NCBI RefSeq assembly: GCF_900105195.1
Contig: NZ_FNRX01000002.1
Coordinates: forward strand, 4,154,001 to 4,218,000
Source: Rhodococcus pyridinivorans
GTDB taxonomy: Bacteria; Actinomycetota; Actinomycetes; Mycobacteriales; Mycobacteriaceae
Length of the DNA: 64,000 nucleotides
Reading direction: 5' to 3'
The notes under the pieces: model-generated
The model's database searches: none
Told to the model about the DNA's origin: nothing
What the model saw: only the letters and a program-made list of their open reading frames with translations
Position numbers and translations under genes: made by a program
Part shown: positions 1 to 64,000 of the stretch, piece after piece
How positions within the stretch are numbered: position 1 is the stretch's first letter
How the letters are laid out: each line of letters begins with the position of its first letter

Positions 1-2259
1 CCACCGGTCGAATTCCTCGGCCATGGCCTCGTCGTGGCCGATCCGGCCTTCCGCGGAGACCTCTGCCGAACCGGGATCGCGGGCGAACAGCAACCGGTGC
101 AGCGGAGACCGCGAGGTGGGGGTGGACGGCGCCCACCAGAGGGTGAGCGCACACTGCGCGCGCGTCACCGCCACGTACAGCAGGCGCAGTTCCTCTCCCG
201 CCTCCTCGAGTTCGTGCTGACGCCGCCGCGCGACATAACCGGGACCGCTCTTGCCGCCCACATCGAGGATGCGTCGGCCGTTCTCGTGCAGCAGCAGCTT
301 GTCGGGCTCGGGGTTCTTCGCGGCATCCCACCCGTACGGGACGTGGACGACGGGGAATTCGAGTCCCTTGCTGCCGTGCACGGTGAGGATCTGGACCGCC
401 GCGGCGTCGCTGTCGAGGCGCCGGACCCGGTCGGCTCCACCTCGGTCGGGGTCGTTGATGCGATCCTCGAGCCAGCGGGTGAGTGCGGCCAGCCCCAGCG
501 ACTGTGCCGAGGCGACGTCCTCGAGCAGCTGTGCGACGTGCCGGATGTCTGTGAGGGTGCGTTCCCCGGACGGCTGATCGAGGAGGCGGGCCTCGACCGA
601 ACCGAAGGACGCGAGGCGTTCGAAGACGGCGGCGAAGCCGGTGCGGGCGTAGACGTCGTTCAGTTCGCGGAGCAGTCCGCCGACCTCCACGACCAGCGCT
701 TCGCCCTCCGAATCGATGTCGGTCATCGTGCGGCCGAGCAGCGGGGTGAGCGCGGCGAGCCGGACGCGATCGGCGCGGTGGGGCTGCTCGAGCGCATAGA
801 GAACCCACAGCCAGTGCTGTGCGGACGGTGTGGCGAACACACTCGTGCCCCCGGCGACCACGCACGGCACGTTCGCCTTCGTCAGCGCGTCGTGGACGAG
901 CGTCACCTGTTTGTGTTTGCGCACGAGGACCGCGATGTGCCCGGGTTGCACACGCTCGGGACCGGAACCGAGGTCGACGGTGACGTTCTCGTCGTCGAGC
1001 AGGCGCACGATGTCGGCCGCCACGTCGCGAGCGACCCGCCCACGTAAGCCGTCGAGGTTCTGCGGGAAACCCCAGTCGTTGAGCGGACCGGCACCGGCGC
1101 GGGGCAGGTGACGCACCCGCAGGGACGCGATACCCGAGAGCCGGGAATCGGCGGCTGCCGCCTTCACCGGGTTCACCACGATGCGGGGATCACCGAGAGC
1201 CGCACCGAGATGGACGTGTTCGAGCGCCCGGACGAGATCGCCGTCGCTGCGCCAATTGGTGGTCAGCTCGCAGTAGGTGTCGGATTCGGAGACGGCGTCG
1301 AGATAGCTGAGCACCTCCGCGCCGCGGAAGGCGTATATCGCCTGTTTCGGGTCGCCGACGAGCACGAGCGTGCTGTGCCCGTGGAACGCCCGGCGCAGGA
1401 TCTCCCACTGCTTGGGGTCGGTGTCCTGGAACTCGTCGACGAGGACGACGGAGAAGCGCGCACGCATCCGCCGGCAGGCGGCGTCGCCGTGCTCCGGATC
1501 GCCGAGCACCGCGTGCAGTAGGGACAACTGGTCGTCGAAGTCGCGCAGTCCGAGCCGGCGCTTGCGCCGTTCGACCTCCTCGCGGACCGCACGCGCGAAT
1601 TCCACACGCTCGCCTGCCGCGGTGCCGTCGGCGTCGTTCGGTGCGAGTTCGGCCTGCGGGTCGAAGATCGCCTCCTTCGCGGCGACGGCCGCCTCGGCGT
1701 AGGTGATGGGGGCCTGTCCCCTGCCGTAGCGCCGCAGGTAGAGATCGTCGACGACCTCCACCCGCAGGTCGTCGACGTCCTCGACGACCGTGACGTCGGG
1801 TTCGCGTTCACCGGCGATCCCGAGTTCGTCGAGCATGCGGCGGCAGAAGCCGTGCGTGGTGGAAATGGTGCCGGAGTCGAAGTCGGACAACGCCTGTCGT
1901 AGGCGGGCCCGCCGCGCGTCGACGTCCTCGCTCGCGAGATGACGGACGAGCATGTCGGTGCTCGCCCGCGCACTCTCGGGATCGGCGAGGGCGGTGGCGA
2001 CCTGCGCGAACCGGTTCCGGGTACGTTCGCGCAGTTCCTGCGTCGCAGCCCGGCTGAAGGTGACGAGCAGCAGATCCGACAGGTGGGCGCGCCCTTCGGC
2101 GACGAACCGGGTGGCGAGCCCGACGATCGCGTACGTCTTCCCCGTTCCCGCGCTGGCCTCGAGAACGGTGGTGCCGCTCGGCAGCCGGCCGAGCAGATCG
2201 AAGCCTGCCGGCGGCGGACCGCCCGCGGCGCGCGGATCGGTGATGGCGGTATCGGGCAC
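1..2259 (-). CDS. recB: RecBCD subunit RecB (UvrD-like helicase/nuclease), C-terminus cut by window edge
   Basis: Beta subunit of exodeoxyribonuclease V, the helicase-nuclease that resects double-strand breaks for recombination. 753 codons are visible; the rest, including the expected RecB nuclease domain, lies beyond the left edge. The GTG start at 2259 is chosen because a GAAGGA ribosome site sits about 7 bases upstream and the protein then opens with a short leader before the Walker A motif ASAGTGKT (residues 35-42). The superfamily 1 Walker B VDEFQDTD, the motif GDPKQAIYAFRG and the late motif VTRARCALTLWW are readable further on. It starts 14 bases after the recC stop, so the two are almost certainly co-transcribed. 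recD would be expected next, outside the window. Identification is by motif and context and is firm. Confidence 0.95.
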   Translation of the reverse strand, partial: MPDTAITDPRAAGGPPPAGFDLLGRLPSGTTVLEASAGTGKTYAIVGLATRFVAEGRAHLSDLLLVTFSRAATQELRERTRNRFAQVATALADPESARASTDMLVRHLASEDVDARRARLRQALSDFDSGTISTTHGFCRRMLDELGIAGEREPDVTVVEDVDDLRVEVVDDLYLRRYGRGQAPITYAEAAVAAKEAIFDPQAELAPNDADGTAAGERVEFARAVREEVERRKRRLGLRDFDDQLSLLHAVLGDPEHGDAACRRMRARFSVVLVDEFQDTDPKQWEILRRAFHGHSTLVLVGDPKQAIYAFRGAEVLSYLDAVSESDTYCELTTNWRSDGDLVRALEHVHLGAALGDPRIVVNPVKAAAADSRLSGIASLRVRHLPRAGAGPLNDWGFPQNLDGLRGRVARDVAADIVRLLDDENVTVDLGSGPERVQPGHIAVLVRKHKQVTLVHDALTKANVPCVVAGGTSVFATPSAQHWLWVLYALEQPHRADRVRLAALTPLLGRTMTDIDSEGEALVVEVGGLLRELNDVYARTGFAAVFERLASFGSVEARLLDQPSGERTLTDIRHVAQLLEDVASAQSLGLAALTRWLEDRINDPDRGGADRVRRLDSDAAAVQILTVHGSKGLEFPVVHVPYGWDAAKNPEPDKLLLHENGRRILDVGGKSGPGYVARRRQHELEEAGEELRLLYVAVTRAQCALTLWWAPSTPTSRSPLHRLLFARDPGSAEVSAEGRIGHDEAMAEEFDRW

Positions 2260-2273
2260 GCTGCGTCCTTCTC

Positions 2274-5200
2274 TCACGGGCGTCCCTGGTTCTCGGAGGC
2301 GAGCAGGGGTTCCCACAACCGTCGGGCGAGCACACCGAAACGGGTGGGGTCGTCGAACCAGCCGGCCTCGACACCCTCCGGTGCGTCGGCGGTGAGCTGC
2401 CCGAACGTGACGTCGGGCCCGTACAGATACTGCACGTGACGGTCCTTGCCGTCGCCGAACGCGCCACCGAACGCCTTCCCGGCGGCCGACAGTGCCATCT
2501 CCACGGAATCACCGCGGTGGCGGCGATCGGCGTACTCGGCCGACGCGCCCGTCACGAGCGGCAGCGGCCGGCACAGTCCACGATCGCGCAGATCGACGAG
2601 TGCGGCGAGCAGCGCGACGGGATCGGCGGGAGCCAGAAGGGTCGAGCGCCAGGCCGGATACGAGCGCGAACGGCTGCGCCCGGTGGTCACCGCACGCCAC
2701 TGTCCGGGATGACCCGAGGCGACGACGGCGAGCAACCGGATCCATGCTTCCAGCCGGTGTTTCGGGGACAGCTTGGAATAGGTGCTGCGGGCCAGTACCT
2801 CGCCGTGTACACCTCCGACGGTGCCGGTGAGCCGACGACCGTCGCCGAGATCGACGCGGATGTCGACGGTGCGGGCCTGCCCGGTGTGCACACCGGCGCA
2901 GGCGTGCACGAGGCGGTCGACGTTGTCGCTCACCGCGTCGAGGGTCCTGCGGCCGAGCGCGAACGGCGGGAGCGTGCCGCGACGCCATTCCGCGTCCTGG
3001 AAGGCACCCGCGGACATGCCCGCCAATCGCGCTTCGAGCATGCGGTCGCCCAGTTGCCACTGGGCGAGACCGTCGAGTTCGACGTCGAGTGCGTCGGCGA
3101 TGCCCTCGTCGGTGTCGGGGATCCGCAGACCGAGTCGCTGCCGGAGGAATCCCTGCGTCGGATGTGTCAGGAAGGAAACGAGTTCGTCGAGATCGACATC
3201 GGTGCGTGCCGGGGCCGGAAGGTCGTCGACGAGGAGCGCACCCGACCGGTCGCGCTCCACCGAACCTCCTTGTCCGGCACGGGCTCCCGCGAGTGCGGTG
3301 ACACCGAACCCGAACGGGTCGTCGGCCCGGAAATTGCGCGGATCGAAGGGCTGCAGGGGATGTCGCCGCACGATGCGCTCGTCGTCGACGTCGACTCCCG
3401 TCATCGTCGACACCACGTCGCGCACCTCGGTGAGCGGAATCGCCGGTGGGCGCAGTGCTCCGGTGACGGCGTCGGCGCCGGTGTGGAACAACAGCACACG
3501 CTCCTCCGCGGCCATCAGCGCGTCGAGCAGCAGCTGCCGGTCCTCGCTGCGCGGATCACGCTCTCCCACACAGGGGTTCTGGGTCAGGACATCGTCGCCG
3601 TCGATGTGGGCCGTGCGAGGGAAGACGTCGTCGTCGAGACCGAGGAGAACCACCACGCGATGGGGCACCGAGCGCATCGGCACCATCGTGCACACGGTCA
3701 GTTCGCCGGTACGGAAGTTCGAGCGCGACGGACGCCCGGCGAGCCGGGAGCCGAGCATGGACCGGACATCGCTCAGGGACAACTGCGTGTCGCCGGCATG
3801 CTCGACGGCCTCGCCGATCTCGCGACGCGCGCGGGTGAGCTGCCATGCGTCGGCGGCGGGAACGTCGGCGAGCAGGTCGATGCCGTAACCGAGTTCGTCC
3901 GACCACCGCGCCGCCGGGTGCGGGCCGCGCAACCGGAGCAGCACCACCGTCAACCGGTCGATGAACTCGGCGAACCGCCCGGCGAGGTCGATGTCGTTGC
4001 TGTCGACGTCGTCGAGGGGCAACGACAGGGACAGCCACTCTCCGTCCGCGCCGTCTGCGGCGACACCGAGCAGGATACGGTCGAGTGCCGCGCCGAAAGT
4101 GTTCTGCATGAAGTCGCCGAGACCGAAGCTCTTGCGCTGCCACGGCCCGAGACCCCAGCGGGCACCGGTCTCGGTGGTCCACTCCTGCAGGCGCTCGAGT
4201 TGATCGTCGTCGAATCCGAACTTCCGGCGCACCGGAGCCGACGCGGCGAGGTCGAGAACCTCGCTGGCGGTGACCCGGCCGTCGGCGAGCGCGAGCAGTT
4301 CGGACACCACCGCAAGGATCGGATCGGTGCGGCGCAGGCCGCGATCGGCGAGACGGACCCGCAGCGTGTGGCCGGGATGCTCGCCGACCCCGGCACCGAA
4401 GGCGGCATGGACGAGCGGCGCGTACGTCTCGACGTCGGGGCACATGACGACGACGTCGCGCGGTTCGAGCGTGGGGTCATCGCGGAACAGGTGCAGCAGG
4501 CACTCTCGGAGCACCTCGACCTGCCGGGTGGGGCCGTGGCAGGCATGGATCATCACGGTCCCGTCGGGCGCGGCCGATCCGTGTGCGGGGGCGCGGTCGT
4601 CGCGGAGATCGGCCTGCAACCGGCCGAGGAGCGTCGCCGGCGGCCGGGGTGAGGGATGCGGAAGGTCGGTGCACTCGAGGCCGGAGAGCCGGCTCTGAAG
4701 TTCGCGCACGTCTCGGCCGAGCGCGGCCAGCAGCGGGTGCTGCACCCCGAGAGCGCTGTGGTCGTCGGCGCGACGCATCGACTCCGGACGCCGGGTCAGT
4801 CCGTCCCACATCACCGGGCTCGGATGCGGAAGCCAGATGTGCACGTCGCGGTGGTGCCCGAGCGCGGTCAGCACCTCGACGAGGACGGTGTCGAGGCGGG
4901 TGGGACCGAAGATCGAGAGTCGTTCGGGCAGGTCGACGACGTCGGGGTCGTCTCGCAGCCGGCCGCACAGTTCGTCGAGTCGCTGCGACGGGCTGTCGAC
5001 GCCGATGCGGGCGCGCAGCCGTCGCCACAGCTCGGCTTGCCAACGCAGATGGTCGTCGAGAGGCGCACCCGTGCCGTCGGTGTCGTTCCCCGCCGCCCAC
5101 TGGGAGATCATCCCGGGGCGCTGGAGTCCGTAACTGCGGAGAAGGCCGGTGAGATGCGCTGCGGTGGCGTACCGGCGTCCGGCCCGGTGGTCGTCGGCGC

Positions 5201-5567
5201 CGTGACCGAGATGCCGCGCGAGGGTGGCGCACCACGGTTCGCCGACGCACTCGTCGATCACCCCGAGCAGCGACCACAACATGCGGGAGGGATGCCACGG
5301 ATCGTCGTCGGCGGTGATGCCGGAGGCCGCGGCGAGCGCTTCGTCGACGAGGCGGGACGGGGACGGGAAGTCGATGTTGGCGGCCACCCCGTCGCCGGCG
5401 GAGGAACCGAGCATTCCCGACAACCGCTGGGTGAGCCATCTTTCGACACCGCGCGCGGGCACCGCGACGACCTCCCGCGCGAACGGATCGTCGAGGGGCT
5501 CGGCGAGCACCTCGGCCAGCGCATCCGCCAGGATGCCGGTGCGCTCGGCACGGTGCAGTATCAGCAC
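2274..5567 (-). CDS. recC: RecBCD subunit RecC
   Basis: Gamma subunit of exodeoxyribonuclease V, the structural and Chi-recognising partner of RecB. At 1097 residues it is of normal RecC length. It opens MLILHRAERTGILADALAEV, the usual start of RecC proteins, with the typical region VVAVPARGVERWLTQRLS near residue 35. It has the inactive-helicase character of the family (no Walker A lysine motif) and segments such as CMVPMRSVPHRVVVLLGLDD (about residues 620-640). It precedes recB with a 14-base gap. The 130 bases upstream (5568-5696) hold the presumed promoter and no gene. Assignment rests on family resemblance and on the adjacent recB. Confidence 0.94.
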   Translation of the reverse strand: MLILHRAERTGILADALAEVLAEPLDDPFAREVVAVPARGVERWLTQRLSGMLGSSAGDGVAANIDFPSPSRLVDEALAAASGITADDDPWHPSRMLWSLLGVIDECVGEPWCATLARHLGHGADDHRAGRRYATAAHLTGLLRSYGLQRPGMISQWAAGNDTDGTGAPLDDHLRWQAELWRRLRARIGVDSPSQRLDELCGRLRDDPDVVDLPERLSIFGPTRLDTVLVEVLTALGHHRDVHIWLPHPSPVMWDGLTRRPESMRRADDHSALGVQHPLLAALGRDVRELQSRLSGLECTDLPHPSPRPPATLLGRLQADLRDDRAPAHGSAAPDGTVMIHACHGPTRQVEVLRECLLHLFRDDPTLEPRDVVVMCPDVETYAPLVHAAFGAGVGEHPGHTLRVRLADRGLRRTDPILAVVSELLALADGRVTASEVLDLAASAPVRRKFGFDDDQLERLQEWTTETGARWGLGPWQRKSFGLGDFMQNTFGAALDRILLGVAADGADGEWLSLSLPLDDVDSNDIDLAGRFAEFIDRLTVVLLRLRGPHPAARWSDELGYGIDLLADVPAADAWQLTRARREIGEAVEHAGDTQLSLSDVRSMLGSRLAGRPSRSNFRTGELTVCTMVPMRSVPHRVVVLLGLDDDVFPRTAHIDGDDVLTQNPCVGERDPRSEDRQLLLDALMAAEERVLLFHTGADAVTGALRPPAIPLTEVRDVVSTMTGVDVDDERIVRRHPLQPFDPRNFRADDPFGFGVTALAGARAGQGGSVERDRSGALLVDDLPAPARTDVDLDELVSFLTHPTQGFLRQRLGLRIPDTDEGIADALDVELDGLAQWQLGDRMLEARLAGMSAGAFQDAEWRRGTLPPFALGRRTLDAVSDNVDRLVHACAGVHTGQARTVDIRVDLGDGRRLTGTVGGVHGEVLARSTYSKLSPKHRLEAWIRLLAVVASGHPGQWRAVTTGRSRSRSYPAWRSTLLAPADPVALLAALVDLRDRGLCRPLPLVTGASAEYADRRHRGDSVEMALSAAGKAFGGAFGDGKDRHVQYLYGPDVTFGQLTADAPEGVEAGWFDDPTRFGVLARRLWEPLLASENQGRP

Positions 5568-5696
5568 GCGTCGCTCCCCCTCGTCGTCGCTCGTTCCCGT
5601 CCGGTACGGCTTATCACACCGCCCGGACAGGCGACTGCGTCGCAGGTCGCGAGTGCTCCGTGCCGGAGGTTGCGGGCGCTCCGTGCGACGGACGAG

Positions 5697-5927
5697 CTAC
5701 AGGACGGGACGAACCCCGCCGGGAGAGACTCCGAAGACCGCCATCGATCGCGTACCCGCGATCGAGACGACGTCCCCGGCACGAAGTGGAGTACGGGGAC
5801 TGCGGACCTGGCGATGATTGACGCGGACGAGACCTTCCATGAGCAGCGCCGCCGCTTCACCGCCCGAGCCGGCCAGTCCGCTCTCCTGGAGGAAACCGAA
5901 CAGGGAGTCGCGCACGAGTGCCTCCAT
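5697..5927 (-). CDS. Small S4-domain RNA-binding protein (YbcJ/YaaA-like)
   Basis: A 76-residue protein made almost entirely of one S4 RNA-binding fold: residues 9-65 contain the pattern FLQESGLAGSGGEAAALLME followed by GLVRVNHRQVRSPRTPLRAGD and VVSIAG, characteristic of small ribosome-associated S4 proteins. Such proteins bind structured rRNA; the precise target here is unknown. The start at the ATG of 5927 is chosen because the fold begins immediately after it, although the frame is open further upstream. A GGAGGG stretch lies about 12 bases before this ATG. The gene reads in the same direction as recC, 129 bases away, so it could be an independent or shared transcript. Confidence 0.8.
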   Translation of the reverse strand: MEALVRDSLFGFLQESGLAGSGGEAAALLMEGLVRVNHRQVRSPRTPLRAGDVVSIAGTRSMAVFGVSPGGVRPVL

Positions 5928-6026
5928 GACACCTACGGTCCCCTCCGGAGGCGACGATGCCTCCTCACACGGGGTCCGTGCGGGTGCACATCCGATGAAC
6001 ACACGGCGAACACCGGCGGCCGGGAT

Positions 6027-6224
6027 TCAGGTCTCGGTCGAGATATCGAACAACGACAACTGGTTCCTCGTCATCTCGGCAGTGATATCCGCGCGGTAGC
6101 GCTCCCCCAGATTCTGTGCGACATGGGCAGGGCAACCGAGTTCGCTGCCGATCTGCTCCCAGGTGTATCCGGCCTCGCGGCGTTCCCACGCGTAGCCGCC
6201 GTCCTCGTCCCACGGCATCGACAT
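6027..6224 (-). CDS. Tiny helix-turn-helix-like protein, function unknown
   Basis: A 65-residue acidic protein. Residues 10-45 (YAWERREAGYTWEQIGSELG and the following CPAHVAQNLGERY) read as two helices around a turn, like the sigma-factor or transposase-type helix-turn-helix in which 'W-x-x-I-G-x-x-L-G-C' forms the turn. That suggests nucleic-acid binding, but this is inference and no family is firmly recognised. The start is the ATG at 6224; the second ATG at 6218 (MPWDED) is equally possible. It lies between the S4 gene and the DUF2505 gene, all on the minus strand with gaps of 99 and 165 bases. Codon use matches its neighbours, which supports a real gene. Confidence 0.6.
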   Translation of the reverse strand: MSMPWDEDGGYAWERREAGYTWEQIGSELGCPAHVAQNLGERYRADITAEMTRNQLSLFDISTET

Positions 6225-6301
6225 GATCCGATGGTGGCCTGGGTCACACCCCTCTTCAACGACCTGACCCGGTGTGTCGCCGACGAATCCGGCGAGAACG
6301 A

Positions 6302-6339
6302 CGATGCCGCCGTACCTCGGAAGAGGAACGACGGCATCG
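6302..6339. terminator. Hairpin downstream of the DUF2505 gene
   Basis: CGATGCCG at 6302-6309 pairs with CGGCATCG at 6332-6339, and the pairing continues inward by CGT/ACG after one mismatch. It lies 50 bases past the stop of the minus-strand gene 6390-6890 and before the next gene, so it is placed like a terminator. No T-run follows on either strand, as is usual in this group. Confidence 0.4.
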
Positions 6340-6389
6340 GACCAGATGATCCGTGGATCGGAAGCCGATCGATCGGGCGCCCCTGCGAA

Positions 6390-6890
6390 TCAGTTCTCCG
6401 TGAGCCACTTGTCGAGGTCGATCCGATCGTTCTGGACGATGTTCTCGACGAGCTGGACGATGAGGCCCTCGATCTGCCCACCGACGACGGGAACCTTGAC
6501 GGTGGCCTCGCCACGCACCTCGATCTCGGTACCGCCGTCCGCGTTGCCACGAAGCTCCGAATGGGCCGCGATCGTGATCGGCAGCCCCGACGTGCTGCCG
6601 GCGAGGGTTCCCTGCGCCGTACCGTCCTCGAGTCCGCCCCATTCGTCGGTGCGCTCGATGATCAGAGGTCCTCGCACCACGCCCCGGACGACCGCGGGCA
6701 GCGCGGAGGTGTCGATCTGGTCGGAGACCTTCGCGCGGAAGGTCCCGGGACCGGAGCCGACCTCGAGCTGCGCCACGCCGGTCTGGCTCGCAGCCAGTCG
6801 GCTGTTCCAGAAGTCCTCGCTGGTCAAAGCGCCGTGGACGCGTTCGACGCTGTGGTCGAGCGTAGACGTGAAAACGAATTCCTTGGACAT
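6390..6890 (-). CDS. DUF2505 family protein (SRPBCC-like fold)
   Basis: A 166-residue protein that looks like the actinobacterial DUF2505 family, which adopts the START/SRPBCC ligand-binding fold. It begins MSKEFVFTSTLDHSVERVHG, with 'V-x-x-A-L-T-S-E-D-F-W' near residue 20 (the phrase that follows the first strand in this family), and ends with the long amphipathic helix VGGQIEGLIVQLVENIVQND that closes the hydrophobic cavity. No signal peptide or membrane segment is present. Ligand and role are not known. The start at 6890 is the only good one before the conserved first strand. Confidence 0.8.
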   Translation of the reverse strand: MSKEFVFTSTLDHSVERVHGALTSEDFWNSRLAASQTGVAQLEVGSGPGTFRAKVSDQIDTSALPAVVRGVVRGPLIIERTDEWGGLEDGTAQGTLAGSTSGLPITIAAHSELRGNADGGTEIEVRGEATVKVPVVGGQIEGLIVQLVENIVQNDRIDLDKWLTEN

Positions 6891-6956
6891 GACCGGAGAC
6901 GATATCCTCCCGCTCGGATCTGGACGAAACGGGCCTACCGGTGTCGTTCTGCCACG

Positions 6957-7292
6957 TCAGAGAACAGCGACGAGGGTCGCCGCCGCTCCTCCGACGACAC
7001 CCACCAGAGCGAGCCCGGCCGCCAGGGATCCTGCGACCACCGCGGCGGCTGCGAATCCGCAGACGGCGAGGACGACGAACATCAGCATGCCCGCGATCGG
7101 GTGCTCGAGCAGGGCCGGCATCTCCTCCGTCACCGGAGGTTCCACCTCCCTCGACGCCACGGCGGCCGACGGCGGGGCCTCGACGGACCGCGCGTCGATC
7201 GTCTGCGCCGGAATGTCGGCCGACTGCGACGGAGCAACCGTCGCCGGAGCGGTGATCACGTCCGTGGGCATGACGGGTGCTGCCGTGGTCAT
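6957..7292 (-). CDS. Small membrane protein, function unknown
   Basis: A 111-residue protein with an Ala/Pro/Thr/Val-rich, probably disordered N-terminal half (about residues 1-62) and a C-terminal membrane region. Residues 65-88 and 90-111 are two closely spaced hydrophobic Ala/Gly/Val segments (AGMLMFVVLAVCGFAAAAVV then SLAAGLALVGVVGGAAATLV). The ATG at 7292 (MTTAAPVMP) is taken as start because the sequence before it is unlike the rest. A longer frame opens at 7349. No family is recognised. It ends 67 bases from the DUF2505 start and faces the divergent gene at 7635. Confidence 0.6.
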   Translation of the reverse strand: MTTAAPVMPTDVITAPATVAPSQSADIPAQTIDARSVEAPPSAAVASREVEPPVTEEMPALLEHPIAGMLMFVVLAVCGFAAAAVVAGSLAAGLALVGVVGGAAATLVAVL

Positions 7293-7634
7293 CGTGTCGT
7301 CCCCGCTTTCCTTTGTGCTGCTTGCGGCCGTCTCACGGTCGCCGATCAACCTGAGGAGTCAGGCGGACCGCGTCTCGTCCCGGCCTCGATCTCTCACGTC
7401 AAGGTGTGCTCCGAAGTTTCCCCGCGAGTAACCGGCTCAAACCGAGACCCGTGCGACTCGCGTGCGCCGAGTGGTCACTGCAGCAACGAACCCGACCAGA
7501 GGGTGTGTTATGGATCACATAGACGTTAGCAGTTACGGGGGTCGGGTAGCCGACAGTTGTCACGTCATTTCTCGATGGATGTGAATTCGTCGGTAGATCA
7601 CCGACTCTTCCAGTGCGAAGGAGGCGAACGCACG
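7293..7634. other. Divergent intergenic region
   Basis: 342 bases without a supported gene between the small membrane gene and the plus-strand ferritin-like gene. It must hold promoters for both. A TTGTCA at 7557-7562 with a TGTGAA/GTGAAT-type -10 about 17-18 bases later is a possible promoter for the plus gene. The AAGGAGG at 7618-7624 is a strong ribosome site for the ATG at 7635. I see no riboswitch or small-RNA signature. Confidence 0.4.
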
Positions 7635-8594
7635 ATGACCGAGAACCGAACTCCCGCGTTGCTCACCCAGTTGCGCACTCTCCACGAACTGACCCATGCA
7701 GAGACCCAGGTCGCCGAAACGCGTGTCGCGCAGGCCCGAACCGAAGCGGTACGCAAGGAGCTGACCGAGAACGCCGAGAACTGCCGCATCCGTGCGGTGG
7801 CGATCGAAGAGGCGATCCGCGATCTGGGCGGACTTCCCGATGTGGTCGGGCCGTTCATCGGCCGCGCCGCCATCATGGTGAAGGCCCTCACCGAGCAGGC
7901 GCAGCCGTTCGACGAAGCACTGCTGTCGGACCTCGCCCTCGAACATCAGCTCCTCGACCGTGCCCGCTACGTGAAGGCACTGGCCATCGCGGGCGGACAC
8001 AAGTCGATCGTGTCGCTGGCGGACCGTCTGATCACGGCTCACACGGCGACGGTCGAGTGGCTCACCACCGTCATCGCGGAGGAGGCGCTCGGTGGTCCTG
8101 CCGCTCTGCGTCGCACTCCTCTGCAGGCCGCGGCCGGCGCAGCGGTGCGCCTGGTCAACACGCCGGTCACCTGGTCGGCGCGCAGCATCGATCGAGCGAT
8201 CGATGTCGCCCGCTCGACGCGTCCCCGCATCGAGTCGCTGCTCTCGCGCGGCGCGCATGCCGGTGACGTCGCAGCCAAGACCATCGGTGCCTCGCGCGAT
8301 GCGGCTCTCGAGACGGCCGAGCGCGTGAGCCGTCGTGAAGGCGCCGACGGTACCGCCGACGCTCTACACAAGGCACGCAGCGCCTCGGGTGTCCTCACCG
8401 AGGAGGAGTTGCCGATCCGGAACTACGACGATCTCACCGTCCCGAAGGCCGTGGCGGCGGTCAAGGAACTGACCGAGCCCGCGGACATCCGGGCGATCGT
8501 CGCCTACGAGGAAGCGCACAAGGCACGACACGGTGTTATCTCCGCGGCCCAGACCCGTCTGGCCGCCATCGCGCAGGAGGTGGTCGGCATCTGA
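7635..8594 (+). CDS. Ferritin-like helical protein with a C-terminal YDxLT module
   Basis: A 319-residue cytoplasmic, mainly alpha-helical protein. Residues 1-140 look like a four-helix ferritin-like region of the type found in stress proteins (E/H-rich helices such as LRTLHELTHAETQVAETRVA and ALEHQLLDRARYVKALAIAG). Residues 150-250 are amphipathic and hold many Arg/Ala/Val repeats. The last 58 residues form a separate module (LPIRNYDDLT ... YEEAHKAR ... QTRLAAIA) that recurs in the protein at 41275-41979. The start at ATG 7635 has AAGGAGG ten bases upstream; an open extension to 7557 lacks a ribosome site. Iron or lipid-body association is possible but unproven. It is followed by a hairpin and a tandem repeat. 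Confidence 0.7.
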   Translation: MTENRTPALLTQLRTLHELTHAETQVAETRVAQARTEAVRKELTENAENCRIRAVAIEEAIRDLGGLPDVVGPFIGRAAIMVKALTEQAQPFDEALLSDLALEHQLLDRARYVKALAIAGGHKSIVSLADRLITAHTATVEWLTTVIAEEALGGPAALRRTPLQAAAGAAVRLVNTPVTWSARSIDRAIDVARSTRPRIESLLSRGAHAGDVAAKTIGASRDAALETAERVSRREGADGTADALHKARSASGVLTEEELPIRNYDDLTVPKAVAAVKELTEPADIRAIVAYEEAHKARHGVISAAQTRLAAIAQEVVGI

Positions 8595-8620
8595 TCCGCC
8601 GCACCCCAGTCACGTCACAC

Positions 8621-8651
8621 GATCGCCGGGTCCCTCGTGGGCCCGGCGATC
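8621..8651 (+). terminator. Hairpin terminator after the ferritin-like gene
   Basis: GATCGCCGGG (8621-8630) pairs perfectly with CCCGGCGATC (8642-8651) around an 11-base loop that can add CCC/GGG pairs. It lies 26 bases after the stop codon at 8592-8594. No T-run follows. Its downstream arm merges into the tandem repeat that starts at 8644. Confidence 0.65.
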
Positions 8652-8745
8652 GTCGTCACTGTCGCGGACCCGGCGACCGTCGTCACTGTCGCGGGCGCGG
8701 CGACCCATCGTCACTGTCGCGGACCCGGCGACCGTCGTCACCGCC
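8644..8745. repeat. 27-bp tandem repeat, nearly four copies
   Basis: Units begin at 8644, 8671, 8698 and 8726, each starting CGGCGA(T/C)C and containing GTCGTCACTGTCGCGG. The first two are 27 bases, the third 28, and the fourth degenerates after 20 bases. It fills the gap between the terminator hairpin and the DJ-1-type gene. The 27-base units keep one frame open on the plus strand, which is why a spurious extension of the next gene appears there. Confidence 0.85.
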
Positions 8746-8804
8746 GGTGTCGGTCCCGCTCACAGCGGGTACCCGGCCTCTGCGTTCATCAGAGAGGACA
8801 CACC

Positions 8805-9518
8805 ATGACCCGCATCCTGTTCGTCGTCAGCTCCGCCGATCATTGGACATTGCAGGACGGCACCCGCCATCCCACGGGCTTCTGGGCGGAGGAACTCGTC
8901 GAGCCGTACACCGTCTTCGACGAAGCCGGCTACGACATCACCGTTGCCACTCCGGGCGGCCGCACGCCCGTCGTGGACCAGGCCAGCCTCGAACCCGACG
9001 CCGCAGGCGGTGAGGACCGCGTGGCCGAGTTGAAGTCGTCGCTCGAGAAGCTGCAGCCGGTGCTCACCGGTGCGGCGGTGCTCGAGGACCAGCGAGCCGA
9101 GGACTTCGACCTGCTGTTCGTGCCCGGTGGCCACGCCCCGATGGAGGATCTGGCTGTCGACGAGCGGTTCGGTGAACTCGTCCGGCACTTCGTCGAGGCC
9201 GACAAAGTGGTCGCGATGGTGTGCCACGCCCCGGCTGCCCTGCTTCCCGCCCACGAGTCCGGCGGTCGCTGGTTGTTCGAGGGTTACAGCCTGACTGCGT
9301 TCACGAACGTCGAGGAGGTCCAGGCGGGACTGGCCGACAAGGCACCCTGGTTGCTGCAGGACCGCCTGCAGGAGGCCGGGGCCGTCTTCTCGTCCACGGA
9401 CGCCTGGCAGCCGCACGTGGTGGTCGACCGCGTCCTGTACACGGGTCAGAACCCGGCCTCCTCGCGGCCGCTCGCCGAACGCATCGTCGCTGAGATCCCC
9501 GCGCGCGCTACGTCGTGA
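8805..9518 (+). CDS. DJ-1/PfpI (Hsp31-like) family protein
   Basis: A 237-residue member of the class I glutamine-amidotransferase-like superfamily, DJ-1/PfpI branch; relatives act as glyoxalases, deglycases or chaperones. The nucleophile elbow reads VAMVCHAPAALL with Cys140 followed by His141, and acidic residues E29/E30 in GFWAEELVEPY fit the glutamate that supports the cysteine in Hsp31-type enzymes. The phrase LLFVPGGHAPMEDLA (about 103-117) is typical. The start is ATG 8805, preceded by AGAGAGGAC. It overlaps the next gene, which runs convergently, by 11 bases at the 3' ends. Substrate is not predictable from sequence. Confidence 0.88.
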   Translation: MTRILFVVSSADHWTLQDGTRHPTGFWAEELVEPYTVFDEAGYDITVATPGGRTPVVDQASLEPDAAGGEDRVAELKSSLEKLQPVLTGAAVLEDQRAEDFDLLFVPGGHAPMEDLAVDERFGELVRHFVEADKVVAMVCHAPAALLPAHESGGRWLFEGYSLTAFTNVEEVQAGLADKAPWLLQDRLQEAGAVFSSTDAWQPHVVVDRVLYTGQNPASSRPLAERIVAEIPARATS

Positions 9519-10530
9519 CCTTGCGGACGAAATCGATCGTCCGCTCGAGCGCGGCACGCGCATCCGGTGTCGACAGATCGAACTGGTACTCGTGTGCCAG
9601 TTCCGGTGTGTGGTCGTCCGGATAGAACAACGCATCCACCTGCACACCCAGTCCGGTGAGCCGCTGCGCGAGCCTCTCGGACTGGGTGGCGGTGAGCGGA
9701 TCGGCGTTGCCACCGGAGATGTAGGTGGCCGGGAAGTTCTCGGTGACCGAGTTCAATACCGACATCTGGCCCGCCGCATCCGAAGTGGCGAACTCCCGGG
9801 CGCCGGTGTAGGCCCACATCGCCTGCTCCACGCCCCATCCGGTCAGCCCGCCGCTCCCACCGATCGCGGACACGTCGTAGATGCCGCAGTTGAGCACGCC
9901 ACCGCGAACGTTCTCCCGAGTGAACGCCGGGTCGACACCGAGGGTCGCGGCGTAGTCGGGGTCGGTGATCGCCGCGGCGATCTGCGCGGACAGTTGCGCC
10001 CCGGCCGAGTCACCGGCGAGCACGATCCGCTCGGTGTCGATGTGCAGTTCGTCGGCGTGCTCGAGCAAGTAGCGCTGTGCATCGACGAGTTGCCGCACCG
10101 GGGTCGGATAGCGGTGGCCCGGTGCGAGCGAGTAGCCGACCGACACCACGGTGAATCCGGCGGCCGCGAGACGCCTGTAGTAGCCCGCGTAGTTGGTGCG
10201 GTTACCCGACAACCACGCGCCACCGTGCGTCCACACGATCGTCGGCAGCGCCTCGGTGGTCCCCGGCGGTGTGTACACGTCGAGATAGGCGTCCGGGTCG
10301 TCCTCCCGATAGTGGAGGTCGGCGACGAAGTCCGTCTCCGGAGCGTCCACCGCGAGCTTCGCGGTCTGCTCCCGCGCGTCGCGTTCGAACACCTTCCGCA
10401 CCACCAGTGATCCCGGCACAGGGGTGAGGACGAACGCCGCCGCCACGCCGACGAGCACCACGACGAAGACGATCAGGATCCATCGACCGACGCGCCGACG
10501 CGGCGCTCTGTCCGTACTGCCCTCCGACAC
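9508..10530 (-). CDS. Membrane-anchored alpha/beta hydrolase (HSL/esterase family)
   Basis: A 340-residue hydrolase. Residues 15-36 are a single hydrophobic segment after an Arg-rich stretch (RRRVGRW), so it is probably a signal anchor and the catalytic domain is outside the membrane. The oxyanion motif HGGAW is at 102-106, the nucleophile GDSAG at 173-177 (Ser175), and DPL (about 275-277) and a late His (DDHTPELAHE) supply likely acid and base. This is the pattern of carboxylesterases of the hormone-sensitive-lipase group. Natural substrate unknown. It converges on the DJ-1 gene with overlapping stop regions. Confidence 0.88.
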   Translation of the reverse strand: MSEGSTDRAPRRRVGRWILIVFVVVLVGVAAAFVLTPVPGSLVVRKVFERDAREQTAKLAVDAPETDFVADLHYREDDPDAYLDVYTPPGTTEALPTIVWTHGGAWLSGNRTNYAGYYRRLAAAGFTVVSVGYSLAPGHRYPTPVRQLVDAQRYLLEHADELHIDTERIVLAGDSAGAQLSAQIAAAITDPDYAATLGVDPAFTRENVRGGVLNCGIYDVSAIGGSGGLTGWGVEQAMWAYTGAREFATSDAAGQMSVLNSVTENFPATYISGGNADPLTATQSERLAQRLTGLGVQVDALFYPDDHTPELAHEYQFDLSTPDARAALERTIDFVRKVTT

Positions 10531-10646
10531 CTGTCACTCCTACCCGGGTCACGACGCGCCCGGGCGGATCCGGACCGAACGATCATGTCAAACAGTGCGG
10601 CGGGATGCGGGTTCTCGGGCGGGGCGTCCGCGCCGCGAGACGACCG

Positions 10647-10951
10647 TCAGGGTTGTTCGCTCAGCGCCTGCAATCGGGTCTCCTCGAGGTCGAGGCGGCG
10701 CTGGGCCGCACCGAGCGTCTGCGAACTGTAGGTACCGCGCGCCCGGCCCTCGAGCAGGGCCCCGCGTTCGGCCGCGATGGTGAGCAGCCGCAGTGGTCAC
10801 GACGACGAGAAGGACCCCGAGTCCGCTGATGGCCTTGAAGTTCCGGCGGAAGTCCTGGGCCGGCATGCTCAGCGCGGCCGAGTACAGCCGCGATGCTCAC
10901 GGTGCCGGCGATGCCGACCACTGCCATGAGGGCCAGATCCATTCGGATCAT
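10647..10951 (-). pseudogene. Small membrane-protein gene broken by two frameshifts
   Basis: Coding signal moves through all three minus-strand frames. It begins at ATG 10951 as MIRMDLALMAVVGIAGTVSI, continues in the next frame from about 10880-10866 as MPAQDFRRNFKAISGLGVLL and then VVVTT, and ends in the third frame from about 10787 as LLTIAAERGALLEGRA, later LGAAQRRLDLEETRLQALSE, with a stop at 10647-10649. Each fragment has natural composition while the continuation of each frame does not. Joined, it would be roughly 100 residues with two membrane helices and a charged C-terminal coiled region. Both shifts are of the same sense. Whether these are real mutations or sequencing errors cannot be decided here. 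Confidence 0.6.
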
Positions 10952-11139
10952 CGTGCTCGCTCATGACCCCTCGGCCGCGGAGCGGTGCACGTGGTGTTCG
11001 TCGTGCGTAGACGGATATCGCGGGCTTTCTCGTTGAATGAGAAGAATCGATCCTACGAGCCGTCATCGCTCCCACACTCGTGGAACACATCGGTGTCCCA
11101 CGCGCGCGGGACGGCGACGACCACGCTGAGGAGAACCCT

Positions 11140-12597
11140 ATGGCCTTGCTCGACGAAGCCCTGTGGACGGGAAAGATCCATCTCGACGGCTGGCGCCCCG
11201 GCAACGGCGGCACCACGAAGGTCACCAACCCCTCGACCGGGGAACAAATCGCCGAGATCGGCCTGGCCGACCCCGATGACGTCTACGCCGCCGCCCGCGC
11301 TGCCGCCGCCGCACAGAAGTCCTGGGCCGCCACGGCGCCGTCCGAGCGTGCGGAGATCCTCCGTCGCGCCGGCGAGAAGTTCCGTGAGCACGCCGACGAA
11401 CTCATCGGCTGGGGACTCCGCGAGACCGGGTCCATTCCGGACAAGGCCGCCATGGAGGTGTTCGGTTCCGCCACCGAGTGCTTCGAGGCGTCGGCGCTGC
11501 CCACCCATCCGCACGGTGAGTACCTGCCGTCGGACAACGGTCACTGGTCCATCGCGCGCCGCCTGCCCGCCGGCGTCGTCTCGGTGATCGCACCGTTCAA
11601 CTTCCCGTTGCTGCTCGCGATGCGCTCGGTTGCCCCGGCTCTCGCCCTCGGCAATGCGGTGCTGCTCAAGCCGGATCCGCGGACCACCGTCATCGGTGGT
11701 GTCGCCGTGGCCCGGATCTTCGAGGAGGCCGGACTACCCGCCGGTGTGCTGCAGGTGCTGCCCGGTGGTGGTGACGTCGGCGCCGCAACCGTCGATGCTC
11801 CCGAGGTGCGGGTGGTCTCGTTCACCGGATCCACCGCCGCCGGACGCCACGTCGGCAAGGCCGGCGCGGAACATCTCAAGCGCACCCACCTCGAACTCGG
11901 CGGCAACAACGCGATGATCGTGCTCCCCGGCGCCGACGTCGATCTCGCTGCCGGTGTCGGAGCGATGGGATCGTTCTTCCACCAGGGCCAGATCTGCATG
12001 ACCACCGGCCGGCACCTGGTGCACGAGTCCGTCTACGACGACTACGTGCGCGCCCTCGCCGCGAAGGCGGATGCGCTCGTCGTCGGCGATCCCGCAGGCG
12101 GCCCGGTTCACCTGGGCCCGATCATCGACGAGCGTCAGCTGGCGAACATCGACACGATCGTGCAGGACACCGTCGCCGCGGGCGGCACTCTCGCTGCCGG
12201 AGGCACGCACGAGGGGTTGTTCTACCGGCCCACCGTCCTGACCGATCTGACCACCGAGATGCCCGCCTGGGGCCAGGAGATCTTCGGTCCCGTCGCGCCG
12301 GTGCTGAAGTTCTCCGACCCGGACGAGGCCGTCGAACTGGCCAATGCGTCCGAGTACGGCCTGTCGGTGAGCATCGTCGGCGACGTGGGACAAGCGATGA
12401 AGATCGCCGACCGGATCCACTCGGGCAAGATCCACATCAACGAGATGACCGTCGCCGACGAGGCCAACGCTCCCTTCGGCGGGGTCGGGGCATCCGGTAC
12501 CGGTTCCCGTTTCGGCGGTCCAGCCGCGAACATCGAGGCGTTCACCGAGACCCAGTGGGTCACGGTGCGTCCCGACATCGCGCCCTACCCGTTCTGA
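11140..12597 (+). CDS. Benzaldehyde/vanillin-type aldehyde dehydrogenase
   Basis: A 485-residue NAD(P)-dependent aldehyde dehydrogenase that would oxidise an aromatic aldehyde to the acid. The catalytic pair is visible as Glu252 in LELGGNN and Cys286 in HQGQICMTTG; the NAD-binding phrases APFNFPLLLAMRSVAPALAL and FTGSTAAGR are present. The sequence most resembles benzaldehyde and vanillin dehydrogenases (short N-terminus, GQICM around the cysteine), an inference from remembered family features. The start at ATG 11140 follows GAGGAG at 11128-11133. It is a stand-alone gene closed by a strong hairpin, with no linked aromatic-pathway genes in the window. Confidence 0.88.
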   Translation: MALLDEALWTGKIHLDGWRPGNGGTTKVTNPSTGEQIAEIGLADPDDVYAAARAAAAAQKSWAATAPSERAEILRRAGEKFREHADELIGWGLRETGSIPDKAAMEVFGSATECFEASALPTHPHGEYLPSDNGHWSIARRLPAGVVSVIAPFNFPLLLAMRSVAPALALGNAVLLKPDPRTTVIGGVAVARIFEEAGLPAGVLQVLPGGGDVGAATVDAPEVRVVSFTGSTAAGRHVGKAGAEHLKRTHLELGGNNAMIVLPGADVDLAAGVGAMGSFFHQGQICMTTGRHLVHESVYDDYVRALAAKADALVVGDPAGGPVHLGPIIDERQLANIDTIVQDTVAAGGTLAAGGTHEGLFYRPTVLTDLTTEMPAWGQEIFGPVAPVLKFSDPDEAVELANASEYGLSVSIVGDVGQAMKIADRIHSGKIHINEMTVADEANAPFGGVGASGTGSRFGGPAANIEAFTETQWVTVRPDIAPYPF

Positions 12598-12611
12598 CGC
12601 AGATCGCGAAT

Positions 12612-12641
12612 CGGCCGGGCGAGCGTGTGCTCGCCCGGCCG
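12612..12641 (+). terminator. Strong hairpin terminator
   Basis: CGGCCGGGCGAGC (12612-12624) pairs perfectly with GCTCGCCCGGCCG (12629-12641) around GTGT, followed by TTCTCGT. It lies between the convergent aldehyde dehydrogenase and flavoprotein genes and can serve both. Confidence 0.85.
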
Positions 12642-12661
12642 TTCTCGTATGCCCGACAGGA

Positions 12662-13639
12662 CTATTCGGCGAAGGTGAGTCCGCGGGCGGCTCGTTCCTC
12701 CACCGCCGCGGCCGTCTCCTCCGCGATCAGGTCGGCGTTCACGGCCGCCCCTGTCATCACGCCGGCGCCTGCAGCGACCACGACCACCGCGGAGAGGTCG
12801 GCGGAGTTGCCCGCCGCCCATACGCCGGGCAGAGCGGTCTTCCCCGTCGGATCGGTCTCGATGAGGGTCCCCACGGGATGGTCGGTGACCGTTCCGCCGA
12901 GCTGCTCGTACAGGTCGGCGCGGGCGACGAAACGCGGTGCGACCACCACGGCGTCGACCTCGACCTCGGTGCCGTCCTCGAGCACCACGGCACGGACCTC
13001 CTCGCCGTCCGCTCGCAGTTCCGCGACGGTGCCGTCGACGATCCGCACGTCGCGCGCCTCGAGCTGGTCGCGGGCCTCGCTCTCCAGGGCGGGCGCCGAG
13101 TGGGTGAAGAAGGCGACGTCGTCGCTGAGCTGACGGAACAACAGGGTCTGGTGCACGCTCATCGGCCCCGACGAGATCACGCCGACGCGCCGGTCCCGAA
13201 CCTCCCAGCCGTGGCAGTACGGGCAGTGCAGGACACTCTTCCCCCACAGTTCGCGGACTCCGGGCAGGTCGGGCAGCTCGTCGACCAGTCCCGTCGCGAG
13301 GATCAGTCGACGTGCCTGCACGGTGGTGCCGCCGGAGAGACCGATCTCGAATCCCGTGTCGCTGCGACGAGCGGATTCTGCTCGTGCGGACAGGATTTCG
13401 GCGCCGTATCCGGCGGCCTCCTTCCGTCCGAGAGCCAGCAGTTCGGTCGGCGCGATGCCTTCGTGTCCGATCACGTTGTGCGCGGCCGCGGCAGGGGCGT
13501 TGCGCGGTTCTCCGGCATCGACGACAAGCACCGAGCGGCGTGAGCGTGCCAGCGCTGTGGCGGCACTCAGTCCGGCGGAGCCGCCGCCGATCACGACGAC
13601 GTCGTAACCGTCCTGTGTGGGGTTCTCCTGGGTGTTCAT
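12662..13639 (-). CDS. Thioredoxin-reductase-like FAD/NAD(P) oxidoreductase
   Basis: A 325-residue two-dinucleotide-domain flavoprotein. The FAD-binding GGGSAG is at 18-23, the redox pair CPYC at 139-142 (in LHCPYCHGWEV), and the C-terminal FAD contact reads GVWAAGNSAD near 283. In this subfamily the CPYC motif is followed by HGWE rather than the usual thioredoxin-reductase context, so the partner may not be thioredoxin. The start ATG 13639 lies inside the stop of the upstream methyltransferase gene (ATGA, 4-base overlap), which points to translational coupling and a joint role. A divergent XRE-cupin gene is the likely regulator. Confidence 0.88.
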   Translation of the reverse strand: MNTQENPTQDGYDVVVIGGGSAGLSAATALARSRRSVLVVDAGEPRNAPAAAAHNVIGHEGIAPTELLALGRKEAAGYGAEILSARAESARRSDTGFEIGLSGGTTVQARRLILATGLVDELPDLPGVRELWGKSVLHCPYCHGWEVRDRRVGVISSGPMSVHQTLLFRQLSDDVAFFTHSAPALESEARDQLEARDVRIVDGTVAELRADGEEVRAVVLEDGTEVEVDAVVVAPRFVARADLYEQLGGTVTDHPVGTLIETDPTGKTALPGVWAAGNSADLSAVVVVAAGAGVMTGAAVNADLIAEETAAAVEERAARGLTFAE

Positions 13640-14481
13640 CGGTTCTCCTCCTTGATTGCCTGTGCGATCCACACGGTTCGGGATCCACGCACCACCAGAT
13701 CTGCCCGGTGCAGCACCGAGTCGGGACCGTCGCCGACGAGTCGATCGAGCGTGTCGAGATCCTCGTCGGACACGGCGTTGTCGAGGCCGGTCCGCATCCG
13801 GCTCAGCACCGCGTGGGCGTATCGGCGTGCGGTGTCGTCGACGTCGGCACCGAGTTCGTCGCGGCGCATCTCGACCATCCCGAACCCGGCGCGACGCAGG
13901 TTGTCGCTCCAGTCGGGCCACCTGTTCCACCCTCGGGACGCCGCGGCCTCGTGACATCTCGCTTCGAGTCCCGGTGTACCGATACCGATGTCGTCGGGCA
14001 GGAATCGTGGTTGCGACTCCATCTCGGTGACGACCACCGTCCCCCCGGGTGCCATCGCCTCGGCGAGTTGCCGGAGCGTTGCATCCGGATCCTCGATGTG
14101 GTGCAGGGACAGCGCCGCCCAGGCGAGGTCGATCGCACCGACGGCCGGAAGTCCTGCATCGAGGTCGGCCTCGACGGTCCGGATCCGATCACCGAACCCG
14201 TTGTACGCGGCGGTCTTCCGGAGTCGTTCGAGCATCCCGGCGGACCGGTCGAGAGCGACGAGCTGCGCGTGGGGGAACCGGCGCGCCAGGGCGAGTGTGC
14301 CTGTTCCTGTGCCGGCGCCGATGTCGACGACGGTGCGCGGTTCGCGCTCGAGCTGTCCGGCGACCCGGTCGAGCAACGACTCGAAGTAGGGCCGGTTCAT
14401 CGCGGCGTCGAGGTCGAGCACCTCGGCCATCGACTCGTCGTGCGCGTGGTCGTGCGGTGCGTGGTGGGCGTGGTGGTGCAT
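13636..14481 (-). CDS. Class I SAM-dependent methyltransferase with His-rich N-terminus
   Basis: A 281-residue methyltransferase. The SAM-binding glycine loop VVDIGAGTGTGTLALA is at about 51-66, followed by the acidic strand end VALDRS (about 74-79) and the later WAALSLHHIEDP. The first 16 residues contain eight histidines interspersed with Asp/Ala (MHHHAHHAPHDHAHDE), which could bind a metal or be a natural tag-like tail; the ATG is the first in the frame and sits 48 bases from the divergent regulator gene. It overlaps the flavoprotein gene by 4 bases. Substrate unknown. Confidence 0.87.
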   Translation of the reverse strand: MHHHAHHAPHDHAHDESMAEVLDLDAAMNRPYFESLLDRVAGQLEREPRTVVDIGAGTGTGTLALARRFPHAQLVALDRSAGMLERLRKTAAYNGFGDRIRTVEADLDAGLPAVGAIDLAWAALSLHHIEDPDATLRQLAEAMAPGGTVVVTEMESQPRFLPDDIGIGTPGLEARCHEAAASRGWNRWPDWSDNLRRAGFGMVEMRRDELGADVDDTARRYAHAVLSRMRTGLDNAVSDEDLDTLDRLVGDGPDSVLHRADLVVRGSRTVWIAQAIKEENR

Positions 14482-14512
14482 GACTCCACGTTAGGACGCG
14501 TCATCCAGTTTC

Positions 14513-14532
14513 GGCATATACTCTTGCCTATG
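14513..14532 (+). promoter_or_regulatory. Leaderless promoter for the XRE-cupin gene
   Basis: A TATACT hexamer at 14518-14523 stands 6 bases before the ATG at 14530, so transcription would begin at or next to the start codon and give a leaderless mRNA, common in this phylum. The 48-base region also has to contain the promoter of the divergent methyltransferase gene, so the regulator can act on both at once. Confidence 0.5.
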
Positions 14533-15114
14533 GAGCAAGAATCGTCCGATCTGGACCAACTCATCCGTCAGCGCATCCGCAGCCTGCGGCTCGCGCGGGG
14601 GTGGACCCTCGACACTCTCGCAGGCCGGTGCCACATCAGCCCGTCCAACCTGAGCCGCATCGAGACGGGCCGTCGCAGGATCGCACTCGACCAGCTCGTT
14701 CCCATCGCGCGGGCACTCGACACCACGATCGACCAGCTCGTCGAATCCGGCGAGGACCAGGACGTGGTGATCAGGCCCCAGGCGTGCGACACCCCGGGGT
14801 ACACGACCTGGCTATTGTCGCGGGAACGATCACTGGGCGGCGTCACCATCGCCAAGATGCGGATCACGAAGCAGGAGCCGGTGCCGGCCGACACGCTCCC
14901 CGTGCACCCGGGGCACGAATGGTTCACCGTCCTGACCGGCACCGCCCGGCTCCAACTCGGCGAACGGACGATCCTCATCCAGGAGGGCAACGCAGCCGAG
15001 TTCTCGACGATGACACCGCACGCCATCAGCGCGCACGACGGACCGGTGGAGATCCTCACGATCCTCGATCAGAACGGGGAGCGTGCGCACCTGCGCAACC
15101 CCGCATCGCACTGA
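14530..15114 (+). CDS. XRE-family regulator with C-terminal cupin sensor domain
   Basis: A 194-residue regulator. Residues 10-68 form a Cro/C1-type helix-turn-helix (IRSLRLARGWTLDTLAGRCH then ISPSNLSRIETGRRRI), and residues 100-180 form a cupin barrel with the HPGHEWFTVLTG and EFSTMTPHAISAH strands, whose histidines may bind a metal or small ligand. This layout is that of sensors that detect a substrate of the neighbouring enzymes. It is divergent from the methyltransferase-flavoprotein pair and probably controls it and itself. Start is the ATG at 14530, apparently leaderless. Confidence 0.88.
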   Translation: MEQESSDLDQLIRQRIRSLRLARGWTLDTLAGRCHISPSNLSRIETGRRRIALDQLVPIARALDTTIDQLVESGEDQDVVIRPQACDTPGYTTWLLSRERSLGGVTIAKMRITKQEPVPADTLPVHPGHEWFTVLTGTARLQLGERTILIQEGNAAEFSTMTPHAISAHDGPVEILTILDQNGERAHLRNPASH

Positions 15115-15132
15115 AAGGGCCGGGTTCGCCCG

Positions 15133-15621
15133 TCAGGCGTACAGGCGATCGACGAACGCGCCGAGATTCTCGCGGACGCGCTCGGTCTTCTCCTCCGGCT
15201 CGAGATCCTCGCGGTACCGGCTGCCCAGTGCGGGCTTCTTCTTGCCGCGCGCGTACAGCGAGCACTGCAGGTCGATGCACATGTAGGTTCCGACCGCGTT
15301 GCCCGCTCGACCCGCATCGCCGACCTTGTTCGCCGTCATCAAAGCGATGCCACCCCGGGTGTGGGTGGTGAAGCAGATCGTGCACATCTGCGTCTTGCCC
15401 GAGCCCTGCTGTTCGAACCGCATGGCGACACCCACGAGTTCGCCGTCGCGGGGGACCACGATGTAGCCGCGACCGGGGAACGACGGGTCGGTCCAGCCGA
15501 GGAAGTCGAGTTCGTCCCACGGCCGGTCGTCGAGATCGCGCGGCACCGGAAGCCGCTTCGCATCACCCTTGGAGCAGTTGACGAAGGATGTTCGAATGTC
15601 CCGTTCGGTGAGCGGGTCCAT
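15133..15621 (-). CDS. FBP/FusB-type zinc-finger protein (elongation factor G-binding)
   Basis: A 162-residue protein resembling the FBP domain family, whose best-known members (FusB, FusC) bind elongation factor G and rescue it from fusidic acid. The C-terminal treble-clef zinc site is visible as CTIC (in TQMCTICFTTH) and, about 38 residues later, CIDLQC. The start at ATG 15621 (MDPLTERDIRTSF) follows GGTGGTC; an open extension to 15675 has no conserved character. It is the last gene of a minus-strand run after fmdB and fmdA, 86 bases behind fmdA. Whether it confers fusidic-acid tolerance is not known. Confidence 0.82.
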   Translation of the reverse strand: MDPLTERDIRTSFVNCSKGDAKRLPVPRDLDDRPWDELDFLGWTDPSFPGRGYIVVPRDGELVGVAMRFEQQGSGKTQMCTICFTTHTRGGIALMTANKVGDAGRAGNAVGTYMCIDLQCSLYARGKKKPALGSRYREDLEPEEKTERVRENLGAFVDRLYA

Positions 15622-15707
15622 GGCGGGGACCACCTTTCGTTCGCGTATGTACCGACCCGAGGACGGTACGCGCACCGCTCACACCGGGCAAACGATTTTC
15701 GCGGCCC

Positions 15708-16961
15708 TCACGCCGACGAACGCGGTGCTCCGATACCCGGATCGATCGTCACCGGACCGGATGCGGTGGGCGCGACCGGGAAGTCGAAGATCGCCGTCGG
15801 AAGATACACCGTGGCACACGAATTCGGGATGTCCACGACACCCGACAAACGTCCCTCGATGGGTGCGGCCCCGAGCAGGAGATACGCCTGCTCGGGGCTG
15901 TATCCGAATTTCGTCAGATAGTCGATGGCGTGCAGACACGCCCGCTGGTACGCCAATTGCGAATCCAGATACCGCTGTTCGCCGTCGAGCGTCACGGACG
16001 TGCCGGAGAACGCGAGCCACTCGGAATACTGCGGGTCGGTGTTGCCCGGCATGAAGATGGCGTTCTCGCTCACCCCATAGGTCTCCATACCGCCGGGGAT
16101 CAGATCGACGCGCAGGTCGATGAACCCGCCCATTTCGATGGCACCGCAGAAGGTGATCTCGCCGTCACCCTGCGAGAAGTGCAGGTCGCCGACCGACAGA
16201 TTCGCGCCGTCGACGAAGACCGGATAGAAGATCCGGCTTCCCTTCGTGAGGTTCTTGATGTCCTGGTTGCCGCCGTTCTCCCGCGGTGGAGCGGTGCGCG
16301 CCGCTTCGGCCGCGACCCGGTCGAAATCGGCGCCCGACAGGCTGCCGAGAATCGCGCCGTTCGGCTCGGGCGGCAGCGCCAGCGCCGGCTCGCGGTCGGG
16401 ATCCGTCGCGATCAAAGCAGCTTCCCGAGTGTTCCACGTCGACAGCAGTTCGTGCGACGGCGCCGTGCCCATCAGGCCGGGATGCACGATGCCGGTGAAC
16501 GACACGTGGGGCACGTGGCGGCTCGTCGCTTTCTGCCCGGAGAAGTCCCAGATCGCCTTGTAGGCGTCGGGGAACTGGTCGGTGAGGAATCCCCCGCCGT
16601 TCGTCTTCGCGAAGATGCCCGTGTAGCCCCAGCCCTGCCCGGCGAGCGGACCCGAGTCCTCCTGCGGAATCGGGCCGAGGTCGAGGATGTCGACGATCAG
16701 CAGGTCGCCGGGCTTGGCACCCTCCACTGCGAACGGTCCCGACAACGCGTGCACGATGTGCAGCGGGGCATTGCGGATGTCGTCGGCGGAGTCGTCGTTG
16801 TGGATCTCGCCGTCGAACCATTCGCGGCAGTGCACGCGGAAGGAATCCCCCGGTTTCAGCATCGCGACGGGCGGGATGTCCGGGTGCCAACGGTTGTGGC
16901 CGATCTTGTCCTGATCGGTGAACCGGCGGGTCGAATCGAGGGGGAACACGACGTCGGGCAC
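15708..16961 (-). CDS. fmdA: Formamidase (acetamidase/formamidase family)
   Basis: A 417-residue amidase that hydrolyses formamide or other short amides to ammonia and the acid, providing nitrogen. It has family features throughout: FRVHCREWFDGEIHNDD near residue 42, GPFAVEGAKPGDLLIVDILD near 75, AKTNGGGFLTDQFP near 117, and the pocket region VGDLHFSQGDGEITFCGAIE (about 256-275), with the acid and histidine residues of the cambialistic-metal-free hydrolase fold. Length is normal. The upstream neighbour is the zinc-ribbon gene fmdB, the pairing known from formamidase loci of Methylophilus and many actinobacteria. A 17-base tandem repeat lies directly before the start. Confidence 0.94.
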   Translation of the reverse strand: MPDVVFPLDSTRRFTDQDKIGHNRWHPDIPPVAMLKPGDSFRVHCREWFDGEIHNDDSADDIRNAPLHIVHALSGPFAVEGAKPGDLLIVDILDLGPIPQEDSGPLAGQGWGYTGIFAKTNGGGFLTDQFPDAYKAIWDFSGQKATSRHVPHVSFTGIVHPGLMGTAPSHELLSTWNTREAALIATDPDREPALALPPEPNGAILGSLSGADFDRVAAEAARTAPPRENGGNQDIKNLTKGSRIFYPVFVDGANLSVGDLHFSQGDGEITFCGAIEMGGFIDLRVDLIPGGMETYGVSENAIFMPGNTDPQYSEWLAFSGTSVTLDGEQRYLDSQLAYQRACLHAIDYLTKFGYSPEQAYLLLGAAPIEGRLSGVVDIPNSCATVYLPTAIFDFPVAPTASGPVTIDPGIGAPRSSA

Positions 16962-16976
16962 GGGACCTCCTGGAGC

Positions 16977-17027
16977 GGTGTCTGATTACGGGCGGTGTCG
17001 GATCACGGGCGGTGTCGGATCACGGGC
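16977..17027. repeat. 17-bp tandem repeat, three copies, at the fmdB stop
   Basis: Units start at 16977, 16994 and 17011. The last two are identical (GGTGTCGGATCACGGGC) and the first differs at two positions. The array begins 16 bases upstream of the fmdA start and covers the 3' end of fmdB, whose stop codon (17020-17022) lies inside the third unit. It occupies the space where the fmdA ribosome site should be. Confidence 0.85.
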
Positions 17028-17310
17028 GGGGCAACGTTCGATGTCGGGGATCGGTCGTGACCGGCCGCGACGGACGCCTCGACACGCCTGGGAGGGAACC
17101 CGAGACGACGTCGGGCTCGGAAGCGGTACGGGCCGTCGCGTCGTGCAGGCGCATCGCTGCCGAATCTCCCCGACCGAGACGCGGTGGGGTGAGAGAGCGA
17201 CGAGACTGTTGCTCGCACCGCGGGCACGGAGCCGATGCGGAGACTTCGCTCATGGGAACGGAGACGTCGAAGGGCCCGCAGTCGGCACATCGGAACTCGT
17301 ACAGCGGCAT
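17020..17310 (-). CDS. fmdB: FmdB-family zinc-ribbon protein
   Basis: A 96-residue protein with the short CxxC zinc ribbon of the FmdB family: MPLYEFRCADCG, then CPRC about 25 residues later, so four cysteines can bind zinc. FmdB was described as a regulator in formamidase operons; its mechanism is uncertain. The second ATG (17310) is preferred because GAGAGG stands 8 bases before it and family members begin MPLYEF; another ATG is two codons upstream. The C-terminal 50 residues are Arg/Ser/Pro-rich and low in structure. Its 3' end runs into the 17-bp tandem repeat. Confidence 0.85.
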   Translation of the reverse strand: MPLYEFRCADCGPFDVSVPMSEVSASAPCPRCEQQSRRSLTPPRLGRGDSAAMRLHDATARTASEPDVVSGSLPGVSRRPSRPVTTDPRHRTLPRP

Positions 17311-17399
17311 CTGCATCGCCTCTCGCGCGTCGGTGCACCGACCATAACGGACCGAGCGGAAACCCGCGTGTCTACTCCGAATCTTCCTGCCGTCCGGAT

Positions 17400-18179
17400 C
17401 TATTCGGTGACGCGCTCCCGTTTCGTCAGCACCAGCGGTTCACCTTCGGTGATCGCGATCGTGTGTTCGCTGTGCGCGGTACGCGAGCCGTCGGCGGAGC
17501 GGATGGTCCAGCCGTCCGGGGCGTAGACGATCTTGTCCGTCCCCGCCGCGAACCACGGTTCGAGGGCGAGCGTCAAGCCGGGACGCAGCACGAGCCCACG
17601 CCCCTTACGCCCGGCGTTCGCCACGTGCGGATCCTCGTGCATGGTGCGGCCGAGACCGTGACCACCGAATTCGGTGTTGACGGGATAGCCGTACTCGGCG
17701 GCGACGGCGCCGATCGCCGCGGAGATGTCGCCCAGGCGGTTGCCGGGGAGCGCGACGGCGATACCCGCGGCCAGCGCCACCTCGGTCGCCTCGACGAGAT
17801 GCCGGTCCTCGGGACGCTCCGCGCCGACGATGATGCTGCGCGCCGAATCGGCGACCCAGCCGTCGATCGAGACCGCGATGTCCATGCTGAGCAGGTCGCC
17901 GTCCCGGAGCTCGTAGTCGTGCGGGAGTCCGTGCAGCACTGCGTCGTTGACGGACAGGCAGATGACGTTGCGGAACGGTCCGCTCCCGAACGACGGCGCG
18001 TAATCCCAGTAGCACGATACCGCGCCACGTTCCTCGATCATGTCCCGTGCGCGCTGTTCGAGGTCGAGCAGGTTCACGCCGGGACGGGCGCGGCCCGTCA
18101 GGTCGTCGAGCAACTCGGCGATGAACGTACCGGTCACATCCATTGCCGCGATCTCACCGGGGGTCTTCAGTTCCAACAC
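17400..18179 (-). CDS. map: Type I methionine aminopeptidase
   Basis: Removes the initiator methionine from nascent proteins using two metal ions. The 259-residue sequence shows the expected ligands: the DGDLLSMDIAVSIDGWVADS stretch (two Asp of the metal site), GHGLGRTMHEDPHV (His), and LALEPWF and TAHSEHTIAI (two Glu). The GTG start at 18179 (MLELKTPGEI) is chosen for a GAGGAG seven bases upstream; an apparent extension to 18221 would translate the operator and is rejected. It is controlled apparently by the divergent XRE gene through two GGTAT-4-ATACC boxes. Since actinobacteria usually carry a map near the ribosomal-protein operon, this is probably a second, conditional enzyme. Confidence 0.93.
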   Translation of the reverse strand: MLELKTPGEIAAMDVTGTFIAELLDDLTGRARPGVNLLDLEQRARDMIEERGAVSCYWDYAPSFGSGPFRNVICLSVNDAVLHGLPHDYELRDGDLLSMDIAVSIDGWVADSARSIIVGAERPEDRHLVEATEVALAAGIAVALPGNRLGDISAAIGAVAAEYGYPVNTEFGGHGLGRTMHEDPHVANAGRKGRGLVLRPGLTLALEPWFAAGTDKIVYAPDGWTIRSADGSRTAHSEHTIAITEGEPLVLTKRERVTE

Positions 18180-18205
18180 GTGGGCACTCCTCAGGATCAC
18201 GAGAC

Positions 18206-18219
18206 GGTATTTAAATACC
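18206..18219. promoter_or_regulatory. Operator 1 of the map/XRE divergent pair
   Basis: A perfect 14-base palindrome, GGTATTTAAATACC. It is 27 bases upstream of the map GTG, where it would block or position RNA polymerase on the map promoter. It shares its half-sites with operator 2. Confidence 0.75.
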
Positions 18220-18235
18220 ACCCTATCGCGACGAT

Positions 18236-18251
18236 CGGTATTTTCATACCG
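18236..18251. promoter_or_regulatory. Operator 2 of the map/XRE divergent pair
   Basis: CGGTATTTTCATACCG has the same half-sites as operator 1 (GGTAT, four bases, ATACC). The two centres are 31 bases apart, close to three DNA turns, so two dimers would lie on one face. It overlaps the presumed -35 region of the XRE gene, whose TAGACT (18259-18264) is a likely -10 for a leaderless transcript starting at the ATG 18272. Confidence 0.75.
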
Positions 18252-18271
18252 ACGCGGTTAGACTGCGGGTC

Positions 18272-18538
18272 ATGGTGCGACTCCCCCTGACCCCGGAACA
18301 GCTGGCCGCCGGCAAACGCCTGGGTGGACGGCTGCGCGATGCCCGAGGCAGCAGGACGCTCACCGAGGTGGCTCAGGCCGCCGACATCTCGCCGGAGACC
18401 CTTCGGAAGATCGAGACCGGACGACTGGCGACGCCGGCCTTCGCGACGATCGCCGCCCTCGCACGGGTGCTGCCCGTCTCCCTCGACGATCTGGCCGAAC
18501 TGACCCTTCCCTGTGACGACCTGCAGCAAACCGGGTGA
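18272..18538 (+). CDS. Small XRE-family regulator, probable repressor of map
   Basis: An 88-residue single-domain Cro/C1-type protein. The helix-turn-helix spans about residues 18-75 with RLRDARGSRTLTEVAQAADI followed by SPETLRKIETG, then ATIAALARVLPVSLDDLAEL. It has no sensor domain. It is divergent from map with two matching palindromes in the 92-base gap, so control of both genes by this protein is the natural reading (inference). The signal it answers to is unknown. The start ATG appears leaderless. Confidence 0.88.
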   Translation: MVRLPLTPEQLAAGKRLGGRLRDARGSRTLTEVAQAADISPETLRKIETGRLATPAFATIAALARVLPVSLDDLAELTLPCDDLQQTG

Positions 18539-18619
18539 TCCCACCCCGCATGACGTAACAGCAGCAGACATCGGCAGCGATATCAGGAGGCGTAACACCG
18601 CGACAGCGAAGGGACCCGA

Positions 18620-19531
18620 ATGTCCATGCAGCCTCCGCCGGACGGATACGGCTACGGCTACGGCGCTCCCCCGCCACCCTGGCCCACACCGGCCCCGCCG
18701 CGACGACCGAAGTGGCCGTGGCTCGTGGGCGGTGCCCTGCTCGTCGCCGTCGTCGCCGCAGTCGCCGCTCTGGTCGTCGTCCTGACCCGCTCGTCCGATC
18801 CGGGATCGGAGAGCGCTGTCGCCGCGAGTCCGTCCCCGTCGACCGTGACGGTCACCGTGTCGCCGTCCGCGGCCCCGCCGACGGAGACGGATCCGCCCGC
18901 CCCGCGAACACAGGCGAGCCGGTCCGCCCCGAGCGGCTTCCCGACCAACGGCACCCTGAAGGTCGGGGTGGACATCGCTCCCGGTGAATACGCGCTACGC
19001 CCGACGGATTCGCTCGGTGGTTACTGGGAGCGGCTGTCGTGCCTCACGGGCGACTTCGAGTGCATCACGGCCAACAGCATCGTGCAGGGCAACAGCTACG
19101 TCACCGTGCTGCCGGGCGACCTGGCCCTGCGGATCGAGGATCTCGAACTCACAGCAACCGGCAATCCCGCGCCCGCGACCGGACCCGCACGTCCACTACC
19201 GCCCGTGTCGGCCTCCGAGGACACCGACCCCCAAGGTTTCGTCGGCATCCCCGAGGCGCGGTGCAACCACACGAATCCCGCCGTCGCCATCGGCCAGACG
19301 GCCGACTCGCTCGTCGTGGTGTGCGAGACCGGGGCCGGCCGGTACTACTACAAGGGCGTTCGTACGAACGACGGTGCGGCGATCGAGATCGACGACCCCG
19401 TGCCCTCGGGCGACGGTTTCACCGTCACGAACGCCGGTGTGCAGTACAGCATCTCGTCGCGCGCTCTAGTCATCTCCGAGGGGTCGACGGTGCTCGCCGA
19501 GGAGCCGATGCTGCAGTACTGGTCGCAGTGA
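18620..19531 (+). CDS. Membrane-anchored secreted protein, function unknown
   Basis: A 303-residue protein. Residues 1-30 are Pro/Gly/Tyr-rich (two GYGYG repeats and PPPPW), 32-55 form one membrane helix (WPWLVGGALLVAVVAAVAAL), 60-105 are a Ser/Thr/Pro linker, and the rest is an outside domain of two parts. The first (about 112-175) has GTLKVGVDIAPGEYALRP and a Cys pair (LSCLTGDFEC); the second (about 205-303) starts after another linker, has two more Cys (EARCNHTN and VVVCETG) and ends YSISSRALVISEG. The N-terminal style is common in actinobacterial surface proteins. No named family recognised. Starts at 18620 or two codons later. Confidence 0.7.
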   Translation: MSMQPPPDGYGYGYGAPPPPWPTPAPPRRPKWPWLVGGALLVAVVAAVAALVVVLTRSSDPGSESAVAASPSPSTVTVTVSPSAAPPTETDPPAPRTQASRSAPSGFPTNGTLKVGVDIAPGEYALRPTDSLGGYWERLSCLTGDFECITANSIVQGNSYVTVLPGDLALRIEDLELTATGNPAPATGPARPLPPVSASEDTDPQGFVGIPEARCNHTNPAVAIGQTADSLVVVCETGAGRYYYKGVRTNDGAAIEIDDPVPSGDGFTVTNAGVQYSISSRALVISEGSTVLAEEPMLQYWSQ

Positions 19532-19547
19532 TCGGCGGTACCGGTGA

Positions 19548-20819
19548 TCACCGGGGACGCGAGGCCGCCCGCCCCGCGCCGCTCTGCCACACACCGTGCA
19601 CCCCGCTCGGCCCGATGCCTCGATCAAGAGCGAGCAGCAGGACGGCACATCCGATTCCCGACAGCACCAGGCTCGTGCCGAACAGCGCGGGATAACCGAA
19701 CACGTCTCCGACCACACCGGCGGTGAAGCCCGCGATGCCCTGCACCACGACGATCGCGCACGCGAGCAGGGTGTAGTCGCTGCCGGCGTGGTCCCTGTCC
19801 GCGGCGTCCATCATGAGCGTGAACACCGCGACCGTCGCGGCACCGCCGAGGACGTGTTCGGCCAGGCTCGCGGAGACGATGAGCCCGAACCCGCCGTAGC
19901 CGAGCGACGCGACGACGTACAAGGCGAGGCTCGCCGTCTGGGTCACGCCACCGATCAGCAGGGCTTGCCGACGACCGCGACGGAAGCACAGCCACCCACC
20001 GAGGGCGGCACCGCCGAGAGCGCCTGCCGAGGACAGCACACCCTTGACCAGCGCGATCTGCCCGAGGGTGAGTCCCGAGTCGGACATGAACGGACCGACC
20101 ATCGCCGAGCCCATCGAGTCACCGAACTTGAAGCCGCCGATGAGCAGGATGAACGCGAGCATCCCGGGGCGGTGCAGACGCGTCCACCACGCGACCGTCA
20201 TGCGGGTCGCGCTTCGCGGTTCCCGATCCGTCGTGGCTCGTCGCTCCGTGCGCGGCAGTCGCCACACCGGGATCGTCGTCAGCACCAGCAGGAACGCCAT
20301 CGCGAGGAACAGGCTGCGCCAACCCGCGAGGGAGAACACCCACAGCAGCGCTCCTCCGCCGACGATCATGCCGATGCGATACGCGCCGACCTGGATGCCG
20401 TTCCCCAGCCCGCGCTGTGTCGGTCCGAGCAGTTGCACGGCCAGACCGTCGGTCGCGACGTCCTGCGTTGCCGAGAGGGCGTTGACCACCGCGATGCCGA
20501 CGAGCAGCCACCGCAGCGTCGACGACAGGTCGAGGCACGCCAGGATCAACGACACCGCCGACGCCGCGAGCTGGAGCGAGAGCAACCACTGCCGCCGCGT
20601 TCCGTAGTGGTCGACGTACGGCGCCCACAGGAACTTCAGCGCCCACGGTGCGAACAGCACACCCGTCGCGCTGATCGCGATCAGCGAGAAGCCGGACTCG
20701 CGGAGCACCACCGGAAGCGCCTGGGTGAAGAACCCGTACGGCAGGCCCTGCGCGAAGTACAGAGCAGCCAGCAGCGCGAGCGTGCCGGTCGGGATGCCGA
20801 GCCGGGCCGGTGCAGTCAT
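19548..20819 (-). CDS. MFS transporter (AmpG-like)
   Basis: A 423-residue carrier with about 12 membrane helices. The first reads LALLAALYFAQGLPYGFFTQ, a phrase typical of the AmpG/acetyl-CoA transporter branch of the major facilitator superfamily ('YFAQGLPYG'), and the loop-2/3 motif appears as WALKFLWAPYVDHYGTRRQW. A second copy-like region with GGWLCFRRGRRQA marks the second half. AmpG proper carries muropeptides; the substrate here is not known. The ATG at 20819 is preferred over the longer open frame because the first helix starts 10 residues later. Converges with the previous gene, 16 bases apart; a CCGGTGATCACCGG palindrome (19541-19554) straddles its stop. Confidence 0.85.
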   Translation of the reverse strand: MTAPARLGIPTGTLALLAALYFAQGLPYGFFTQALPVVLRESGFSLIAISATGVLFAPWALKFLWAPYVDHYGTRRQWLLSLQLAASAVSLILACLDLSSTLRWLLVGIAVVNALSATQDVATDGLAVQLLGPTQRGLGNGIQVGAYRIGMIVGGGALLWVFSLAGWRSLFLAMAFLLVLTTIPVWRLPRTERRATTDREPRSATRMTVAWWTRLHRPGMLAFILLIGGFKFGDSMGSAMVGPFMSDSGLTLGQIALVKGVLSSAGALGGAALGGWLCFRRGRRQALLIGGVTQTASLALYVVASLGYGGFGLIVSASLAEHVLGGAATVAVFTLMMDAADRDHAGSDYTLLACAIVVVQGIAGFTAGVVGDVFGYPALFGTSLVLSGIGCAVLLLALDRGIGPSGVHGVWQSGAGRAASRPR

Positions 20820-20941
20820 GCGGACATGGTGGCAGAACGGTGTCGGCCGTCCCCGACGAGCATCTGTGAACCGCGCCTCGCTCTCCGATCGCGCCACCGC
20901 CGATCACCCGAGGCGCAGCTCACGTCGCGGCCGATGGGAGG

Positions 20942-21916
20942 ATGGTGCCCGTGCCGATGCCCTCACCGTTGCCCGTCAGGAACGGGGTCGGGCCCACGCG
21001 ACTGCGTGTTCCGACCTCCGGTCCGTGGTCGACGGTCGCCGAGTACGTCGTCGCACGCTTCGACCATCTCGACGCCGACGATCTCTACCGCCGCTTCGAC
21101 GCCGGCGAGATCGTGGGGATCGACGGAGAACCCATCGGTCGCGGCACCGAACTCGGAGCGCACCGGTTCGTCTGGTACTACCGCGATCTGCCCGTCGAGG
21201 AACCGGTGCCGTTCCACGAGGAGATCCTGCATATCGACGACGACCTCGTCGTGGTCGACAAACCGCACTTCCTGCCCACCACCCCGGGTGGGCGCTACCT
21301 GCGCGAATCGGCACTGGTCCGACTGCGGACCCGCCTCGACAACCCCGATCTGACACCGATCCACCGGCTCGACCGGGCGACCGCCGGGCTCGTGATGTTC
21401 TCGGCCCGGCCCGAGACGCGCGGCGCCTACCAGTCGTTGTTCGAGAAGCGCCGGGTCACCAAGGTGTACGAGGCGGTGTCCGCACTGCCGGCGGAATGGG
21501 ATCCGGCAGCGCCGCAGATCGCCGGACGTCCGGTCCCCGTGCTGTACCGCAATCACATCGAGGCGCGACGCGGTGAGTTGCGCGTCGTCGCCGACGACAC
21601 CCGCGAACCCAACTCCGAGACCCTGATCGAGGTGCTCGGATCCGGGTTGAACAGGTCGGGACGGGCCGTCCTGCACACCCTGCTGCGCCCGCACACCGGT
21701 CGGATGCATCAGCTGCGAGTACACCTGGCGGCGCTCGGTATCGGGATCCTCGGCGACCACTGGTATCCCATGCTGCTGCCCGAGACACCGGATGACCATT
21801 CGCTCCCCCTCCAATTGCTCGCGCGCGAACTCGAATTCGTCGACCCCTTGTCAGGGGTCGAGCGTCACTTTTCCACCCGGCGCAGCCTGGCCGAAGCACC
21901 GACCACGCAGGACTGA
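20942..21916 (+). CDS. RluA-family pseudouridine synthase
   Basis: A 324-residue RNA pseudouridine synthase. The catalytic motif HRLDRATAGLVMF (about 140-152, Asp143) is the RluA hallmark, with the preceding DLVVVDKPHFLPTTPGG and the later RTGRMHQLRVHLA-type segment reading PHTGRMHQLRVHLAALG. The first 60 residues look like the N-terminal extension of the RluA-like enzymes that lack an S4 domain. Target RNA position cannot be told from the sequence. The start could be the GTG/ATG cluster at 20942 or 20957. Confidence 0.9.
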   Translation: MVPVPMPSPLPVRNGVGPTRLRVPTSGPWSTVAEYVVARFDHLDADDLYRRFDAGEIVGIDGEPIGRGTELGAHRFVWYYRDLPVEEPVPFHEEILHIDDDLVVVDKPHFLPTTPGGRYLRESALVRLRTRLDNPDLTPIHRLDRATAGLVMFSARPETRGAYQSLFEKRRVTKVYEAVSALPAEWDPAAPQIAGRPVPVLYRNHIEARRGELRVVADDTREPNSETLIEVLGSGLNRSGRAVLHTLLRPHTGRMHQLRVHLAALGIGILGDHWYPMLLPETPDDHSLPLQLLARELEFVDPLSGVERHFSTRRSLAEAPTTQD

Positions 21917-21990
21917 AGGCGCCCGAACGGATCCTGCTCGATCCTCCGAAAACTCCGACATGCCCGGCTTCACGAAATACGCTGGTAGGC

Positions 21991-22779
21991 ATGACCAAGG
22001 TCGTCGACGGTTACCTCCGGTCGCCACTGTCGGGCATCGCACCGTGGATCCTCATGTCCGTCCTGTCGGCCCCGGGACGGTTCGAGGAAGCGGTGTGTTT
22101 CGCTCTCGGCCTCGTCCTGCTGACGATGTGGGTGGGCGCGCGACGCGGCATCAAGATACACGCCCTCGACGTGTTCGGCGCGGCGTTCTTCGTCGTGCTG
22201 GCCGCGGTGGGCCTCATCGCGTCGGACGGTGTCATCGACTGGATGGAGATCTGGGCGGGTGAACTCACCAACATCGCGCTCGCGGTGTTCGTCGTCGCCA
22301 CCCTGATCGCGCGCAGACCGTTCACACTCCCCTACGCGAAAGAGGACACGCCCCAGGAATACTGGACGTCTCCCCTGTTCATGAAGATCAACTACGTGAT
22401 CTCCGCGGTCTGGGCCGGTGCGTTCACCTTCTCCGCCATCGTCGGATTCATCGGCGACGCCGTGATGCACGACCCGGGCAACTTCTGGACCGGCTGGGTG
22501 CTCCAGCTCGCGGCGATCTTCTTCGCGGTCTCCTTCACCGAGTTCTACCCGGACTACGCCGGAGCGAAGTTCGCGGCGTCGCAGGGCGAGTCCGAACCCG
22601 CGCCGTCGCTCCTGAAGCTGATCGACTGGATACCGACGTTCGTGCTGGTCGCGGGGATCTTCGGGTGGGTCACCGACTCGATACCGGACGCGGTCGGGAT
22701 CGGCATGATCGTCGTCGGCATCATCGGCAGCGCCGTGATCGGCAGACTCTCACCGAAGACCGAGAAGGCCTCCACGTGA
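21991..22779 (+). CDS. Polytopic membrane protein, function unknown
   Basis: A 262-residue integral membrane protein with about six to seven hydrophobic segments, for example AVCFALGLVLLTMWVGA, ALDVFGAAFFVVLAAVGLIA, NIALAVFVVATLIA, INYVISAVWAGAFTFSAIVG, WVLQLAAIFFAVSFTEFYP, and IGMIVVGIIGSAVIGRLS. Loops are short; the conserved-looking loop RPFTLPYAKEDTPQEYW follows helix 3 and may be a functional site. I recognise no transporter motif. It starts 74 bases after the pseudouridine synthase and may share its transcript. Confidence 0.75.
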   Translation: MTKVVDGYLRSPLSGIAPWILMSVLSAPGRFEEAVCFALGLVLLTMWVGARRGIKIHALDVFGAAFFVVLAAVGLIASDGVIDWMEIWAGELTNIALAVFVVATLIARRPFTLPYAKEDTPQEYWTSPLFMKINYVISAVWAGAFTFSAIVGFIGDAVMHDPGNFWTGWVLQLAAIFFAVSFTEFYPDYAGAKFAASQGESEPAPSLLKLIDWIPTFVLVAGIFGWVTDSIPDAVGIGMIVVGIIGSAVIGRLSPKTEKAST

Positions 22780-22860
22780 CGCGGTGCCCTGGCGCCCAGG
22801 GGTGCGGATCGGGCCCGATTCGATTCGGATCAGCGATGAGCATTATCGGTCTCGATCTCG

Positions 22861-23364
22861 GTGGCGGTGTGTACCGTCGGGCCGGTGGCAGCGAACAGGA
22901 CCCGAGTGTCTCGCGTCGTGATGATGTGCGGCCCGGCCGGTGCAGGCAAGACCACCTACGCCAAGCGCCTGGAGCGCGCGGGCTGGACGCGTCTGTCGTA
23001 CGAGGTGGAGTTCTGGGATCGCGGGATCACGACCATGCCCTCCGCCGACGTGGTGGCCGAGGTATCAGCAGACCTGAAGGCGCGCTTGCTTCGCTATGTC
23101 ACGGCGGGGAACGATGTCGTGCTCGACTTCGGATTCTGGTTCCGGCGACAACGTGACGAGTTCCGCGCACTTCTCGCACCGCAGGGCATCGTGCCGGAGA
23201 CCGTTTACATCGCAACGGATCTCGAGACCATCCTGAGCCGGGTCGGCAACCGGCACGGGAGGTGGGCGGACGACTGGCCGCTGACCGAGCAGACGGCGAC
23301 GGAGTACTTCGAGCGGTTCGAGCCGCCGACGCCCGAGGAAGGACCGCTCGACGTGGTCCGCTAG
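22861..23364 (+). CDS. P-loop kinase/ATP-binding protein
   Basis: A 167-residue AAA-type small kinase. Walker A is GPAGAGKTT at about 24-32, followed by YAKRLERAGWTRLSYEVEFW. The central VVLDFGFWFRRQRDEFRALL is the lid/substrate region seen in zeta-toxin-like and chloramphenicol-phosphotransferase-like kinases. The C-terminal segment has ETILSRVGNRHG and FERFEPP. It probably phosphorylates a small molecule; which one is unknown. Starts are all GTG; 22861 is the longest, but GTG 22906 (VSRVVMMCG) sits closer to the P-loop and is plausible. Its TAG stop shares two bases with the stop of the convergent gene. Confidence 0.8.
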   Translation: MAVCTVGPVAANRTRVSRVVMMCGPAGAGKTTYAKRLERAGWTRLSYEVEFWDRGITTMPSADVVAEVSADLKARLLRYVTAGNDVVLDFGFWFRRQRDEFRALLAPQGIVPETVYIATDLETILSRVGNRHGRWADDWPLTEQTATEYFERFEPPTPEEGPLDVVR

Positions 23365-24401
23365 GCCGCGAGCTGCGCGGAAGGACGCTCTGCCGGTTCC
23401 TCACCCACCGCACGTCGCATACCGACCACGTAGAGCAGCACTCCCACGACGATCCACGTGACGAGGGTCAGGAGTGCCGCGAGTCCGCCTGCGCCGTCGA
23501 AGTATGCGGCCGAGCGCACGAGGGTTCCGGCAGCACCCGGGGGAAGGATCTGACCGAAGGTGCCGAGTCCGGACGGCAACCATGCCGACGTCGTCGCGAT
23601 ACCGGCCAGCGGATTGCCGAGGAACATCATGGCCATCGCACCGATGGTGAACCCCTTGGCACCGAAGGACTTCTGGAGTCCGGCCAGCGGAAGTGCAAGG
23701 GCGGCGATACCGAGGGCCATGGATCCCGCGACCGGCCCGAAGGTCGATTCGATGCTTCCGAAGGCGAAGGTGAGGATGGACGCGACGACGATGCCACCGA
23801 CTGCGGCGAAGACGAGCAGGCCGGTCAGGTACCAGCCGTCGCTGCGCGGCAGGATCTTCCGGAATGCGACGACCGGGACGATGCCACCGAAGACGAGCGG
23901 GAAGGCGAGGCCACCGATACCGACACCGGTGGGGTCGGATTCCGGCAGCGGGACGACGTCCTCGACGGTCACGTCGGTCCCGATCGCTCCGCCGACCGCC
24001 TGCGCGGTGCCGGCGAGCGAACCGGAGATGGCGGTCGAGCCCGCGCCGGCGACCAGCGTGCGGACGCCCGACTCGTCGACGACGAACCCTCCGATGACGT
24101 CGCGGTCGTGGATGGCGTCGCGCAGTTCCTGTTCGGAGGCGAACCGCTGCGAGGTGTAGGCGTCGGGGGCGGCCGTCGCGAGCGACGTCTCGAATCGATC
24201 TGCTGCCGCGGAGGTTCCGACGATGCCGACCTGCAGGTCGTGTGGTCCGCTCTTCAGCGACGGCATGATGAAGACCAGCAGCATGAGTACCAGGATCACC
24301 CCGAGCCCGCATGTCATCCCCAGTAGCGCCAGCGCGGGGTGAGGCTTGCGCGCGGTGGAGTCACCCGCGTCGGGAACTGTCGTCGTAGCGGCGTCTGCCA
24401 T
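23361..24401 (-). CDS. ABC-2/YhgE-type membrane protein
   Basis: A 346-residue membrane protein. One helix near the N-terminus (about 24-48, ALLGMTCGLGVILVLMLLVF) is followed by an outside domain of about 115 residues (48-165), then five helices (for example AFPLVFGGIVPVVAF, YLTGLLVFAAVGGIVVASIL, VAGSMALGIAALALPLAG, AMAMMFLGNPLAGI, LLTLVTWIVVGVLLYVVGMR). That topology matches the ABC-2 permease or YhgE/Pip family, which includes drug and lipid exporters. No ATPase gene is next to it. The divergent TetR gene and the inverted repeat between them suggest repression of a stress-inducible exporter. Confidence 0.75.
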   Translation of the reverse strand: MADAATTTVPDAGDSTARKPHPALALLGMTCGLGVILVLMLLVFIMPSLKSGPHDLQVGIVGTSAAADRFETSLATAAPDAYTSQRFASEQELRDAIHDRDVIGGFVVDESGVRTLVAGAGSTAISGSLAGTAQAVGGAIGTDVTVEDVVPLPESDPTGVGIGGLAFPLVFGGIVPVVAFRKILPRSDGWYLTGLLVFAAVGGIVVASILTFAFGSIESTFGPVAGSMALGIAALALPLAGLQKSFGAKGFTIGAMAMMFLGNPLAGIATTSAWLPSGLGTFGQILPPGAAGTLVRSAAYFDGAGGLAALLTLVTWIVVGVLLYVVGMRRAVGEEPAERPSAQLAA

Positions 24402-24427
24402 CGCGTCTTCCTTGTCCGACCATCGTT

Positions 24428-24450
24428 AAGTGGATGATTTTCCTCCACTT
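24428..24450. promoter_or_regulatory. Likely TetR operator
   Basis: AAGTGGA (24428-24434) and TCCACTT (24444-24450) are a perfect 7-base inverted repeat around a 9-base spacer TGATTTTCC. It lies 26 bases upstream of the minus-strand membrane gene and 80 bases from the TetR start, the place expected for a TetR dimer site. Confidence 0.65.
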
Positions 24451-24455
24451 CTATC

Positions 24456-24470
24456 GGAGAATATTCCTCC
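24456..24470. promoter_or_regulatory. Second palindromic element upstream of the TetR gene
   Basis: GGAGAATATTCCTCC is near-symmetric around a perfect GAATATTC core. It is only 5 bases from the first inverted repeat. It may be an additional operator or part of the TetR gene promoter; the AT-rich centre stands out in this GC-rich DNA. Confidence 0.4.
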
Positions 24471-24530
24471 GGTTAGGATGGACATGTCAAGCGAAGTTCC
24501 TCACAGCCCGGTCCGGAAGGAAGGGAACCG

Positions 24531-25088
24531 ATGCGCGCCGATGCCGCGAAGCGTCGTCAGCTGATCGTCCAGGAGGCGCGTCGACTGTTCGCAGCCCACG
24601 GCAGCGACGTCGCACTCGAAGCGGTCGCGGAGGCCGCCGGAGTCGGCATCGCCACCCTCTACCGGAACTTCGAGTCCCGGGCCGCGCTGGCCGACGAGGT
24701 CGCGCTCGCGATCCTCGGCGACATGCGTGCAGCGGGCACCGAAGCCCTGGAGCGGGTCGGCTCATCCCCCGAGGACGCCTGGGTGGGCTACGTACAGCGG
24801 CTGGTCGAACTCGACCTGGGCGCCCTCTCCGCGACCCTCGCCGAGTTCGTGACGGACGAGATCTCCGGATCGGTGCGCGACGCCCAGGCGCAGACGCTCA
24901 CCGGGGTCGAGGAGCTGCTCGACGCGGTGCGGGCCGCCGGCATCGTGCGTACCGACCTCCACGCACTGGAACTGGTCCTGGCCATCGGACTGATCACCCG
25001 CCCCCTACCCGAGGCGATCCGCGCGGCGACCCCGGATCTCGTTCCGCGATTGGTGTCGATCGTCCTGGCGGGCATGCGACCGTCGTGA
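24531..25088 (+). CDS. TetR/AcrR-family regulator
   Basis: A 185-residue repressor. The DNA-binding domain is at residues 8-52: RRQLIVQEARRLFAAHGSDV, then VAEAAGVGIATLYRNF, the standard TetR recognition helix. The ligand domain (60-185) is alpha-helical. It is divergent from the ABC-2-type membrane gene across a 129-base gap with two inverted repeats, so it probably represses that gene and itself until an inducer binds. Inducer unknown. Confidence 0.9.
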   Translation: MRADAAKRRQLIVQEARRLFAAHGSDVALEAVAEAAGVGIATLYRNFESRAALADEVALAILGDMRAAGTEALERVGSSPEDAWVGYVQRLVELDLGALSATLAEFVTDEISGSVRDAQAQTLTGVEELLDAVRAAGIVRTDLHALELVLAIGLITRPLPEAIRAATPDLVPRLVSIVLAGMRPS

Positions 25089-25175
25089 GCCGCGCGCACA
25101 CCGGCGTCCCTTCGTATCCGCGGGCGTAGGATCACAATCAGCCGGTGTCGGCGGCGCTCGATCGCGGGAGCGGAC

Positions 25176-26799
25176 ATGGGCAGGTCGACGGTCCTGGACC
25201 ACGCGCGGGCAGCGTTCCGCGCGCGCGAGTGGCCACGTGCCCTGGACGGATTCCGCAGCGCCGACACACTCGCTGCCCTGTCCGCGAACGACCTCGATCT
25301 GTTCGCCCGAGCGGCGTACCTCGCAGGTCACGACGACGACAGCGTCGCACTGTACGAGCGCGCCTTCGCCGCATCTCGAAACCGGAGAAACCGAGAGTGC
25401 GGGCCGCAGCGCCTTCTGGCTGTGCTTCCTCCTGATGGGACGCGGAGAGGTGGCACGGGCCGGTGGCTGGCTGGAGCGAGCCCGACAGTCGGGTGTCGCC
25501 GACCGACCGGACTGCGCGACCAGCGGCTTCCTGATGATCCCCGGAGCAGTGCAGCAGATGTACGCGAACCGGCCGACCGAGGCACTGCCGATCTTCACCG
25601 CAGCTCAGCGCATCGGACGGGCCTGCCACGACGCCGACCTTCTCGCTCTCGGCTCACTGGGCATCGGACAGTGCCGAGTCCTGCTCGGCGACGTCGACGG
25701 CGGGCTGCGGACACTCGACGAGGTGCTCGTCGCCGTCGGATTGGGCGAGGTCTCGCCCGTCGTCTCCGGCCTGGTGTACTGCGCGGTCATCGAGACCTGC
25801 TACGGCACATATCATCTGCAACGGGCGAAAGAGTGGACTCGGGCCCTCGGCCGCTGGTGCGACGATCAGTCCGGACTCGTGCCCTTCCGGGGACAGTGCC
25901 TGGTCCATCGCGCCCAGATGCTGCAACTCGAGGGCGACTGGTCGCAGGCGATGGACCTCGCCCGCCTCGCACTGCAGCGGCTGTCGGATCCGCCCGGTCA
26001 ACCCGCGATGGGAATGGCCCTGTACGAGCAGGGCGAACTGCATCGTCTACGCGGTGAGTTCGCCGAGGCGGAAGCCGCCTACAGGTCAGCGGGCATGTAC
26101 GGGCAGGAGGTACAGCCGGGTCTTGCTCTGCTGCGTCTGAGACAGGGCGACACCACCGCAGCGGTCGCCGGAATCCTCCGGGGTCTCGGCGAAGCCTCGA
26201 ATCTCGACCGGCCGCGGATGCTCGCCGCCCACACGGAGATCGCGCTCGCCACCGGAGATGTCGCCGCAGCCCGGCGCAGCACCGACGAACTCGAGACGCT
26301 GACCCGGACGCAGGACGCCCCTGCACTGGCAGCGATGGCCGACCACGCGCAGGGCTCGGTCCTGCTCGCCGAAGGTGACCCCTGCGGCGCCCTCGAACGG
26401 CTGCGGCGATCCGGCAGGCGCTGGCGTGACCTCGGTGCACCCTACGAACGTGCCCGGGTACGAGTGCTACAGGGTCGATGCTGCGCCGCACTCGGCGACG
26501 ACGATGACGCCCGGCTCGAATTCGACTCGGCAGCATCGGTTTTCCACGATCTGCACGCGTTGCCGGATCTGCGTGAGCTCCGCGGTCCCGAACTCGCCGA
26601 CGCACCGAACGGGCTGACGCCCCGGGAGGTCCAGGTGTTGCGCGCCGTTGCCACGGGCAAGACGAATCGAGCCATCGCCCACGAGTTCGTCATCAGCGAG
26701 AAGACGGTGGCCCGGCACCTGAGCAACATATTCACCAAGCTCGAGGTGTCCTCACGAGCGGCAGCGACGGCCTACGCGTACGAGCATCGCCTGCTCTGA
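25176..26799 (+). pseudogene. LuxR-family regulator with TPR-like body, interrupted by one frameshift
   Basis: The gene starts at ATG 25176 (GGGAG upstream) and reads MGRSTVLDHARAAFRAREWP through LYERAFAA near 25370. It then continues in the next frame as HLETGETESAGRSAFWL and on to the end. Restoring two bases (a GC in the stretch at 25369-25375) would give 541 residues. The body has repeated helical pairs of TPR type. The last 60 residues are an intact LuxR/NarL helix-turn-helix (LTPREVQVLRAVATGKTNRA, then EKTVARHLSNIFTKLEVSSR). Without the shift it would be a normal regulator. The shift is either a real inactivation or a sequencing error. The flavin monooxygenase gene 115 bases downstream is the likely target. 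Confidence 0.75.
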
Positions 26800-26913
26800 C
26801 TGGGTAGAACTGCCCATACGCCGCCACCTTCGATTGCGAATTCCTTCCGACGCGGCCGACGGACAGCAGTAGCTAACGTCGTCGGTGTAGTTCCCTCACC
26901 CCGGGGAGTCGTC

Positions 26914-28152
26914 ATGACCGTCCACAGCGCACCCCAGCAGATCGACACCGCCGTCATCGGCGCAGGTCAGGCAGGCCTGTCCGCCGGTTACCATCTGGCC
27001 CGTCGTGGCCGTCCGTTCCTCATCGTCGACACGTACGGACGCATCGGCGACAACTGGCGCTGCCATTGGGACTCGCTACGCCTGTACAGTCCCGCCGGCT
27101 ACGACGGACTGCCCGGCATGTCGTTCCCGGGCGACCCGCACCGCTCCCCCACCAAGGACGAGCTCGCCGACTACCTCGAGTCCTACGCCTCCCGCTTCGA
27201 CCTGCCCGTGCTCGGCAACACCCGGGTGCGCCGACTCTCCCACGACGGTGACCGGTTCGCCCTCGACTGCGGCGACACGCGGATCGAGGCGAACAACGTC
27301 ATCGTGGCCACGGGCACGTTCGGTCGAACCCCACGCGTCCCCGACTTCGCTTCCGAACTGGATCCCGAAATCGTGCAGTTGCATTCGAGTGGATATCACG
27401 ATCCGTCGCAGTTGCGTGACGGTCCGGTACTCGTGGTGGGAGCCTCTCATTCCGGCAGTGAGATCGCCTACGAGCTGGCGGCGTCCCATCCGACGATCCT
27501 GTGCGGACGCGACACCGGGCAGTTGCCGGTGCGTGTGGACAGTCCCGCCATGCGCGTGCTGTTCCCGGTCCTGTGGTTCGTGTGGGGACATGTACTGTCC
27601 GTACGCACCCCGATGGGACGACGTGCTCGCGAGGACGAACGGCATCACGGCGCGCCGCTGCTGCGAATCCGCCGGCGGGAGCTGGCCGCGCGCGGCGTCA
27701 CCCGGATCACCGAGCGGGTGACCGGCGTGGACGAACTCCGCCCCGCACTGTCCGACGGCCGGATTCTCGACGTGACGAATATTGTGTGGTGCACCGGATT
27801 CCGTCAGAACTACGACTGGATCGACCTACCGGTGCTCGACACGGATGGCTGGCCGCGCGAGGAACACGGCGTGGTTCCCTCGGTGCCCGGCTTGTACTTC
27901 ACCGGTCTGTGCTTCCAGTCGTCATTCCGGTCGATGCTCGTCGGCGGCGCCGGCGCGGACGCGGAGTACGTCGTCCGTCACCTCGTCGCACACGGCGCAC
28001 CCACGTCCCCCGGAACGGATCCGGATCGGCACAGGACGCGTTACACGACGAAGCGGATCCACCGCGTCGCCGTCGGCTACGACGTAGTCCTCGGCCATCG
28101 AGTCGGCCGACGTCAGAGCGCCCGTTCGAGTCCAACCTGGGTGCAGCCGTAG
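26914..28152 (+). CDS. Flavin-containing monooxygenase / NAD(P)-FAD oxidoreductase
   Basis: A 412-residue group B-type flavoprotein. The FAD-binding GAGQAG is at 16-21, followed by SAGYHLARRG and IGDNWRCHWDSLRLYSPA, and the NADPH-binding VVGASHSGSEIA lies near 173. This is the arrangement of FMOs and related indole or amine oxygenases that use the flavin hydroperoxide. The last 35 residues, after VRHLVAHGA, are Arg-rich and look unlike the family. They overlap the 3' end of the convergent gene by 40 bases and may simply be read-through to the next stop. Substrate unknown; the preceding LuxR gene may regulate it. Confidence 0.85.
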   Translation: MTVHSAPQQIDTAVIGAGQAGLSAGYHLARRGRPFLIVDTYGRIGDNWRCHWDSLRLYSPAGYDGLPGMSFPGDPHRSPTKDELADYLESYASRFDLPVLGNTRVRRLSHDGDRFALDCGDTRIEANNVIVATGTFGRTPRVPDFASELDPEIVQLHSSGYHDPSQLRDGPVLVVGASHSGSEIAYELAASHPTILCGRDTGQLPVRVDSPAMRVLFPVLWFVWGHVLSVRTPMGRRAREDERHHGAPLLRIRRRELAARGVTRITERVTGVDELRPALSDGRILDVTNIVWCTGFRQNYDWIDLPVLDTDGWPREEHGVVPSVPGLYFTGLCFQSSFRSMLVGGAGADAEYVVRHLVAHGAPTSPGTDPDRHRTRYTTKRIHRVAVGYDVVLGHRVGRRQSARSSPTWVQP

Positions 28153-29876
28153 CCGAGCCGCGCCCCGAACATCCGAGCCCGCTCGTCGGACGCGTCCACG
28201 GCGATCTGCGCGAGCGTGGCACCCCGGTTCCGGCCGTGATCGTGGGCCCACTCGAGCATGGCTGTGCCGATGCCGCGGGAACGTTCGGACGAGGCGACCC
28301 GGATTCCTTCGACGAGCAGGCGGGTGGCACCACCACGGAACAGACCCGGCACGATCGTCAACTGCATCGTGCCGACGATCCGGCCGACCTCGTCGCGCAC
28401 CACCGCGAGGTAGTGCGAGGGGTCGCGGGCGACGGCGTCGTAGGCCTCTTCGTATCGGGCGAGTTCCGCACCGTCGCAGGGGGTCTGCTCGTCGTCGGAG
28501 AGCAATGCGACGATCGCCGGTACGTCGGATCGACCGGCACGTTGCACCCGATAGCTGCTGTCGCCCAACCGGATCTGCCCGCCGACCGATTCGCGGGCGC
28601 GGGCCTGCAACCGGGCGATGAGCAGGTCCAGCCAGCCACCGACGTGCCGTCGAGCCTCGACGGTATCGGGATAGCGGCACCGCAGGTGCAGACCCGAGTC
28701 GTCGAGGATGAACCACAGCATCACCCCGTCGGTGCGGATGGTCGCGCCGACGTACTGCGCCTCGAGGCCGGTGGCGTCGACCCGGACGGGAAGCCTGCGC
28801 AGGTCCAGCCAGGAGATCGCGAACATGCCCGGGACCTCCGGCATACCGCCCCACGGGCGCAGGATGTCCTCGAGGGGCCAGGATCCGAGCCGGACCGCCT
28901 CCTTGACGGCGTCCGCGGCCGCGCGAGGTTCGGGGACGGACGATTCGAGCACCGAATTGGTGATGAACCAGCCGACGGAGTCGTGCCAGGTGGCGTCGTA
29001 CCGGCTGTGCACCGGGAACACCGCCCGCAACGGGACTCCGGCCAGTTCGAGGGTCACCTCGGTCATGGCCGCGACCACCAGCGCGAGGGTGGACACCCCG
29101 TCGTCCTTGGCCTGGGAGGAGAAGGCGGCGCTGTCGTCGACGTCGAGCACGTCGCGCACCTCCACGCGTTCGCGTTGGAGACTCGCCACTCCGAGGGAGA
29201 GCGGGAAGCGCGGCATCACGTCACCGCTGGCGGCGAGCACCTCGGCCCAGCGCTCGTGGACTTCGGCGGGTGCGGCCGGACGGTCCTGCAGTGCCCGGGT
29301 GTGTTCCGCGAAGGCCGGTGTCGGCGACAGGGACGGTTCCCGTCCCGCGCGCACGGCGGCGAGGGCAGCGAGCAGGTCGCGGGCCATCACCAGCATCGAC
29401 CACATGTCGACGTGCGAGTGATCGGCGGCCACCACGACGGTCGGTTCCGTAGCGGTCTCGAGCACGCATAGTCGGTGCGACGGCCGATTGTAGGGCGAAC
29501 ATGCGCTGTCGAGGACGTCCCGGAGGGCGTCGTTGACGGCCTGACCGGGGCCGATCGGATGTTCGACCCAGCCGCCCGGGCGGAACTCGGCCTCGTGCAG
29601 GCGCGGCTCACCGTCGTCGCCGTGGGTGAACACCGAGCGCAGGGTGCCGTGCCGCGCGATCACCGCCAGCCACGCGGCCGCGAGGTCGTCGGGCGAAACC
29701 GGCTCGAACAGACGGAAGGACAGAGCCATCCAGGAGCCGGGACGATCGCCTGCGCCGACGTGCCGCCGCTGGTCGAACGACACGGGAAGCGCCCGGCCGA
29801 GCCCCGCGACGGTGACGTCGTAACCGAGCAGTCGGCCGAACGGCAGGCGCAGGTGCGCCACATTTGTCAGCCGCAT
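28113..29876 (-). CDS. Fusion of a condensation-domain acyltransferase and a GNAT acetyltransferase
   Basis: A 587-residue protein. Residues 1-430 have the fold signature of NRPS condensation or PapA-type acyltransferases: the LAAAWLAVIARHGTLRSVFT opening and the catalytic motif AADHSHVDMW, where His153-x3-Asp157 keeps the essential His and Asp while the first His and the Gly of HHxxxDG are replaced. Residues 440-587 are a GNAT domain (RAGRSDVPAIVALL, then the acetyl-CoA loop RSRGIGTAMLEWAHDHG and DASDERARMFGARLGY). There is no carrier or adenylation domain. The ATG at 29876 is preferred: the frame upstream is Arg/Ser-rich noise. TAGGAT about 9-14 bases before it suggests a leaderless start. 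Two transferase steps on one acceptor are an inference. Confidence 0.75.
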   Translation of the reverse strand: MRLTNVAHLRLPFGRLLGYDVTVAGLGRALPVSFDQRRHVGAGDRPGSWMALSFRLFEPVSPDDLAAAWLAVIARHGTLRSVFTHGDDGEPRLHEAEFRPGGWVEHPIGPGQAVNDALRDVLDSACSPYNRPSHRLCVLETATEPTVVVAADHSHVDMWSMLVMARDLLAALAAVRAGREPSLSPTPAFAEHTRALQDRPAAPAEVHERWAEVLAASGDVMPRFPLSLGVASLQRERVEVRDVLDVDDSAAFSSQAKDDGVSTLALVVAAMTEVTLELAGVPLRAVFPVHSRYDATWHDSVGWFITNSVLESSVPEPRAAADAVKEAVRLGSWPLEDILRPWGGMPEVPGMFAISWLDLRRLPVRVDATGLEAQYVGATIRTDGVMLWFILDDSGLHLRCRYPDTVEARRHVGGWLDLLIARLQARARESVGGQIRLGDSSYRVQRAGRSDVPAIVALLSDDEQTPCDGAELARYEEAYDAVARDPSHYLAVVRDEVGRIVGTMQLTIVPGLFRGGATRLLVEGIRVASSERSRGIGTAMLEWAHDHGRNRGATLAQIAVDASDERARMFGARLGYGCTQVGLERAL

Positions 29877-29931
29877 GCCGGGTATCCTAGGCGCCTTCTC
29901 CAGCAACTGCTTTCCGACATCGGGAGACGAC

Positions 29932-30711
29932 GTGCCGACCTTCAGTGTGCCGGGAGCCGAACTCGACGTGGAGCTGAGCGACGAGGGTGGCCACCCGGTC
30001 GTCCAGCTCCACGGACTGACCTCGAGCCGCCACCGCGACCGCCTCATGGACCTCGACCTGGGCCGCGGGCTCAGCGGCACTCGACTGTTGCGCTACGACG
30101 CGCGGGGGCACGGCCACTCGACGGGGCGTGCGGTGCCGGAGGACTACCGCTGGCCGGTGCTCGCCGACGACCTACTGCGGCTGCTCGATCACTACTTTCC
30201 CGGAGAGCGGGTGCACGGGGTCGGGCCGTCGATGGGCACCGGGACCCTGCTGCACGCGGCGGTGAAGGATCCGGAGCGGTTCAGCAGCCTCACGCTGTTG
30301 GTGCCGGCGACCGCCTGGGCCACCCGCACCGCGAAGGCCGCCGAGTACCGGGCCGCCGCCGATCTCATCGAGCAGCAGGGACTGGCGGCGTTCCTCATGC
30401 GCGATCTGAATGCACCACGTCCACCGGCCACCGTCGACGCGCCGGAGACCGCCCCCGACGTCACCGAAGAACTGCTGCCGTCGCTGTTCCGGGGCGCCGC
30501 GCTGAGCGACCTGCCCGATCCGGAAGACGTGTCCGGCATCGACTTTCCGGTGACGGTGCTGGCGTGGATCGACGACCCCGCCCATCCGGTGTCCACGGCG
30601 GAAACGCTCGTGGGTCTGCTCCCCCACGCGAAGCTGGAGATCGCGCACACCCCGGCCGATCTCGCGCAGTGGCCGAGCATCCTCTGCGAGGACGTCGCCC
30701 GGCACGGTTGA
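29932..30711 (+). CDS. Alpha/beta-fold hydrolase
   Basis: A 259-residue soluble hydrolase. The oxyanion region reads VQLHGLTSSR (about 25-34), followed by DARGHGHSTG. The nucleophile elbow is GPSMGTG near residue 103, and the acid and final His regions are seen at VLAWIDDPAHPVSTAE and IAHTPADL. The late His is thus less clear than usual. The GTG start 29932 has GGGAG six bases upstream; an in-frame ATG at 29875 is less likely. It is divergent from the condensation-GNAT gene with a 55-base shared promoter region. Substrate unknown. Confidence 0.82.
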   Translation: MPTFSVPGAELDVELSDEGGHPVVQLHGLTSSRHRDRLMDLDLGRGLSGTRLLRYDARGHGHSTGRAVPEDYRWPVLADDLLRLLDHYFPGERVHGVGPSMGTGTLLHAAVKDPERFSSLTLLVPATAWATRTAKAAEYRAAADLIEQQGLAAFLMRDLNAPRPPATVDAPETAPDVTEELLPSLFRGAALSDLPDPEDVSGIDFPVTVLAWIDDPAHPVSTAETLVGLLPHAKLEIAHTPADLAQWPSILCEDVARHG

Positions 30712-30727
30712 TTCCGTCGGCATAACG

Positions 30728-30774
30728 ATTTCGGTGTTCCCGACCTCGATATACGGGGTCGAGAACACCGAAAT
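30728..30774. terminator. Bidirectional hairpin terminator
   Basis: ATTTCGGTGTTC (30728-30739) pairs perfectly with GAACACCGAAAT (30763-30774), and an inner CGACC/GGTCG adds pairs. It lies between the convergent hydrolase and ychF genes and should end both transcripts. Confidence 0.8.
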
Positions 30775-30810
30775 GCGGATGACTACGGAGGAACGCCCCG
30801 ACGGCGTTCG

Positions 30811-31890
30811 TCAGACGTTGAAGCGGAACTCCACCACGTCGCCGTCGGCCATGACGTAGTCCTTGCCCTCCATGCGGACCTTGCCCTTGGCCTTCGCCTC
30901 GGCCATCGAACCGGCCGCGTCGAGGTCGGCGAAGGAGACGATCTCGGCCTTGATGAAACCGCGCTCGAAGTCGGTGTGGATCACGCCGGCCGCCTTGGGA
31001 GCGGTGTCGCCCTTGCGGATGGTCCAGGCACGCGATTCCTTCGGACCCGCCGTCAGGTAGGTCTGCAGACCGAGGGTGTGGAAACCGGCGCGCGCGAGCT
31101 GCTTCAGACCGGCCTCGGTCTGACCGATGGATTCGAGCAGCTCCATCGCCTCGTCCTCGTCGAGCTCGAGGAGCTCGGACTCGACCTTGGCGTCGAGGAA
31201 GACGGCGTCTGCCGGTGCGACGGCCTTGCGCAGCTCCTCCTTGCGCTCCTCGTTGGTGAGGACGGCCTCGTCGGCGTTGAAGACGTACAGGAACGGCTTG
31301 GCGGTGAGCAGGTGCAGGTCGCGCAGCAGCTCGCCCTTCACCTCGGCCTGGGCGGAGAAGATGGTGCGGCCGTCCTCGAGGATCGCCTGCGCCTTCTTCG
31401 TCTCCTCCAGCTGAGCGACGAGTTCCTTGTTCTTCCGGGACTCCTTCTCGAGCCGCGGCAGTGCCCGCTCGATCGTCTCCAGGTCGGCGAGGATCAGCTC
31501 GGTCGCGATGACCTCGATGTCGGCCATCGGGTCGACCTTGCCCTCGACGTGGACCACGTCGGGATCGTCGAACACTCGCACGACCTGGCAGATGGCGTCG
31601 GCCTCGCGGATGTTGGCGAGGAACTTGTTGCCCATGCCCTCACCGGCGGAGGCGCCCTTGACGATGCCGGCGATGTCGACGAACGACACCGTGGCCGGAA
31701 GGATGCGCTCGGAACCGAAGATCTCGGCGAGCCGGTTCAGCCGCGGATCGGGCAGTTCGACGACGCCGACATTGGGCTCGATGGTGGCGAACGGATAGTT
31801 CGCTGCCAGCACATCGTTCTTGGTCAGCGCATTGAACAGCGTCGACTTGCCGACGTTGGGAAGACCGACGATTCCGAGGGTAAGGCTCAC
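30811..31890 (-). CDS. ychF: Redox-regulated ATPase YchF (Obg family)
   Basis: A 359-residue P-loop protein of the Obg superfamily that prefers ATP over GTP and associates with ribosomes. G1 is GLPNVGKST at 8-16, G3 reads [14 protein letters not shown] near 71, and the altered specificity motif FNADE (in [11 protein letters not shown]) replaces the NKxD of GTPases, as in YchF. A coiled-coil region ([20 protein letters not shown]) and the C-terminal TGS-like domain ending [16 protein letters not shown] complete it. Length is normal. Equivalent to Rv1112 of M. tuberculosis by position. Confidence 0.97.
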
Positions 31891-31920
31891 GGAATCGGTA
31901 TTCTACGCGGCCGCCCGCCG

Positions 31921-31956
31921 CTCATTTCACCCGCACGGCTCACTTCACCCGCACGC
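31921..31956. repeat. 18-bp tandem duplication over a stop codon
   Basis: CTCATTTCACCCGCACGG (31921-31938) is followed directly by CTCACTTCACCCGCACGC (31939-31956), two differences in 18. The second copy contains the stop of the DUF732-type gene (31945-31947). The duplication repeats that stop in frame six codons later. Confidence 0.8.
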
Positions 31957-32418
31957 CACCCGCACCAGTTGCGCGATGCGCGCGGCCTGGTCCTCGTCGG
32001 GCACGGTCGATCCGTTGGTCGCGACCTCCTGGACCTTCGCGTTCACTTCCTGGTCGGACGCACCCTCGTCGATGAGCGGACAGGTCTCGGTGACGATGGA
32101 CTCGATGTCCTGTGTCTCCCGGTCGGCCGACAGCTGCGGGTAACCGGTGCGGAAGGCCGCGACGAAGACATCGAGCTTCGCCTTGTCGAAGATGTCGCCG
32201 GCCCGCTCGGCCGCGCTGGACGCGACGCTCTGCACCGACGAGATGGCGCCCTCTGCCTGCTCCTGAACGCTCGTGACCGCGACATCCGCCGAGGAGCGCA
32301 CGTCCTCGTCGCTGGGAGTGTCGTCGGAGCTGCACGCGGTGAGCGCGAAGGCGGCGGCGATCGCCACAGTCGCAGCGGACACACGCAGGAGTCGGGTCGT
32401 GCTCGTTCGGTTCGTCAC
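31945..32418 (-). CDS. DUF732-type lipoprotein
   Basis: A 157-residue lipoprotein. The signal peptide is positively charged then hydrophobic (RLLRVSAATVAIAAAFALTA) and ends in the lipobox LTAC with Cys at about 29. Residues 30-75 are an Ala/Ser/Val/Glu linker. Residues 80-157 resemble the small helical DUF732 domain common in mycobacteria: FVAAFRTGYPQLSADRETQD, with two cysteines (TETCPLID and the final VACG) that probably form a disulfide. The GTG start 32418 gives the shortest proper signal peptide. Its role at the cell surface is unknown. Confidence 0.75.
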   Translation of the reverse strand: MTNRTSTTRLLRVSAATVAIAAAFALTACSSDDTPSDEDVRSSADVAVTSVQEQAEGAISSVQSVASSAAERAGDIFDKAKLDVFVAAFRTGYPQLSADRETQDIESIVTETCPLIDEGASDQEVNAKVQEVATNGSTVPDEDQAARIAQLVRVACG

Positions 32419-32520
32419 GTTTCGAGAATGCCACGGCAGGGGACCCTTCAGCGCCGTTTCCGGCGTGTCGTCCGGACCACGCGCGGCGCTCGGTGACCGT
32501 AGATTGGCGACTGTCGATCG

Positions 32521-32536
32521 GTATCGAGCTCGATAC
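32521..32536. promoter_or_regulatory. 16-bp perfect palindrome upstream of the permease gene
   Basis: GTATCGAGCTCGATAC is perfectly symmetric and directly precedes an ATG at 32537 and the TTG start at 32555. A possible -10 (TAGATT, about 32501-32506) lies upstream, which would put the palindrome in the 5' leader as an operator or small hairpin. Confidence 0.4.
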
Positions 32537-32554
32537 ATGTCGGAAGGACCGTCG

Positions 32555-33772
32555 TTGACCGAATCGAAGACCGCGCCCAGCGCAAACAGCAGCGGGAAGC
32601 CGTCGGCTGAACCCGACCGCGGGAGCCTGCTGGGCACGGGCGGAATCTGGCTCGCCAAGTGGTCGGCCTGCCTGGTCGTCATCGCCGCCGGTGCGGTGGT
32701 GATCGGCTGGATCATCGAGAAGATGTGGGTGATCGTGCTGCCGGTCGCCCTCGCGATCGTCGTCTCCACCATCCTGTGGCCGCCCACCCGCTTCATGACC
32801 AAACGCGGCGTTCCTCCGGCTGCTGCGGCCGGCCTGACCCTCGTGATGTTCTTCGCGATCGTCGGCGGCATCATCGCCGGCATCGTCCCGTCGGTGGTCT
32901 CCCAGATGCCCGACCTGGCCAACAAGGCCACCGAAGGCATCAACACCGTGCAGGAATGGGTGAAGGGACCCCCGATCAACCTGCGCGACGAACAACTCGA
33001 CAACGCCGTCCACGCGGTGGTCGAACGAGTGCAGGGCAGTGCTGCCACCATCGCGGGCGGTGTCTTCTCCGGTGTGAGCACGGCGGGCTCGCTGCTCGTC
33101 ACACTCGCTCTCGTCCTCGTGCTGACCTTCTTCTTCATCAAGGACGGCCCGCGCTTCGTGCCGTGGCTGCACCGCGTGAGCGGTGGCCGCGCCGGACGTC
33201 ACCTCGAAGCGGTACTCGGCCGCATGTGGGACACGCTGGGCGGGTTCATCCGCACGCAGGCCCTCGTGAGCTTCATCGACGCCCTCTTCATCGGTATCGG
33301 CCTGCTGATCCTCGGAGTCCCGCTCGCACCCGTCCTGGCGATCCTCACCTTCATCGGCGGGTTCATTCCCATCGTCGGTGCGTTCGTCGCCGGTGCGCTG
33401 GCAGTGCTGGTCGCACTCGTCGCCAACGGTTTCACGACCGCGATCATCGTGCTGGTCCTCATCATCGCCGTGCAGCAGATCGAGGGGAACGTGCTGCAGC
33501 CGGTGCTGCAGTCGCGGTCGATGAACCTGCACGCAGCCGTGGTGCTGCTCGCGGTGACGGCCGGATCGTCGCTGTTCGGGATCATCGGTGCGTTCCTGGC
33601 GGTGCCGGTCGCGGCGGTGGCCGCGGTGGTCATCCGCTACATCGGCGAACAGATCGACGAACGCGCCAGTGATGGCGACGACGACGAGACGAAGGCACTC
33701 CCGGCTCCGGGCGACACCTCCGTGCCCGATCCGAAGCCGGCCTCTCCGGCACCCGCCGCCTCCGAGGACTGA
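32555..33772 (+). CDS. AI-2E family (PerM/TqsA-like) membrane transporter
   Basis: A 405-residue permease-like protein of the AI-2 exporter superfamily, a broad family that also includes cation antiporters, so the substrate is not implied by the name. It has about eight helices: a first pair near residues 32-70 (CLVVIAAGAVVIGWIIEKMW), a helix at VMFFAIVGGIIAGIVPSVVS, and a C-terminal block with GVPLAPVLAILTFIGGFIPI, where GGFIPIVG is the family signature. The C-terminal tail is Asp/Pro-rich and cytoplasmic. TTG 32555 is chosen for GGAAGGA six bases upstream; ATG 32537 is in frame but lacks a ribosome site. Equivalent to Rv1101c by type. Confidence 0.85.
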   Translation: MTESKTAPSANSSGKPSAEPDRGSLLGTGGIWLAKWSACLVVIAAGAVVIGWIIEKMWVIVLPVALAIVVSTILWPPTRFMTKRGVPPAAAAGLTLVMFFAIVGGIIAGIVPSVVSQMPDLANKATEGINTVQEWVKGPPINLRDEQLDNAVHAVVERVQGSAATIAGGVFSGVSTAGSLLVTLALVLVLTFFFIKDGPRFVPWLHRVSGGRAGRHLEAVLGRMWDTLGGFIRTQALVSFIDALFIGIGLLILGVPLAPVLAILTFIGGFIPIVGAFVAGALAVLVALVANGFTTAIIVLVLIIAVQQIEGNVLQPVLQSRSMNLHAAVVLLAVTAGSSLFGIIGAFLAVPVAAVAAVVIRYIGEQIDERASDGDDDETKALPAPGDTSVPDPKPASPAPAASED

Positions 33773-33779
33773 GGGGCGG

Positions 33780-36758
33780 TCAGCTCGCGACGCGGACGGT
33801 GGATCCCGAGCGGCCACGGATGACGTGCAGCCTGCTCGGGATCCGCTGCCGCATCTCGTCGACGTGACTGACCACGCCCACCACACGGCCTCCCGCGCGC
33901 AGTTCGTCGAGCACACCCATGACGGCTTCGAGGGAGTCGGCGTCGAGTGAACCGAACCCTTCGTCGATGAACATCGTGTCGAGTACGAGCCCACCGGCCT
34001 CGGCGGCGACGACGTCGGCGAGGCCGAGGGCAAGGGCGAGGGACGCCTGGAAGGACTCGCCGCCCGACAGTGTCTTCGTCGATCGCACGGCGCCGGTGTA
34101 CTCGTCGTGGATGTCGAGACCGAGACCGCCGCGACGCCCCCTGCTTTCGGCCGCGTCGGAGTGCACGAACTCGTAGCGACCGCCGGACATCCTGCGCAGG
34201 CGTTCGGAGGCGGCGTCGGCGACCTCCTCGAGTCGCGCCGCGAGCACGTACGAGCGCAACGACATCTTCTTGGCGTTCGACCCCATTCCGGCGACGACGT
34301 CGGCGAGCGCGGAGAGTTCGGCGTGTTCGTCGAGCAGCGGGACGAGTTCGGCGCAGGCACGCTCGAGTCGCCGGGAGTAGTTCTCGATGTCGAGGTGCCG
34401 GCGCTCGGCCTCGGTGGCCGCGCTCAGGGCGGCCTCGACCGCCGCGGCACCGTCGTCCACCGCTGCGCGCGCGGCCGTCACGTCAGCGACCTCGTCGCCG
34501 GTGAGGGCCGCGATCGCCGGGTCGTTCAGCGTGGAGGTAGCCACCGCGCGTTCGTCGTCGGCGGCGCGCAGGACGCGGTCGATCTCGGCGAGCCGCTCGG
34601 GTGTCCGGACAGCTGCGCGGGCGCTGTCGAGGTCGGTGAAGCCCGCCTCCGCGGCTGCGGTGCGGGCGTCGGCGGCGCGTTCGTCGGCGGCCGTGCGCGC
34701 CTGCAGGGCGGCGGTGCGGGCGTCGAGCAGCGCGGTGGCGGCGGCGGACAGTGCCGCGACCGTCCTCCGTCGCGGGGCGAGCAGGTCGAGGTCGCCGACG
34801 GCCTCGACGATGCGCTCGCGGATCTCCGTGATCTCGGCTGCGCGGACCGCGTCCTCGCGGGCGAGTTCGGACAGTTCGGCGTCGAGCCGCTTCTCCTGTT
34901 CGGCCAGCACCGTGTCGAGTTTGCGCAGATCCTCGACCGTCGCGCGCAGATGGTCGAGCCGACCGGCGACGGTAGCGGCCTCGTTGTGGACGCGGACCGC
35001 CTCGGCGTGGGCGGTGGTGAGTTCGGCGAGTTCGGCATCGCCGCAACGCTGCCGGAGGACGGCCGCGATCCCGGAGAGTTCGGTGACGGCCTCGCGTGCT
35101 TCGCTCAGCGCGGCGGCGGCGCGTTGCTCGGCGGCGTGGGCGCGTTCCTCGTCGGCCTTCGTCGCGGTGTCGGGCGCCGGGCGGGCAGGCTCGGGATGTT
35201 CGGTGGAACCGCAGACCACGCACGGTTCGCCGTCGGTGAGACGCGCGGCGAGTTCGGCTGCCATTCCGTCGATCCGGCGCTGCCGGACGTCGAGGTGCGC
35301 GTCGCGTGCGTGGTTGTATTCGGAGTGCAGTTGCAGTACCCGGGCTTCGAGCCGTTCGAGTTCGTTTCGGCGCGAAGCGAGTTCGGTGGCGGCGTCGAGC
35401 GCGTCGGCGGCACGGTCGCGTGCGGTGGACAGGCCGGGGAGCATCGCGGCTGCGCGTTCGGCCTCGGCGACCGCATCAGCAGCGGCGGTCGATCGTTCGG
35501 GCAGCGCGGCGCGCTCGTCGATCACCTGCCGACGCTCGTCGGTGAGGGCACGGCGACGTCCGGCGAACTTCTCGCGTTCGTTCTCGAGCTCGGTGAGACG
35601 ACGACGGCGATCGAGTAGGACGTCGAGTCGCGCTGCCTCCGAGGACCATTCCTCGCATCGAGGTCGGATGATGTCGCGGTCGGCGGCGGACGACATCGGC
35701 CCGACAGCGTCGAGGAGATCACGTCCTTCGTCGTCGTTGCGGAGCGGCGCGGCGGCCGTCTCGGCGCGCGCTGCGGCGGCATCGGCCTCGCGCGCGAGGC
35801 GGTCGGCCTCCCGATCGACGACCGCGACGCTCACCGCGCGATGCGCGGCGTCGCGTTCGGCTGTCACGGCGACGCGCTGCGTCTGCGTCTGCTCGAGTTC
35901 GGCAAGGATGTTCAGGGCGTCGCGGCGGCGGCGGAGTCGGTCGGCGAGAGCGACGGTCTCGTCGAGCCTGCGCCGGTTGACCTCGTCGACGGCGCGGACT
36001 CGTGCAAGCGCTGCGGCGGCGTCGTCGCGGCTCTCGGCGGCCTCGGCGAGCAGGCGGCCCGCCCATTCCACCGGATCGGCGTCGGCTCCCGCCTCGATCC
36101 CGGCCGACGCGGCCACCTTCGCCGCGAGCACTTCGACCTTCTTCTGTTGCTCGGCAAGCAGTTTCGTTCCGGCACCGCGCCGATCGCGGAACCACTGCTC
36201 GACGTCGCCGAAACGGGTGGTGTCGAACAGACGCTCGAGCAGCCTGCCGCGCTCCTCGCTGTTCGCACGCAGGAAGCGGGCGAAGTCGCCCTGCGGAAGG
36301 AGCACCACCTGGAAGAACTGTTCGGCGCTCATCCCGAGCAACGACTTGACGACGTCGCCGATCTCCTGGGCGCGGGACAGGTTCTCCCCCGACCCGTCGA
36401 GCCAGGTGAGATTCGCCTTGGCCTGCTGCTTGATCGTGCCGGTGCCGCGCTTCTTCGGGCGTTCGAACTCGGGGCTGCGTTCGATGGCCAGACGGCGACC
36501 CGCGATGGTCGCCTCGAGCCGGACCGTCGGCACAGCACCCACCCGTGCGTGGTCGGACAGCAACCGGCGCCCCTCGGAGCGAGCACCGGGGACGGTGCCG
36601 TAGAGCGCGAACGCGACCGCGTCGAGGATCGACGTCTTGCCCGCGCCCGTCTGCCCGTGCAGTAGGAACAACCCATCGGCGCCGAGCTCGTCGAAGTCGA
36701 TCTCGACGGTGTCGGCGAACGGACCGAAGGCCGTGATCTCGAGGTGGTGCAGTCTCAT
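33780..36758 (-). CDS. sbcC: Exonuclease SbcCD subunit SbcC (SMC/Rad50-like ATPase)
   Basis: A 992-residue ATPase arm protein that works with SbcD to cut hairpins and blocked DNA ends. Walker A is GQTGAGKT at 35-42; the ABC signature LSGGESFQASLALALGLADV and the Walker B/D-loop region LDTMFIDEGFGSLDADSLEA are near the C-terminus. Between them lie two long coiled coils around the zinc hook CVVC (in GEPCVVCGSTEHP). The start ATG 36758 overlaps the sbcD stop by 4 bases. The GC-biased coiled-coil gives long spurious open frames on the other strand. Confidence 0.96.
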   Translation of the reverse strand: MRLHHLEITAFGPFADTVEIDFDELGADGLFLLHGQTGAGKTSILDAVAFALYGTVPGARSEGRRLLSDHARVGAVPTVRLEATIAGRRLAIERSPEFERPKKRGTGTIKQQAKANLTWLDGSGENLSRAQEIGDVVKSLLGMSAEQFFQVVLLPQGDFARFLRANSEERGRLLERLFDTTRFGDVEQWFRDRRGAGTKLLAEQQKKVEVLAAKVAASAGIEAGADADPVEWAGRLLAEAAESRDDAAAALARVRAVDEVNRRRLDETVALADRLRRRRDALNILAELEQTQTQRVAVTAERDAAHRAVSVAVVDREADRLAREADAAAARAETAAAPLRNDDEGRDLLDAVGPMSSAADRDIIRPRCEEWSSEAARLDVLLDRRRRLTELENEREKFAGRRRALTDERRQVIDERAALPERSTAAADAVAEAERAAAMLPGLSTARDRAADALDAATELASRRNELERLEARVLQLHSEYNHARDAHLDVRQRRIDGMAAELAARLTDGEPCVVCGSTEHPEPARPAPDTATKADEERAHAAEQRAAAALSEAREAVTELSGIAAVLRQRCGDAELAELTTAHAEAVRVHNEAATVAGRLDHLRATVEDLRKLDTVLAEQEKRLDAELSELAREDAVRAAEITEIRERIVEAVGDLDLLAPRRRTVAALSAAATALLDARTAALQARTAADERAADARTAAAEAGFTDLDSARAAVRTPERLAEIDRVLRAADDERAVATSTLNDPAIAALTGDEVADVTAARAAVDDGAAAVEAALSAATEAERRHLDIENYSRRLERACAELVPLLDEHAELSALADVVAGMGSNAKKMSLRSYVLAARLEEVADAASERLRRMSGGRYEFVHSDAAESRGRRGGLGLDIHDEYTGAVRSTKTLSGGESFQASLALALGLADVVAAEAGGLVLDTMFIDEGFGSLDADSLEAVMGVLDELRAGGRVVGVVSHVDEMRQRIPSRLHVIRGRSGSTVRVAS

Positions 36759-37933
36759 GCCGGCACGTCCGTCCGCCACTGCGTGTCGGTCTCGTCGCCG
36801 ATGCCACGACGACGGTCGACCTCCCTCAACGCTTCGTCGATCCAGCCGCGCTCGCGTTCGGACGGCTCGGAACGCACATCGGTGAGGAACGACGCGGCGA
36901 TGTCGCGATCACTGCGCCCGCGCACCTTGTCGCGGTAACTGCCCTCCGTGGACCCGGCCGGTCGCTGCCATTCGACGTGCACGGCGTACGGGAACCGCTC
37001 CTGCAGGCGACGCATGGCGTCGAGCGGGCGGATCGCGTCGGTCAGCACCGCGGAGACGTAGTGCTCCTCGACGGCGGCATGCGCCGGATCGGCGAGCAGA
37101 TCGTCCAGTTCGCCTTCGAGACGAGTCAATTCGCGGATCACCGGGAGATCGACCCGCTCGACGGACGCCGCACCCGAGGCGTCGAGGTCGACGACGAAGA
37201 CCGCCTTGCGGTGCGAGCGCTCGCCGAAGGAGTACGGCAACGGCGATCCCGAGTACCGGACCGTCTCGCTCACCGTCTGCGGGGAATGCAGGTGACCGAG
37301 CGCGACGTAGTCGACACCGTCGAACGACGACGCGGCGACCGTCTCGACCCCGCCGACGGAGATGGACCGCTCGGAGTCGCTGGGCTCGCCACCGACGACG
37401 AAGGCGTGCGCCAGGACGACCGTGCGGCCGTGCCGATCCGCGACATCGGCGCGCACGCGTTCCATCGCCGCGTCGAGGATCTGCTGGTGCGAACGGGCCT
37501 CGGGCACGCCGAGCTCGGCGCGGGTGATCTCGGGTTCGAGATACGGGATGCCGTAGAAGCGGACCGGGCCGTGCTCGTCGTGCAGGACGACAGGGCTGTC
37601 GATCTGAGATACGCGGGTGATCAGGTGCAGACCCCCGTGCGCGGCGAAGGCAGCGCCGGCACCGAGCCGGACCGGCGAGTCGTGGTTGCCGGAGGTGGCG
37701 ACGATGATCGCCCCTGCCTCACGGATGGCCTCGAGGCCGGCGTTGCACACGGCGACCGCGTCGGAACTCGGGATCGACCGGTCGTACACGTCGCCCGGCA
37801 CGACCACCACGTCGATCCGGCGTTCGGCCACCAGATCGGCGATGGCCCGCAGCGCACGCGCCTGGTCGGCGAGCAGGTCGACACCGTGGAAGGTGCGGCC
37901 GATGTGCCAGTCGGAGGTGTGCAGGATCCGCAT
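36755..37933 (-). CDS. sbcD: Exonuclease SbcCD subunit SbcD (Mre11-like nuclease)
   Basis: A 392-residue metallophosphoesterase-type nuclease. Metal-binding motifs appear in order: HTSDWHIGR (5-13), VVPGDVYDR (about 45-53), SGNHDSP (about 82-88), VVLAHAFV and ALGHLHSPQ. The start ATG 37933 (MRILHTSDW) is the conserved one; the open frame extends 10 codons further. It is the first gene of the sbcDC pair and faces rmuC across 77 bases. Confidence 0.96.
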   Translation of the reverse strand: MRILHTSDWHIGRTFHGVDLLADQARALRAIADLVAERRIDVVVVPGDVYDRSIPSSDAVAVCNAGLEAIREAGAIIVATSGNHDSPVRLGAGAAFAAHGGLHLITRVSQIDSPVVLHDEHGPVRFYGIPYLEPEITRAELGVPEARSHQQILDAAMERVRADVADRHGRTVVLAHAFVVGGEPSDSERSISVGGVETVAASSFDGVDYVALGHLHSPQTVSETVRYSGSPLPYSFGERSHRKAVFVVDLDASGAASVERVDLPVIRELTRLEGELDDLLADPAHAAVEEHYVSAVLTDAIRPLDAMRRLQERFPYAVHVEWQRPAGSTEGSYRDKVRGRSDRDIAASFLTDVRSEPSERERGWIDEALREVDRRRGIGDETDTQWRTDVPA

Positions 37934-38010
37934 GGGACAGACGGTAGAGGAGAGGACCGACATCCCCGGATGTCGGGTGGATGTCGCATCGATGAGGCAT
38001 CATCCGCCAC

Positions 38011-39174
38011 ATGACAGCACTCACGGCACTCGGCCTGCTCGTCGCGCTCGGTCTCGGGGTGGTGCTCGGCTGGCTGTTGCGGGCCACCCGCGACGGCGAA
38101 CGCGCAGCCCGTGCCGAGGCGCAGCTGGCAGCCCTGCGGGACAACGAGGAGCAGCTGCGTCAGTCGCTGGCAGCGGTGAGCGAGGATGCCGCGCGCCGGC
38201 AGTCCGGTGCCATCGGCGACCAGGTCTCGCGGCTCGTCGGCCCGTTGAACGAGGCCGTCGGAGCGCTGGCCCGGCAGGTCGAACACGTCGAACGCAACCG
38301 CGTGCACGCCTACGCCGGGCTGAGCGAGCAGGTCGAGGGCATGCACCGCGCGTCGCAGCTGCTGTCCACGCGGACCCAGCAGCTGGTCACCGCGCTGCGC
38401 GCGCCGCAGATCCGCGGACGATGGGGCGAGATCCAGCTCGAACGCGTCGTCGAGCTCGCCGGGATGGTCCGGCACTGCGACTTCGACACCCAGGTGAGCA
38501 AGGACGGGGTGCGCCCCGACCTGCTCGTCTACCTCGCCGGTGGCAAACAGATCGTCGTCGACGCGAAGGTGCCCTTCGCCGCCTATCTGGATGCCGCCGA
38601 GGCCGAGGAGCCCGACGAGCGCGACCAGCACCTCACGCGCCACGCACGCCAACTGCGCACCCACATCGACCAACTGGCGGCGAAGGCCTACTGGGAGTCG
38701 TTCGACCCGACGCCCGAGTTCGTCGTGTTGTTCGTCCCCGGCGATCCGTTCCTCGATGCCGCGCTCGGCGCCGATCCCGATCTGCTCGAGCACGCTTTCG
38801 CCCGGAACGTCATCCTCGCCACACCGACCACGCTCGTCGCGTTGCTGCGCACGATCGCACACACCTGGCGGCAGGAGGCGCTCTCCCGCGACGCCGCGAC
38901 CATCCACCGATTGGGCCGTGAACTGTACCAACGGCTCGGTGTGGTCGGTTCCCACCTCGATCGGCTCGGCAACCAGCTCGGCAAGGCCGTCGATTCGTTC
39001 AACATGACGGTCTCGTCGATGGACACCCGGGTGGGCGTGACGGCCCGCAAACTCCACGACCTGGAAATATTCGACGGTGAGGTGCCCGAGGTGCAGCGTG
39101 TCGACGCTTGGCCGCGACGCAGCACTCTGGCAGAAAGAGCAGTGGCGGACGGTCCTGTCGACGAAGCGAGCTGA
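38011..39174 (+). CDS. rmuC: DNA recombination protein RmuC
   Basis: A 387-residue protein with an N-terminal membrane or hydrophobic helix (LTALGLLVALGLGVVLGWLL), a coiled-coil region (about 30-110), and the RmuC nuclease-like domain. This last has the core RGRWGEIQLERVVELAGM, VRPDLLVYLAGGKQIVVDAK (Asp and the D-A-K pair typical of a PD-(D/E)xK-like fold) and FVPGDPFLDAAL. RmuC limits inversions at short inverted repeats in Escherichia coli. It is divergent from sbcDC, whose substrates (DNA hairpins) are related. Confidence 0.93.
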   Translation: MTALTALGLLVALGLGVVLGWLLRATRDGERAARAEAQLAALRDNEEQLRQSLAAVSEDAARRQSGAIGDQVSRLVGPLNEAVGALARQVEHVERNRVHAYAGLSEQVEGMHRASQLLSTRTQQLVTALRAPQIRGRWGEIQLERVVELAGMVRHCDFDTQVSKDGVRPDLLVYLAGGKQIVVDAKVPFAAYLDAAEAEEPDERDQHLTRHARQLRTHIDQLAAKAYWESFDPTPEFVVLFVPGDPFLDAALGADPDLLEHAFARNVILATPTTLVALLRTIAHTWRQEALSRDAATIHRLGRELYQRLGVVGSHLDRLGNQLGKAVDSFNMTVSSMDTRVGVTARKLHDLEIFDGEVPEVQRVDAWPRRSTLAERAVADGPVDEAS

Positions 39175-39198
39175 CATCGCCACGCTAATGTCTACGTT

Positions 39199-40098
39199 GT
39201 GTCTGCAACCCAACGTGCACGTTCGGCGGTGCCGCTCGACATGCGGTCGTTGGTGCCTACGGTGCCCGGTGTGCCCTGGTGGGGTGCCGTGGCGATCGCA
39301 GCCGGAACGACGCTTCTCGGGGTGCTGCTCGACAGCGCACGCGGGAACGAGCTGACCTCTGCGTTCACTGTCTTCTACGTGCTCGGCTGCGTCGCGGCCG
39401 TGGTGGCGGTGCGCTATCGCGGACTGTTCACGGCCATGGCCCAGCCGCCTCTGCTGCTGCTCCTCGCGGTGCCGATCGGTCAGGAGATCGTCTCCTCCGC
39501 CAGCACCGGCGGATTGAAGGATCTCGCGCTCAACGTCGCCTATCCGCTGGTGAACCGCTTCCCGGCGATGCTGGTGGCGACACTCCTGGCACTGGCCATC
39601 GGCGGTTTCCGGATCTTCGTGACCCGACAGAACACGGGAGTACGTGCCCGTGCGCCGCGAGAGCGGGCGAAGCCGCGGGCAGCGAAGACCGGAACCGCGA
39701 AGGACCGCCCCGCTCGCGCCGCGGGCGACCGGCCGACACGCGCTGCAAACGACCGGCCGACCAGGCGTGCGGGCCGGGGGCGACCGGCGACGGCCACCCC
39801 TGCGGATGCACGTCGCACCGCTTCGGGCCGCGGGACGCCGGCCGCGAAGGCGTCGGTCCGGGAGGTCGCCGACACCCGATCCCGTCGCCGCGTCCGTCCC
39901 GAATCCCCGGCCGCCGAGCAGCCCGCTCCCCGGCGTACCCGCGCTCCCCGACCTGCGGACCCGGTGCAGCCGGAGGTCCGCGAGCCGCGGCGCCGTCCGG
40001 CACCCGAGCCGGACACCGGTCGACCGGCGCCCTCCCCCGCACCCACGCAGGGCTACGAGCCGCCGCGCGTGCGGTACCGCGACCGCTACGAGGACTGA
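39199..40098 (+). CDS. DUF6542 membrane protein with basic disordered tail
   Basis: A 299-residue protein. Four membrane helices occupy about residues 24-145 (WWGAVAIAAGTTLLGVLL, AFTVFYVLGCVAAVVAVRY, LLLLLAVPIGQEIVSS, AMLVATLLALAIGGFRIFV). The second half (150-299) is a long, Arg/Pro/Ala-rich disordered tail with repeats of the type RPTRA and ends RVRYRDRYED. It corresponds to Rv1111c, between ispH and ychF, in M. tuberculosis. Function unknown; the basic tail could bind nucleic acid or anionic lipid. Start is GTG 39199. Confidence 0.8.
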   Translation: MSATQRARSAVPLDMRSLVPTVPGVPWWGAVAIAAGTTLLGVLLDSARGNELTSAFTVFYVLGCVAAVVAVRYRGLFTAMAQPPLLLLLAVPIGQEIVSSASTGGLKDLALNVAYPLVNRFPAMLVATLLALAIGGFRIFVTRQNTGVRARAPRERAKPRAAKTGTAKDRPARAAGDRPTRAANDRPTRRAGRGRPATATPADARRTASGRGTPAAKASVREVADTRSRRRVRPESPAAEQPAPRRTRAPRPADPVQPEVREPRRRPAPEPDTGRPAPSPAPTQGYEPPRVRYRDRYED

Positions 40099-40107
40099 CC
40101 CACACGA

Positions 40108-40157
40108 CGAAGACGACCGGTCACGTGCCGATTCACGGCGGTGACCGGTCGTCTTCG
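40108..40157. terminator. Strong hairpin terminator between DUF6542 gene and ispH
   Basis: CGAAGACGACCGGTCAC (40108-40124) pairs perfectly over 17 bases with GTGACCGGTCGTCTTCG (40141-40157) around a 16-base loop. It lies between convergent genes and is suited to ending transcription both ways. Confidence 0.85.
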
Positions 40158-40176
40158 CTCTACGGAACTACCCGGT

Positions 40177-41175
40177 TCAGCGACGCGACGCGCGCAGTTC
40201 GCGCGGGAGAGCGAACACCAGGGTCTCGTTGGCGGTCGTCACCGACTGCACGTCGTGGAAACCGCGCTCGTCGAGGAACTGGACGACGCCCTGAACGAGG
40301 ATCTCGGGGACCGACGCGCCGGAGGTGATGCCGACGGTCTCGACACCCTCGAGCCAGGCCGGATCGATCTCCTTGGCGTAGTCGACCAGGTGCGCTGCCC
40401 GGGCACCCGCACCGAGGGCGACCTCGACGAGCCGCACGGAGTTCGACGAGTTCCGCGACCCCACGACGATCACCAGATCGCACTCGGGCGCCATCGCCTT
40501 CACCGCGACCTGGCGGTTCTGCGTGGCGTAGCAGATGTCGTCGCTCGGCGGATCCTGCAGCTGCGGGAACTTCTGGCGCAGACGCTGCACGGTCTGCATC
40601 GTCTCGTCGACGCTCAGGGTGGTCTGGGACAGCCAGATGACCTTCGACGGATCGCGCACGGTCACCGAATCGACGGCGTCGGGACCGTCGACGAGCTGCA
40701 CATGGTCGGGGGCCTCACCTGCGGTGCCCTCGACCTCCTCGTGGCCCTCGTGACCGATGAGCAGGATGTCGAAGTCGTCGCGGGCGAAGCGCTTGGCCTC
40801 CTGGTGGACCTTCGTCACCAGCGGGCAGGTCGCGTCGATGGTGCGCAGCTGCCGGGCAGCGGCCGATTCGTGGACCGCGGGCGACACACCGTGCGCCGAG
40901 AACACGAGCACGGCACCCTCGGGCACCTCGTCGGTCTCGTCGACGAACACCACGCCGCGGTCGGCGAGCGTGTCGACGACGTGGCGGTTGTGCACGATCT
41001 CCTTGCGGACGTAGATCGGCGCACCGTACTTGTCGAGCGCCTTCTCGACGGTCTCGACGGCGCGGTCGACGCCGGCGCAGTAGCCGCGCGGCTCGGCGAG
41101 CAGGACGCGCTTTCCGGAGGTGGAGAGACCGGCGGACCGTGTGATCCCGACTTCGAGAGGAACAGGCGCAGACAT
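40177..41175 (-). CDS. ispH: 4-hydroxy-3-methylbut-2-enyl diphosphate reductase
   Basis: The last enzyme of the MEP isoprenoid pathway, an iron-sulfur protein that makes IPP and DMAPP. The three cluster cysteines are visible in [10 protein letters not shown] (about residue 33), [11 protein letters not shown] (about 114) and ICYATQNR (about 215), with the [12 protein letters not shown] substrate motif following. The 332-residue length is normal. It corresponds to lytB2 (Rv1110). Divergent from the lipid-droplet-type gene with a 99-base gap. Confidence 0.97.
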
Positions 41176-41274
41176 ACCTCCAGAGTACGGGGCGCGTCGG
41201 AGTGTGGCTTTCCAGCTCGCAGCCGACGTGCTCCCCGGCTACCAATCACGCCGATCATCGGGCAGTCTTGGGGC

Positions 41275-41979
41275 ATGATCCGTCCACCGTTCCTGGCACG
41301 GGTGGCTGCCGGCGTTGCTGTCACCGCGTACGAAGAGACCCTCAAGTTGCCGAGCACAGCCGTTTCGTTGCCGATGACGACGGTGAGCCAGATCCTGCAG
41401 ACGACGATGCGAGTGCAGCAGGTCATGACCTCGTTCGCCATCAAGGGCGACCAGTTCTTCGAGATCTTCGGAGCGGAGCCCGCCGAGACCGCACAGTGGG
41501 CGACCTTCGACGACGACGGCTCGACCCCTTCGGACGAGACCGCGACCTCGACGAACAGCGCCGCGAACGGCGCTCCCGGCCGGTTCGCCCTGTACTCGAT
41601 CCCGCCGGCCACCGAAGCCGACGCACCCGTGGCCGAGCAGGCCGCACCGGTAAAGGCCGGCACCGCGACGACGAAGGGGCCCGCGAAGAAGACGGCAGCC
41701 GAGAAGTCTGCTCCGAAGAAGGCCGCCGCGAAGTCCGCAGACGCCGAGGTCACGAAGATCGGCGAGACCACGGACACGAAGGTCGCCTCCGACGATCGTT
41801 CCGAGATCGTCGAATACCTCGACTACGACTCGCTGACCCTCGCCCAACTGCGTGCCCGCCTGCGCGCACTGTCGGTGGACGAGCTCACAGCGGTGCTCGA
41901 ATACGAGAATGCTCACGCCGCGCGTACTCCGTTCGTGACGATGCTGTCGAACCGGATCACGAGCGCGCGTAACAAGTGA
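41275..41979 (+). CDS. Lipid-droplet-associated-type protein (Rv1109c-like)
   Basis: A 234-residue protein whose N-terminus ([20 protein letters not shown] then [20 protein letters not shown]) resembles the small lipid-droplet proteins found in rhodococci, in the same ispH-xseA position as Rv1109c. Residues 1-65 are hydrophobic-amphipathic helices that could lie on a lipid surface. Residues 70-175 are a linker with Lys/Ala repeats ([20 protein letters not shown]), resembling histone-like or heparin-binding tails. The last 60 residues (LDYDSLT ... YENAHAAR ... NRITSARNK) form the module also seen at the end of the 7635-8594 protein. Its stop overlaps the xseA GTG by 4 bases. Confidence 0.75.
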
Positions 41980-43241
41980 CGATCGGACAGAACGCGGCAC
42001 GCCCGAACTCCGCGGAGCAGCCCTGGCCCGTCCGCACCGTGGCGCAGAAGGTCGCCGGGTGGATCGACAAGCTCGGCACCATCTGGGTCGAAGGGCAGAT
42101 CACGCAGATCAACGCCCGCCCCGGGACGCGGACGGCGTTTTTGACCCTGCGCGACCCGTCGGTGGACATGTCCCTGCAGGTGACCTGTTCACCCCAGTTG
42201 TTGCAGCAATCGGGGGTGCCGCTCACCGAGGGCAGCCGCGTGATCATGTTCGGGAAGATGACCTTCTGGCCCGGCCGCGGCAGTCTGGCGCTGCGAGTCA
42301 CGGAGATCCGGGCCGTCGGTATCGGTGAACTGCTCGCGCGGCTCGAACGACTGCGTGCGTTGCTCGCGGCCGAGGGACTGTTCGACCCGCGGTTGAAGCG
42401 CCCCCTCCCCTTCCTGCCGCGCCGCGTCGGTCTGGTCACCAGCCGCGGCAGCGCGGCCGAACGCGACGTGCTGTCGGTCGCGCAGCGTCGCTGGCCGGCC
42501 GTGCAGTTCGACGTCCGCCACGCGACGGTGCAGGGCCCGACCGCGGTCACGCAACTCATCGACGCCATCGAAGCACTCGACAAGGACCCGGACGTCGACG
42601 TGATCGTCCTCGCCCGCGGCGGCGGCAGCGTCGAGGATCTGCTGCCCTTCTCCGACGAGGCGCTGTGCCGCGCGATCGCCGCGTGTACGACGCCCGTGGT
42701 CAGCGCGATCGGCCACGAGCCCGACAGTCCGCTCTGTGATCACGTCGCCGACCTGCGGGCCGCGACCCCGACCGACGCCGCGAAGCGCGTCGTACCCGAT
42801 GCGGTTGCCGAACTCGATCTCGTCGACGAACTGAGAGCACGGTCGGCGGCGGCGCTGCGCAACTGGGTCCGGCGCGAGGAACACGTGATCGCACAGTTGC
42901 GCGACCGTCCCGTCCTGGCCGATCCATTCCGCGATCTCGACCGGCGGAACGAGGAGATCGAGCGGTTGCAGCACGCGGCACGACGCGACGTCACGCGATT
43001 GATCTCGTCGCAATCGTCGACGCTCGAACACCTGCGGGCACGGTTGGCGACCCTCGGGCCCGCGGCGACCCTGGCGCGTGGCTACGCCGTGGTCCAGCGG
43101 ATCGTGCCGGGCAGCGCCCCCGAAGTGGTACGCACACTCGACGAGATGCCCATCGGCACCCAGCTGCGAGTGCGCGTGGCGGACGGCGCGGCCCGCGCCG
43201 CCGTCATGGGACACGAACGACAAGGAAGATCAGGACAGTGA
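41976..43241 (+). CDS. xseA: Exodeoxyribonuclease VII large subunit
   Basis: A 421-residue subunit that degrades single-stranded DNA with XseB. It has the N-terminal OB fold ([20 protein letters not shown]), the core domain with [15 protein letters not shown] and the catalytic [20 protein letters not shown], then [20 protein letters not shown], followed by a coiled-coil and the C-terminal [10 protein letters not shown]. The GTG start at 41976 overlaps the previous stop (GTGA), and its stop overlaps the xseB start the same way. Confidence 0.96.
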
Positions 43242-43501
43242 CGAACGCGGGAACCGACGACGCCAACGCCGATGTGCGGGAGTTCGGCTACGAGCGAGCT
43301 CGGGACGAACTCGTCAACGTCGTGAAGATGCTCGAGCAGGGCGGACTCGACCTCGACGACTCGTTGCAGCTGTGGGAGCGCGGCGAGGCACTCGCGCAGC
43401 GCTGCGAGGAACATCTCGCCGGCGCCCGCGAACGTGTCGAGCAGGCGCTCTCCCTCGCGGACGACGAGGACGAAGACGACGAGTACGAGGACGAGGACTG
43501 A
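43238..43501 (+). CDS. xseB: Exodeoxyribonuclease VII small subunit
   Basis: An 87-residue subunit. The XseB fold is seen in [20 protein letters not shown] followed by [20 protein letters not shown] (the E-x-G-L-x-L-x-x-S-L signature), and the C-terminus is a run of acidic residues ([13 protein letters not shown]), longer than usual. The GTG start is embedded in the xseA stop. Several copies wrap around one XseA in the known complex. Confidence 0.96.
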
Positions 43502-43505
43502 CCTC

Positions 43506-43532
43506 GACCGAGCTCACGATCAGGGCTCGGTC
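43506..43532. terminator. Hairpin between xseB and the DUF4245 gene
   Basis: GACCGAGC (43506-43513) pairs with GCTCGGTC (43525-43532) around an 11-base loop, directly after the xseB stop and before the convergent DUF4245 stop at 43546. Confidence 0.6.
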
Positions 43533-43545
43533 GCTCCGACCCGGA

Positions 43546-44115
43546 TCAGGGTTCGAGGGGCTCGGCCCTGCCCGCGGCGGTGGCCAGGGTCGTGAACTCG
43601 GCCTCGTCGCCGGAGCCACCGATCAGGATGCGCACGTCGCCGAAGTCCGACACCCAGAGCGCTTCGACGCCCTCGCCGCCGTAGACCACCCAGTCGTGGC
43701 CCTCGACGGACCTGGTGTCGGTGGCGGTGCGGGCACCTCCGGCGACGAATCGCACCAGTTCGTCCTCACCGGCATCCGATTGGGTGAAGCGCACGTAGCG
43801 ACCTGCAGGAGTGATGAAACCGACGGTGCTCGAATCGCCGCCCTGGTTACCGGAAACGATGCTGCGGCTACCGGAGTTGGGCTGCCAGTCCTCGGGCACC
43901 TCGGGGTGGCGGATCGGGAATCCGAGTTCCGCCGCGTCGTACTTCAGGCCGGCATCGATGTCGAAGCTCGGCACGGGACCCGCCGTGGGTCCGCCGGGCT
44001 TGAACTCGCACTGGCTGGCGATCGCCGCGATGAAGAGGATCAGCACGAGCAGCGGGATCAGCGACCACGCCATATCTCGACCGTCTTGCAGGATGCGAGG
44101 TTTCTTGGATGCCAC
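43546..44115 (-). CDS. DUF4245 membrane-anchored protein (Rv1100-like)
   Basis: A 189-residue protein with one membrane helix at about 15-35 (AWSLIPLLVLILFIAAIASQ) and an outside beta-rich domain ending ILIGGSGDEAEFTTLATAAG. The region FPIRHPEVPEDWQPNSGSRS is characteristic of DUF4245, a family restricted largely to actinobacteria. It occupies the place of Rv1100 next to glpX. Function unknown. The start is the GTG at 44115. It is divergent from glpX with a 183-base gap. Confidence 0.85.
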   Translation of the reverse strand: MASKKPRILQDGRDMAWSLIPLLVLILFIAAIASQCEFKPGGPTAGPVPSFDIDAGLKYDAAELGFPIRHPEVPEDWQPNSGSRSIVSGNQGGDSSTVGFITPAGRYVRFTQSDAGEDELVRFVAGGARTATDTRSVEGHDWVVYGGEGVEALWVSDFGDVRILIGGSGDEAEFTTLATAAGRAEPLEP

Positions 44116-44222
44116 CCGTCCAGTCTGACAGCTACGAAACGGGCAGGCTCAGGCCGGGCGGGTCCGACAGCCCACACCATCGGCCGTGATGAGACAATAG
44201 CCACGCGACACACACGGATCGT

Positions 44223-44243
44223 GCGGGCGCCCTCGGCGCCCGC
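44223..44243 (+). promoter_or_regulatory. Hairpin in the glpX leader
   Basis: GCGGGCGCC (44223-44231) pairs perfectly with GGCGCCCGC (44235-44243) around CTC, 55 bases before the glpX ATG. The ribosome site AGGAGG is about 10 bases before the ATG. It may be a leader hairpin of the glpX mRNA or an attenuator; I see no riboswitch consensus. Confidence 0.35.
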
Positions 44244-44298
44244 TCCCCCTGCCGGCGCAACCCGCGTCGACCGAAAAGTCTCCAGGAGGCAGTAGCCC

Positions 44299-45333
44299 AT
44301 GACGGCCAGCACCCCACGCCGCGAAGCTCCGGACCGCAACCTCGCGCTCGAACTGGTCCGCGTCACCGAGGCCGCGGCGATGGCGGCCGGCCGGTGGGTC
44401 GGACGCGGCGACAAGGAAGGTGGCGACGGCGCCGCCGTCGACGCGATGCGGCACATGGTCAGCTCCGTGTCGATGCAGGGTGTCGTCGTGATCGGTGAGG
44501 GCGAGAAGGACGAAGCGCCCATGCTGTACAACGGTGAGGAGGTCGGCAACGGCGACGGTCCGCTGTGCGACGTCGCGGTCGACCCCATCGACGGCACGAC
44601 CCTCATGTCGAAGGGCGCTCCCGGCGCGATCGCGGTGCTCGCCGTGGCCGAGCGGGGCGCGATGTTCGATCCGTCCGCCGTGTTCTACATGGAGAAGATC
44701 GCCGTCGGTCCCGAGGCCGCCGACGTCATCGACATCACCGCCCCGATCGCGGAGAACATCCGCCGTGTCGCGAAGGCGAAGAACATCGCGCACGCCGACC
44801 TGACCGTGACGATCCTCGACCGTCCGCGCCACGCGCAGATCATCAGGGAGGTGCGCGAGGCGGGTGCCCGCATCCGTTTGATCTCCGACGGCGACGTCGC
44901 CGGCGCGATTGCCGCTGCACGTCCGGGTTCGGGTGTCGACATGCTGCTCGGCATCGGCGGTACCCCCGAGGGCATCATCGCCGCGGCCGCGATGCGCTGC
45001 ATGGGTGGTGCGCTGCAGGGTCGCCTGGCACCGAAGGACGACGCCGAGCGCCAGAAGGCGATCGACGCCGGACACGATCTCGACCGTGTCCTCACCACCA
45101 CCGATCTCGTCACCGGCGAGAACATCTTCTTCTGCGCGACCGGCGTCACCGACGGTGAGCTGCTCCGCGGCGTCCGCTACTCCGCCGGGGGCGCGGAGAC
45201 GCAGTCGATCGTGATGCGCAGCAAGTCGGGCACGGTCCGCATGATCGAGGCGTACCACCGCCTGCAGAAGCTCAGCGAGTTCTCGTCCATCGACTTCCAC
45301 GGTGTCGCCGGCTCCCCGCCGCCCATGCCCTGA
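44299..45333 (+). CDS. glpX: Class II fructose-1,6-bisphosphatase
   Basis: The gluconeogenic phosphatase converting fructose-1,6-bisphosphate to fructose-6-phosphate; in mycobacteria GlpX is the main enzyme for growth on lipids and glycerol. Metal- and phosphate-binding motifs are clear: [20 protein letters not shown] (about 55-75) and [14 protein letters not shown] (about 94-107), with [19 protein letters not shown] near 216. The 344-residue length is normal. The stop codon is the first of several in-frame stops in a 15-bp tandem repeat. fumC follows on the same strand behind a strong terminator. Confidence 0.97.
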
Positions 45334-45388
45334 TCATCACTGCCCTGATCATCACTGCCCTGATCATCACTGCCCTGATCGTCACCGA
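45331..45388. repeat. 15-bp tandem repeat starting on the glpX stop codon
   Basis: TGATCATCACTGCCC occurs three times exactly (45331, 45346, 45361), and a diverged fourth copy begins at 45376 (TGATCGTCACCGA). The unit begins with the glpX TGA, and 15 bases equal five codons, so each copy supplies another in-frame stop. TGATCA in each unit is palindromic. Confidence 0.9.
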
Positions 45389-45395
45389 TCCTTCC

Positions 45396-45438
45396 GAGGA
45401 GGGGCACTGCACCGAGTTCTGGTGCAGTGCCCCTCCTC
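45396..45438 (+). terminator. Very strong hairpin terminator between glpX and fumC
   Basis: GAGGAGGGGCACTGCACC (45396-45413) pairs perfectly over 18 bases with GGTGCAGTGCCCCTCCTC (45421-45438) around GAGTTCT. It should separate glpX transcription from fumC, whose promoter must lie in the next 20-30 bases. Confidence 0.88.
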
Positions 45439-45467
45439 ATTCGTTCCGGCGGCATAACGTGGAGGAC

Positions 45468-46883
45468 ATGACCGACACCGAACAGTCTTCTCAGCAGTTC
45501 CGTATCGAACGCGACACGATGGGCGAGGTCCAGGTTCCGGTCGACGCCTTGTGGCGCGCCCAGACGCAGCGCGCCGTGGAGAACTTCCCGATCTCGGGCC
45601 GTGGACTCGAACGCGCACAGATCCGCGCGCTGGGTCTGCTCAAGAGCGCCTGCGCCCGGGTGAACAAGGACCTGGGTCTGCTCGACCCCGACAAGGCCGA
45701 CGCGATCGTCGCGGCCGCCGATGCCATCGCCGCGGGTGAGTACGACGACCAGTTCCCGATCGACGTCTTCCAGACCGGTTCGGGCACGAGCTCGAACATG
45801 AACACCAACGAGGTCATCGCGTCGCTCGCCGCGAAGGCCGGCGTCACGGTCCACCCCAACGACGACGTCAACATGTCGCAGTCGTCGAACGACACTTTCC
45901 CCACCGCGACGCATGTCGCCGCGACCGAGGCGACGGTGAAGGATCTGATCCCCGCCCTCGAGCACCTGCACGGTGCCCTCGCCGAGAAGGCGAAGGAGTG
46001 GCGCGCGGTCGTCAAGTCGGGTCGTACGCACCTGATGGATGCGGTCCCGGTGACCCTGGGCCAGGAGTTCGGTGGTTACGCCCGCCAGATCGAGGCCGGG
46101 ATCGAACGTCTCCGCGCGACCCTCCCCCGCCTCGGCGAACTGCCGATCGGCGGTACCGCGGTGGGCACGGGCCTCAACGCACCGGCGGATTTCGGGGCGC
46201 GTGTCGTGGCCGTGCTCGTCGAGACCACGGGGCTCGACGAGTTGCAGGGGGCCCGCAACAGTTTCGAGGCTCAGGCCGCGCGTGACGCTCTGGTCGAGGT
46301 GTCCGGGGCGCTGCGCACCGTCGCCGTGTCGCTGACGAAGATCGCCAACGACATCCGCTGGATGGGGTCCGGTCCGCTCACGGGTCTGGCCGAGATCCAG
46401 CTCCCCGATCTGCAGCCCGGTAGTTCGATCATGCCGGGCAAGGTCAATCCCGTTCTTCCCGAAGCGGTTACGCAGGTCGCCGCGCAGGTGGTGGGCAACG
46501 ACACCACTGTGGCGTGGAGCGGCGCGGCCGGGGCGTTCGAACTCAACGTCTACATCCCGGTGATGGCCCGCAACGTCCTCGAGTCGATTCGTTTGCTCGC
46601 CAACGTCTCCCGACTGTTCGCCGATCGCTGCATCACCGGGCTGGTCGCGAACGTCGAACATCTGCGCACACTGGCGGAGTCGTCGCCGTCGATCGTCACT
46701 CCCCTCAACTCCGCGATCGGATACGAGGAGGCGGCCGCCGTCGCCAAGGAGGCGCTGAAGGAGAAGAAGACGATCCGTCAGACCGTCGTGGACCGCGGCC
46801 TCGTCGGCGACCGCCTGAGCGAGGAGGAACTGGACCGCCGCCTCGACGTCCTGGCGATGACGCGGGTGGACGAGGAGTCCTGA
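45468..46883 (+). CDS. fumC: Fumarate hydratase class II
   Basis: The iron-independent TCA-cycle fumarase. The signature [15 protein letters not shown] (about 321-335) with its mobile loop is present, as are [30 protein letters not shown] and the catalytic-region [17 protein letters not shown]. The ATG at 45468 gives 471 residues; the frame also opens at GTG 45459, and GGAGG lies too close to serve the ATG well, so a nearly leaderless start (-10 CATAAC at 45453-45458) is likely. Equivalent to Rv1098c, next to glpX in the same order. Confidence 0.96.
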
Positions 46884-46925
46884 CCCGCAGGGTCCCGGCC
46901 GGCCCCCGCCTGCATCCGCTACGAA

Positions 46926-46967
46926 TTTCGCCATCCGCTACAGCAATTGCTGTAGCGGATGGCGAAA
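46926..46967. terminator. 42-bp perfect palindrome between fumC and the LGFP gene
   Basis: Positions 46926 and 46967 pair and every base between them matches, centred on CAATTG at 46944-46949. The outer arms read TTTCGCC and GGCGAAA, so the RNA form is a hairpin with an A-run or T-run at its ends, suited to bidirectional termination between convergent genes. ATCCGCTA also appears just outside it at 46915 and, inverted, as AGCGGATA at 46973. Confidence 0.75.
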
Positions 46968-47008
46968 ACGTGAGCGGATAGCGAGGGCTCAGCGAGCCGG
47001 GAGTCACC

Positions 47009-47599
47009 TCACTCCTGGACCACCTCGGTCCCGGCGCCGGGCGCCCACGTGATGTAACCGAACTGGAAGTTGCTTCGCGCACCGTCGGGGGTCTGTTCCT
47101 CGTCGGTGATCGGGAAGCCCAGGTCGCCACCGGCACCACCCGCGGCCTCCCAGGCCGTGCGGATCTCACCCCACACGATGTGGGAATCGGTGTCGGGGCT
47201 CCACGCGATGATGCCGCCCTCGAACTCCGCGACGTAACCGTCGCCGACTTCCTCCTGCTGGCCGGTCGCGGCGCCGAGCGGGCTGGACGCACCGCCGACC
47301 TCGGCGTACTTCTGCAGGATCGGCCCGCTGAGTTCGACCTGCTCGCCGTCCGGTCCCGGCACCGCACTGGACCGATCCGCCGCGGGCTCGTCGGCCTCGG
47401 GCGAATCGTCGCCCTGCGTGATCGATTCGACGGCGCTCTCCGCCCCGGATGCCACGCTCTCCGCGGCGGATTGGACCGCGCTGGTCGCGCTGCCCACCGT
47501 GTCCTCCGCGGATTGGTCGTCGCTGCAACCGGCGACCACCAGTCCGATCGCCGCTGCGGCCGCCACCAACGCTGCTCTGCGTCGGGGAATTCGATTCAT
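47009..47599 (-). CDS. LGFP-repeat lipoprotein
   Basis: A 196-residue lipoprotein. The signal peptide (RRRAALVAAAAAIGLVVAGC) ends in lipobox VAGC. Residues 28-70 are an Ala/Ser/Glu helical linker (SATSAVQSAAESVASGAESA). Residues 90-190 contain LGFP-type repeats: SSPLGAATGQQ with GGIIAWSP, then GDLGFPITDEEQ with FGYITWAP. LGFP domains are thought to bind peptidoglycan-arabinogalactan or attach proteins to the cell wall in mycolic-acid bacteria (e.g. Cop1-type mycolyltransferases). Start is ATG 47599. Confidence 0.85.
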   Translation of the reverse strand: MNRIPRRRAALVAAAAAIGLVVAGCSDDQSAEDTVGSATSAVQSAAESVASGAESAVESITQGDDSPEADEPAADRSSAVPGPDGEQVELSGPILQKYAEVGGASSPLGAATGQQEEVGDGYVAEFEGGIIAWSPDTDSHIVWGEIRTAWEAAGGAGGDLGFPITDEEQTPDGARSNFQFGYITWAPGAGTEVVQE

Positions 47600-47759
47600 C
47601 GGTTCGCTCCTGTCACTGAGAGGACGGGTACCTGATTTCAGGGTGCCCGACTCCTCGGCGACACAACCCGGTTTCCGGTGATTCCGTGCCGTGCACCATT
47701 CCGCCCCACCCCAGGTCTCCTGCCGTTACCATGCGACGCAGCCGACGCCGAGGAGAACG

Positions 47760-48182
47760 ATGAGCACACAGACCGTCACCGCGCACGACGCCGTCGCCAC
47801 GGTGACCGATTTCCTGGAGGCAACGGCCGCCGAGGACATCGACCGCGCCGCCTCGCTGATCACCGACGACATCGCATGGCACAACACCTGGCTCCCCACC
47901 ATCCGCGGAGGCTCCCGGGTCCGGAAGATCCTCGCAGGTCTCGCGCGACCTTCGATGGGCTTCGGCGTCGTCGTCCACCACATCGCGGCCGACGACGACA
48001 TCGTGCTCACCGAACGCACCGACATCCTGCGCTTCGGGCCGGTGCGCATCGAGTTCTGGGTGTGCGGCACCTTCGAAGTGCGTGGCGGACGGATCGCCGT
48101 GTGGGACGACCACTTCGACGTCCTCACCTTCCTCCGCGGAACCGTCGTGGGCGTCCTGCGCGCCGTCCTGCGTCGCTCCTGA
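47760..48182 (+). CDS. Limonene-1,2-epoxide hydrolase family protein (EphG-like)
   Basis: A 140-residue NTF2-like protein of the limonene-epoxide hydrolase family, similar in kind to Rv2740 (EphG). The active-site triad can be read as Arg86 and Asp88 in LTERTDILRF and Asp120 in WDDHFD, with the WHNTWLPT stretch supplying the pocket Asn. It would open a lipophilic or terpenoid epoxide to a diol; the substrate is not known. ATG 47760 follows GAGGAG. It is divergent from the LGFP lipoprotein across 160 bases. Confidence 0.85.
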   Translation: MSTQTVTAHDAVATVTDFLEATAAEDIDRAASLITDDIAWHNTWLPTIRGGSRVRKILAGLARPSMGFGVVVHHIAADDDIVLTERTDILRFGPVRIEFWVCGTFEVRGGRIAVWDDHFDVLTFLRGTVVGVLRAVLRRS

Positions 48183-48230
48183 CGCTCCTCGCCCTCACCG
48201 CTTCCCGAGGCTGCCCGCATAGAATCCGTT

Positions 48231-48253
48231 CGTCGCCGAACCGTTCGGCGACG
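48231..48253 (+). promoter_or_regulatory. Leader hairpin upstream of the CMD-family gene
   Basis: CGTCGCCGAA (48231-48240) pairs perfectly with TTCGGCGACG (48244-48253) around CCG. A TAGAAT at 48220-48225 is a likely -10, so the hairpin would lie at the very 5' end of the transcript, 20 bases before the ATG 48274. It may also end the preceding gene. Confidence 0.45.
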
Positions 48254-48273
48254 GATCAGCAGGGAGCGATGAC

Positions 48274-48702
48274 ATGTCCGACGCCGAGCACACTCCGGGA
48301 TTCACGACGGGTCTGGAGATCCGGCGCGAAGTGATGGGTGACGACTTCGTCGAGCGGGCGTTCGAGAGTTCCCATGGCACCGACTCCGAGGCGATGCAGG
48401 AGTTCGTGACCGAGCACGCCTGGGGCGCCGTGTGGTCGCGCCCCGGCCTGGACCGCCGCAGCCGCAGCCTGCTCAACCTGGGCATGCTCATCGCGTTGCG
48501 TGCCGAGAACGAACTGCGCGGACACGTCCGCGGTGCCCTGCGCAACGGACTCGACCGCACGGAGATCGTCGAATCCGTCATCCACTGCTCGGCGTACTGC
48601 GGCGCTCCCGCCGGACTCGCTGCGATGCGCGTCGTCCAGGAAGTGCTCGAGACCGAACTCGGCCCTCTCCCCGAGGACACCGACACCTCCGACGAGGCCT
48701 GA
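48274..48702 (+). CDS. Carboxymuconolactone decarboxylase-family protein
   Basis: A 142-residue helical protein of the CMD/AhpD superfamily, most like the gamma-carboxymuconolactone decarboxylases: WSRPGLDRRSRSLLNLGMLI, then ENELRGHVRGALRNGLDRTE and VESVIHCSAYCGAPAGLAAM. The His in the last segment is the usual proton-transfer residue; the two flanking cysteines (CSAYC) are not a standard CxxC, so peroxidase activity is less likely. No other protocatechuate genes are nearby, so it may not act in that pathway. GGGAG provides a ribosome site. Confidence 0.82.
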   Translation: MSDAEHTPGFTTGLEIRREVMGDDFVERAFESSHGTDSEAMQEFVTEHAWGAVWSRPGLDRRSRSLLNLGMLIALRAENELRGHVRGALRNGLDRTEIVESVIHCSAYCGAPAGLAAMRVVQEVLETELGPLPEDTDTSDEA

Positions 48703-48709
48703 CGACGAC

Positions 48710-48736
48710 GGCGCGTCCGGCATTGCCGGACGCGCC
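48710..48736. terminator. Hairpin terminator between CMD gene and phoH2
   Basis: GGCGCGTCCGGC (48710-48721) pairs perfectly with GCCGGACGCGCC (48725-48736) around ATT, between convergent stop codons at 48702 and 48757. Confidence 0.85.
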
Positions 48737-48756
48737 GTGTCGGCCGTGCCCGGGCG

Positions 48757-50121
48757 TCAGGCGCCCGGAGCGAACTCCTCGAGCATCTCCGTCACCAGCG
48801 CCGCGATCGGCGACCGCTCACTGCGGGTGAGCGTGACGTGCGCGAACAGCGGATGTCCCTTGAGCTTCTCGATGACCGCCGCGACACCGTCGTGCCGGCC
48901 GACACGCAGGTTGTCGCGCTGGGCGACGTCGTGGGTGAGCACGACGCGCGATCCCGCACCGAGCCGCGACAGGACGGTGAGCAGCACGTTGCGTTCGAGC
49001 GACTGTGCCTCGTCGACGACGACGAACGAATCGTGCAGCGACCGGCCGCGAATGTGCGTGAGCGGCAGCACTTCCAGCATTCCGCGGCTGAGCACCTCCT
49101 CGAGCACCGCCGGGCTGGCGAGTCCTTCGAGGGTGTCGAAGACCGCCTGCCCCCACGGATTCATCTTCTCGGCCTCGGTACCCGGCAGGTAGCCGAGTTC
49201 CTGCCCACCCACCGCGTAGAGCGGCCGGAAGACCACCACCTTGCGGTGGGTTCGTCTTTCCAGGACGGCCTCGAGTCCCGCCGTCAGTGCCAGCGCGGAC
49301 TTTCCGGTTCCGGCCTTGCCGCCGAGGGAGACGATGCCGACGGATTCGTCGAGCAGCAGGTCGAGGGCGACGCGCTGTTCGGCGGAGCGCCCGTGCAGTC
49401 CGAACGCCTCCCGGTCGCCGCGGACGAGCTGCACCCGCTTGTCGGCGGTGACCCGGCCGAGCGCGCTGGAGGAGCCACCGAGAAGCCTGATCCCCGTGTG
49501 GCACGGCAGATCCCGCGCATCGTCGATGTCGACGATGCCCTCGGTGAACATCTCGTCGATGAGGGTCCGGTCGACCTCGAGTTCGGTCATGCCCGTCCAT
49601 CCCGAGATCACCACGTCCTGGGCGTGGTACTCGTCGGCGTCGAGGCCGACGGCACCGGCCTTGACGCGCAACGGGATGTCCTTGCTGACGAGCACCACGT
49701 CGCGTCCCTCGGTGGCCAGGTTCAGGGCGCACGCGAGGATGCGGGAGTCGTTGGTGTCGGTGCGGAATCCCGCGGGCAGGACCATGGGGTCGGTGTGATT
49801 GAGCTCCACGTGGAGGGTGCCACCCTCGTCCCCGATAGGGATGGGCTGGTCGAGGCGTCCGTGCCGCTGCCGCAGGTCGTCGAGCAGGCGCAGCGATTCG
49901 CGAGCGAACCAGCCGAGTTCGTGGTGGTGCCGTTTCCCTTCGAGTTCGCCGATCACGACCAGCGGAAGGACGACTTCGTGCTCGGCGAACCTGGTGACCG
50001 CCCAAGGGTCGGAGAGCAACACTGAAGTGTCCAGCACGTAGGTGCGTACAGCGGATTCTTTCGCAGCGGCGGTACCGGAGGCGTGGCCGGAGCGGGTGGG
50101 GACGGAGCGTGTTGCGTTCAC
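48757..50121 (-). CDS. phoH2: PhoH2: PIN-domain RNase fused to PhoH ATPase
   Basis: A 454-residue protein with an N-terminal PIN nuclease domain (about 27-165, acidic residues in [21 protein letters not shown] and [10 protein letters not shown]) and a C-terminal PhoH ATPase/helicase domain with Walker [10 protein letters not shown] (267-275) and Walker [14 protein letters not shown]. Mycobacterial PhoH2 is an ATP-dependent RNA helicase-RNase. The GTG start at 50121 is taken because it overlaps the stop of a small upstream frame by 4 bases, as in the mycobacterial phoAT-phoH2 pairs. The conserved sequence begins at about residue 26; the first 25 residues are variable. Confidence 0.92.
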
Positions 50122-50243
50122 GTGGGGCTCCTCGGCCCGGACGGCACCGCCCGGACGTATTCGGTGGGCCGGTGGGTCCCCGGTGTCGTCACGACCACGG
50201 AGGCCCGGTGCCGGCCCCCTCGCTCGGACTGTGTCAGCCACAC
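50118..50243 (-). CDS. 41-residue frame overlapping phoH2, possible phoAT-like antitoxin
   Basis: GTG at 50243 opens 41 codons (beginning [20 protein letters not shown]) ending at TGA 50118-50120, which shares GTGA with the phoH2 start. A strong ribosome site GGGAGG (50253-50258) stands 9 bases upstream of the GTG, while phoH2 has no clear site of its own, so phoH2 translation probably depends on this frame. The position matches phoAT, the small upstream partner reported for mycobacterial phoH2. Similarity of the peptide itself to PhoAT could not be checked. Confidence 0.55.
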
Positions 50244-50258
50244 GATCAGGGACCTCCC

Positions 50259-50286
50259 GTGTAGACGGCACCTGCGCCGCCTACAC
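50259..50286. promoter_or_regulatory. Inverted repeat upstream of the phoH2 operon
   Basis: GTGTAG (50259-50264) and CTACAC (50281-50286) pair, and inside them CGGC and GCCG pair after a single mismatched base, around an ACCTGC-type centre. It adjoins the ribosome site of the small frame. It could be an operator for autoregulation, as in toxin-antitoxin loci, or a 5' leader hairpin. Confidence 0.5.
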
Positions 50287-50446
50287 CCCCGACGCTAACC
50301 CCGATACGGGCGATTCGCTCGATGGCGGAGGAAGCGTGTCGGTGAAGATCGCGTTAACGACACCTCATAAGTACCCCTGAACCCCAGCAAACACGGTCGG
50401 CTCCGCTGCGTCAGGAACGCGAACCCGTGGATCGCGCGGCGTACGG

Positions 50447-51700
50447 TCACTCGACCGTCACCGGATGCGCGCTCGGTTCCACCGTCGCGCCGCGCAGTCG
50501 TCGCAGCACCAGGGTCACGAGCAGCGCGAGGACGGCCATCGCGGCGCTGTACCAGACGACCGCGTCCGGGGCGTCGAAGATGCCGCCGAACAGACCCGCG
50601 ACGAGCGCACCGACCGACATGCCCGCGACCTCCTGGGCGGACCACAGACCGTTCACCCGGCCCAGCAGCGTGTGCGGCGTGTGCGTCTGGATCAGCGAGT
50701 AGCGCAGCACCTCCTGCACGGCCCCGAACACACCGACGATCACGAGCAGCACGACGGTGAGCGCCAGGACGGACGTGAAGCCGACCAGTGCCTGGACGAC
50801 GAATCCGAGGACCAGGGCGGTGAGCAGCACGCGGCCGGGCCGCACCGAACGGCCGAGCCATCCACTGGTGACCGTGGCCGCGGCGGCGCCGAGCGCGATC
50901 GCCGCGTACATGACGCCGATGGCGACCGCATTGCCCTCGAAACGCGCGTCGGCAAAGGCCGGCACGAGCACGAGCACACCGCCGCCGAGCATGGCGACGA
51001 CGCCGGCGATCATCACCCCGCCGACGACGCGTTCGCGGCGCAGGAAGCCGGTCACCGTCTCCGCGGGTGCGTCGGCGTCGTGCCCGGCGTCCGCCGTCGG
51101 TGGGTTCAGCGCCGGCAGGCCCGAGAGCAGGGTGACGGTCACGGCGGTGCCGATCGCGGCCACCCAGTAGTTCCACGCCACCGAGAACGTCGCGATCACG
51201 AGACCGCCGAGCGCCGGGGACAGGACGGCTCCCGCGCGGGCGCTGAGCACGTTGAGCGCACCGACGGCGACGAGCTGGTCCTTGGGGACGAGCGTGGGCA
51301 CGACTGCCAGCAGAGCCGCGATGCTGATCGACCCGATCAGGCCGTTGACGACCGTCAGGGCGATGATCGCCGGCACCGAGGGCGACGACAGACCGGCGTT
51401 GACGGCCAGTCCGACGAAGGTGAGACCGGAGACGGTGCGGGCGAACAGGATCAGGAACTTGCGGTTGTAGCGGTCGGCGAGCATGCCGCCGAGCAGCATG
51501 CCGCCGATCGCAGCGCCCCCTTCGAGCGCGGAGACCAGACCCACCATCGGCGACGATCCGGTCAGGTCGTAGACCTGGATCGGTACGCCGACCATGAGCA
51601 TCCCGATACCGAAGATCGAGATGGTGCGAGCGATGAAGATCCGGCGGAAGGCCGCGCTCTCGCGCAGCGGCCGCAGATCGAAGAGGGCGCCGTTGCTCAT
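50447..51700 (-). CDS. MFS exporter, EntS (enterobactin exporter) type
   Basis: A 417-residue major-facilitator carrier with about 12 helices, similar to the EntS branch that exports siderophores: the N-terminus LRESAAFRRIFIARTISIFG, the loop 2/3 motif GGMLADRYNRKFLIL and the region HTPHTLLGRVNGLWSAQEVA are typical. It is the third visible gene of the siderophore operon, 10 bases after the binding-protein gene, so export of the NRPS product is the likely role. Start ATG 51700. Confidence 0.88.
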   Translation of the reverse strand: MSNGALFDLRPLRESAAFRRIFIARTISIFGIGMLMVGVPIQVYDLTGSSPMVGLVSALEGGAAIGGMLLGGMLADRYNRKFLILFARTVSGLTFVGLAVNAGLSSPSVPAIIALTVVNGLIGSISIAALLAVVPTLVPKDQLVAVGALNVLSARAGAVLSPALGGLVIATFSVAWNYWVAAIGTAVTVTLLSGLPALNPPTADAGHDADAPAETVTGFLRRERVVGGVMIAGVVAMLGGGVLVLVPAFADARFEGNAVAIGVMYAAIALGAAAATVTSGWLGRSVRPGRVLLTALVLGFVVQALVGFTSVLALTVVLLVIVGVFGAVQEVLRYSLIQTHTPHTLLGRVNGLWSAQEVAGMSVGALVAGLFGGIFDAPDAVVWYSAAMAVLALLVTLVLRRLRGATVEPSAHPVTVE

Positions 51701-51710
51701 TGCCGGGCCG

Positions 51711-52754
51711 TCACTCGGACTTCGCGGCGGCGTCGGCGAGCATCGGAGCGATCTCGTCGGTGGCCCACTTCAGCGACAACGCCGACGGGAAGCCCACGGC
51801 GTTCGGCATGCCGGTGTTGCGGGCGAGCGAGACGACCGCGCCGCGCTCGACGGCCGGAAGACGGTTCCACGCCTCGAACTTGGTCAGGTATCCGAGATCG
51901 CCGGTGGGCGAGACGACCACGAGCAGGTCGGCGTCGAGCTGCGAGATCTCCTCGTAGGACAGCACACCGCGTCCGTCCGCATCGACCTGCAGTGTGTTCG
52001 CGTACTCGCTGAGCTCGAGGCCGAGCGAGTTCAGGAACTGCCCGATGCCGCGGTCGTCGGCGGCGAGCACCGACAGCTGGCCACCGGTGTCGCCGATGAT
52101 CGCGTTGTAGGTCGCGCCCTCGAGTGCGGGGTACTGCTCCTTGGCGGCGTCGAGATCGACCTCGGCCTGCTCGATGACCTCCTCGGCCTTCTCGGGGATG
52201 CCGAGGGCCGAGGCGATCTTGCGGGTGGAGTCCTGCCACGGCTCACCGTTGGCGCGGTAGTCGAAGTGGACGACGGGGAACTGTTCGGCGAGCTGGTCGT
52301 AGGTGTTCTGTTCGAGTCCCCAGAAGCCGGTGGAGACGATGATGTCGGGCTGCAGCGCGGCGATCTGCTCGGCGATCACCGTGGCACCGCCGTCCATGTT
52401 CAGCAGCGGCGGGACGTCGGCGCCGAGTGCTTCGGCCTCCCACGGCCACACGCCGGTGCCGCCGGTCGCCGCGAGGTTCTGGGCATCGACGGGGAGCGCG
52501 AGCGGGGTGACGCCCAACGACAGCAGGATGTCGGCGTCCTGCGGCGACAGCGGCAGGGCGCGGGTCGGGGCCGACTCGACGGTCGTGTCGCCGAACTTGC
52601 CGGAGACGGTGACCGGGAACTCGCCGTTCGCCGCCGTCGCGCTGCCGGACGAGCTGCCGCTGTCGGTGTCCGAGCCGCACGCCGTGACACCGACCAGCAT
52701 GGCGGTGGCGGCGAGGGCGACGCCGATCCGGCGCAGTCGCTTGTGGATCCTCAT
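51711..52754 (-). CDS. Ferric-siderophore ABC transporter substrate-binding lipoprotein (FepB-like)
   Basis: A 347-residue class III binding protein. The signal peptide ends in lipobox VTAC (Cys26 in VGVTACGSD), then a Ser/Gly linker. The body has the two-lobe pattern of FecB/FepB proteins: APTRALPLSPQDADILLSLG, AALQPDIIVSTGFWGLEQNT and the long linker helix STRKIASALGIPEKAEEVIE. It should capture the ferric form of the siderophore. Its ATG overlaps the NRPS stop by 4 bases (ATGA), so the two are translationally coupled. The permease and ATPase genes are not in the window. Confidence 0.92.
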   Translation of the reverse strand: MRIHKRLRRIGVALAATAMLVGVTACGSDTDSGSSSGSATAANGEFPVTVSGKFGDTTVESAPTRALPLSPQDADILLSLGVTPLALPVDAQNLAATGGTGVWPWEAEALGADVPPLLNMDGGATVIAEQIAALQPDIIVSTGFWGLEQNTYDQLAEQFPVVHFDYRANGEPWQDSTRKIASALGIPEKAEEVIEQAEVDLDAAKEQYPALEGATYNAIIGDTGGQLSVLAADDRGIGQFLNSLGLELSEYANTLQVDADGRGVLSYEEISQLDADLLVVVSPTGDLGYLTKFEAWNRLPAVERGAVVSLARNTGMPNAVGFPSALSLKWATDEIAPMLADAAAKSE

Positions 52755-55700
52755 CGATTCTCCTCTGCTGTAGAACACTTCGTAGGTCCGTCGTCCGGGT
52801 GTCCGTTCCCGGCGCCGCGGATCTCGTCCTCGTGGAGGGTCGCGGCGAGTTCGCCGATCGACCCGGCGGTGAAGATCGACTCGGCGTCGATCACGTATCC
52901 GGCCGCCCGCAGTCCGCCGAGGATCCGCATCACCGAGATGCTGTCGCATCCGAGTTCGAGCAGATCGTCGTCGACGCCGACCTGCTCGACGCCGGTGACC
53001 TCGGAGGCGAGGGCGCACAGCAGCTCTTCGGCCGGTGTGGACGGTGCCCGGTGCGTTCGCGGGGCGAGTTCCGGTCGCGGCAGCGCTGCGCGGTCGATCT
53101 TGCCGTTGGCAAGCGTGGGCAGGGCGTCGAGCACGACCGTCGCCGACGGCACCATGTAGTCGGGCAGCACCCGCGCGACCGCGCGTCGCAGCGTCTCGGC
53201 GTCGAGGGTGTGCCCGGCGGCCGGGACGACGTAGGCGACAAGACGTGCCGTCGCACCGAGATCGGTGCGGGCGAGCACCACTGCGGTCGCGACGTCCGGT
53301 CGCGACGAGAGCACGGTCTCGATCTCGGCCGGTTCGATCCGGTATCCGCGGATCTTGACCTGGTCGTCGCCGCGTCCGCGGTAGCGGATGTGTCCGTCGG
53401 GCGTCCACAGGGCCCGGTCACCCGTGCGGTACATGCGGTCTCCGGGGAATTCCGGATCGATCGTGTCCGCGACGAAACGGTCGGCGGTGCGACCCGGGTC
53501 GGCGAGATAGCCGCGGGCCAGTCCACGACCGGCGAGGTAGAGCTCGCCCTCCACACCGATCGGCGCGGGACGCATCCACCGGTCGACGATGTAGGCCCGG
53601 GTGCCGGCGACCGGTCGGCCCGCAACGGGCGCCTCGGCGTCCGAAGCCCGTGCGACGAGCGCGTCGACGGTGCTCTCGCTCGGCCCGTAGAGGTTGTAGG
53701 CGCTCACGCCGTCCAGCCCGCGCAACCGGTCCCACATCGGTTGGGAGACCGCCTCGCCGCCGAAGCCGAGCGAGGCCGGGCACCGTCCGTCGTCCGCGAG
53801 TCCGTGATCGAGCAGCTGCGCGAGGTGCGACGGGGTGACCTCGACGAAGTCCCAGCGGGATTCGTGGGCGACGCGGACCATCTCGGCCGGATCGCGCTGG
53901 ACCTTCTCGTCGACGACGTGCACCGCGTGCCCGTCGAAGAGCCACAGCTGCGGTTGCCAGGACGCGTCGAAGGCGAACGACCACGCGTGGCCGACCCGGA
54001 GCCGGTCGCGTCCGGTCCGTGCCTGCGTCGGCGCGTAGAGGTCGGCGCGGTGGCTGTAGAACAGCGCGGTCAGGCCGCGGTGCAGGGCGAGGACCGCCTT
54101 GGGTGTGCCGGTGGAGCCGGAGGTGTACACGACGTAGGCCGGGTGGTCGGCGCGCAGCGGTGCGAGCCGGTCGGCGTCGGTCAGCGGGGCGTCGTCGTAG
54201 CCGGCGACCCGCGCCGCGAGCGTCTCGTCGTCGAGCGCGAGCACCGGCGCGTCCACCGCGGGCAGCGACGACGCGAGTTCTCGGGTGGTGAGCACGACGG
54301 CCGGCTCCGCGGTGCCGAGGATCGTCGCGAGACGCTCGGTGGGAGTGCGCGGTTCGAGCGCGACGTAGGCACCGCCGGAGACGAGCACCGCGAGCATCGC
54401 CGCGATCGTGTCGGCCGTGCGGGGCAGCACGAGCGCCACGCGGGTCTCGGGAGCGACACCGTGGTCGACGAGCAGTCGCGCCCACCGGCGGACCAGGGAC
54501 GCGAGGTCGGCGAAACTCCATTCGAGATCGCCTGCCACGAGCGCGGTCTCGTGCGGGTGACGGGCGACCGCGTCGTCGAACAGGTCCGCGACGGTGACGG
54601 CTTCGGCGACCGGTGCCGGTGTGGCCCGCCACTGTTCGAGCCGGGCGCGTTCGTCGGCCGGCAGGACGTCGATGGCGGACAGGCGCCGGTGCGCCTCTCC
54701 CCCGGCCAGCGTGCGCAGCACCCGGTCGAGTCCGGCGACGAGACGTTCGACGGTGCCGCGGTCGTACAGGTCGGAGCTGTACTCGACGACGCCGACGAGG
54801 GTGTCGGTGCCCACATACTCGACGAGGTCGAACGACAGGTCGAACTTCGAGGTCTCCATCGGGTGCGGTTCGGGGGTGACACCCGCCGTGAGCCCACCCG
54901 CACTGCGCGGATCGGGTTCGACGAGATAGACGATCATCACCTGGAACAGCGGGTGCAGGGCGCGCGAGACGGATCGGTCGGAGCCGAGCACCGCGTCGAC
55001 GACCTGCTCGAAGGGCAGGTCCTGGTGGTCGAACGCCTCGAGGTCGGTGCGGCGGATCCGGTCGAGCAGTTCGGCGACGGTGGGGTCGCCGGACAGGTCG
55101 GTGCGCAGCACGAGGGTGTTGAGGAAGAAACCGACGAGATCCTCGAGTTGCGCGTCGCCGCGTCCGGAGACCGGGGTGCCGAGGGGGATGTCCTCGCCGC
55201 CGCCGTAGGCGGCGAGCAGCACCGCGACGGCGGCCTGCACGACCATGAACATCGAGAGGTCGTGTGCGCGTGCGAGTTCCCGCAGTGCGCGCACGACCTC
55301 CGCGTCGAGCGCGAATGGCACCGCGCCACCGCGATAGGAGGTGCGGGCCGGACGGGTCCGGTCGGTCGGCAGCGGCAGTTCCTCGGGCAGGCCGGCGAGG
55401 GCGTCGCGCCAGTAGGCGCGCTGACGCGCGGCGAGCGACTCCGCATCCGCCGGGTCGCCGAGCAGGTCGCGCTGCCACAGCGTGAAGTCGGCGTACTGCA
55501 CGGCGGGCTGCATCCACTCCGGTGCCTGCCCCACCTCCCGCAGCGCGTAGGCGGTCGCCAGATCGGTGAGCAGCGCCTTGGTCGACCACTCGTCGACGGC
55601 GATGTGGTGAATCACCAGCGCCACCACGGTGCCGTCCCCGGCGTCGAGGACCGACAGCCGCACCGGCAGTTCGGCCGACAGATCGAAGCGGTGATCGATC

Positions 55701-58700
55701 GCCTCGGCCAGCGCATCGTGGACATCGGCCGCGGCGACCGAGCGGTGGTCGACGACCACGCGGACCTCGTCCGGCGCGAGCACCTGCTGGTAGGCCTGTC
55801 CGTCCGCGCTCGGGAAGACCGTGCGCAGCGACTCGTGACGCAGGACGACGTCGCGCACGGCCGCTTCGAGTGCCGGGACGTCGACGCGCCCGTGCACCCG
55901 CCACGTGACAGGCACGTTGTACACGCCGCCGCGGGCCCCGAGCTGGTCGAGAATCCAGAGGCGTTGCTGCGCGTACGACAGCGGCACCATCGCAGGTCGC
56001 GGGTCGGCCGCCACCAGCGCGGGTCGCGGCGACGCCTGCCCGGCGGCCGCGCACCGCTGCGCGAGCGACTCCACCGTCGGGGCGTCGAAGACCGTGCGCA
56101 GGGCCAGATCCGCGCCGAGCTCCGAACGGATCGCGTTCACGAGCCGGATCGCAGCGAGGGAATGCCCACCGAGCGCGAAGAAGTCGACGTCGATACCGAC
56201 CTCGTCGAGTCCCAGTGCGTCGGCGAACAGAGTCGCGATCGTCGCCTCGAGTTCGGTACGCGGCTGCCGTCCGGATCCGGTGTCGAACTCCGGTGCCGAA
56301 AGGGCACCGCGATCGAGTTTGCCGTTGAAGGTCGTCGGGACCGCGTCGATCACGAGAACCCGTGCGGGCAGCAGATACTCGGGCACACGTCCGACGAGTG
56401 CGTCACGGACCGCCACCGGATCCACCGCGACTTCCGCTGCGGGAACGATATATCCGACGAGCACCGAATCGCCTGCGGGACGGGGTTTGATCGCGGCCAC
56501 AGCACGGGCGACACCGTCGACGGCATCGAGAGCCGCCTCGAGTTCGCCGAGTTCGATGCGCAGACCGCGCAGCTTGATCTGGTCGTCGCCGCGGCCGAGA
56601 TATTCGAGGTCGCCGTGGGCGTCCCAGCGTGCGAGGTCGCCGGTTCGGTAGAGCCGGTCGCCGGGATCGCCGTAGGGGTCGGCGACGAACCGCTGGGCGG
56701 TGAGCGCCGGGCGCCGCAGGTAGCCCTGCGCAACCTGTACTCCCCCGATGTACAGCTCACCGGGGGTGCCGGCCGGCACGGGGCGCAGATACCGGTCGAG
56801 CACGTACAGGCACACGTTCGCGCCCGGCCGCCCGATGACGGAACCGCGGGTAGGCGAACCGATCCGGGCACCCGGGTCGGCGTCGAGGGTCACCTCCACC
56901 GCGGCTTCGGTCGGGCCGTACAGGTTGTGGACCTTCACCTGCGGGAGCACCGTCGCCGCGCGTGCGACGGTGCGCGGCGACAGTGCTTCACCGCTGCACA
57001 CGATGCGGCGCAGGCTCGCGGCGTCCGCGGTGGCGGGCACGGCGAGGGTCTCCTCGAGCATCGACGGCACGAAGTGGGCGACGGTGATGTTCCCGTCGCG
57101 CAGCAGGGTCGCCGATTCGACGGGATCGCGGTGCGCGTCGGGTCCGCCGACGACGACGCTCGCACCGTCGACGAACGGCGCGAACAACTCCCACACCGAC
57201 ACGTCGAAGGTCGCGGGTGTGCGCAGCAGCACCCGGTCGTCGGGCGAGGCGGGCAGTTCGCGGCGCACCCATTCGAGCCGGTTCGCCACGGCGCGGTGCG
57301 ACACGGCGACGCCCTTGGGCAGACCCGTCGACCCCGAGGTGTAGATGACGTAGAGCGGGTGGTCGAGGGTGAGCGGCGCGATCCGGTCGGTGTCGGTGAC
57401 CGACTCCGGGCTGCGGGCGTCGATACGGGCACGCACCTCGGTGTCGTCGAGGTCGAGTCGCGGATGCTCGCCGGGCAGTTCGATGTCGCTGCGCGTCAGC
57501 ACGACTCGCGGATGCGCATCGCCGAGCAGGTACTCGATGCGCGTTTCGGGCAGCGTGGTGTCGATCGGCTGGTAGGCCGCACCGGACTTCACGACGGCGT
57601 GGATCGCGACGACCTGCCCCACGGAGCGGGGCACCGCGACCGCGACGATCGCACCCGGACCGGCGCCGAGCGCGACGAGTTCGCGGGCGAGGCGGTTCGA
57701 GGCGGCGTCGAGGGCGGCATGGGTGAGGGTGTGGTCGGCCGCGACGAGAGCCGGCCGTTCGGCGTGCTCGGCGGCGCTGCGGGCGAGCACCTCGCTCAGC
57801 GGGGCGAGAGCGAAGTCGACGCGCTCGCCGGTGCCGACGGCGAGTTGTCCCGCGGCCTCGTCGGCGTCGAGGATCGCGACGTCGCCGATCCGGGCCGCGG
57901 GTGCGCTCGCGACCTGATCGAGCAGAGTGAGCAGCGCGGCGAGAAGCGTGTCGGCCATGGTGGCGTCGAACAGGTCGGTCGCGTACTCGACCGATACGGC
58001 GACCTCGCCGGTGTCCGGGGCGTCGACGAAGGTGAGGTTGAGGTCGAACTTGGCGCGGACGTTGCTCAGCGGTTCCCAGCGGGTGGGCACACCGAGCAGG
58101 TCGGGCAGCTGCGCGGGGCGCTGCAGGTAGCTCATCATCACCTGGAACAGCGGGTTCCGTCCCTCGACGCGCGGCGGTGCGAGTCGCTCGACGAGCTGCT
58201 GGAAGGGCACCTCCTGGTGCGCCATCGCCGCGAGATCGGTCTCGCGCACCCGGTCGAGGAGTTCGGCGAAGGTGGGCTCGCCGGACAGATCGGTGCGCAG
58301 CACCAGGGTGTTGACGAAGAAACCGACGAGTTCGTCGAGTGCGGTGTCGGAACGGCCCGAGACGGGGGTGCCGACGACGATGTCGTCGCCCGCGCCGAGC
58401 CGGGAGAGCAGTGCCGCGACGGCCGCGTGCAGCGCCATGAACATCGTGCCGCCGCGGGCATCCGCGACCGCGCGCAGGCGGGCGGCGATGTCGGCGGGGA
58501 CCGTCGCGGTGGTGTTGCCCGCCGCTCCGGTCGGCCGCGCGGGGCGGGGCCGGTCGGTGGGCAGGACGATCTCGTCGGGCAATTGCGCGAGAGTGTCGGT
58601 CCAGTAGTCGATCTGGGTGTCGATCCGGCCGGCCTCGATCAGTTCGCGCTGCCACAGCGTGTAGTCGGCGTACTGGACGGGCAGCGGAGACCATTCGGGT

Positions 58701-61700
58701 GTCGCGCCGGCCGCCCGGGCTTGGTAGGCGCGGGTGAGGTCGCCGAGCAGCGGCGCATCCGACCATTCGTCGGTCGCGATGTGGTGCAGCACCACTGCGA
58801 GGACGTGCCGGTCGGGCGCGACGCGCACCAGCACCACGCGCAGCGGCGGGTCGGTGTGCAGATCGAACGACGCGGTGAGCCGCTCGGTGAGCAGCGCCCG
58901 GACGGCATCCTCGGACTCTGTCTCGTGCAGTTCGAAGCGCACGGCCTCGGGCGTGTCCAGGATCCGCTGGTAGGGCGTGCCGTCCTCGGAATCGACGACG
59001 GTGCGCAGGCTCTCATGACGTTCCACGACGTCGGCGACCGCCGCGACGAGGGCATCGGCGTCCACCGCGCCGTCGAGGCGGGCGACGTGCGCGTAGTGGT
59101 AGGCGAGGCTGTCGTCCTGCAACTGCTGGAGCAGCCACAGGCGTTCCTGGGCGGCCGACAGCGGCACCCGGTCGGGGCGCGTCCGCGCGGTGATCGGCGG
59201 GAGCGCCGCTGCGGCGCCGGGGATGCGGCGGGCGAGTTCCTCGACGCTGCGAGCCTCGAACAGGTCACGGATGGTGACGTCCACACCGAGTTCGGAGCGG
59301 ATGCGGCCGACGATCCGCATGGCGATCATCGAGTGCCCGCCGAGTTCGAAGAAGTCGTCGTCGGCGCCGACCTCGTCGACCCCGAGGACGTCGGCGAAGA
59401 CCTCGCACAGGACCTTCTCGGTCTCGGTGCGCGGGGCGCGTCCACCGAGGCCCGTGGCGGCCTGCGGTTCGGGCAGGGCGCGGGTGTCGAGCTTGCCGTT
59501 GACGGTCATCGGCACGGAATCGATGAGCTGTACCCCGGCCGGGACCATGTAGTCGGGCAACTGGGCGCGCAGGTGGGCGACGAGCCGCGACGACAGGTCG
59601 GACGGATCGCCGTCTCCGACCGGAACGGCGTAGGCAGCAAGTCGTTTCGTGCCGGGCACGAGCGGGTCGTCGACGGCGATCACCGCCGCGGTACCGACCT
59701 CGGGGTGCTCCTCGAGCACAGCCGCGATCTCGTGCAGTTCGACGCGGTAACCGCGGATCTTGACCTGGTCGTCGACGCGGCCGAGATAGTCGAGGTTGCC
59801 GTCGGTGCGGCGGCGCATGAGGTCGCCAGTGCGGTACATGCGGCCACCGGCCGACCACGGATCGGCGACGAAGCGGTCGGAGGTGAGCCCGAAACGGTTC
59901 AGATAGCCGCGCGCGAGACCCACACCCGCGATGTACAACTCGCCGACGACACCGTCGACGACGGGTCGCAGCCACGGATCGAGGATGTAGGCGCGGGTCG
60001 CGCGGATGGGGACGCCGACCGTGGGGGTCGCGCTGTCGTCGGTGCCGCCACCGAGGGTGTTGATGGTGTACTCGGTGGGGCCGTACAGGTTGTACCCGAG
60101 GGTGCCATCGGTCTCGCGCAGGCGCGTCCACACCGAATCCGACACGGCCTCACCGCCGAGCAGAACGAGCGGCGGGCGGTGCTGTCCCGGACCCTCGTCG
60201 AGCATGCCGTCCGCGATCAGCTGCGTCGCGTAGGTAGGGGTGACGTTGACGACGTCGATGGCGTGGGTGTTGCAGTACTCGACGAGCGCGGTGGCGTCGC
60301 GACGCAGGTCCTCGTCGCAGACGTGCACCTCGTGGCCCTCGACGAGCCAGAGCAGTTCCTCCCACGACATGTCGAAAGCGAACGACACGGTGTGCGCGAC
60401 CCGCATCCGGCGTCCGTCCACCGACGAGACCACCGGATCGAAGATCTCGTCCTGGTGGTTGCGCTGCATGTTGGTCAGGCCACGATAGGGGGTGACCACG
60501 CCCTTCGGCTTGCCGGTGGACCCCGAGGTGTAGATGACGTAGGCGGGGTGCTCGAGCCGGCCCGGGCGACCCGGGGCGAAGGCACCGAGTTCGGCGTCGG
60601 TCAACGGCGCGGTACTCGCGGCGAGGGGCCCGTCCAGGCGGATGCTGCGGTCGGCGGGCAGGCCGAGACGGTTCTGCACCGCGGTCGTGGTGAGGAACAG
60701 CGCCGGCAGCGCGTCGTCGATGACGGTGCGCAGACGCTCGTCGGGCTGGTCGAGTTCGAGCGGCAGGTAGGCGGCACCGGTGCGCAGGATCGCGAAGAGC
60801 GCGACGACGGTGTCGATGCTGCGGGGCAGACCGAGGCACACGATGGTCTCGGGTCCCGCTCCCCCGGCGATGAGGGTGCGGGCGAGCGCTTCGACGCGGC
60901 CGGCGAGTTCGCCGTAGGTGCTGCTCTGTTCACCGGAGACGAGGGCGATGCGGTCGGCGTCGGTCGCGGCGCGCGCGATGAGCATCTCGGCGACGGTGAC
61001 GTCCTCGACCTCGGGGATCTCGGCGCGCAGCCGGGCGTCGGTGACGGTGTGTTCGGCGGCCGTCAGTGCGGGCACGGACGCGACCGGCAGATCGACTCCG
61101 CGGGCGACGAAGTCGAGCAGCGCCACGAAGCGGTCGTGCAGGGCCCGGGCACGCGCACCGTCGACGACGTCGGGCCGGTAGTCGATCTTGACGTGCATGG
61201 TCCGCCCCGGCGACACGACGATCGCGAGGGGATAGTGCGTGTGGTCGAGGCTGTCCTCGGCGAGGATGTCGTGCCGCGCGGACTGCCGGGCCATCTCGTC
61301 GGCGTCCTTGAAGTTCTGCAGTACGAACAGGGTGTCGAACAGTTCGGAATGACCGACGGCGCGGAGGATGTCGCCGAGTCCGAGATACTCGAACTCCATG
61401 CGGTCGGCGTACTCGTCCTGCATGCGGCGCAGCAGGTCCGCGACGGTCTCGGCGCCGGACAGGCGCACCCGCACCGGGACGGTGTTGAGGAACATGCCGA
61501 CCACGCGGTCGAGTCCGACGATCTCGGTGGGCCGCCCGGCGACGGTGGAGCCGAACACGACGTCGGTGCTGCCGGATTCGGCGGCGAGCAGCAGGCCGAC
61601 GACGGCGTTCATCAACGCGTTGAGGGTGACGCCCGTGCTGCGGGCCCGATCGCGCAGTGTCGCGGTGAGCGTCTCGTCGATGTACGACTCGATGCGCAGC

Positions 61701-64000
61701 GGCACGATGGCGGCGCGGTCGCGGGTGGATCCGGCGAGCAGCGTGGGCTTGTCGAAACCGGCGAACTCGTCGCGCCAGGCCTGCTCGGCGGCGGTGCGGT
61801 CGCGGGCGGCGAGCCACTGCAGGTAGTCGGTGAAACCCGCTTCGGGCGCCGCGATTTCGTCACCGGCGTAGCGGGCGAGCAGTTCGTCGACGAACAGCGC
61901 ACCGGACCAGCCGTCCCACAGGATGAATTCGCGGTTGACGACGAGACGGTCGATGCCGTCGAGGTGCAGCAGCAGCATGCGCCACAGCGGCGGGGACGCG
62001 AGGTCGAACGGCTGCAGCCGATCCTCCTCGATGAGTTTCTCGGCGCGGGCCTGCTGCTCGGCGGGGTCGAGGTCGGTGAGGTCGACCTCGGTGAACGGCA
62101 CCTCGAGATCCGCCGCGCCGATGAACTGCACCGGATCGGCCAGACCGTCGTCGGTGAAACCGGCACGCACGGTGGGGTTCTCGGCGAGCAGACGTGCGGC
62201 GGCGCGGCGCAGGCGCTCGACGTCGAGGCGGTGGCCGAAGTCGAGCGAGAACTGGGCGGTGTAGATGTCCTTCGACGAGTCGAAGACCGACTGGAAGTAC
62301 AGGCCGCGCTGCAGCGGCGACAGCGGCCAGATGTCCTCGATCCGCACGGGCGCGATCCGTGCGACGCGGTCGATCTCGGTCTGCGTGAGCGTGACGTGCC
62401 CGAGATCGGACGGAGTGAGACAGGTCCGCCCCAAAGCTGCGTCGGCGCGGCCGAGGAGATCGTCGAATGCCGCGCGCCATGCCTCGGCGAGCCCGGCCAC
62501 GAGATCGGGGTCGAGCGCCTCGTCGGCGGTCAGATGCACCGTTGCGCCGCCGGTTCCCCGTTCGACGTGGATATCGAGCAGGTAGTTGCCGATGCGGTCT
62601 CCGCCGCTCCGCACGAGCACCTGCGGCTGTCCGAGCGGCGCGAGGGCCGGTCCGGCCTGGACGTTGGCGTAACGCAGCATCGGCCAGCCGATGCCCCGGT
62701 CGGGGGCTGCGCGCAGGCGTTCCTTCGCGGTGCGCAGGGCGTCGAGCGGATCGGTGGCGAGCGCCAGCCGCACCGGCGTCGTCCAGTCGAGCGCGCCGAC
62801 GGTGCGGGTGAGGTCGGCGTCGGGGGCCAGTGCGATGCGGCCGTCGCGGACGATGTCGACGAGCAGTTCACCGTCGCCGCTCTCGCGGGTGTTCGCGACC
62901 GCGGCTGCGGTCACCGCGGTCCACACATCGGTCGAGACGCCCGAGACGAGACCGGCCACTGCGGTGGTCGCCATGGAGAATTCGTCGTCGGTCAGGGTGA
63001 GGGTCACAGGCGTCCGTGTGCGGCCGGTGGCCACCGCTGCGGCGAACTCGGCACCGGGTGCGACGGTGGTCATCCAGTCGGGAAGCTCGGCGAGTCGCTG
63101 CGGGGAGGCGGCCTGCTCGGTGAAGACGCGGGCGTGGGTCGCGGGCGAGGTGGGCACGGGCGGCAGCACGATCTGCGTGCCGCGCCGGGCGGCGCGCAGG
63201 GCACGGTGCAGGTCGGCGGTGACGATCGACCAGGACGTCTCGTCGACGAGCCCGGCGGGGGCGAGGAAGACCAGTTCCCCGGCGCTCTCGTCCGCAGCGG
63301 TGAGCCGCCCCGCGGTCAGGACCCGGCCGGCGGTGGCGTCGGGGCGCAGGGGCAGGTCGGCGGTCGCGGTTCCCACCGGCAGGGCGGCGTCCGCGACGAG
63401 GGTCCGGACGTCGACGGCGGCGGTGTCGTTCACCGACAGCAGCCACAGCACCGGGGCCGGTGCGGTGAGGGTCGTCCGCAGCGCCGGGTGGTGCTCGACC
63501 ACGGCGGCGACCGCGGCGAGCACGGCGTCGTCGGTGAGATCCTCCGGAGCCGGGACGCGGTATTCGCGCAGGTCGGCGTCCACGGAGAGTCCGGCGTCGC
63601 GGCGTCGCGCGGTGGCCGGCAGCAGCGCGAGCGGTCCGGCGGCGGTGTCCTCGTGGTCGGTCTCGGAGCTGTCGCCGAGGGCCGGCGCCGAGGCGACGTC
63701 GAAGGTGCCGAGCGGCGCGTCGAGGTCGTCGAGGATCGCGGCGAGGAAGTCGTCGAGATCGGCGGCGCAGCGCTGCGCGAGCGGTGCGTCGTCGGCATGA
63801 CCGCGCAGTCCGATCTCGATCGGGTGCCCGGCCTTCTCGAGCACGAGGATGAATTCCAGTTCGCCGACCGGCCCGGAGGACAGCATGTGCGCCTGCGATT
63901 CCCGCCCGACCGAGTACCGCGAGGCAGCTGCGGGCATGATGTTCACGCCGACGGTCGGGGGCCGCCAGTCCGGGTCGATCTCGGCGAGTTCGCGACCGAG
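52751..64000 (-). CDS. Non-ribosomal peptide synthetase for a hydroxamate siderophore, N-terminus cut by window edge
   Basis: 3749 residues are visible; the frame continues past 64000, so the GTG at 63946 is not a start. With 63946 as residue 1, the order is: end of a condensation-type domain (to about 95), an epimerisation-like domain (100-510) lacking its HHxxxDG (PAGLVDE at 230-236), a C domain (531-965) with EFILWDG at 673-679, A1 (980-1495), T1 (FFELGGHS, 1532-1539), C (1590-2030, HHIATDE), A2 (2045-2553), T2 (FFALGGHS), C (2650-3095, HHIAVDE), A3 (3113-3626), T3 (LLELGCDS) and a 60-residue tail. Pocket codes are DMENLGLINK (A1, N5-hydroxyornithine), DVWHVSLVEK (A2, serine-like) and DAQEGGLVDK (A3, unassigned). 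No thioesterase ends the protein. Confidence 0.93.
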   Translation of the reverse strand, partial: LGRELAEIDPDWRPPTVGVNIMPAAASRYSVGRESQAHMLSSGPVGELEFILVLEKAGHPIEIGLRGHADDAPLAQRCAADLDDFLAAILDDLDAPLGTFDVASAPALGDSSETDHEDTAAGPLALLPATARRRDAGLSVDADLREYRVPAPEDLTDDAVLAAVAAVVEHHPALRTTLTAPAPVLWLLSVNDTAAVDVRTLVADAALPVGTATADLPLRPDATAGRVLTAGRLTAADESAGELVFLAPAGLVDETSWSIVTADLHRALRAARRGTQIVLPPVPTSPATHARVFTEQAASPQRLAELPDWMTTVAPGAEFAAAVATGRTRTPVTLTLTDDEFSMATTAVAGLVSGVSTDVWTAVTAAAVANTRESGDGELLVDIVRDGRIALAPDADLTRTVGALDWTTPVRLALATDPLDALRTAKERLRAAPDRGIGWPMLRYANVQAGPALAPLGQPQVLVRSGGDRIGNYLLDIHVERGTGGATVHLTADEALDPDLVAGLAEAWRAAFDDLLGRADAALGRTCLTPSDLGHVTLTQTEIDRVARIAPVRIEDIWPLSPLQRGLYFQSVFDSSKDIYTAQFSLDFGHRLDVERLRRAAARLLAENPTVRAGFTDDGLADPVQFIGAADLEVPFTEVDLTDLDPAEQQARAEKLIEEDRLQPFDLASPPLWRMLLLHLDGIDRLVVNREFILWDGWSGALFVDELLARYAGDEIAAPEAGFTDYLQWLAARDRTAAEQAWRDEFAGFDKPTLLAGSTRDRAAIVPLRIESYIDETLTATLRDRARSTGVTLNALMNAVVGLLLAAESGSTDVVFGSTVAGRPTEIVGLDRVVGMFLNTVPVRVRLSGAETVADLLRRMQDEYADRMEFEYLGLGDILRAVGHSELFDTLFVLQNFKDADEMARQSARHDILAEDSLDHTHYPLAIVVSPGRTMHVKIDYRPDVVDGARARALHDRFVALLDFVARGVDLPVASVPALTAAEHTVTDARLRAEIPEVEDVTVAEMLIARAATDADRIALVSGEQSSTYGELAGRVEALARTLIAGGAGPETIVCLGLPRSIDTVVALFAILRTGAAYLPLELDQPDERLRTVIDDALPALFLTTTAVQNRLGLPADRSIRLDGPLAASTAPLTDAELGAFAPGRPGRLEHPAYVIYTSGSTGKPKGVVTPYRGLTNMQRNHQDEIFDPVVSSVDGRRMRVAHTVSFAFDMSWEELLWLVEGHEVHVCDEDLRRDATALVEYCNTHAIDVVNVTPTYATQLIADGMLDEGPGQHRPPLVLLGGEAVSDSVWTRLRETDGTLGYNLYGPTEYTINTLGGGTDDSATPTVGVPIRATRAYILDPWLRPVVDGVVGELYIAGVGLARGYLNRFGLTSDRFVADPWSAGGRMYRTGDLMRRRTDGNLDYLGRVDDQVKIRGYRVELHEIAAVLEEHPEVGTAAVIAVDDPLVPGTKRLAAYAVPVGDGDPSDLSSRLVAHLRAQLPDYMVPAGVQLIDSVPMTVNGKLDTRALPEPQAATGLGGRAPRTETEKVLCEVFADVLGVDEVGADDDFFELGGHSMIAMRIVGRIRSELGVDVTIRDLFEARSVEELARRIPGAAAALPPITARTRPDRVPLSAAQERLWLLQQLQDDSLAYHYAHVARLDGAVDADALVAAVADVVERHESLRTVVDSEDGTPYQRILDTPEAVRFELHETESEDAVRALLTERLTASFDLHTDPPLRVVLVRVAPDRHVLAVVLHHIATDEWSDAPLLGDLTRAYQARAAGATPEWSPLPVQYADYTLWQRELIEAGRIDTQIDYWTDTLAQLPDEIVLPTDRPRPARPTGAAGNTTATVPADIAARLRAVADARGGTMFMALHAAVAALLSRLGAGDDIVVGTPVSGRSDTALDELVGFFVNTLVLRTDLSGEPTFAELLDRVRETDLAAMAHQEVPFQQLVERLAPPRVEGRNPLFQVMMSYLQRPAQLPDLLGVPTRWEPLSNVRAKFDLNLTFVDAPDTGEVAVSVEYATDLFDATMADTLLAALLTLLDQVASAPAARIGDVAILDADEAAGQLAVGTGERVDFALAPLSEVLARSAAEHAERPALVAADHTLTHAALDAASNRLARELVALGAGPGAIVAVAVPRSVGQVVAIHAVVKSGAAYQPIDTTLPETRIEYLLGDAHPRVVLTRSDIELPGEHPRLDLDDTEVRARIDARSPESVTDTDRIAPLTLDHPLYVIYTSGSTGLPKGVAVSHRAVANRLEWVRRELPASPDDRVLLRTPATFDVSVWELFAPFVDGASVVVGGPDAHRDPVESATLLRDGNITVAHFVPSMLEETLAVPATADAASLRRIVCSGEALSPRTVARAATVLPQVKVHNLYGPTEAAVEVTLDADPGARIGSPTRGSVIGRPGANVCLYVLDRYLRPVPAGTPGELYIGGVQVAQGYLRRPALTAQRFVADPYGDPGDRLYRTGDLARWDAHGDLEYLGRGDDQIKLRGLRIELGELEAALDAVDGVARAVAAIKPRPAGDSVLVGYIVPAAEVAVDPVAVRDALVGRVPEYLLPARVLVIDAVPTTFNGKLDRGALSAPEFDTGSGRQPRTELEATIATLFADALGLDEVGIDVDFFALGGHSLAAIRLVNAIRSELGADLALRTVFDAPTVESLAQRCAAAGQASPRPALVAADPRPAMVPLSYAQQRLWILDQLGARGGVYNVPVTWRVHGRVDVPALEAAVRDVVLRHESLRTVFPSADGQAYQQVLAPDEVRVVVDHRSVAAADVHDALAEAIDHRFDLSAELPVRLSVLDAGDGTVVALVIHHIAVDEWSTKALLTDLATAYALREVGQAPEWMQPAVQYADFTLWQRDLLGDPADAESLAARQRAYWRDALAGLPEELPLPTDRTRPARTSYRGGAVPFALDAEVVRALRELARAHDLSMFMVVQAAVAVLLAAYGGGEDIPLGTPVSGRGDAQLEDLVGFFLNTLVLRTDLSGDPTVAELLDRIRRTDLEAFDHQDLPFEQVVDAVLGSDRSVSRALHPLFQVMIVYLVEPDPRSAGGLTAGVTPEPHPMETSKFDLSFDLVEYVGTDTLVGVVEYSSDLYDRGTVERLVAGLDRVLRTLAGGEAHRRLSAIDVLPADERARLEQWRATPAPVAEAVTVADLFDDAVARHPHETALVAGDLEWSFADLASLVRRWARLLVDHGVAPETRVALVLPRTADTIAAMLAVLVSGGAYVALEPRTPTERLATILGTAEPAVVLTTRELASSLPAVDAPVLALDDETLAARVAGYDDAPLTDADRLAPLRADHPAYVVYTSGSTGTPKAVLALHRGLTALFYSHRADLYAPTQARTGRDRLRVGHAWSFAFDASWQPQLWLFDGHAVHVVDEKVQRDPAEMVRVAHESRWDFVEVTPSHLAQLLDHGLADDGRCPASLGFGGEAVSQPMWDRLRGLDGVSAYNLYGPSESTVDALVARASDAEAPVAGRPVAGTRAYIVDRWMRPAPIGVEGELYLAGRGLARGYLADPGRTADRFVADTIDPEFPGDRMYRTGDRALWTPDGHIRYRGRGDDQVKIRGYRIEPAEIETVLSSRPDVATAVVLARTDLGATARLVAYVVPAAGHTLDAETLRRAVARVLPDYMVPSATVVLDALPTLANGKIDRAALPRPELAPRTHRAPSTPAEELLCALASEVTGVEQVGVDDDLLELGCDSISVMRILGGLRAAGYVIDAESIFTAGSIGELAATLHEDEIRGAGNGHPDDGPTKCSTAEENR

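Follow-up and report, generated by a model that had tools for sequence, protein, structure and literature searches.

A histidine-less C domain before a hOrn module in a siderophore-associated NRPS of Rhodococcus pyridinivorans

Introduction

Two consecutive domains of an NRPS in Rhodococcus pyridinivorans (assembly GCF_900105195.1) remain complete and open while lacking the histidines of the HHxxxDG motif, which raises the question of whether this part of the assembly line is broken, is bypassed or works by another chemistry. Both lie in the window, by which we mean the whole 64,000-nucleotide stretch analysed (contig NZ_FNRX01000002.1, positions 4,154,001 to 4,218,000). A sequence-only reading had proposed that one module boundary lost both epimerisation and the usual condensation base, and had offered a non-elongating docking platform, a residue-skipping step or a divergent mechanism as explanations. 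Here, C* denotes the His-less C domain, E* the epimerisation-like domain before it and C1 the N-terminal C domain.

Results

The NRPS has the domain order C1-E*-C*-A-T-C-A-T-C-A-T (Table 1), and annotation of the full protein placed no A-T pair between C1 and E* and no thioesterase after the last T domain. Counting from the GTG at 63946, as was done initially, gave correct residue positions but not the gene start: this is an internal codon, the frame opening at an ATG that lies 978 bases past the window end (contig position 4218978), and residues 1 to about 95 in that numbering are the tail of C1. The code DMENLGLIN of the A domain after C* is one that we take to specify N5-hydroxyornithine (hOrn). 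Later counts leave out position 239 of the A codes, which was misaligned in most non-hOrn rows; where a code is quoted with this position, it was read by hand. An NCBIfam search returned generic names only. The binding-protein, transporter and siderophore-interacting genes of the neighbourhood are intact, the genome carries one strong Orn/Lys N-hydroxylase, and of the cluster-linked panD only a remnant survives.

Table 1. Features of the NRPS and adjoining genes, in window coordinates
Feature	Position	Strand	Basis or remark
C1, C-terminal part; remainder, including HHIVNDG, past window end	63689..64000	-	complete N-terminal C domain
E*, degenerate epimerisation-like domain without own T or A	62369..63661	-	
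PAGLVDE at the HHxxxDG position of E*	63239..63259	-	residues 230-236 from 63946; alignment
C*, His-less DCL-side C domain preceding the hOrn module	61004..62341	-	tree, PDB matches
EFILWDG at the HHxxxDG position of C*	61910..61930	-	residues 673-679 from 63946; alignment
Gln1221 codon of C*	61316..61318	-	Gln/Arg versus Glu column
A domain, code DMENLGLIN (presumably hOrn)	59474..60994	-	
T domain, hOrn module	59240..59458	-	
C domain, HHIATDE, preceding Ser-like module	57848..59170	-	
A domain with Ser-like code	56300..57835	-	
T domain, Ser-like module	56069..56287	-	
C domain, HHIAVDE, preceding last module	54638..55990	-	
A domain, code DAQEGGLVD, probably C-terminal cyclo-hOrn	53081..54637	-	PMC10683483 (excerpt)
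Final T domain	52853..53071	-	
Iron-siderophore-type substrate-binding protein	51711..52715	-	PF01497
MFS transporter, possible siderophore exporter	50447..51700	-	PF07690 and PF05977

The loss of both motifs stood up to alignment. Across the C and E domains of the genome (73 domain rows, one domain being split over two rows, and 71 readable at the motif), PAGLVDE and EFILWDG fell in the HHxxxDG column, and a misplaced motif was rejected on this basis. The second histidine is absent from four of the 71 readable rows, namely C*, E*, the terminal E of the neighbouring NRPS (HPIVADG) and an E of a lipopeptide NRPS (DAVAVDG), which leaves C* as the sole C domain among them. The features first read as retained were also found in place: GIGWPMLRYAN in E* from residue 418, the LSPLQRGLYFQS opening of C* from residue 542 (both counted from 63946) and HH in the two later C domains. 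Among relatives, HH was missing from C* in 34/34 loci and from E* in 14/14 loci with the C1-E*-C* arrangement, the latter probably representing about 10 genomes as some loci come from the same genome; a sequencing error is therefore unlikely.

E* is of E type in sequence (E profile 172 bits), and the GIGWPMLRYAN-like region was intact in 10 of the 14 loci, the other four having a changed or shorter version. With PAGLVDE in place of the motif and C1 rather than a T domain upstream, E* departs from a catalytic epimerisation domain in two respects, and its dN/dS was the highest of eight domains compared in this protein, against each of three relatives. It is best regarded as a dead, faster-evolving yet still constrained relic. 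The E that ends the upstream protein, and would serve the real module boundary, is also degenerate in this clade. C1 is complete and of starter type, as judged by its N-terminal place, its HHIVNDG motif and its grouping with N-terminal starter C domains, and its HH was kept in 8/8 annotated C1-E*-C* proteins. The C-domain tree placed C1 together with the C domain that opens the 5.6-kaa NRPSs (local support 99). From C1 and C* we infer that C1-E*-C* arose when A-T units were lost from the 5.6-kaa type; only these two domains were used because the E-domain tree could not place E* (clade support 73, long branches).

C* matched Pfam PF00668 and C domains of known structure (E values between 1e-64 and 1e-54 in the ten best PDB matches), and by sequence and C*-A-T placement it is a canonical C domain, but one that lacks the second histidine of HHxxxDG; its AlphaFold2 model, built from a five-sequence alignment, was of low confidence (mean pLDDT 56.7, pTM 0.47). 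In the C-domain tree it lay on the DCL side, inside a single clade of 49 His-less C domains (local support 99), and like them it has the second histidine replaced, an xDGW ending and a following A domain with the hOrn code. The Trp before the D of xDGW is usual in the His-less clade. C* thus looks like a member of an actinobacterial His-less subfamily, not like damage.

Membership of this clade went with the next A domain. Among the best 120 of 1687 relatives, a His-less C preceded 147 of 159 hOrn modules and 1 of 259 modules with other codes; among the best 120 of 2911 relatives found with C* alone, the counts were 26/47 and 0/189. Searching 394 genomes with the A domain alone returned a His-less C in 29 of the 30 best loci, and in 80 further loci every His-less C whose A code could be read at least in part preceded hOrn (62/62). 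HH was retained by 12/159 hOrn modules in the first set and 21/47 in the second; 12 of the 25 second-set proteins with both kinds of module agreed at every module. Where HH-keeping hOrn modules could be matched to known compounds, we take hOrn to be joined by its alpha-amine. An alpha-linked cyclo-hOrn module with HH (P0199) was matched to DafB (PMC10683483, excerpt), and the last module of the present NRPS, probably cyclo-hOrn, also has HH. Coelichelin-type and exochelin-like lines carry HH before Thr and a His-less domain before hOrn. Because the clade members followed T directly in 116 cases and E in 46, the clade is defined by the acceptor rather than the donor; donor chirality was rejected as the cause of histidine loss on the same counts, and a hidden E was rejected as no gap to the preceding domain exceeded 300 residues in the 162 cases. 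As judged from the tree, the clade is of single origin, and the hOrn correlation is one long-kept event, not many independent ones.

The catalytic histidine is replaced by Leu, Phe, Val or Ala in the clade, and the change is accompanied by others. The second histidine, position 1221 and position 1164 together separate the clade from 72 HH comparison domains; column 1221, in the acceptor strand, holds Gln or Arg in 49/49 His-less domains and Glu in 70/72 HH domains. It aligns with Q2921 of FscG, a named acceptor-pocket residue (PMC8097023, cited here and below from excerpts). The dN/dS of C* was 0.13 and 0.17, indicating purifying selection as strong as that on catalytic domains, and no domain reached 0.4 in the comparisons with two relatives (G005 and G007).

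Discussion

Our analysis suggests that PAGLVDE and EFILWDG have two separate explanations. The proposed loss of epimerisation and of the histidine base at this boundary holds for E* and C* respectively, but not as a single event. C* is probably a working C domain of the His-less subfamily, joining the chain to the side-chain N5-hydroxylamine of hOrn, with E* as a dead spacer and the intact C1 acting on another carrier protein. The upstream protein's final module would hand its peptidyl chain to C*, which would transfer it to the hOrn of the module to which C* belongs; the backbone would then contain a hydroxamate. A histidine base would be dispensable because an alkyl hydroxylamine, held in a hydrophobic pocket, is a good nucleophile that carries no charge at neutral pH. 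E* would be retained as a structural spacer, and C1, having no A-T of its own, would have to act on another carrier. We infer both the reason for dispensing with histidine and, by analogy with related assembly lines, the bond to the delta-N-OH: hOrn is delta-N-linked in coelichelin, exochelin, scabichelin and erythrochelin, and alpha-linked in fuscachelin.

An extension of this reading, which we consider possible and put forward tentatively, is that C1 and C* act on one carrier-bound hOrn. In a substrate-assisted reaction that does without histidine, C* would join the peptide to the delta-N-hydroxylamine, C1 may acylate the alpha-amine of the same hOrn left free by C* (for example, with 2,3-dihydroxybenzoate), and E* would be the dead spacer between them.

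It is unlikely that C* makes an ordinary alpha-amide, the histidine having been lost once in an ancestral C-A pair, with water as base and the hOrn pairing reflecting joint inheritance. The single clade would fit this, as would the residual activity of His mutants of some C domains, in which water could act as base (PMC8097023); however, His-to-Gln in FscG C3 leaves about 1% activity (PMC8097023), and in 49/49 domains the loss of the histidine goes with changes in two more columns. Moreover, A and C domains can part, because some hOrn A domains follow HH-bearing C domains from other clades. Slightly more doubtful is an inactive C*, with C1 condensing and E* and C* serving as an inert scaffold that separates C1 from the hOrn module. 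The conserved HH of C1 and the missing A-T between C1 and that module agree with such an arrangement, but in coelichelin-, exochelin- and scabichelin-like lines and in the 5.6-kaa type the sole C before hOrn is His-less, and C* is as constrained as catalytic domains. Given the same selection and the position of such a domain directly before the hOrn A in the three siderophore-like lines, a docking platform or residue skipping is not supported, and a divergent mechanism fits best of the options first raised. That the line is decaying and makes nothing is scarcely credible: catalytic residues are gone from both E* and the E at the end of the upstream protein, and panD is a remnant, but whole-line decay was rejected on dN/dS, reading frames are open in the annotated orthologues and the neighbouring siderophore genes are intact.

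The proposed working C* has partial parallels. Interface (I) domains, which Reitz is said to have described in 2019 in beta-hydroxylating siderophore NRPSs, are reportedly C-superfamily domains without the catalytic motif that accompany an elongating C. C* resembles them in lacking the motif in a siderophore NRPS, but in its relatives it replaces the elongating C. DCL C domains (TycB C1, SrfA-C, PvdL) share the superfamily and tree side of C* and include its best PDB match, whereas the C* clade has Leu/Phe/Val/Ala for His, Trp before DG and Glu changed to Gln/Arg in the acceptor strand. The clade also follows T as well as E, and on the donor side at C* both E domains, E* and the one ending the upstream protein, are degenerate. 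FscG C3 (HHxxxDE) likewise ties an altered motif to a particular acceptor, although it keeps the catalytic His, is changed at the Gly and accepts Gly through the alpha-amine (PMC8097023). The extra C domain of Krb24, the kribbellichelin synthetase, was proposed to form a Ser to delta-N bond on N5-OH-Orn, in a cluster also carrying an aspartate decarboxylase for beta-Ala (PMC9962454, excerpt). The likeness to C* is drawn from that description, whose section 3.3 gives no HHxxxDG state, and the Krb24 sequence was not found among the best 120 of the 2911 relatives found with C* alone. Our search of mainly open-access literature found no description of a His-less hOrn C domain.

The role of the second histidine of HHxxxDG as a base is described as a matter of debate, and the acceptor is reported to have no 'C domain code' (PMC8097023). 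On the first point the His-less clade before hOrn offers a natural experiment; to the second it is a clear exception. If C1 and C* do share one hOrn, a branch point would arise within a single module, made by two C domains that differ in chemistry. More broadly, the motif could let genome mining predict at which points a siderophore backbone passes through a hydroxamate instead of an amide, and which hOrn modules are alpha-linked.

Gene pair and assembly line

The NRPS under study runs past the end of the window in an open frame, and a second NRPS lies upstream of it (Table). The domain order is C-A-T-C-A-T-C-A-T-E in the upstream protein and C1-E*-C*-A-T-C-A-T-C-A-T in the protein under study, where C1 is a starter-type condensation domain, E* a degenerate epimerization-like domain and C* a condensation domain in which the second histidine of HHxxxDG is replaced (His-less). 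All four named orthologues are from Rhodococcus (R. globerulus, R. triatomae, R. sp. RD6.2 and R. rhodnii). A-domain codes read by hand suggest Gly, beta-Ala and Ser for the upstream NRPS and N5-hydroxyornithine (hOrn), Ser and cyclo-hOrn for the NRPS under study; the beta-Ala assignment is supported by a full-length, cluster-linked panD, found by pattern search in 3 of 20 loci (L111, L098 and L106). In the source genome the cluster-linked panD is a remnant, a 47-codon frame that covers profile positions 1-33 together with a short piece of the end, and a second, full-length panD is also present. The four ordinary elongating C domains of the two proteins read HHIxxDE rather than HHxxxDG and so resemble FscG C3, whose HHxxxDE motif is tied to small acceptors (PMC8097023); here the acceptor is beta-Ala for one domain, Ser for two and probably cyclo-hOrn for the fourth.

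An isochorismatase and a siderophore-interacting protein adjoin the NRPS genes. The DHB-AMP ligase and the single strong Orn/Lys N-hydroxylase of the genome are each found at a distance of roughly half a megabase. The ligase has another NRPS pair beside it, so that precursors are likely to be shared. The long frame antisense to the NRPS probably arises from the codon usage of high-GC DNA.

Coordinates of features in the source genome (G000)
Feature	Location	Position	Strand	Detail
Window	contig 2	4154001-4218000		genome of 5.26 Mb
NRPS under study (P0001)	contig 2	ATG at 4218978		4075 residues
Upstream NRPS (P0002)	locus L012	1058-11704	-	3549 residues
Antisense open frame	window	52799-64000	+	3734 codons
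panD (aspartate decarboxylase) remnant	contig 2, outside window	4230800-4230898	-	L012, about 12800-12900
Second panD		4924904		full-length
DHB-AMP ligase		4726255
Orn/Lys N-hydroxylase		4761046
Lipopeptide-type NRPS	contig 2	1890810-1906499	+	degenerate E, residues 3860-4163

Motif state and selection

The sequence-only reading had described broken histidine motifs in both E* and C*, and every motif that it quoted was found in place. Among the C-superfamily domains of this genome (73 aligned rows, 71 with a readable motif), the second histidine was absent from four, C* (EFILWDG), E* (PAGLVDE), the upstream terminal E (HPIVADG) and one E domain of a lipopeptide-type NRPS (DAVAVDG), of which C* is the sole C domain. 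In the lipopeptide-type NRPS, the degenerate E is followed by a C domain with HHILIDG.

HH was absent from C* in 34/34 loci (consensus R[EQ]F[ILM][LV][WF]DGWS) and from E* in 14/14 C1-E*-C* loci, which probably represent about 10 genomes, some loci being from the same genome. The E* motif drifts between loci (PAGLVDE, AAGLIDD, AAAILDP, SSLLLDA, SVTLLDA). An E*-C* query matched over nearly its full length in 10 of 201 family genomes at 55-100% identity, and the full C1-E*-C* match was present in 4 of the 18 genomes of the genus sample. In the Rhodococcus clade the upstream terminal E is degenerate wherever it could be read (HPIVADG twice, HPCVADT, HAMAADA and HAAAADA, with one unreadable); the more distant G130 and G169 share the C1-E*-C* order with this E intact (HHLAVDG), the E* motif of G169 being unreadable. 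Degenerate E domains ahead of a C domain (HPxxxDA, HRLAVDE) also occur in different lineages, in proteins P0023, P0040, P0094 and P0107, and in P0029, P0034 and P0037.

Across eight domains, dN/dS against two same-genus relatives (G005 and G007) was 0.13 and 0.17 for C* and 0.11 and 0.21 for C1. E* gave 0.26 and 0.36, the top of the eight against each relative, and it ranked highest against G181, a more distant genome, as well. The upstream terminal E gave 0.30 and 0.32, the highest value against G005 but not against G007. These values indicate that C* is tightly kept, and that E* is relaxed yet not free.

His-less domains precede N5-hydroxyornithine

Another NRPS type, of 5.3-5.7 thousand residues, was found in 24/201 genomes with 43-52% identity to C*. 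Its motif is QFLLWDG, preceded by an HH-bearing E, in 19 fetched loci, and its order is C-A-T-E-C-A-T-E-C*-A-T-C-A-T-C in three fully annotated proteins. In 11/11 annotated C*-bearing proteins the His-less domain stands immediately ahead of an A domain with DMENLGLIN, which we take to be the hOrn code, as in coelichelin synthetase.

Four sets extended this count. Among the best 120 of 1687 relatives of a C*-A query, which include the window's own family (P0048, P0085) and gave 520 C-A pairs (102 unreadable), His-less domains preceded 147/159 hOrn modules versus 1/259 modules with other codes, the exception being an N-terminal domain (HYLVMDAH); every module agreed in 105 of the 107 proteins with both module kinds. 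With C* alone as query, the best 120 of 2911 relatives gave 283 pairs (47 unreadable), with His-less domains in 26/47 hOrn modules versus 0/189 others, the code RVNLGLIN being tallied as other in one count and as hOrn in a later one. Every module agreed in only 12/25 proteins of this set, because 21 hOrn modules carry HH domains. With the hOrn A domain alone as query across 394 genomes of the class, the best 30 loci held 29 His-less domains and one HH. A further 80 loci (78 pairs), 20 of them picked where C* similarity falls off, gave 66 His-less pairs (60 hOrn, two partly read hOrn, four unreadable) and 12 HH pairs (three hOrn, seven other codes, two unreadable); these last two sets share genomes and are not independent, and significance values have no meaning among sequences so related. 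A His-less domain is thus an almost invariable sign of hOrn, whereas an hOrn module need not follow a His-less domain.

When 259 non-redundant C domains were placed in a FastTree phylogeny, all 49 rows with a His-less DGW motif formed one clade on the DCL side (local support 99), and HH domains ahead of hOrn fell outside it. The clade has one origin, so that the correlation with hOrn is a single evolutionary event, long kept. The clade is defined by its acceptor and not its donor: His-less domains are directly preceded by T in 116 and by E in 46 of 162 cases. When these 49 domains were compared by column with 72 HH domains, the second-histidine position was L/F/V/A in 49/49; position 1221 (P0001 numbering) was Gln/Arg in 49/49 versus Glu in 70/72; position 1164 was Leu in 49/49 versus 1/72; and Trp1021 was present in 45/49, whereas the four residues most frequent there in HH domains, accounting for 70/72, do not include Trp. 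In alignments read by eye, position 1221 matches Q2921 of FscG C3, which is listed among the putative acceptor-pocket residues of that domain (PMC8097023).

The terminal C of the 5.6-kaa NRPSs, which perhaps closes a diketopiperazine, has also lost the second histidine (HYLAVDEW/HYIAVDEW in G151, G122 and G133), as has P0228 (SYLAVDEW); this further loss falls outside the C* clade.

Chemical anchors and proposed mechanism

In two synthetases of the coelichelin type, 3648 and 3698 residues long, whose codes we take to be fhOrn, Thr and hOrn, HHIIADG stands ahead of Thr and HLLLWDG ahead of hOrn. P0017 (Mycolicibacterium hodleri) has an exochelin-like order of beta-Ala, hOrn, Thr and hOrn, and an additional module; its two hOrn are preceded by HFLLWDG and HFLLLDG and its Thr by HHIVADG. 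P0078 (Streptomyces scabiei), which fits scabichelin synthetase, has HLILWDG ahead of hOrn. At these His-less junctions hOrn is presumably acylated on the delta-N-OH. Two loci with genes for Gly-Gly, Ser and hOrn resemble fuscachelin and have HHIVMDG ahead of hOrn, where the main chain presumably joins the alpha-amine. In both its species and its order of three modules, P0199 (Dactylosporangium fulvum) corresponds to DafB of chlorodactyloferrin, and it has HHLLVDG before its cyclo-N-hydroxy-Orn module. The chlorodactyloferrin report gives the last monomers as Orn, Ser and cyclo-N-hydroxy-Orn (PMC10683483); the ring uses the delta-N, and the chain is therefore on the alpha-N. The last module of the NRPS under study has the code type of this P0199 module and a C domain with HHIAVDE, so that one protein would hold both a His-less domain at a predicted delta-linked hOrn and an HH domain at a predicted alpha-linked one.

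C* is accordingly predicted to join the chain to the delta-N-OH of hOrn. Alkyl hydroxylamines have a conjugate-acid pKa near 6 and are uncharged at neutral pH, and the O-H of the hOrn hydroxylamine may help to shuttle the proton; the base would therefore be dispensable. C* may offer a pocket for neutral N-OH rather than ammonium, because a hydrophobic residue replaces the histidine and the acceptor strand loses negative charge. For FscG C3, which has an alpha-amine acceptor, replacement of His by Gln is reported to reduce activity to about 1%, and calculations point to attack as the initial step, followed by proton transfer to His (PMC8097023). Within open-licence papers, our search found no description of a His-less hOrn C domain; the closest statement found there is in the kribbellichelin report, which suggests that the bond between Ser and the delta-N of N5-OH-Orn might be made by an additional C domain (PMC9962454).

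C1 clusters with the starter C found at the N-terminus of 5.6-kaa NRPSs (local support 99), carries HH in 8/8 annotated C1-E*-C* proteins and lacks an A-T of its own. Its most economical role, put forward tentatively, would be to acylate the alpha-amine left free by C* on the same hOrn.

Among the best 120 of 2911 relatives, 12 HHIxGDEW and nine HHILTDGW domains ahead of hOrn lie outside the explanation, and the delta-N-OH reading predicts an alpha linkage at these modules. If C1 does acylate the hOrn alpha-amine, the product would have one acyl group more than a linear reading of the assembly line gives.
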